Virus record (IMG/VR): IMGVR_UViG_3300042154_001073 | Coordinates: 1 to 20,435 of that record | Origin: a virus | Length of the DNA: 20,435 nucleotides | Strand: one strand, 5' to 3' | Part shown: in pieces, positions 1-20,435 of the stretch | Numbering within the stretch: the stretch's first letter is position 1 | Layout: every line of letters starts with the position of its first letter | The notes under the pieces: model-generated | Databases searched by the model: none | What the model saw: the letters and a program-made list of their open reading frames with translations, nothing else | What the model was told of the DNA's origin: nothing | Position numbers and translations under genes: made by a program

Positions 1-487
1 CTGTTCCGCCTGTTAGTGTGTTGCTGTTGTAGTCAATGATGCCGCCTTCTAGTATAACGCCGGCCATCTGTAATGGAGGTAGCATTTTAGCGTTAGCACC
101 GTCATAGATTTCACGAGTCTGTTTAATCATCTGACGCTCTTTTAACAAGTTGTCAAGGCCAACACGTTCAACAACTGTGAACCATTGACGATTGCCAACT
201 TCTTGTAAACTTTTCATTAGGTATGCTTCTGCACCCTGTGTAACTGCTGTAGAGAACAAGCTGAGTGTTGAACTTGGTTTACGCTGTCCTGTTAGGTCTT
301 TAAATCCATACACTGCTACTGTTACTGCTGGGCCTGCTGGTGCGGGCACATTGGCAAAACTCTTGTTGATAGTGTTTGAAACTGTGGCTTCTTCTTTGAT
401 TTTTGTGTTACCCAATGGGCGTACTGTTGAGCAGCCTGCTAGAGCTACTACGGCTAGTGTGATTAAGGATAGTTTGATTGCGTTCAT
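1..487 (-). CDS. csgG: CsgG-family outer-membrane lipoprotein (curli secretion pore), C-terminus outside window
   Basis: The first 162 residues are present; the gene runs off the left edge. It starts with a lipoprotein signal peptide and lipobox (LAGC, lipidated Cys19). The body follows E. coli CsgG closely in order: PAPAG near residue 50, VAVYGFKDLTGQ, FSTAV, WFTVVERVGLDNLLKERQ, and an ILEGGIIDYNSN segment. In the family, nine subunits form a 36-strand beta-barrel that passes unfolded curli subunits across the outer membrane. The loop that should form the constriction (E. coli Tyr51, Asn55, Phe56) keeps the Phe but has Ser/Leu instead of Tyr/Asn and is one residue longer. The start is an ATG nine bases after the csgF stop, with an AAGGAG ribosome site that overlaps that stop. 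No curli subunit gene is in the window, so here it probably serves as a phage-encoded envelope pore. Confidence 0.9.
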   Translation of the reverse strand, partial: MNAIKLSLITLAVVALAGCSTVRPLGNTKIKEEATVSNTINKSFANVPAPAGPAVTVAVYGFKDLTGQRKPSSTLSLFSTAVTQGAEAYLMKSLQEVGNRQWFTVVERVGLDNLLKERQMIKQTREIYDGANAKMLPPLQMAGVILEGGIIDYNSNTLTGGT

Positions 488-496
488 ATGTTCTCC

Positions 497-976
497 TTAA
501 AAACTAAAACTGGCAATTGGAACTACTACTGTAGTCACTGTGCCTTTGGCATCCACCACTGTTAGTGTGACTTTGTCATTGGCTTTTGCCCAAGTAACTG
601 TATTACCATCTAGGGCAAAAGTTCCAGTTGTTGGATTGACACAACCAGGAATTGCTGTGCCATCTGCGGCACTACATTTGTTTGTGAATAGGTTGTTGCT
701 TAACTGTGTGGCCAGTTGAGCATATATTTGACTTTGAAACAGACTCATAAATCTATTCAAAGGAGTGTTTAGCAGTTCTGCTTCTGCTTTGGCAATGGCA
801 GCTTTTTTGTCTGCTTCGATAGCGTCTTTACGTGACTTTTCAATACTGTCAATCGTCAAGACGTGGCTGCTGAATCCAATGCCGCTAAAGGCTGGATTTT
901 TAAATTGTTGTACTAGCTCTGCTTGCGACACTGTCGCAATCGCACTTAGACTTAGTGATACTAAGATTTTTTTCAT
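497..976 (-). CDS. csgF: CsgF-like curli assembly factor, secreted
   Basis: This is a 159-residue protein with a Sec signal peptide (residues 1-19, cleavage after SQA). The mature N-terminus carries QFKNPAF (24-30), which matches the conserved FxNPxF segment of CsgF, the part known to insert into the CsgG channel and make a second constriction. The C-terminal half ends in a repetitive Thr/Val beta region (TVTWAKANDKVTLTVVDAKG) like the CsgF C-terminal domain. A Lys/Ala-rich helix near 50-70 and a Cys pair near 102 and 113 are extra to E. coli CsgF. The order csgF then csgG, with a nine-base gap, is the same as in the bacterial curli operon, which supports joint action. The ribosome site is GGGAG. 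There is no CsgE, CsgA or CsgB in view. Confidence 0.82.
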   Translation of the reverse strand: MKKILVSLSLSAIATVSQAELVQQFKNPAFSGIGFSSHVLTIDSIEKSRKDAIEADKKAAIAKAEAELLNTPLNRFMSLFQSQIYAQLATQLSNNLFTNKCSAADGTAIPGCVNPTTGTFALDGNTVTWAKANDKVTLTVVDAKGTVTTVVVPIASFSF

Positions 977-987
977 CGGTTCGCTCC

Positions 988-1009
988 CGGTTACAAAAGT
1001 ATTTAACCG
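988..1009 (-). repeat. Inverted repeat in the csgF leader
   Basis: CGGTTA at 988-993 pairs with TAACCG at 1004-1009 around a 10-base loop, just upstream of the csgF ribosome site. In the 60-base gap it is the only structure I can see. It could be a leader hairpin; there is no T-tract, so it is not a clear terminator. No sigma-70 promoter is evident there. Confidence 0.35.
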
Positions 1010-1036
1010 AAAGCTGCGATAGATTAAACTCTACTA

Positions 1037-1408
1037 TTAAAGGATAATTAAAATGTATGCCATTGCCATATAGCATACTTGATGGGCTAGTTGATCTAGG
1101 CCAAACTGGTTCCAAAACAATGGTTTAGTATTGTCCTTACAACCGTATTTTACTTTTGTGTAATCGATTGTGTAATGTAGTATACCTTCTACGAACACGA
1201 TAGGAATGATTAACTGAGCATTAATTGGAAATAATATTGCGAAAACCAGTAAGGCAACCAACGAGCACCAGATATGATCCATAGTATGACTTATGCCGAT
1301 CGGGTCTAACCACACGCCTTTTTTGATAGTTTGCATGTAGGTTTGAATCTTAAAATCAGCGTACCAGTGCTTGATTTGTAGCAGGGTTAAAAGTGCTAGT
1401 ATTTCCAT
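1037..1408 (-). CDS. DUF3307-type membrane protein
   Basis: A 123-residue multi-spanning protein. The N-terminus (LLQIKHWYADFKIQT, 10-24) and the later H-bearing segments (SHTMDH, 40-45; EGILHYTIDYTKVKYG; LDQLAHQVCYMAM) match the spaced His/Asp pattern of the DUF3307 family, found in phages and bacteria and of unknown function. Hydrophobic helices lie at about 46-63, 64-80 and 106-123. The ATG is preceded by AATAAATAAAAACAC with no Shine-Dalgarno, and a T4-late-type octamer ends only seven bases upstream, so the mRNA may be leaderless. The family assignment is from memory of the motif pattern. Confidence 0.68.
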   Translation of the reverse strand: MEILALLTLLQIKHWYADFKIQTYMQTIKKGVWLDPIGISHTMDHIWCSLVALLVFAILFPINAQLIIPIVFVEGILHYTIDYTKVKYGCKDNTKPLFWNQFGLDQLAHQVCYMAMAYILIIL

Positions 1409-1415
1409 GTGTTTT

Positions 1416-1423
1416 TATTTATT
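1416..1423 (-). promoter_or_regulatory. Candidate T4-type late promoter octamer for the DUF3307 gene
   Basis: Minus-strand AATAAATA fits the NATAAATA late element of T4-like phages. It lies in the loop of an inverted repeat (GTGTTTT/AAAACAC, about 1409-1430) and stops seven bases short of the ATG, leaving no room for a Shine-Dalgarno. Seen by eye; AT-rich chance matches are possible. Confidence 0.4.
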
Positions 1424-1461
1424 AAAACACAGAGGGAGATTTTAGTAAAAAAGGCCAGTTA

Positions 1462-3252
1462 TTAGCTCGAAATTATACTAGCGTTATAGGATGGTGTTGG
1501 AGTTTGTTGGGCATCGTTCCAGTTGAATCCACTTGTGATTACAACTGTACCGTTTTGGATTTTATCTAAGAAATCTGTAGGATCGCCACCTGATCCACGC
1601 ATAATTGTATAATCTAGTGTAGTAGTGTTTAAAAACATAATATTTTCAACACCGTCTTCTAAATGGTAACTTACGAAAGAAATAGCAGTTACAGCTTTGT
1701 TCATTTCTTCAAAATTAACAGACTTACCGTTCCTAGCAATAGCTTTTCCTATCATACCTTCTGGAGAATCTATACCTAGTTCTTCCATGTGCTGTTTAAC
1801 AGCGCCCCAGTTGTTTACAATAGACTTCATCGTGTTAAGAAACAAACCAACTGTTTCTGCACGTGTGCTGTGCGGTAGTACTTCGTTGTTTAACGCATCG
1901 AAGCCTTTCTTATTCCAGTTATACTTTGACGCAGTTTTACCCGATGAAAGGTTAACCATGTTCGAACTGTACTGTTTAGACTTAACCGAAACAGGATTGC
2001 CTTTTTTATCTGTATTTTGGAATGTAGCAGTGGGAGGAGCGTTCTTTTGTATAAGTTCATCGATAACTTGACTCCAGATTTTCCAACCTGTTGTTGCTTT
2101 ACCAATGCCCTTACTATTCAAACGGCCACCGTTCTTTTTACCTGCTTTAATCTCATACATCTCGCCATTGATTTCCAAGTCGCCGTGCGTTTCGGCTTTT
2201 CTAGTTGGGCTACCCATCATAGAAAGAGCCATTTCACCAGGACCTACAGCGCCGGATGTTGTACCTGGACTGTATTCAAAGATATTGTTTTCAGGTCTTG
2301 TAAACAAGTCGAACACATCAGCCCATTGGCCATTTAATGCGTCGCGGATGTTTCCGCGATCTTGTCCAACTACTGCTGTCATGTCGATAACTTTCTTATC
2401 AACACATGCTTTTAAGAAGTTTTTAATTTGATCAGGTGTTACGCTTGTTTCACGCTTGTTAGCCATTTCAATGATTAAGCCAAACAATGCTTGTCTTAGT
2501 GTACTAGTAAACTGCTGTGCGTTAACGATTTTTTTCTTTTGTGCAGCTTTTAACGAGCTAGTATCGATGCTATCGATAGTTTCACTATAGCCTTGTACAC
2601 GATCACCTAATACTGTTAAGTAGCCAGCAATGTCTTTTAAGAACTTGTCGGCTTCTTCTTTTTGCTTCTTGTATAAGTCACGCTCTTCGACTGCCGCTTT
2701 AAAGCCTTTAAAAGTAGCTGTAGCACTTTCTAACTGTTGATTAGCAAACTGTAATCCGCGATCACGTAATTGTGTTTCTTTTGGTGTTTCGGGCTCAACT
2801 GATTCTAAGTAACGAATTTCTTCTTTGATAGTTTCTAAGTTGGCTTTGGCTGCTTCTAACTGATCTGGAAAATGATATTCGCGTCTTCTGTTATATTTTA
2901 CACCTTCTGTTACAGGCGCTTCTGGAGCAATCGGTGACACTGCTTGGGCAGGTTGTACTGAAGCAGGCACTGGTTGTACTGGGGCAGGAGCAGGCACTGG
3001 GGCAGGAGCAGGCGCTGGAGCAGACTGAGCCAGAGTAGACTTTGCCCTAAAGTATTCTGTAAACTTGCCAATACCATCAATAATCTTTTCTAGCGTATCG
3101 TTAAATTTAACTAGTCGCTGTCCGTCTTCTTCGGGTATTTTGTCAGTTACTGAAGTTAACAAGTTTACAGTATGTAAAGCATTGTTTGCTGTTAGTCGAG
3201 GGTCTGCGGCAGCTTCGTAAAGGTTGGTGATTTTAAATTCGCGAAATCTCAT
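1462..3252 (-). CDS. Large phage protein with coiled coils and a possible PD-(D/E)XK-type motif
   Basis: A 596-residue protein with several regions. Residues 1-70 form a helical head starting MRFREFK, a style of N-terminus common in T4-like marine phages. Residues 76-110 are a low-complexity Pro/Ala/Val linker. Residues 128-205 are charged and predicted coiled coil. A central helical region follows to about 320. The most telling part is 337-378: GPGE, then HGDLEI (356-361), then YEIKAGKKNGGRL (366-378). The D-Xn-ExK spacing resembles a PD-(D/E)XK nuclease core, and I have seen similar GPGE/GDL/EVK/GGRL strings in cyanophage proteins annotated as structural. The C-terminal third is globular and unrecognised. 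It is plausibly a virion or DNA-processing protein; the exact function is unknown. A CTAAATA string lies just upstream, and the ATG is ten bases after the bilin reductase stop. Confidence 0.6.
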   Translation of the reverse strand: MRFREFKITNLYEAAADPRLTANNALHTVNLLTSVTDKIPEEDGQRLVKFNDTLEKIIDGIGKFTEYFRAKSTLAQSAPAPAPAPVPAPAPVQPVPASVQPAQAVSPIAPEAPVTEGVKYNRRREYHFPDQLEAAKANLETIKEEIRYLESVEPETPKETQLRDRGLQFANQQLESATATFKGFKAAVEERDLYKKQKEEADKFLKDIAGYLTVLGDRVQGYSETIDSIDTSSLKAAQKKKIVNAQQFTSTLRQALFGLIIEMANKRETSVTPDQIKNFLKACVDKKVIDMTAVVGQDRGNIRDALNGQWADVFDLFTRPENNIFEYSPGTTSGAVGPGEMALSMMGSPTRKAETHGDLEINGEMYEIKAGKKNGGRLNSKGIGKATTGWKIWSQVIDELIQKNAPPTATFQNTDKKGNPVSVKSKQYSSNMVNLSSGKTASKYNWNKKGFDALNNEVLPHSTRAETVGLFLNTMKSIVNNWGAVKQHMEELGIDSPEGMIGKAIARNGKSVNFEEMNKAVTAISFVSYHLEDGVENIMFLNTTTLDYTIMRGSGGDPTDFLDKIQNGTVVITSGFNWNDAQQTPTPSYNASIISS

Positions 3253-3262
3253 AGTTTAATAT

Positions 3263-3943
3263 TTAGCGAATTTCAGGGAACAAGCAGTCCTGAATGAACA
3301 CTTTTACATCTTCTTCGTTTAGCCCTAGACTAGCCATAACTTTAGGAGTATGCGGATTCTGCTTTTGATTCTGTGCGTAGAAGTTCTGTGCGTCTTTAGT
3401 GCTTTCCACAGTATTATTAGTTTCTGACACAGTGGCAAGGTAATGATTTAAATTCTTACGTGCCATGGCAAGAATCTGAGTTAGCTCTTCGCCTTCGCTT
3501 ACATTGCCTGCTGCCACCATGTGTTTGGTAAAAATACGTTGTGCCCAATCGGGTAATGGGCGTGGCTTGTTCCATTCTAGCTTGCTAGATTCATGTTCGA
3601 ACCAGTCAATCATAGGATGGGCTGGATCTCCGGCGGGACTGAAATCATGAAAACAACCGGTAATTTTATTCTTACCTGCTACTACATCAAAGCCAAATAT
3701 TGGTGCTGGATTGTGTAAGTGCGGAAACACACAGCAATGCATCATCCAAAGACCCCGAGTGTCTCTAGCATCTACTATGTCAATGTGCGCTCTACGGTAA
3801 CTGTCGCTTTCCCACACCAAGTTAACCCACCCTGGTTTGTTAAAACGATCCATATTTTTTTCATGTAATAACCAGCCGCTGTTGTGAAAGGCTATTTCGA
3901 AATATTCTTGTACATCTACAAGTGTGTTCCAAACTTGACTCAT
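3263..3943 (-). CDS. pcyX: Ferredoxin-dependent bilin reductase (PcyA/PcyX type)
   Basis: A 226-residue reductase that takes electrons from ferredoxin to reduce biliverdin IX-alpha, the product of the heme oxygenase next to it. The core WMMHCCVFPH...FGFDVVAGKNKITG aligns with cyanobacterial PcyA, with His69 and Asp86 standing 17 residues apart, the same spacing as PcyA catalytic His88/Asp105. The substrate-pocket strand AHIDIVDAR, the DFSPAGDP loop and the C-terminal NQKQNPHTPKVMASLG and DCLFPEI strings also fit; Asp219 may be the second catalytic Asp of PebS-like enzymes. The first Met of the longer frame (3982) lies inside the heme oxygenase gene. The ATG at 3943 overlaps the heme oxygenase stop as ATGA, so I chose it. 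PcyX from uncultured marine phages makes phycoerythrobilin; that product here is inference, and phycocyanobilin or another bilin is possible. Confidence 0.85.
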   Translation of the reverse strand: MSQVWNTLVDVQEYFEIAFHNSGWLLHEKNMDRFNKPGWVNLVWESDSYRRAHIDIVDARDTRGLWMMHCCVFPHLHNPAPIFGFDVVAGKNKITGCFHDFSPAGDPAHPMIDWFEHESSKLEWNKPRPLPDWAQRIFTKHMVAAGNVSEGEELTQILAMARKNLNHYLATVSETNNTVESTKDAQNFYAQNQKQNPHTPKVMASLGLNEEDVKVFIQDCLFPEIR

Positions 3944-4479
3944 AATTCTGTGTTCAACGCTTTCATCAGTTTGATAGCCCACTCGAAAGCCACTCGAGCT
4001 TCATCGCCCAGGTCATCTGTGAGTTCTGCTCTAATTGCTGCCTTAAGAGCTTCTGAATCTTTAAACTGATAAAATCTGCCTTGTCCTGGAACTTTTTTAG
4101 CAATTATTTGTCCGCCAAACAAATCGCCCATGTGTCTACAGTACAGGTGAGCCTTGACTAGATGTTTACGATCACTGTAGTTGAGTGCTAGTAAATATTG
4201 ATAGTAATCAATAGTTGCGGGCAACCATTTAAGTTGATGGTTGGGTCCGACTAGTTCAATACAATCTTGATAAATTTTATGTGCTCGTTCAATGTCGGGT
4301 AAGTTTTTTAACATACCCTGGCTATTTGCAGCTACCTCAATGCCGTTATAAACAAGTGTCATTTGCCAAAGATAATTGGCGTATTCTTCTGTTGAAATAC
4401 TGCCTGTAACTAATTTTTTGGCAAACAGCGTTCGTTCTGCGTCCGTGTGTAAATCTTTTGTTATGTCTCGTAAGCTCAT
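3940..4479 (-). CDS. ho1: Heme oxygenase (biliverdin-producing)
   Basis: A 179-residue enzyme that opens heme to biliverdin IX-alpha, CO and iron, using ferredoxin as reductant in plastid/cyanobacterial relatives. Family marks are all present: the proximal heme ligand His11 in DLHTDAERT, the Y-x-x-Y-L segment (33-37), the ALNYSDRKHLVKAHLYCRH helix, and the distal-helix signature GDLFGGQ at 118-124 that bends over the heme. Length is a little short of bacterial HO1 (about 200-240). It overlaps clpS by ATGA on its 5' side and the bilin reductase by ATGA on its 3' side, so the three are translationally coupled and heme would be processed to a reduced bilin in one step. Confidence 0.92.
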   Translation of the reverse strand: MSLRDITKDLHTDAERTLFAKKLVTGSISTEEYANYLWQMTLVYNGIEVAANSQGMLKNLPDIERAHKIYQDCIELVGPNHQLKWLPATIDYYQYLLALNYSDRKHLVKAHLYCRHMGDLFGGQIIAKKVPGQGRFYQFKDSEALKAAIRAELTDDLGDEARVAFEWAIKLMKALNTEL

Positions 4480-4778
4480 TCTTCCTCCATCTTTATTTGA
4501 AGCGGAAAACCGTTGCTTCTTGCGAGTTGTGTTGACTCTACTGCTTTTGCTTCAGCAATTTCAAAACTGTACACACCAGCAACGCCGCTGCCTGTATTAT
4601 GTACCTCTATTGTGATTCCTTTAGCAGTTTCCTGAGTGTGCTTGAAGATATCTGTAAGTATACCCACAACAAAATCCATGGGTGTTGTTTCGTCATTTAG
4701 TAGTAATACTTTCCAACGTTTAGGTTCATGAATTTTCTGTTTGATTTTTTCATCAATTTGAATTTCGGTAGTTGACAT
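4476..4778 (-). CDS. clpS: ClpS adaptor of the ClpAP protease
   Basis: A 100-residue adaptor that delivers N-degron substrates to ClpA. The folded core starts with RWKVLLLNDETTPMDFVV, where the NDxT Asn-Asp is the N-degron pocket, followed by the FKHTQETAKGITIEVHNTGSG helix and the GVYSFEIAEAKA strand, all in the order of bacterial ClpS. The ATG at 4778 was chosen because a GGAG ribosome site precedes it by seven bases; the in-frame codon at 4790 is TTG. No clpA is nearby, so it would act with host ClpAP. Position between hsp20 and ho1 puts it in one transcript with the chaperones. Confidence 0.92.
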   Translation of the reverse strand: MSTTEIQIDEKIKQKIHEPKRWKVLLLNDETTPMDFVVGILTDIFKHTQETAKGITIEVHNTGSGVAGVYSFEIAEAKAVESTQLARSNGFPLQIKMEEE

Positions 4779-4794
4779 AATATTCTCCAAAAGT

Positions 4795-4811
4795 GGGAGA
4801 GAACAACTCCC
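4795..4811 (-). terminator. Small hairpin between hsp20 and clpS
   Basis: GGGAG (4795-4799) and CTCCC (4807-4811) can pair around a seven-base loop. On the minus-strand transcript the stem is followed by ACUUUUGG, so it may be a weak or attenuating terminator or an mRNA processing site. It lies just before the clpS ribosome site and might also affect its use. Confidence 0.35.
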
Positions 4812-4823
4812 CCGGTTTTATAT

Positions 4824-5249
4824 TTACTTGATTTCGATTCTACGAGGCTTAAGAGCTTCTGGTACAAGACGGTGTATGTCAATTTGTAACATACCGTGTT
4901 CTACTTTGGCGCCGCGAACTTCCATATACTCAGCAAGAGTAAATGTCTGTTCAAAGTCACGAGCTGCCAATCCACGATGTAAGTACTCAACTCCAGCATC
5001 TGCGTTGGGTCGATTTTTAATACCACGAATTGTTAATTGGTCCTGATCCACTTCTACAGTAACTTCTTCTTTATTGAAGCCTGCCACTGCAACTTCAATA
5101 GCATACGTATCGTCGCTATATTTTACAATATTGTGCGGAGGATAGTTACCATTTTGGTGATGTGTCGCACTGAAGTAGCGATCAAATCCTACTAGTGCTC
5201 TACTTAGTTGGGCAAGGTCTGCCGCGTTGATAGTTCTTAGCTGTGTCAT
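4824..5249 (-). CDS. hsp20: Small heat-shock protein, Hsp20/IbpA type
   Basis: A 141-residue alpha-crystallin-domain holdase. The N-terminal arm (1-35) carries the VGFDRYF string typical of IbpA/B. The crystallin domain (about 38-130) shows PPHNIVKYSDDTYAIEVAVAGF and the EYLHRGLAARDFEQTFTLAEYMEVRGAKVEHGMLQIDI strands. The C-terminus has the IxI anchoring motif (RRIEIK). Hsp20 genes are common in T4-like cyanophages and pelagimyophages, where a role in virion or scaffold folding has been suggested. It follows dnaK by 66 bases containing a hairpin and a repeated leader element, and has a strong AAGGAG ribosome site. Confidence 0.93.
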   Translation of the reverse strand: MTQLRTINAADLAQLSRALVGFDRYFSATHHQNGNYPPHNIVKYSDDTYAIEVAVAGFNKEEVTVEVDQDQLTIRGIKNRPNADAGVEYLHRGLAARDFEQTFTLAEYMEVRGAKVEHGMLQIDIHRLVPEALKPRRIEIK

Positions 5250-5264
5250 AATAATCTCCTTTGA

Positions 5265-5275
5265 TAAGCAAGAAT
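5265..5275 (-). repeat. Leader repeat ATTCTTGCTTA, copy before hsp20
   Basis: The 11-base string ATTCTTGCTTA on the minus strand stands ten bases before the hsp20 ribosome site region and is repeated exactly before dnaK at 7228-7238. In both places it follows the 3' arm of a GC-containing hairpin and precedes AAGGAG. It could be a shared regulatory or processing element. Confidence 0.5.
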
Positions 5276-5279
5276 GAAT

Positions 5280-5303
5280 GAGGGCCTTGTTATAAGCGCC
5301 CTC
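5280..5303 (-). terminator. Hairpin between dnaK and hsp20
   Basis: GAGGGC (5280-5285) pairs with GCCCTC (5298-5303), and the stem can extend past one mismatch by CTT/AAG, leaving a small loop. The downstream minus-strand bases are AUUCAUUCUUGC, not a clean U-tract, so it is at best a leaky terminator; a 5'-UTR regulatory hairpin for hsp20 is equally likely. Confidence 0.4.
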
Positions 5304-5315
5304 GTTTGGTTTTAA

Positions 5316-7211
5316 TTAAGCCTTGTCTTTGACTTCGGTAAACTCTGCGTCTACAATGTTGTCATCGTTGGGCTTGGGTTGGCTGTCAGCTTGTTCAGCT
5401 TTGGCCTTGGCTTCCATTACTGGCATGCCCGCAGTGAATAAATCGCTTGTGGCCTTTTGAATGGCTTCAGCGTCATCACCTTGTTTAGCATCCTCTACAG
5501 CTTTAATAGCATCTTCGATAGCAGTCTTCTGCTCGTTGGTCAACGAGCTTTCAACTTCTTTCATATCAGTGCGTAGGCTGTGTACAGATGCTTCCGCTTG
5601 GTTACGTGCCTCAATGAGTCCACGTTGTTTCTTGTCAGCTTCAGCGTTAACTTCTGCTTCCTGAACCATGCGTTCGATTTCTTCCTTGGTAAGTCCACTA
5701 TCACTCTTGATAGTGATTTTGTTTTCCTTGCCTGTGTTCTTGTCCTTGGCGCTGACATGCATGATACCGTTGGCGTCGATGTCGATAGTGACTTCAATTT
5801 GCGGTTGTCCTCTACGGCTAGGAGCGATGCCTTCTAGGTTGAACTCACCTAACATTTTATTGTATTGGAACAGTTCACGTTCACCCTGTGCTACCTTGAT
5901 AGTAACAGCTGGTTGATTGTCTTCTGCTGTACTGAATGTTTGACTAGCTTTGGTTGGAATAGTTGTGTTCTTGTTAATCAACTTGGTAAACACGCCACCC
6001 ATTGTTTCAATACCCAAGCTCAATGGCGTAACGTCTAACAATAACACGTCAGTGCGGTCGCCTGCTAGTACACTGCCTTGAATGGCTGCGCCTGCGGCAA
6101 CTGCTTCGTCTGGGTTAACATCACGACGTGGTGCTTTGCCAAACAGTTTCTCAACTGTTTCTTGTACCTTAGGCATACGTGTCATACCACCAACAAGAAT
6201 AACTTCATCAATGTCAGAGGCTGTGACGCCTGCGTCACTCATAGCTATCTTACATGGCTTAACACTACGCTCGATGAGTTCTTCAACTAGACTTTCTAGT
6301 TTAGCACGATTGATCATGATGTTCATGTGCATCGGGCCGCCGGCATTGGCAGTAATGTATGGAAGATTAACAGCCGTTTGTTGTGTGCTAGACAATTCAA
6401 TCTTGGCTTTTTCAGCTGACTCTTTCAAACGCTGTAATGCCAACACATCAGTCTTAAGATCCACACCTGTATCTTTCTTGAACTCGTCAACAAGGAAGTC
6501 CATGATACGTTGGTCGAAGTCTTCACCGCCTAGGAATGTATCGCCGTTAGTGCTTAATACTTCGATCTGTTTGTCGCCATCTACTTCCGCAATCTCAATG
6601 ATTGATACATCGAATGTACCGCCACCAAGGTCGTAAACAGCAATTTTCCTATCTTTTTTATCAGACTTATCAACACCATAACTAAGAGCTGCCGCAGTAG
6701 GCTCGTTGATAATACGCAGTACTTCCAAGCCTGCGATTCGGCCAGCATCTTTAGTTGCCTGACGTTGACTGTCGTTAAAGTACGCAGGAACTGTGATAAC
6801 GGCTTGAGTAACTTCATGTCCTAAATAGTCCTCGGCTGTCTTCTTCATCTTGCGAAGAACTTCAGCACTAATTTGTGGAGGTGCAAGTTGCTCTCCATTT
6901 GCTTCGACCCAAGCATCGCCATTGGCTGCTTCTGTAATCTTATAAGGCATAAGCCCTATGTCTTTTTGTACTGCTTCTTCTTTGAACTTTCGTCCAATGA
7001 GACGCTTGGCAGCATAAATTGTGTTTTTGGGGTTTGTAACTGCTTGACGCTTTGCGCTTGCGCCTACTAGAATTTCATTGTTAGCATAAGCAACAATACT
7101 TGGTGTAGTACGTGCGCCTTCGCTATTTTCAATTACTTTTGTAACACCGTTTTCAATAACGGCTACGCATGAATTTGTGGTACCTAAATCGATACCGATG
7201 ACTTTGCTCAT
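5316..7211 (-). CDS. dnaK: Full-length Hsp70 chaperone DnaK
   Basis: A complete 631-residue DnaK (E. coli 638). The nucleotide-binding domain (1 to about 385) has the phosphate loops [10 protein letters not shown] (5-14) and [11 protein letters not shown], the [11 protein letters not shown] string and the VGGMTRMP motif. The linker DVLLLDVTP leads into the substrate-binding beta domain (about 395-505) and the helical lid, ending with the EEVD-like tail [12 protein letters not shown] of bacterial DnaK. Strings such as [20 protein letters not shown] and [11 protein letters not shown] look betaproteobacterial to me, pointing to acquisition from such a host. No dnaJ or grpE is in view, so it would use host cochaperones. 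A full DnaK is rare in T4-like phages. The start has an AAGGAG site 8 bases away. Confidence 0.98.
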
Positions 7212-7227
7212 AATTTTCTCCTTATAT

Positions 7228-7238
7228 TAAGCAAGAAT
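7228..7238 (-). repeat. Leader repeat ATTCTTGCTTA, copy before dnaK
   Basis: Exact second copy of the 11-base element found before hsp20 (5265-5275). It overlaps the 3' arm of the dnaK leader hairpin and precedes the AAGGAG ribosome site. Confidence 0.5.
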
Positions 7239-7267
7239 TTGTAGACCCTCGCGGCGTTCTACAAATT
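7236..7267 (-). promoter_or_regulatory. Ten-base-pair leader hairpin upstream of dnaK
   Basis: AATTTGTAGA (7236-7245) and TCTACAAATT (7258-7267) are perfect reverse complements around a 12-base GC-rich loop. There is no T-run on the minus strand after it, and it lies between the MazG-like stop and the dnaK ribosome site. It may be an mRNA 5'-end structure, a terminator for the upstream operon, or a protein-binding site. A late-type octamer abuts it. Confidence 0.55.
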
Positions 7268-7275
7268 TATTTATC
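7268..7275 (-). promoter_or_regulatory. Candidate T4-type late promoter octamer for dnaK
   Basis: Minus-strand GATAAATA, one mismatch from the T4 late TATAAATA and fitting NATAAATA. It directly follows the stop codon of the MazG-like gene and abuts the dnaK hairpin. If used, transcription would start inside the hairpin 5' arm. Confidence 0.4.
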
Positions 7276-7560
7276 TCAGATATTCTCTAAATTAAAGATA
7301 TTGGACCATTTTTTTAGCTTGTCTATTTTAGCTAATTTTGCGGATTCTAAACTGTCTAAGTCCACAATCTGCATATCCACTAAAATGTCAATCATAGCCA
7401 ATAAATCGCCAAGTTCTTCTTCTAAGTGTTGGCAATTAGTTTTAGGCTTGCCTGGCTTTAAATTATCCAGTCCAAATCTATGACACTTGCTAACTGCTTG
7501 AATTACTTCCGCACATTCTTCTGAAAGAATGTTCATTGCTTCGCGTTCACGTTCGTTCAT
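7276..7560 (-). CDS. MazG-like nucleotide pyrophosphohydrolase
   Basis: A 94-residue all-alpha NTP pyrophosphohydrolase. The metal-binding pattern EExxE...ExxD is visible: EECAE at 14-18 and ELGD at 49-52, with the CHRFGLDN and LEEELGDLLAMIDIL strings typical of the phage MazG-like branch. Such enzymes hydrolyse (d)NTPs to monophosphates; a (p)ppGpp role has been proposed for phage MazG but is not established for this branch. It starts in the same AAAGGTAATTATG string that carries the exonuclease stop, so the two are coupled. Confidence 0.85.
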   Translation of the reverse strand: MNEREREAMNILSEECAEVIQAVSKCHRFGLDNLKPGKPKTNCQHLEEELGDLLAMIDILVDMQIVDLDSLESAKLAKIDKLKKWSNIFNLENI

Positions 7561-7562
7561 AA

Positions 7563-8147
7563 TTACCTTTGATTTGCAAATGGTGAAATCATTTTACCGT
7601 TGTACATTGTACTGCCGCGTAATTTTTGAAATATGTGTTGTACACCAACTGCTTGATTCCAAGCATCCTCTAGTGCGTGATGTTTTAGTACTGGTGGACG
7701 TTCTGGATCAATACCCAAGTCGAACAATGTGCGAGTATCGCGTACTTCCCAGAAACTCCAAGGAATTGCCCTGCCCACTTTTCTAAAAATGTGCTCGCAC
7801 ATCACAACGTCAAATGCGGACCCATGACTCCAAACACGTTTTGCGCCCCAACAAAATTTATACAGTTGAGCCATTGCTTCCACAATGTCAATTCTATCCG
7901 CTGGGTCGAATGCTTCGTCTTGTGCTTCTTTACTTTGCTGTGCCCACCAAGCAATAGTGTCGTCGTTGGTAACTAGCCCAATCCTATCGCAACTATCAAG
8001 GTCAACTCTACAGTAAAATTTTACACATTTAGGATCTGACAATTCGTCTCCAAACGGATCAAATTTTACTGCGCCTATTGTGAGAATGGAAGCATCTGGA
8101 GTAGTTGCCAATGTCTCTAAGTCAATCATAATGTCTGTTAGTGCCAT
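7563..8147 (-). CDS. DEDDh 3'-5' exonuclease (DexA/Rv2179c-like)
   Basis: A 194-residue RNase H-fold exonuclease. The four acidic residues are in place: Asp9 and Glu11 in MIDLET, Asp113 in HGSAFDVVM, and Asp161 with the general base His156 in HHALED. The WWAQQSKEAQDEAF and NDDTIAWW segments are seen in the T4 DexA and Rv2179c-like group. It probably degrades single-stranded DNA or RNA 3' ends, either in nucleotide salvage or RNA turnover. It is the first gene after a near-consensus sigma-70 promoter, which suggests early expression. Confidence 0.85.
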   Translation of the reverse strand: MALTDIMIDLETLATTPDASILTIGAVKFDPFGDELSDPKCVKFYCRVDLDSCDRIGLVTNDDTIAWWAQQSKEAQDEAFDPADRIDIVEAMAQLYKFCWGAKRVWSHGSAFDVVMCEHIFRKVGRAIPWSFWEVRDTRTLFDLGIDPERPPVLKHHALEDAWNQAVGVQHIFQKLRGSTMYNGKMISPFANQR

Positions 8148-8173
8148 AAGTTCTTTCTTTAAAAGTAACTTAC

Positions 8174-8203
8174 ATTATAACAGACACTGTGCTGAAATGT
8201 CAA
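8174..8203 (-). promoter_or_regulatory. Sigma-70 promoter for exonuclease-mazG operon
   Basis: On the minus strand TTGACA (8198-8203) is followed by an 18-base spacer and TATAAT (8174-8179): both hexamers are perfect consensus. The -35 box overlaps the stop codon of the bS21 gene. It should be read by host RNA polymerase early in infection and may feed through to mazG and dnaK. Confidence 0.85.
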
Positions 8204-8442
8204 TACATTTTCTTAGGTAATTCTTGTTCTCTGAGCTTCTTGGCCCAACGACTTTTGGCTGCGGCAGCTTTGCGCTTGCGAGCAGTCGTTGGCTTTTCGT
8301 AGAACTCTTTCTTTTGAAGATCTTTTAGCTTGCCGCTATCTTCAATTTTATTTTTGAACTTTCTTAAAGCACGGCCGACATCGTCGCCATCTTTAAGAAA
8401 CACTGTCGAGCCATATAATTTTACCACGTTATTTTCCTTCAT
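8200..8442 (-). CDS. rpsU: Ribosomal protein bS21 homologue
   Basis: An 80-residue small-subunit ribosomal protein. The core RALRKFKNKIEDSGKLKDLQKKEFYEKPTTARKRK matches bS21 (E. coli ALRRFKRSCEKAG...REFYEKPTTERKR), and the Arg/Lys-rich tail ending in a Tyr also matches. The N-terminus is about ten residues longer than in E. coli. The ATG at 8442 was chosen for its GAGGAAG ribosome site; it overlaps the end of the upstream gene by 14 bases. In bacteria bS21 sits near the anti-Shine-Dalgarno and affects initiation; phage copies are known in pelagimyophages and huge phages and are thought to exchange onto host ribosomes to favour phage mRNAs. Confidence 0.95.
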   Translation of the reverse strand: MKENNVVKLYGSTVFLKDGDDVGRALRKFKNKIEDSGKLKDLQKKEFYEKPTTARKRKAAAAKSRWAKKLREQELPKKMY

Positions 8443-8857
8443 TGTCTTCCTCTTCTGAGTCTTCCTCGTCTTCTCCATTGGATTCTAAAATTTCCAATAT
8501 CCAATCTAAATTATAGATTCTATTTCTACTAATTAAATTCCAGGGTGTTATTTCATCGCTGGTCATATAATAAGAATTGGGTTGCGCCAACATAAAGCTA
8601 ACGAAGCTTTTTGTTATTTCGTCGCAGTTGTCAACATCAATGATAACAAAGTCTGCGTGTTGACTAGCATTTAACATCCAAGCAATGTCCGCTTCTTCTG
8701 TATCATAAACATACACATTGATATCATCGTCTACGGCACTTAACAAAGTTTGAAATTGCATCTTCAACTTGGTGCTGGGTTTTACCAACAAGTAACCGGG
8801 GTTCAAATTAAATAAATTATCCGGCGGTGTTATTAGATTGATTTTTCCTAAGTTCAT
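8429..8857 (-). CDS. Conserved-looking phage hypothetical protein
   Basis: A 142-residue acidic protein I cannot place in a family. It begins KINLITPPDNLFN and contains alternating beta/alpha segments (INVYVYDTEEADIAWML, HADFVIIDVDNCDEITKSFVSFML), suggesting a small Rossmann-like or receiver-like fold. The tail (from about 128) is a run of Glu/Asp. It has a TAGGA ribosome site and overlaps the frameshift-extension ORF upstream by 41 bases and bS21 downstream by 14, so translation of the three is probably coupled. T4-like marine phages carry similar small proteins of unknown function. Confidence 0.7.
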   Translation of the reverse strand: MNLGKINLITPPDNLFNLNPGYLLVKPSTKLKMQFQTLLSAVDDDINVYVYDTEEADIAWMLNASQHADFVIIDVDNCDEITKSFVSFMLAQPNSYYMTSDEITPWNLISRNRIYNLDWILEILESNGEDEEDSEEEDNEGK

Positions 8858-9152
8858 AAATCCTACTTACAAATTGTTCAAGTTTTTCTGATGTATAATT
8901 ATTAAATTTTGGTCCTTTTATATTCGTTTCTTCAACAAATTTACTCAATTCCAAATCTATAGTTTTGTCTACTACCAATGTTTCAAATACATTGTTACCA
9001 TACAGCTTATATAGTTCATCCGCAGGTCTAAATCCTGTTCTATTGATTAGTTTTGACCACAAAGTATCATGTCCTTGTTCTTCATTTTGAACATATTCGG
9101 TTAATTTTTGATCTTGACTATCTGCTGTTCCCCTTGCTTGATCATGTAGCTC
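8817..9152 (-). CDS. ORF without start codon: probable -1 frameshift extension of the membrane protein
   Basis: A 111-codon open frame with normal coding character that has no ATG or GTG with a ribosome site; the first usable codon is a TTG at 9062. Read upstream, it stays open to the run of nine A followed by G at 9152-9161, where it joins the membrane-protein frame by a -1 shift. The shifted peptide begins ELHDQARGTADSQDQ and continues through WSKLINRTGFRPADELYKLYG to a charged helical end. A fused product would be about 474 residues. Alternatives are a homopolymer indel in the assembly or a non-AUG start. No domain is recognised. Confidence 0.6.
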   Translation of the reverse strand, partial: ELHDQARGTADSQDQKLTEYVQNEEQGHDTLWSKLINRTGFRPADELYKLYGNNVFETLVVDKTIDLELSKFVEETNIKGPKFNNYTSEKLEQFVSRIYELRKNQSNNTAG

Positions 9153-10240
9153 TTTTTTTTTGATTCTTCTTCTAACTCAGGTAGTATTTGGTATGTTGGT
9201 TCATCAACTTTAACTTCCGAGCTATCAACTGTAGTAGGTGTTATATCTTCATAATTTGCTAAAAATTCAAAATCGTCTTCTTTCTTTTCAACTTTTGGTT
9301 TATGAACCATAGGTTTTAGATCTTTGAAATGACTAAATGGTTCATGAAGATAGGCATGTTTGCTGATATCAAATTCAGATTTTATTTCCTCAACAGGAGG
9401 CTTACTCATTTCTTTTAACTGTTCGATTTGCTCGTCAGTTAACGGACCGTCATCGGGTTCGTAAGCGGGCGCAAGTTGTTCTTTTTGTTGCCTCAACCAA
9501 CCAAATGTCATCTGTGCGGCTAGCAACATGATAACTGCCAATGGATCGAACACAATAACAATTAAAATAATTACCCAAGTGACTGCTTTTTCTAATAATC
9601 CTTCGTTGGTCTCACCATAGATGAAGGCGGCAATGTATTTGATAGGTCCTACTTCTGCTTCGACCTTGCGTACTTCTGCGCGAATAGGTGCGGCTTCGTC
9701 ATTAAGTTTAGCAATAAGCTTCTGGTTGGTTTCAATGTCTTTGGCCAACGCACTGCGATCACGAGACTGAGCCTTGCGTATTGAAACCGCTTTGTCCGCA
9801 CCTTTTTCATCTGAACTGCGGCCCATGACTTGGTCAACTGCCTCATCCATTTGTTTGAGTTGCTTGCGGTTGGTTTCAATATTTTCTCGTGCTGTTTTAA
9901 TTTTTTCATCATAGATAGCAATCTTGCTTTGAACATCACCGCTTACTAAGTTTTGATCATTGTGTGCTTTAGAGAGGAATCCAAAAATGCCCATACTGGT
10001 GATTAGCATGAGAATAGCCACAGCGGATATCATGTAATACTTCATGTAAGCAGGAGCACGTTCCCAATTGGCTTTTAACCAGCTGGCGCATACTAGTTTA
10101 CCTACTTCAAGTGCTGACCCCATGACAATGATAGGAATCACTGCCGCTGAAAAGATAGCGGTCAAACCTATTACCGAATAATAGATTGCGACCGCTGAAA
10201 TGGTGAGACCAGTAAGTAATAATAACCAAGCAAGAATCAT
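9101..10240 (-). CDS. Membrane protein with periplasmic or cytoplasmic coiled coil
   Basis: A 379-residue protein. Hydrophobic helices lie at about 2-22, 24-43, 68-90 and 219-246. A long charged coiled coil spans about 100-200 between the third and fourth helix. After residue 250 comes an acidic, Pro-containing soluble tail ending KKKSYMIKQGEQQ. Similar helix-coil-helix proteins occur in cyanomyophages and pelagimyophages without known function; a holin-like, superinfection or virion-assembly role is only a guess. Its ATG lies just past the stop of the upstream structural gene with a poor ribosome site, so it relies on coupling. Codons 360-363 (TCA AAA AAA AAG) hold a classical A-AAA-AAG slippery heptamer leading into the next ORF. 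Confidence 0.75.
   Translation of the reverse strand: MILAWLLLLTGLTISAVAIYYSVIGLTAIFSAAVIPIIVMGSALEVGKLVCASWLKANWERAPAYMKYYMISAVAILMLITSMGIFGFLSKAHNDQNLVSGDVQSKIAIYDEKIKTARENIETNRKQLKQMDEAVDQVMGRSSDEKGADKAVSIRKAQSRDRSALAKDIETNQKLIAKLNDEAAPIRAEVRKVEAEVGPIKYIAAFIYGETNEGLLEKAVTWVIILIVIVFDPLAVIMLLAAQMTFGWLRQQKEQLAPAYEPDDGPLTDEQIEQLKEMSKPPVEEIKSEFDISKHAYLHEPFSHFKDLKPMVHKPKVEKKEDDFEFLANYEDITPTTVDSSEVKVDEPTYQILPELEEESKKKSYMIKQGEQQIVKIKN
9152..9161 (-). promoter_or_regulatory. Slippery site for candidate -1 ribosomal frameshift
   Basis: Nine A followed by G on the minus strand, phased as TCA AAA AAA AAG, includes A-AAA-AAG, the strongest -1 slippery heptamer known in E. coli (used in dnaX). Slipping back one base opens the 111-codon ORF; not slipping gives a stop after 16 more codons. 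I see no convincing downstream stem-loop by eye. Confidence 0.55.
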
Positions 10241-10243
10241 GTA

Positions 10244-10855
10244 TTACAATTCAGTGCCGTTGATTGCAGCAACAGATATGTCATCATAAACGTCACCATC
10301 TGTGTCTGGACGATTGATTGTTATGCTTGGTTGATAGCCATTAGTGTTGGCAAATGAATACGTATTATGTGTACGAGTATATCCAGCTGTGCCGCCACGT
10401 TGAACACCCTGACCCACTAGATAACGTATTGCTTTTGCTGTATTATCAATAGTAACTGCAACACCTGTGGTAGGAGCAAATGTTGTAGCAATTTTTTGAA
10501 CTGCGCCTAGTACAAAATCGTCTCTATCGTATTTTACACTAAACGCAATGGCAGTAGGAATATTGTTGGCATCTGTGAGACCCGCACTGGTTACTTCCAC
10601 ATCGAGAATTTGAGCATCAGAATGTTTAGTAAGCTCTTCGAGAATGGCTTGCCAACGCATGTTGCCGCGACTTAGTCTTTGACCATTAGCATCGCTACTG
10701 GGCAATGTTGTATAGCTGTCCCAGTTGTATGGGTTCACAGCGCCGTTTGCTGGGCTGGCTGCTGTCCAAGTGGCAGTGCCGCCACTCATTGTGATTACCA
10801 CACGATAAAAATCTGGTGATAGTTGGTTTATGTCTTGTTGAAATCCTGAGGCCAT
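10244..10855 (-). CDS. Phage virion structural protein
   Basis: A 203-residue beta-rich protein, Thr/Ser/Asn-rich with few charges, of the kind found in tail or neck structures of marine myophages (for example TATWTAASPANGAVNPYN and the ending PDTDGDVYDDISVAAING). I do not recognise a specific T4 counterpart. It is led by a late-type octamer 24 bases before the ATG and a GGAAG ribosome site, which fits late virion expression. Its stop lies three bases before the ATG of the membrane protein. Confidence 0.65.
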   Translation of the reverse strand: MASGFQQDINQLSPDFYRVVITMSGGTATWTAASPANGAVNPYNWDSYTTLPSSDANGQRLSRGNMRWQAILEELTKHSDAQILDVEVTSAGLTDANNIPTAIAFSVKYDRDDFVLGAVQKIATTFAPTTGVAVTIDNTAKAIRYLVGQGVQRGGTAGYTRTHNTYSFANTNGYQPSITINRPDTDGDVYDDISVAAINGTEL

Positions 10856-10875
10856 TTTGAGCTTCCTATTTTATT

Positions 10876-11274
10876 CTAGTATTTATCAATGAAAGTCCAA
10901 GTCTGTCTATTATTGTCCAAACAGGCAGTGTCCTGAAACGATCTGTACGACGAATTTATACGTACATAACTATAAATCCGTCTACATACACCTGCGCCGC
11001 CAGGCCAAGTGTAGGCAATTTTTACTTGACCAGCTGTATCAGCTTGATCATTGTGCCAAGAGACTAGCTCTCCATTGTCTAAGTTATTTAACGCATGATA
11101 CACAGAAGTTCTATGAGTATGTATATCTGTTTTAGACAATGAGTTGCCGAACCAACGATCCGCCAATGTGGCAATCACATTGGAAGTTTCAAAAGCAGGG
11201 CTTTGTGCGTTGGCTGTGTTAAGGGCTAACAGTAGGCACAATTTCCCAAGTACCATCCCATTTTTTACACGCAT
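10876..11274 (-). CDS. Secreted surface-antigen-like protein
   Basis: A protein of about 132 residues with a Sec signal peptide (MRVKNGMVLGKLCLLLALNT, cleavage after ANA). The mature part, HALNNLDNGELVSWHND, then GAGVCRRIYSYV, DTACLDNNRQTWTFID, follows the W-N, C-R, A-C, W-x-I pattern of the RT0821/Lpp0805 and 17-kDa surface-antigen C-terminal domain. The two Cys could form a disulfide. The start is uncertain: the ATG at 11274 has an AAAGG site, the one at 11301 has none, and 11256 is also possible. Each overlaps the upstream lipoprotein gene, which carries a shorter copy of the same pattern. Confidence 0.68.
   Translation of the reverse strand: MRVKNGMVLGKLCLLLALNTANAQSPAFETSNVIATLADRWFGNSLSKTDIHTHRTSVYHALNNLDNGELVSWHNDQADTAGQVKIAYTWPGGAGVCRRIYSYVRINSSYRSFQDTACLDNNRQTWTFIDKY
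10880..10887 (-). promoter_or_regulatory. T4-type late promoter octamer for the structural gene
   Basis: Minus-strand GATAAATA followed by CTAG, 24 bases upstream of the virion gene ATG at 10855 with a GGAAG ribosome site in between. This is the best-placed of the late octamers in the window. It overlaps the last codons and stop of the surface-antigen-like gene. Confidence 0.55.
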
Positions 11275-11536
11275 AATTACGCCTTTCAACTGGTTTACCA
11301 TTTAAGTTCATTACATACCTGTACTCGCCGCAATCGCTGGCAATGCCGGTACGCTTCATTACTACACGTTCGATTGGATCATCTGAACAGCTAACTATAG
11401 TTTTACTGGCAACAGATGCCCCGTTGTCAACTTCAATAGTTTTACTAGTATGACAGAATTGACTTACTTGTTTGGGCGGTGTGCTACCGCATCCAGATAA
11501 ACCAATTGCTGCCATTAATACAATTAGATATTTCAC
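11219..11536 (-). CDS. Small outer-membrane lipoprotein
   Basis: A 105-residue lipoprotein with signal peptide and lipobox LSGC (Cys16). The C-terminal half (DCGEYRYVMNLNGKPVERRNYACKKWDGTWEIV) has the C...G...AC..DG.W.I pattern of the RT0821/17-kDa surface-antigen domain, so it looks related to the next gene. Start is GTG, overlapping the stop of the LPP20-like gene as GTGA, so translation is coupled. Its role is unknown; with CsgG/CsgF it adds to an outer-membrane set carried by this phage. Confidence 0.72.
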   Translation of the reverse strand: MKYLIVLMAAIGLSGCGSTPPKQVSQFCHTSKTIEVDNGASVASKTIVSCSDDPIERVVMKRTGIASDCGEYRYVMNLNGKPVERRNYACKKWDGTWEIVPTVSP

Positions 11537-12006
11537 TGCTTTTTGACCTTGGATTCAGCAATCAATTGATCAAAGATTGCTTTGGGCATTTCCAAACGCA
11601 CAAACGTATGATGCTTCCCGTTCATGGTAAAGTGTGCGGTTTCTGTACGGAGGTGCTCGCGTATGGTAGTATCCTTTACCACATAGGAAATCTTAGTGTA
11701 CGTACTCTTTCGGTCGTTGTCGAATTTAATTTCGGTAACTGAGTTTACTTCACTGTTAATTCGTTTGGCAAAGTTGTTCATGGCGATGGCATACATCTGC
11801 TCTTCAGCGGCCTGTGCGTAAGTGCTTTCGCCGCCACCGCAGGCATTGGCAAATTCTTTCTTCCACCAGAAGTAGCCTTTAACTGAACTTTGCTGACAGT
11901 CTTGATACCAATCAGGTACTGCGTAGGACTTGCGTTCTTCAACAGTTTTCATGCCTGAACAGGCAGTGAGTGCCGCAACGATAGGTACTAGGATAAGTTT
12001 TTTCAT
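11533..12006 (-). CDS. LPP20-like outer-membrane lipoprotein
   Basis: A 157-residue lipoprotein (lipobox LTAC, Cys16). After a Trp/Tyr-rich segment (VPDWYQDC, GYFWWKKEF) it has an Ala-rich helix AAEEQMYAIAMNNFAKRINSEV and a strand pair ending KHHTFVRLEMPKAIF. This pattern of helix, charged middle and YTYVLLE-like strand resembles the LPP20 lipoprotein domain, a relative of the CsgG-type assembly. It starts at an ATG overlapping the upstream peptide stop (ATGA). Specific function unknown. Confidence 0.65.
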   Translation of the reverse strand: MKKLILVPIVAALTACSGMKTVEERKSYAVPDWYQDCQQSSVKGYFWWKKEFANACGGGESTYAQAAEEQMYAIAMNNFAKRINSEVNSVTEIKFDNDRKSTYTKISYVVKDTTIREHLRTETAHFTMNGKHHTFVRLEMPKAIFDQLIAESKVKKQ

Positions 12007-12128
12007 TTTGCCATCTCCTGACTTTGCGTTTTAATTGTGTCAACGCCTCTATCGAACATTTTAGCGATGCCGCTAAAGCCCACGGTGGCGAGCACCATTC
12101 CAAAAACAATACAAATAATGTATTTCAT
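12003..12128 (-). CDS. Small single-pass membrane peptide
   Basis: A 41-residue peptide: an N-terminal hydrophobic helix (KYIICIVFGMVLATVGFSGIA, residues 2-22) followed by a charged tail. The ATG at 12128 has an AAAGG ribosome site; in-frame codons further upstream lie in the promoter. It is first in a four-gene coupled cluster and ends in ATGA with the LPP20-like gene. It may be an entry peptide or a small membrane partner. Confidence 0.65.
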   Translation of the reverse strand: MKYIICIVFGMVLATVGFSGIAKMFDRGVDTIKTQSQEMAK

Positions 12129-12155
12129 ACTAACCTTTCTGTGTGTGTAAAAATA

Positions 12156-12189
12156 AAGCCTCTGAGTACATAGTATACTACAAAGGCTT
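12156..12189 (-). repeat. Inverted repeat spanning a promoter
   Basis: AAGCCT (12156-12161) and AGGCTT (12184-12189) flank the -10 box, and the ten-base palindrome TAGTATACTA (12171-12180) sits between them. On the minus strand the stem is followed by TATTTTTA, so read-through transcripts from the upstream gene might terminate here, or a repressor could bind the dyad. Confidence 0.4.
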
Positions 12190-12200
12190 GGTGTGGTCAA
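12172..12200 (-). promoter_or_regulatory. Sigma-70 promoter for the lipoprotein cluster
   Basis: Minus-strand TTGACC (12195-12200), 17-base spacer, TATACT (12172-12177). The -10 lies in the string GTAGTATACTAT, which is repeated at the promoter 13524-13552. It stands about 45 bases before the small membrane peptide and would drive the four-gene envelope cluster early. Confidence 0.8.
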
Positions 12201-12209
12201 GTCTTTTGG

Positions 12210-12512
12210 TTATTTAAAAAATATCAAAACCATCAAGACTGATTGGATAATAAATCCAACTCCAATTGTGATAATATTCAGCATGTCTTTTTGAACTGCG
12301 GCTTTGACAAACAATAGAGTCAGTCCCGTCCATGCTAATAGAATCAAATCAGCACCTGGCATCTTGTCTGTTAGTCCAGTCATTACAGCCAGCAAGCTGG
12401 GAATGGTTGCGGCATGAATGGCAATAACAGCCAACCATCCTAATGTTTCTGCTGACACATGAGCAAACTTTTCACGAACGAATGTGCTAACTTTTTCAAT
12501 ATCGAAATCCAT
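12210..12512 (-). CDS. Three-helix membrane protein, unknown function
   Basis: A 100-residue protein with an amphipathic start (MDFDIEKVSTFVREKF) and hydrophobic helices at about 24-44, 54-70 and 78-98. The ending NIITIGVGFIIQSVLMVLIFFK is typical of small membrane proteins I have seen in marine T4-like phages. It follows sleB directly with an AAGGAA site overlapping the sleB stop. The pairing with a cell-wall hydrolase makes a holin-like role possible but unproven. Confidence 0.65.
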   Translation of the reverse strand: MDFDIEKVSTFVREKFAHVSAETLGWLAVIAIHAATIPSLLAVMTGLTDKMPGADLILLAWTGLTLLFVKAAVQKDMLNIITIGVGFIIQSVLMVLIFFK

Positions 12513-12514
12513 GA

Positions 12515-13054
12515 TTATTCCTTATAAAAGATGTGACGACCAATTTTACCAACTACGGGTTTACCCCAGCCTGGATTAACGTAGTCGGCATGAAAGTACA
12601 TGGCCTTCTTCATTGTGTCCAAACGGAATCCTTCTAATAGAACTTTTTTGGCAACTTCATAACTTTCATTATACATTGCTGTGTTCTTAATAATTGCTTT
12701 GCCGCCATTTTGGCAGTACCAACTAAATTGGCACACAACCTTTTCCATGAATATATTTTTTTGGTAGACAACTCCGCAAATATCTTTTGGGAATCTACCA
12801 CTTTCACTTCTGTTTATGGTTACTTGTGCCACAGCCACTTTACCCTCAAAAGGTTCGCCGCCTGCTTCGTGATACACATTTTTAGCTAGGCAATCTAGCT
12901 GGCGTTCTCTGTCTTTGGCTGTTATGATTTCTGTAGAAGCCATGGCTTCTTTATCTTCCAAATACGAGAATTTTCGCATTGTCACGGTTTGTATCAAACT
13001 TGCTATAAGCATGAAGCTGATAACAAAGATACCGAATCGTATCATTTTTTCCAT
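12515..13054 (-). CDS. SleB/CwlJ-family cell-wall hydrolase
   Basis: A 179-residue membrane-anchored hydrolase. An N-terminal signal anchor covers about 5-26. The SleB domain starts near 50 with DCLAKNVYHEAGGEPFEGK, where Glu63 is the catalytic Glu, followed by VAQVTINRSESGRFPKDICGVVYQK, QFSWYC and the C-terminal FHADYVNPGW and GRHIFYK strings. These enzymes cleave the glycan strand as lytic transglycosylases or amidases. In T4-like marine phages SleB proteins are endolysin candidates. The ATG at 13054 has an AAGGAG site; the longer frame lacks one. Confidence 0.88.
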   Translation of the reverse strand: MEKMIRFGIFVISFMLIASLIQTVTMRKFSYLEDKEAMASTEIITAKDRERQLDCLAKNVYHEAGGEPFEGKVAVAQVTINRSESGRFPKDICGVVYQKNIFMEKVVCQFSWYCQNGGKAIIKNTAMYNESYEVAKKVLLEGFRLDTMKKAMYFHADYVNPGWGKPVVGKIGRHIFYKE

Positions 13055-13097
13055 ATATTTCTCCTTGAGTAAGTAGTTATCCTCGGCAGATGCCAAG

Positions 13098-13493
13098 TTA
13101 TCTACGCATTTTGCTAATGTCAATAGCTTCTTCGTCACTAAACACCGGCACCGCATTGCTCTTATGCATGGTTGCGATACCTTTTACCTTAGTCCCAGTA
13201 TAGACATTTGGTGTTTTTAGGGTTGCGTTACCGCCAGTATCTACACTTTTGAGATGTGCGGTAGTGTTGCGGCCTGCTGGTATGGTCAACGAGTAATTGC
13301 CACTTAGTGGTTCAGCGGCTAGTGCTCGTTTGCGTTTCTTTTCTTCTAGTTCAACGCCCCAGCGTTTTTGAAGTTCTTTCCAATCTTTATCCAATTGTTC
13401 GCTTTTCCGTTTTGCTTCTGCGCTGGCAAATTTTACTTTGCCTTTCTTCTTGCCACTGGTACTGAGCCACGGGCCTTCTAAATGCATTGTCAT
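13098..13493 (-). CDS. Basic phage protein, unknown function
   Basis: A 131-residue protein with a very basic first half (GKKKGKVKFASAEAKRKSEQ, EEKKRKRALAAE) and a beta-type second half with NYSLTIPAGRNTT and GTKVKGIATMHKSNAVPVFSDEEAIDISKMRR. The GIATMHKSNAVPVFSxEEAxDISKMRR end resembles a motif in marine myophage hypotheticals. The ATG at 13493 is the first ATG after a perfect sigma-70 promoter; another lies two codons later, and the ribosome site is weak. It could bind nucleic acid, but this is only composition. Confidence 0.65.
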   Translation of the reverse strand: MTMHLEGPWLSTSGKKKGKVKFASAEAKRKSEQLDKDWKELQKRWGVELEEKKRKRALAAEPLSGNYSLTIPAGRNTTAHLKSVDTGGNATLKTPNVYTGTKVKGIATMHKSNAVPVFSDEEAIDISKMRR

Positions 13494-13523
13494 ATTCGTT
13501 ACCAAAAGTTAAACATAGTCTAT

Positions 13524-13552
13524 AGTATACTACATATAGACAACAGTGTCAA
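13524..13552 (-). promoter_or_regulatory. Sigma-70 promoter for the basic protein, sleB and membrane gene
   Basis: Minus-strand TTGACA (13547-13552), 17-base spacer, TATACT (13524-13529). The -10 string GTAGTATACTAT is the same as at 12172-12177. Perfect -35, one mismatch at -10. The start point would fall near 13517, about 24 bases before the ATG. Confidence 0.85.
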
Positions 13553-13562
13553 CTAAATTGGT

Positions 13563-13889
13563 TTAGATTCTAAATGACTCGCCGCAACCGCAACGATCCT
13601 TTTCATTTGGATTGACAAAGTCAAATCCTTCATTGAGCCCATTACGAACCCAATCCATAGTCAAACCATTTAGATATACTATACTTTTGGCATCTACCAA
13701 TACCACAAAGTCAGTTTGGGCATAGTTAGTAACACCTGCTTCGGCTGTGTATTCGTCTACATATTCTAACACATAGGCTAGTCCACTACATCCAGTAGTC
13801 TTTACACCAATACGAATGCCCACACCCTTGCCACGCTTTTCCAGATTTTGTTTAATCCGTTTACTTGCTGTGTCGGTTACGGTAATCAT
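13563..13889 (-). CDS. iscA: A-type Fe-S carrier IscA
   Basis: A 108-residue A-type carrier. The three ligand cysteines are present: Cys34 in TTGCSGLAYVLE and Cys100/Cys102 in DRCGCGESFRI. The RGKGVGIRIGVKTTGCSG string aligns with E. coli IscA. These proteins bind iron or an Fe-S cluster and pass it to apoproteins. It starts inside iscU with a 29-base overlap, so the two are tightly coupled. There is no IscS, HscA, HscB or Fdx nearby; sulfur must come from the host desulfurase. Confidence 0.94.
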   Translation of the reverse strand: MITVTDTASKRIKQNLEKRGKGVGIRIGVKTTGCSGLAYVLEYVDEYTAEAGVTNYAQTDFVVLVDAKSIVYLNGLTMDWVRNGLNEGFDFVNPNEKDRCGCGESFRI

Positions 13890-14244
13890 TTACGGCCGCT
13901 TTGATAGCATCTTCTGCTAGGATACTACAGTGTATCTTAACTGGGGGTAAGGCTAGTTCTTCAGCAATTTCCGAATTACTAAGTTTGATAGCATCATCAA
14001 GATGCATTCCTTTAACCATCTCGGTGACAAGACTTGAGCTGGCGATTGCTGAACCACATCCATATGTCTTGAAACGAGCATCTCTAATAATGCCATCACT
14101 GTCAACCTTTATCTGTAATTTCATTACGTCGCCGCAAGCAGGTGCACCAACCATACCAGTACCAATATCAGGATCACTCTTGTCAAAAGATCCGACATTC
14201 CGGGGATTTTCATAGTGATCAATCACCTTTTCTGAATAAGCCAT
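13861..14244 (-). CDS. iscU: Fe-S cluster scaffold IscU
   Basis: A 127-residue scaffold on which [2Fe-2S] clusters are built. Cys37 (PACGDV), Asp39, Cys63 (YGCGSAI) and His105-Cys106 (KIHCSI) are all present, and so is LPPVK (99-103), the binding site for the specialised Hsp70 HscA. The N-terminus MAYSEKVIDHYENPRNVGSF is identical to that of E. coli IscU, and the rest is very close, so this is a recent or strongly constrained host acquisition. An AGGAGG site and a late-type octamer precede the ATG. Together with iscA it could supply Fe-S to phage or host ferredoxins during infection. Confidence 0.97.
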   Translation of the reverse strand: MAYSEKVIDHYENPRNVGSFDKSDPDIGTGMVGAPACGDVMKLQIKVDSDGIIRDARFKTYGCGSAIASSSLVTEMVKGMHLDDAIKLSNSEIAEELALPPVKIHCSILAEDAIKAAVNDYRNRHSK

Positions 14245-14265
14245 ACTACCTCCTATTGGATATTG

Positions 14266-14273
14266 TATTTATG
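14266..14273 (-). promoter_or_regulatory. T4-type late promoter octamer for iscU
   Basis: Minus-strand CATAAATA, 21 bases upstream of the iscU ATG with AGGAGG between, a proper spacing for a late promoter with a leader. Overlap with the gap after the Hc1-like gene supports a new transcript starting at iscU. Confidence 0.5.
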
Positions 14274-14276
14274 CTA

Positions 14277-14468
14277 TTATTTTGGTTCTTTACGTGCGTT
14301 CTTAACTGCGGTAACATCATTGCGTGTTTCTTTACACAGCTTGGCTAGCTCTTGTAAATGCTTACGAACTCTAGTACCTGCGGCACCGACTTCTTTATCG
14401 TAAAACTTTTCGAAATCGCTTTCCATTGCTTCTACGATTGCTGTGAACTCTGAATATTTGTTTGACAT
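14277..14468 (-). CDS. Histone H1-like (Hc1-type) small DNA-binding protein
   Basis: A 63-residue helical basic protein. The sequence ESDFEKFYDKEVGAAGTRVR (16-35) followed by KHLQELAKLCKE matches the FYEKGNKAAGTRVRKGLQELKKLAQEIR pattern of bacterial Hc1-like histone proteins (known in chlamydiae and Bacteroidetes, and in some phages). It would bind DNA, perhaps in packaging or in shaping host nucleoid. AAGGAG ribosome site. Family assignment from motif memory. Confidence 0.72.
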   Translation of the reverse strand: MSNKYSEFTAIVEAMESDFEKFYDKEVGAAGTRVRKHLQELAKLCKETRNDVTAVKNARKEPK

Positions 14469-14492
14469 ATTAGTCTCCTTGTTTAATAGTTA

Positions 14493-14684
14493 TTACCAGT
14501 GCTTAATTGTGTTGGCAATTATGAAACAACAGGTAACGGTGTGTATTATAACCCAAAATGTTTTTAGGAATAATGCGATGCGGGCTTCACGTAGAGTCAA
14601 AATTGGAATATCTGGACGATCCTCGTCCGTTTGACCCATTAAGTGACCCGTTGCTCTTGCCCAAATTTTTTCTAAACTGTTCAT
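14493..14684 (-). CDS. Small single-pass membrane protein
   Basis: A 63-residue protein: soluble N-terminus (WARATGHLMGQTDEDRPDIPILTLREAR) and one helix (about 38-58, ALFLKTFWVIIHTVTCCFII). The DRPDIPxLTLREARIA string seems to be a conserved marine-myophage pattern. It starts in an ATGA overlap with the HAD gene stop. Function unknown. Confidence 0.65.
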   Translation of the reverse strand: MNSLEKIWARATGHLMGQTDEDRPDIPILTLREARIALFLKTFWVIIHTVTCCFIIANTIKHW

Positions 14685-15259
14685 CGAGTGACCAATTCGT
14701 GGATTTCTTTCCAGTTTTTCACAATGCGATATTTTGTATTTTTATGCTCCATGTTGTGACCGTGTTCCATCAGATAACTACGTAGTCCCAAGTTGGCGCC
14801 TACAAGTGCGTTATCAACTTTGTCTTCTATCCAAATGTAGCCTGAGCCTTTGTACTCTGCCAGTGCCTCATCTTTGTCAGCACCAGTATCTAAAAACACA
14901 AAACGATCAAAGGCTGTGTTGCCAAACAACTTTCGCAAATTCATTTTGCGAAGTTCTTGTGCGTTTTCATCTTTGCTTAGGCTAGTGATACAATGGAACA
15001 CATATCCATGTTCTTCATGTAGTCGTTTAACATAGTACATGGCATCTCTTAGAGCAGGCAAGAAGCCAATGGCTGCTGATTCGTTAAAGACTTTGATTAG
15101 TTTTTTGCCCTGCTCCATGTCAATACCATAGCGTTTGCCAATATTGTATTTGAGAGGTTCTTGGAGTGTGAAGCCGTGTTGCTCCATCCATACATTGAAA
15201 GCATATTCCCAATCGAGAAGTACGCCATCTGCATCAGTGAGTATGATCTTATTTTTCAT
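14681..15259 (-). CDS. HAD-superfamily phosphatase, probable 5'-nucleotidase
   Basis: A 192-residue HAD hydrolase. Motif I is LTDADGVLLDW (nucleophile Asp9, acid/base Asp11), motif II is near HCITSLS, and the C-terminal acidic motif is GYIWIEDKVDN. A helical cap separates motif I and II, as in C1-type nucleotidases. Such genes occur in T4-like marine phages and probably dephosphorylate deoxynucleotides; this substrate is inference. A clean sigma-70 promoter lies directly upstream. Confidence 0.82.
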   Translation of the reverse strand: MKNKIILTDADGVLLDWEYAFNVWMEQHGFTLQEPLKYNIGKRYGIDMEQGKKLIKVFNESAAIGFLPALRDAMYYVKRLHEEHGYVFHCITSLSKDENAQELRKMNLRKLFGNTAFDRFVFLDTGADKDEALAEYKGSGYIWIEDKVDNALVGANLGLRSYLMEHGHNMEHKNTKYRIVKNWKEIHELVTR

Positions 15260-15265
15260 ACTCTA

Positions 15266-15294
15266 ACTATAACAGAATTTTGTTTGTAGGTCAA
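15266..15294 (-). promoter_or_regulatory. Sigma-70 promoter for the HAD gene
   Basis: Minus-strand TTGACC (15289-15294), 17-base spacer, TATAGT (15266-15271), with the ATG at 15259 only seven bases from the -10. The start point would be at or just inside the ATG, so the transcript may be leaderless or the second in-frame start used. It separates the early HAD block from the late PAAR block. Confidence 0.7.
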
Positions 15295-15295
15295 A

Positions 15296-15559
15296 TTAAT
15301 TGGCAAACACGTTGCCTGAACCGCTAGCTGGATGGCCACATGTGGCAGGATCGCCGGCTCGACAAACTGCTATGCCGTTGGCAAATACATTGCCGCTGCC
15401 AGCAGCCATTACAGGACTTCTATGTGGGCCGCGGCCGTGGCCTGCTACTGCATCGCCGACTCGTGCTACAGGACTACCATTGGCAAACACATTACCCGAG
15501 CCTTGAATAATGGCTCCACCGGCTGCGTCCGTGCCTGCGTTTCTTGCTATCCCAGGCAT
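15296..15559 (-). CDS. PAAR-repeat tail-tip protein
   Basis: An 87-residue PAAR protein, the pointed cap of contractile-tail and type VI needles (T4 gp5.4 is the phage example). PGIARNAGTDAAGG opens the domain, GHGRGPHRSPV and ATCGHPASG hold the probable zinc His/Cys ligands. The peptide GSGNVFANG appears three times (residues about 21-29, 54-62 and 81-87 with the last cut by the stop), each marking a repeat of the three-sided cone. It follows a structural gene whose last codons carry its AAGGAG ribosome site. It would cap the baseplate spike and first touch the cell envelope. Confidence 0.92.
   Translation of the reverse strand: MPGIARNAGTDAAGGAIIQGSGNVFANGSPVARVGDAVAGHGRGPHRSPVMAAGSGNVFANGIAVCRAGDPATCGHPASGSGNVFAN
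15299..15502 (-). repeat. Three GSGNVFANG-coding repeat units inside the PAAR gene
   Basis: Units beginning with ttggcaaa(c/t)ac at about 15300, 15380 and 15479 are near copies at the DNA level, encoding the three GSGNVFANG turns of the PAAR cone. Synonymous differences among the copies show that they are old and kept for the protein fold. Confidence 0.75.
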
Positions 15560-15560
15560 G

Positions 15561-16031
15561 TTAAAACTCCTTGGAAATATTATTTTTGATCAACTCTGAA
15601 AGACGTCTTACTTCTATCAACGCTTGAGCGACTTGTTCAGGAGTTGCTGTGGCTCCTGTAGATTCTAGAATCTTGGCCTGTTCTATCATCATTCGATATA
15701 TTGAAACTAATCCAAATACTTCGTACGGTCCAATAAAATGTATGCCGGGACCTTCGCCTAGCTCTTTCATTTTCTTTTGATAAGTTTCAATGGCTGTTAG
15801 TTTACTAGCAATGGTGGTAGTGTTAGTGGCCATTGTTGTTGAGTTAGTGGCCATTGTGCCAAGGCTAGTTGCTATCAACAATAACGTTGCCGCCGTGGCA
15901 GTAGTGTCGATGTCGATGTCAGCCAACTCTTCTCTAACTTGATTTAGATATGTTGATATGTTACCGTAAACACTGCCATAGTCGTATGTGGGCGGTGCTG
16001 CAGGTGCAGGCTCAAATAAGTAAGCAGCCAT
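15561..16031 (-). CDS. Virion structural protein with a Thr/Ala helical region
   Basis: A 156-residue protein. A Pro/Tyr-rich start (LFEPAPAAPPTYDYGSVYG) leads to a helical Thr/Ala-rich region with the repeated peptide TMATN (about 59-75), then a globular end. It sits between the late-octamer-led structural gene and PAAR, with TAATG and AAGGAG couplings, so it is probably a baseplate or tail-tip component. I do not recognise a family. Confidence 0.62.
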   Translation of the reverse strand: MAAYLFEPAPAAPPTYDYGSVYGNISTYLNQVREELADIDIDTTATAATLLLIATSLGTMATNSTTMATNTTTIASKLTAIETYQKKMKELGEGPGIHFIGPYEVFGLVSIYRMMIEQAKILESTGATATPEQVAQALIEVRRLSELIKNNISKEF

Positions 16032-16342
16032 TATGGTATCTCCTTTCCTTCTACACGGATACTAAAATTACTAGGGCTATAAAGGTAAATTCCTTCACCA
16101 GTTTTCACTAAAACATCATTGAGAATAAATGTTCCTTTGGATGCCAAAGGAAAGTCGTATAGTATAGATTCCGATTCGCTAGGGCTACTATTTGAAATGC
16201 CTAATCGAAAATTTCCGCTTGAGTTACTTCTATTTGTAATATAGATATTACATTGTGTATCTGCGGCCAAGGCCGCATCCACTAGCGTAAACGTATTAGC
16301 AGTACCAGTGTTGATAGCAAGTGTTTTAGAAATAAAGGGCAT
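16031..16342 (-). CDS. Small beta-rich virion protein
   Basis: A 103-residue protein with alternating beta strands (FTLVDAALAADTQCNIYITNRS, NFRLGISNSSP, GTFILNDVLVKTGEGIYLYSP) ending in FSIRVEGKEI. This is the style of small tail-decoration or baseplate proteins of marine myophages. It leads the late block with PAAR. A late octamer ends four bases from the ATG and there is no Shine-Dalgarno, so it may be read as a leaderless message. Confidence 0.66.
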   Translation of the reverse strand: MPFISKTLAINTGTANTFTLVDAALAADTQCNIYITNRSNSSGNFRLGISNSSPSESESILYDFPLASKGTFILNDVLVKTGEGIYLYSPSNFSIRVEGKEIP

Positions 16343-16346
16343 ATAA

Positions 16347-16354
16347 TATTTATG
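16347..16354 (-). promoter_or_regulatory. Candidate T4-type late promoter octamer for the PAAR block
   Basis: Minus-strand CATAAATA, ending four bases before the ATG at 16342. If the start point has T4 spacing, the mRNA begins at about the ATG. It overlaps the stop codon of the Sm-like gene. Confidence 0.45.
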
Positions 16355-16640
16355 CTAGGGCAATACCAGTGGTGCTTTCAATAAACTGCTTGGCAAACTG
16401 TTCATCAGTTCCTTCAGCTACTGTAACAGTGGATTTGGCCAATTTGATTTCTCTATCAGGACTAACTGTAAACAGGTAGGGCATCAAACCAGGGCCTTTT
16501 GGGCCCATGCCAATAACTTGAGGGTTCTTTAACTTGTAATACATTGGGCCGTCTTCCACTAACTTGGCCACGATTTCTTCTCCACTGGTCAGTTTAAGTG
16601 TGACTACTTCGCCTTCTGTTACGCCTTTTGAAATTAACAT
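16350..16640 (-). CDS. Small phage protein with Sm-like look
   Basis: A 96-residue beta-type protein. The start GEVVTLKLTSGEEIVAKLVED resembles the Sm/Lsm strand pattern (V-x-L-x-x-G-x-x-x-x-G-x-L), followed by YYKLKNPQVIGMGPKGPGLMPYLF. Proteins of this shape are common in T4-like marine phages near nrd or structural genes, of unknown role. An RNA-binding (Hfq-like) role would be a guess. It has an AAAAGG site three bases past the glutaredoxin stop. Confidence 0.6.
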   Translation of the reverse strand: MLISKGVTEGEVVTLKLTSGEEIVAKLVEDGPMYYKLKNPQVIGMGPKGPGLMPYLFTVSPDREIKLAKSTVTVAEGTDEQFAKQFIESTTGIALA

Positions 16641-16641
16641 A

Positions 16642-16869
16642 TTATACCTTTTCTAAATGTTGTTTGAGTTCTGTAAATCCGCCGATTAATTGTTCGTCAA
16701 TAAAAATCTGCGGAACTGTTCGTGCTGAGGGCACTGCTTCTAATAATTCTTCTCGAGTAAACCCATCTCCAATTTTCTTCTCTTCAATGATGTATCCTCG
16801 TTGTTTTAACAGTGCCTTAGCTTGATCGCAGTAAGGGCAATGATACTTACTCCATACAGTTGCTTTCAT
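16642..16869 (-). CDS. Glutaredoxin
   Basis: A 75-residue dithiol glutaredoxin: Cys11-Pro-Tyr-Cys14 active site (YHCPYCDQ), the TVPQIFID cis-Pro motif and GGFTEL glutathione loop. It would rereduce the NrdA disulfide, as T4 NrdC does. The ATG at 16869 overlaps the stop of the 55-residue ORF as TAATG; the longer upstream frame lies in that ORF and is rejected. The order nrdA-nrdB-small ORF-glutaredoxin makes one dNTP unit. Confidence 0.93.
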   Translation of the reverse strand: MKATVWSKYHCPYCDQAKALLKQRGYIIEEKKIGDGFTREELLEAVPSARTVPQIFIDEQLIGGFTELKQHLEKV

Positions 16870-17036
16870 TATGCTCGCTCCACTTCCACAATGATACCTG
16901 CGCCTGCAAGCTCTTGAGCCACTTGTTCGATAGCTGAACAAAACTCGTCGTCAGCCAGCATCAAATCTGCTCCGTCTTTTTCTTTAACCAGTTTACTTAA
17001 TTTAAGTACAACTACTTCTTCGTGTAATTTTGCCAT
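16869..17036 (-). CDS. Short ORF between nrdB and glutaredoxin
   Basis: A 55-residue acidic peptide, MAKLHEEVVVLKLSKLVKEK then DGADLMLADDEF, SAIEQVAQELAG and IIVEVERA. It has an AAGGAAA ribosome site and its TAA stop overlaps the glutaredoxin ATG. Helix-strand pattern with no known domain; small genes at this position are common in T4-like marine phages. Good coupling and codon phase support that it is real. Confidence 0.75.
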   Translation of the reverse strand: MAKLHEEVVVLKLSKLVKEKDGADLMLADDEFCSAIEQVAQELAGAGIIVEVERA

Positions 17037-17054
17037 TTTAATTTCCTTTTATTT

Positions 17055-18155
17055 TTATAATGCTGGTAGCGCATCATAGTCGATGCCTTCTCCCATGACT
17101 CCAATAACATAGTTAGTGCTTTCGTTTTCTTGTAAGGCTGTTTGCTTCTTGCTAGTATCACTATGTTTGTTGAACCAAGGAATCGGTGTGCTCTTAGGAG
17201 CAGGACTTTGATATTTGATACCAATATCTTTAAGTGCGCCAACTGCTGTGTAGTCTACAAAGTCTTTAAGAATGTTAGCGTTAAGACCAATAACTGGACC
17301 TTTGTTAAACAAATAGTCCGCCCACTGTTTTTCTTCACGTATCACATCTAGATATAACGCATACACTTCGCGTTCACATTCTTTTGCGGCGGTGGTGAAA
17401 CGAGAGTCTTCTTTGACCACTTGATTGATGATGTACGCTGTCCAGCCTTTGTGTAACAGTTCGTCTTGTAGAATCAAACTGATAATATTTCCGTTACCAA
17501 TAAAGATCTTGTTCTCAACCATGGCCAAGCTGGTGGCAAATGAAACCATGAAGCGAAATGCTTCTAATGCGTAGCTGGCGTGTAGGGCCATGTAAACTGC
17601 TCTAACATGTTCTTGTTCAATGACTGCTTGGCCCAATTCTTTTTGACAGTTAATCTTGTGTAATTCATCATAGTACTTGCCCACACTACTTGCCATGTCT
17701 ACAATTTCTTTAGTGTCATGAATTGTGTTAAACACATCCTTGGGTACATTGTAGATGTTGCGAATGATATGACTGTAGCTTTTGCTGTGAATGTTAGTTT
17801 CAAAAAAGCCCCAGTTGTACATCAACGCTTCAAGTTCGGGCAGTGAACACACAGGAGTAAACACCTGTGTTGGCCCTCTACCTTGCAAACTATCAAGTGC
17901 TGTTTGACGTAGTAGGTTGCTAGTAAAAATATGTTTAACGGCATCACTTGCATCCTTAAAATCGTTTGCGTCTTTGCTAAGACTAATCTCTTCGGGTTGC
18001 CAAAAGAATCCACGGGCAGTACTATCAAAGTCCGCAATCTTTTTATATTTTACTTCTTCGAATCGTTGGATAGTAACAGGACCTGCTGGATCTAGAAACA
18101 TTTTACGATTAAGGTAGTCTGTTTTTGTTGATAAGTTATATTGTGCTTTACTCAT
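17055..18155 (-). CDS. nrdB: Class Ia ribonucleotide reductase beta subunit
   Basis: A 366-residue R2 subunit that houses the di-iron tyrosyl radical. Candidate ligands are Asp88 (TALDS), Glu119, His123, Glu198 (ALEAF), Glu232 and His235 (DELLH), and the radical Tyr is Tyr127 (SKSYSHIIR). The Glu119-to-His123 step is ExxxH (ETNIH) in place of the ExxH of E. coli (ETIH), one residue longer. The C-terminal tail that binds NrdA ends in YDALPAL. It starts right after the aldolase stop (TAAATG) with an AGGAAAA site. Confidence 0.95.
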   Translation of the reverse strand: MSKAQYNLSTKTDYLNRKMFLDPAGPVTIQRFEEVKYKKIADFDSTARGFFWQPEEISLSKDANDFKDASDAVKHIFTSNLLRQTALDSLQGRGPTQVFTPVCSLPELEALMYNWGFFETNIHSKSYSHIIRNIYNVPKDVFNTIHDTKEIVDMASSVGKYYDELHKINCQKELGQAVIEQEHVRAVYMALHASYALEAFRFMVSFATSLAMVENKIFIGNGNIISLILQDELLHKGWTAYIINQVVKEDSRFTTAAKECEREVYALYLDVIREEKQWADYLFNKGPVIGLNANILKDFVDYTAVGALKDIGIKYQSPAPKSTPIPWFNKHSDTSKKQTALQENESTNYVIGVMGEGIDYDALPAL

Positions 18156-18806
18156 TTAATATTTTCCTGATGCAAGTACTATCTTGCAAATGTGTTCTAA
18201 TCTTTCTATATGCTCGTATGCTCGCCACGGTGTTGTATCGATAGCAACAACTCCGTGTCCTTTAATACCAACTATGTCGTAGGCAATATTTCCACGGTCA
18301 TCCAATTCTAACCGATAATGGCATTGATCCGCAAGCTCTTGGCTGATGGGTTTTACATCACCTACATTTGGTGCTACTTTAGTATAACGATTGAGTTCTG
18401 GAAACGCTGAACTGACTGTGCTCAAATCAATTCCGGCATGCATGGCCGCAATACAGTAAGTGGGGTGAACGTGTACTACTACACGAACTTCACCGGTGTG
18501 CTGTCCCATTTCTTTTTGTAGGCCAAAGTGTAAGGGTAGTTCTCCACTGGGCTTTAAGTTGGCACTGATTTCAGTATAGGGTAGTTCTTTGCTCGCATGA
18601 TAAGGACGAGGAGGTTGGTCATAGTATCCTGTCTCAATGCCAATCTTTTTAAACTGGTCTGGTTGTAGAGTCTGCTTACGCACACCACTGGGTGTGATGT
18701 AAAAGTGGTCACGGTCATGATGTCGTATGCTTACGTTACCATCACGACTGGTAATCCAATTACGCTTGTAAGCGTCTACCATTATGTCACATATAGTTTC
18801 TAACAC
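18156..18806 (-). CDS. Class II aldolase/adducin-family protein
   Basis: A 216-residue aldolase II protein (fuculose-phosphate aldolase type). The N-terminal SRDGNVSIR motif binds phosphate, Glu89 (PSGELPLH) is the probable catalytic acid, His112 and His114 (VVHVHPTY) and His199 (AYEHIE) are the zinc ligands. Whether it is an aldolase, epimerase or dehydratase cannot be told. It uses a GTG start directly after a TAA, with AGAGGA nine bases upstream. It lies inside the nrd operon, an uncommon site; a sugar-phosphate to deoxyribose link is possible. Confidence 0.85.
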   Translation of the reverse strand: MLETICDIMVDAYKRNWITSRDGNVSIRHHDRDHFYITPSGVRKQTLQPDQFKKIGIETGYYDQPPRPYHASKELPYTEISANLKPSGELPLHFGLQKEMGQHTGEVRVVVHVHPTYCIAAMHAGIDLSTVSSAFPELNRYTKVAPNVGDVKPISQELADQCHYRLELDDRGNIAYDIVGIKGHGVVAIDTTPWRAYEHIERLEHICKIVLASGKY

Positions 18807-19004
18807 TTATTCATGTCCTCTGTGAATTAATTGATTAACCATATTGAGATCAAACTCCAACTTAGAAATTTGATCTCGTGCCTGTTGATACTCTATGCTA
18901 TGAACATCACCGTCATTGGTAACAATGTTCAAATACATATTTGAGGCACGGTCGTGCGCTTCTTTGAGATCGCGTTCTAATAATACTCTTCTATCTTTTA
19001 ACAT
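18807..19004 (-). CDS. Small coiled-coil protein between nrdA and aldolase
   Basis: A 65-residue charged helical protein: RRVLLERDLKEAHDRASNMY and YQQARDQISKLEFDLNMVNQLIH form two heptad helices linked by a TNDGDVHS turn. The ATG follows the nrdA stop by eight bases with GGAA site; its TAA abuts the aldolase GTG. No function recognised. Confidence 0.7.
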   Translation of the reverse strand: MLKDRRVLLERDLKEAHDRASNMYLNIVTNDGDVHSIEYQQARDQISKLEFDLNMVNQLIHRGHE

Positions 19005-19013
19005 ATCGATTCC

Positions 19014-20435
19014 TTAGAGCTTGCAAGATTCACAGTCTTCTTCGTCATCAAAGTTAATAGGCTCTAACATTGTTGGCGCAATTTCAGCAGCCATCTTACT
19101 GCCTGCTTTGTTAATCAAACTATAGTAGAAAGTTTTTAAGCCCCACATGTGTGACTGCATTAAATTCTTAGCAATCAACGTAGTTGGCACTTTGCGATCC
19201 GCGAAGTGCGCTGGGTTGTAGAATGTGTTAGTGCTGATTGATTGGTCCACATAGGCTGCGATCACCGCACTAGTCTTTAAATAGCCTTCACAATCTTTTT
19301 GTTCCCACATGAGTTGATATTTGTTCTTTAACTTATGGTACTCAGGTACAACCTGTACAAATGATCCTGCCTTACTTTCTTTAACGCTAATCAAGCTCAT
19401 GGGCATTTCTATGCCATTGGTGCTGTTAATGACAACACTTGAGCTTTCAACTGGAGCAACTGCCATTTGAGTAGCATTACGAACACCATGTTCTTTCATT
19501 TGACCACGTAGTGTTTCCCAATCTAGTTCCGGAGCAAAGTCTGTTAGTTCATTAGCACCTTTAGCACGAGTCTCCCATGGGAAGGTTCCTTTACCATATC
19601 TTGTGTGGTCGCTGCCTTCACAACGACCACGTTCCTTGGCCAGTTCAACTGACGCTTCAGTTAGATAGAACGCTTGATGTTCCATCCACGATTTAACTTC
19701 AGCTAACGAATCTTTCTCTCCATACTTCAAACTACGTTTGGCATGCCAGTAGGCTAGATTAGTAATACCAATACCCAGGGGGCGAATTTCATCATTGCTC
19801 AACTTACTTTGAATACTCAGGAAGTCCTGGTAATCAAGGATATTGTTAAGACTGCGGTGAAGTATACGGCAAGCCCTACGCATATCTTCTGGATTACGGA
19901 AAGCTCCCCAGTTAATACTACCCAACGTGCATAAAGCAATGCGACCATCAGCATCATCGAGACGTTTAAAAGACTTAGTAGGTAATAGGATTTCACAGCA
20001 AAGGTTACTCTGGTAAATTGTATGATACTCTGGATCAAAAGGTCCTTGGTTCATGACGTTGTCAATGAACACTAGATAGATACGTCCTGTATCTGTACGT
20101 TCTTTTAAGATGCCACTCTTGAATACTTCTTCAGCACTCATTGTTTTCTTACGAAGTCCTGATTGCTTTTCGTACTTAACATACAGCTCTTCGAATCGTT
20201 CAGTATTTTGATAGAACGCTTCGTACAAGTCTGGCACTTCGTTAGGATCAAAGAATGTTATTTGTTCTTTGTTTTTAAATCGTCTCCAGAAGAAAGCACT
20301 AAGCACAACCCCATAATCCATATGACGGACTCGGGTTTCTTCTGTTCCTTGGTTGTTCTTAAGTACAATAAGATCATCAAACTGATGATGCCAAATAGGA
20401 TAAAATACAGTAGCACTTGCATTACGAATACCTCC
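19014..20435 (-). CDS. nrdA: Class Ia ribonucleotide reductase alpha subunit, N-terminus outside window
   Basis: The last 473 residues of NrdA are in view, starting at GGIRNASATVFYPIWHH (E. coli GGVRGGAATLFYPMWH). The active-site triplet of Asn, Cys and Glu is in QSNLCCEILLPT, matching E. coli Asn437, Cys439 and Glu441; the partner Cys lies in IALCTLGS (E. coli Cys462). The C-terminal tail ends CESCKL, a Cys-x-x-Cys pair instead of the CxxxxC of E. coli. The frame is open to the right edge. The N-terminal part, including any ATP cone, cannot be seen, and neither can its promoter. Confidence 0.96.
   Translation of the reverse strand, partial: GGIRNASATVFYPIWHHQFDDLIVLKNNQGTEETRVRHMDYGVVLSAFFWRRFKNKEQITFFDPNEVPDLYEAFYQNTERFEELYVKYEKQSGLRKKTMSAEEVFKSGILKERTDTGRIYLVFIDNVMNQGPFDPEYHTIYQSNLCCEILLPTKSFKRLDDADGRIALCTLGSINWGAFRNPEDMRRACRILHRSLNNILDYQDFLSIQSKLSNDEIRPLGIGITNLAYWHAKRSLKYGEKDSLAEVKSWMEHQAFYLTEASVELAKERGRCEGSDHTRYGKGTFPWETRAKGANELTDFAPELDWETLRGQMKEHGVRNATQMAVAPVESSSVVINSTNGIEMPMSLISVKESKAGSFVQVVPEYHKLKNKYQLMWEQKDCEGYLKTSAVIAAYVDQSISTNTFYNPAHFADRKVPTTLIAKNLMQSHMWGLKTFYYSLINKAGSKMAAEIAPTMLEPINFDDEEDCESCKL

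Follow-up and report, generated by a model that had tools for sequence, protein, structure and literature searches.

A conserved chaperone-linked gene block with a heme oxygenase and a PcyX-type bilin reductase in a huge phage with a probable betaproteobacterial host

Gene content of the locus

The window, by which we mean the whole stretch of DNA analysed here, corresponds to a 20,435-bp IMG/VR record and encodes a compact heme oxygenase (HO) and a ferredoxin-dependent bilin reductase (FDBR) beside a group of chaperone genes (Table 1). The reductase frame begins with an ATG at 3943, its stop ends at 3263, and it overlaps the HO gene as ATGA; the pair and its overlap lie where the initial annotation had placed them, at 3263-4479 on the minus strand. 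The HO gene in turn overlaps the gene for the protease adaptor ClpS as ATGA, so that ClpS, HO and the reductase form a single chain. Of 81 distinct HO-reductase segments, 70 show an overlap of HO and reductase, and 79 have ClpS and HO in order, 55 of these with the exact 4-nt overlap. The 12 commonest spacings between Hsp20 and ClpS in the same segment set range from 37 to 58 nt, and tight coupling therefore starts at ClpS. NrdB, IscU, IscA and glutaredoxin are also encoded within the window, and Rfam and tRNA scans of it returned nothing. Directly downstream of the reductase lies a gene for a 596-aa protein (1462-3252, minus strand) without Pfam or PHROG match, which was matched in just 7 of the 80 best reductase loci among 331.

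Table 1. Positions of the features discussed in the text
Feature	Position	Strand	Basis or remark
PcyX-type ferredoxin-dependent bilin reductase, 226 aa	3263..3943	minus	Asp55, His69, Asp86; Pfam, tree, fold
ATGA overlap, HO stop / PcyX start	3940..3943	minus	Sequence
Compact heme oxygenase (HO), 179 aa	3940-4479	minus	Pfam, His11, GDLFGGQ, fold
ATGA overlap, ClpS stop / HO start	4476..4479	minus	Not mentioned in the initial annotation
ClpS, Clp protease adaptor, 100 aa	4476..4778	minus	Pfam ClpS, E=5.7e-28
Hsp20 small heat-shock protein	4824..5249	minus	Pfam
DnaK, 631 aa	5316..7211	minus	Pfam, NCBIfam
IscA-type Fe-S carrier, possible iron-economy partner	13563..13889	minus	NCBIfam
IscU Fe-S scaffold, possible iron-economy partner	13861..14244	minus	NCBIfam

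The HO protein matches the Pfam family Heme_oxygenase (PF01126; E=4.7e-19, 69.4 bits against a cut-off of 23) and has no NCBIfam match at E<=0.001. Both active-site elements that had been claimed for it are present, His11 and the motif GDLFGGQ (residues 118-124), and His11, Gly118, Asp119, Gly122 and Gly123 are invariant in all 79 distinct sequences. The structural model of HO (pLDDT 93.5) matches the folds of HO-1 and HmuO. Relatives of HO occur in 51 IMG/VR stretches and those of the reductase in 331. With these relatives, the invariant residues and the sequence match of the reductase to the solved structure 5owg (E=3.2e-66), the two genes are not chance frames.

Assignment of the reductase to the PcyX type

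The reductase matches Pfam Fe_bilin_red (PF05996; E=8.1e-16, 58.8 bits against a cut-off of 31), and PcyX EBK42635 (PDB 5owg) is its nearest solved structure by sequence. The nearest phage record is that of pelagiphage Mosig, with 49.8% identity to the window reductase; the 20 matched cyanophage records share 23-27% identity with it. His69 and Asp86, which the initial annotation had singled out, are found at the positions it named and are invariant in all 79 distinct reductase sequences. Asp55, which it had left unnamed, is present too. Among the 79 distinct relatives, 76 have Asp at position 55, two have Glu and one has Ser, and the accessible text of Wegner 2024 (PMC11480375) calls Asp55 PcyX-specific.

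A phylogenetic placement had been proposed as a check, and in a tree of 76 rows, with alphaproteobacterial PcyA and CB_2 not among them, the window reductase falls inside the FDBRs, within a 69-row branch that also holds the reference PcyX EBK42635 and Mosig (support 100/99). The six PcyA rows and PebS of P-SSM2 are outside this branch; PebS, with which the window reductase does not group, is on a very long branch, and several PcyA rows are on long branches as well. The AlphaFold model of the reductase (pLDDT 94.2) has its best match in 5owg (Foldseek E=3e-16; VIA Z 25.9, rmsd 0.9 over 177 residues). The next rows, PcyA and PebA, follow at Z 24.1, so that the modelled fold identifies the family, and the small rmsd favours PcyX. 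Tree branch, Asp55 and fold match agree, and they bear out the earlier reading of the enzyme as PcyX-type. PcyX is reported to make phycoerythrobilin (PEB) via 15,16-dihydrobiliverdin (available text of PMC13197396). We predict from the sequence that the window reductase makes PEB, a pink bilin, as well, because Asp55 is described as PcyX-specific and CB_2, which has no Asp55, proved to be a PcyA.

Conservation of the chaperone-linked block

The surroundings of the reductase were compared in the best 80 of the 331 matching stretches, with flanks of up to 10 kb. Every one of the 80 loci has an HO gene no more than 1.5 kb from the reductase, upstream in 74 and downstream in 6. DnaK, Hsp20 and ClpS accompany the reductase together in 68 of these loci, Hsp20 and ClpS only in 5, and none of the three in 7 (Hsp20 in 73, DnaK in 68); IscA is found in 32 and IscU in 23. 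To avoid selecting loci by the cassette itself, ClpS and DnaK were used as anchors, with 77 of 80 loci examined for each, and both genes were counted as present when tblastn matched HO and the reductase within the stretch. Both genes are present in all 62 loci in which 2.5 kb or more follow the ClpS anchor, and HO and reductase are separated by no more than 632 nt in all 70 ClpS-anchored loci that have the two. The 57 DnaK-anchored loci with ClpS and at least 2.5 kb downstream divide into 51 with both genes, 1 with HO only and 5 with neither, and 6 further DnaK-anchored loci (at least 4 kb downstream) have none of ClpS, Hsp20, HO and reductase. After clustering by ClpS similarity, both genes are present in 54 of 60 clusters. 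Some contigs, the window's own among them, recur across the sets anchored on ClpS, DnaK, HO and reductase, whose counts are therefore not independent samples.

DnaK-Hsp20-ClpS-HO-reductase is thus a conserved block that contains the HO-reductase pair, and the chaperone linkage to which the initial annotation had drawn attention is real. The link of the cassette to proteostasis may be positional only, because the block occurs without the pair in five loci and DnaK without either in six. ClpS identity to the window is 46-50% in the five loci without the pair and reaches down to 41% in loci with it; since these ranges overlap, identity alone does not separate the two groups. Four of the five loci without the pair were opened (L326, L357, L365 and L371), and in these DnaK-Hsp20-ClpS is followed a few kb on by a gene for the ClpP protease.

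For the reductase the median dN/dS is 0.043 (6 usable pairs, maximum 0.133), for HO 0.078 (13 pairs, maximum 0.735), for DnaK 0.134 (29 pairs) and for ClpS 0.189 (10 pairs), values that come from few pairs and a simple method and give the order of magnitude only. These low ratios indicate purifying selection, by which the cassette genes are maintained.

In bacterial genomes the reductase was found at six loci in diverse MAGs, and no match was found among plasmids. One of the six (L164 1128-5131, from a MAG labelled Halobacteroidaceae) has the same DnaK-Hsp20-ClpS-HO-reductase order. Because this locus has the order of the phage block, the six are probably mis-binned phage DNA, the order having been checked in this one only. 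A different arrangement is seen in L004, L005, L006, L010, L011 and L012, where a reductase 76% identical to that of the window is followed, not preceded, by an HO of only about 37% identity, without chaperones; loci of this type suggest a transfer of the reductase from one phage lineage to another and its pairing with a different HO. In L003, L007 and L008, HO and reductase are separated by a class II aldolase gene with 79-83% identity to window positions 18156-18806.

Position 55 and tandem reductases

The reductases of Mosig-type loci (best 80 of 194) have Asp55 in all 80 cases and HO within the stretch in 76, and ClpS, Hsp20 and DnaK were found in none of these 80, with flanks of at most 6 kb and many contigs shorter. 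With a Glu55 reductase as query, 61 usable copies in 56 loci were obtained, in which the residue is Glu in 46, Asp in 13, Gln in 1 and His in 1. HO is present in 52 of these 56 loci, and ClpS and Hsp20 in 31 each. Five loci (L374, L415, L416, L419 and L420) carry two reductases in tandem behind HO, an Asp55 form ahead of a Glu55 form. L374 is from the same contig as L130 (tandem reductases at L130 10521-11863), and L415/L416 and L419/L420 are apparent near-copies, so that the independent cases number fewer than five. From their residues, such tandems are predicted to combine a PEB and a PCB maker in one phage. The near-fixation of Asp55 together with the tandem reductases suggests that it matters which bilin is made.

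Source contig and probable host

The window is contained in a viral contig of 383,411 bp (G001; IMGVR_UViG_3300042868_005134), to which it is 100% identical across 19,901 compared bases. This contig has 41 tRNA genes and, according to ARAGORN, a permuted tmRNA at about 375,546-375,956 (minus strand), which matches beta_tmRNA in Rfam (RF01850; E=3.1e-41, 134 bits, cut-off 84) and also tmRNA_permuted. A second large relative (G002) has a permuted beta_tmRNA of the same kind (106 bits, about 283,055-283,497, minus strand); the feature is thus present in two of the four large contigs examined, and ARAGORN found no tmRNA in the other two, G005 and G006. A terminase family match was obtained in 6 of 20 related records, exactly the six longer than 300 kb. 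We read the source of the window as a huge tailed phage with a probable betaproteobacterial host. A cyanobacterial host is unlikely, because the 383-kb contig carries a tmRNA of betaproteobacterial type, which supports the earlier suggestion of a non-cyanobacterial phage.

The DnaK, which the initial annotation had called betaproteobacterial-type, could not be confirmed as such: its best match has 72% identity among 274 genomes of one class. Beta_tmRNA exceeded the cut-off in none of 24 of those genomes (the 12 top DnaK matches and 12 others). The DnaK ranking and the tmRNA therefore do not converge on the same sampled genomes, and the result for the 24 neither supports nor excludes the betaproteobacterial reading.

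The tags that ARAGORN gives for the two-piece tmRNAs of G001 and G002 have 24 and 27 aa, longer than short bacterial tmRNA tags, and end in ...LAA; the same phage also encodes ClpS. Curli-type genes (CsgG, CsgF, a curlin-repeat protein and FecR) lie at window positions 2-976 and G001 positions 74-3026, with a similar second copy at the opposite end of G001 (380,712-383,402). In some relatives that are distant in other respects (L107-L109), CsgF and CsgG reach 90-95% identity, which points to exchange. G001 also encodes a CHASE2 sensor with a nucleotide cyclase domain (376,808-378,871) and a TctA tricarboxylate transporter subunit (372,485-373,945, minus strand).

Bilin receptors, ferredoxin and heme synthesis in related phages

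A search for a ferredoxin or phytochrome elsewhere in the genome, which had been proposed as a further check, came out negative: PHY, GAF and Fer2 were each found in 0 of 20 related phage records, so that no phage-encoded phytochrome was seen. The ferredoxin count refers to Fer2, with 4Fe-4S ferredoxins and flavodoxins outside its scope as families. Since 14 of the 20 records are shorter than 300 kb and are perhaps fragments, the zero counts are strongest for the six largest. A 126-aa frame of G001 was considered as a ferredoxin and rejected; it fits a loose cysteine pattern, but its sequence reads unlike a ferredoxin. 5-Aminolevulinate synthase (AlaS) is present in 7 of the 20 records, with no match on G001, and ferrochelatase in one, G005.

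Of the 20 records, only G005 has a partial match to Pfam Phycobilisome (30.6 and 29.1 bits against a cut-off of 22.2), at 361,396-361,638 and 363,409-363,606 on the minus strand, inside a 4122-aa frame that resembles a virion fibre. A stretch of the form Cys-(Arg/Lys/Ile)-Arg-Asp ... Tyr-Asp resembles the chromophore region of phycobiliproteins. Copies of the Cys-Arg-Arg-Asp type motif number seven in G005, two in G006, one in G001 (at 160,249) and none in G002, and the 131 cassette loci contain none. The G005 stretch matches baseplate or tail proteins in seven cyanophage records, and its best match among solved structures has E=0.1. Recurrence in virion-like proteins and the weak structural match led us to take it for a probable virion structural repeat rather than a bilin receptor.

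Possible function of the cassette

We consider it reasonably probable, going by the sequences, that ClpS-HO-PcyX includes a heme-to-PEB operon that is driven by host ferredoxin in a probable betaproteobacterial host and serves heme control. The three overlapping genes close a phage proteostasis block of DnaK, Hsp20 and ClpS. Heme oxygenases convert heme to biliverdin, CO and iron; the phage enzyme would act on host heme, yielding biliverdin IXalpha, and PcyX would reduce biliverdin to 15,16-dihydrobiliverdin and then to PEB. The electrons for PcyX would come from a host ferredoxin, as the phage showed no Fer2 ferredoxin, and, the host being probably a betaproteobacterium, the bilin would not be made for phycobilisomes. 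The likeliest gain would be heme control while the host cell is stressed and dying: heme freed by the breakdown of host proteins would be removed and its iron returned to phage iron enzymes, and HO would not be held up, because biliverdin would be passed on to a reduced bilin. The analysis shows the genes, their overlaps, synteny, catalytic residues, predicted fold, clade and purifying selection, and that no PHY or GAF receptor was found, whereas we infer enzyme activity, PEB as the product, the electron donor, the host and the benefit. The AlaS-bearing relatives speak against pure heme removal: AlaS, like the ferrochelatase of G005, would provide extra heme, which would be odd if removal were the only aim. 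In favour of a function for the bilin itself are the conserved residue at position 55 and the tandem arrangements. The purposes put forward in the initial annotation, namely phytochrome ligand, antioxidant, iron source and signal, may each apply.

The cassette might instead salvage iron, with heme iron being freed for phage enzymes such as class I ribonucleotide reductase and the clients of IscU and IscA, and the reductase just relieving HO of biliverdin. We regard this as unlikely, although HO chemistry does release iron, NrdB, IscU, IscA and glutaredoxin are encoded in the same window, and iron supply is discussed too in the available part of Wegner 2024 (PMC11480375). IscU and IscA accompany only a minority of the best 80 reductase loci, within flanks of at most 10 kb. 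HO alone would suffice, but of the two genes it is the reductase that shows the lower median dN/dS (few pairs), and AlaS in relatives, together with a putative ferrochelatase about 2.3 kb from HO in Mosig, would put iron back into heme. That the cassette supplies a chromophore for a light sensor of the host or for some other protein that binds bilins, with two bilins made by phages that have two reductases, appears rather unlikely to us. It would explain why Asp55 is nearly fixed in one set and Glu55 commonest in another, as well as the tandem loci, and AlaS in relatives would feed bilin synthesis; the chromophore of a freshwater phage PcyA was, moreover, assembled with Cph1 (accessible text of Wegner 2024, PMC11480375). 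The partial phycobilisome match of G005, which would be in its favour as it exceeds the Pfam cut-off, is in a virion-fibre-like frame with a motif that recurs in cyanophage baseplate or tail proteins, and neither PHY nor GAF was found in the 20 phage records. To our knowledge, PEB is not a usual ligand of proteobacterial phytochromes.

Cyanophages carry members of the same enzyme family (pebS and pcyA) that serve light-harvesting support, and cyanophage matches were indeed found. Such a use in a cyanobacterial host is hardly credible for the window, however, as its reductase shares 50% identity with that of pelagiphage Mosig against about 23-27% with the cyanophage enzymes, and a permuted beta_tmRNA is present on the window's contig and in G002. 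It is also very unlikely that the reductase is a PcyA that makes PCB and not a PcyX that makes PEB. The NCBIfam PcyA model does match it, but weakly, with 81.9 bits against an equivalog cut-off of 206, and the PcyA mark, a Glu at the Glu76 position, is absent, the window having Asp where the aligned PcyA of Synechocystis has Glu. The freshwater phage enzyme CB_2 was assayed and proved to be a PcyA, but it is without the Asp55 that the window enzyme has (Wegner 2024, PMC11480375, as far as its text is available), and tree and fold favour PcyX.

By analogy, we speculate that ClpS-HO-PcyX might be a phage tetrapyrrole-control operon, in which ClpS would redirect ClpAP, HO and PcyX would drain heme, the feedback of the host would be broken and the cell would become a bilin producer, tandem relatives making PEB and PCB; we hold this to be distinctly doubtful. 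According to the available parts of the respective papers, HemA (glutamyl-tRNA reductase, which catalyses the first step of heme synthesis in the host) is broken down in Salmonella through Lon and ClpAP upon heme binding (PMC4214671), and plastid ClpS1 binds the plant glutamyl-tRNA reductase, the decay of which in the dark is unchanged upon loss of ClpS1 (PMC7966870). HemA turnover via ClpAP and the binding by ClpS1 raise the thought that the operon could regulate both the entry into and the exit from the tetrapyrrole pathway.

Relation to known systems

HO-PcyX pairs in uncultured marine viruses, to which the initial annotation had referred, are published, as are HO-PcyA/X pairs in freshwater phages (accessible text of PMC11480375). 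The phage pair is therefore known; what is new is the conserved DnaK-Hsp20-ClpS-HO-reductase arrangement, of which we found no earlier report. No report of a ClpS-HO-PcyX arrangement was found in the open-access literature, and the words ClpS and chaperone are absent from the main text of PMC11480375. The cassette is a near-constant companion of one phage ClpS lineage and not sporadic cargo; gene overlap couples it to ClpS, synteny links it to DnaK and Hsp20, and it is under purifying selection. This gives a concrete handle on its purpose, in protein quality control and heme turnover, and the natural Asp55, Glu55 and tandem forms make PEB/PCB specificity testable without the making of mutants.

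The marine phage PcyX (EBK42635, 5owg) and pelagiphage Mosig EXVC030M are in the same reductase branch as the window enzyme and share its Asp55, His69 and Asp86, at about 50% identity. HO lies directly upstream of the reductase in Mosig, as in the window, but 2OG-Fe(II) oxygenases and the putative ferrochelatase are nearby instead of DnaK, Hsp20 and ClpS. The hemO-pcyA/X-alaS cassettes of Wegner 2024 likewise combine HO and FDBR in phages of non-cyanobacterial hosts, and the enzymes of CB_2, a freshwater phage, proved active, its reductase differing from that of the window at position 55. In the available text of that paper (PMC11480375), the new contigs were retrieved using AlaS as the bait, whereas the 383-kb contig of the window has no AlaS match.

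Bilin reductases outside photosynthesis, as here, are also known from the pre-PcyA and BBAG clusters of heterotrophic bacteria (Rockwell 2023, PMC10151467, in the part available). The pre-PcyA proteins are described there as lacking His88, which the window enzyme has as His69, and no BBAG-like gene was found beside the window cassette, the single partial phycobilisome-family match being in another of the 20 records. In the same text, phage PcyX and alphaproteobacterial PcyA are placed together in an AX clade (PMC10151467). The PebS of cyanophage P-SSM2 and cyanophage PcyA are phage FDBRs like that of the window, but belong to other branches of the tree and to phages of photosynthetic hosts.
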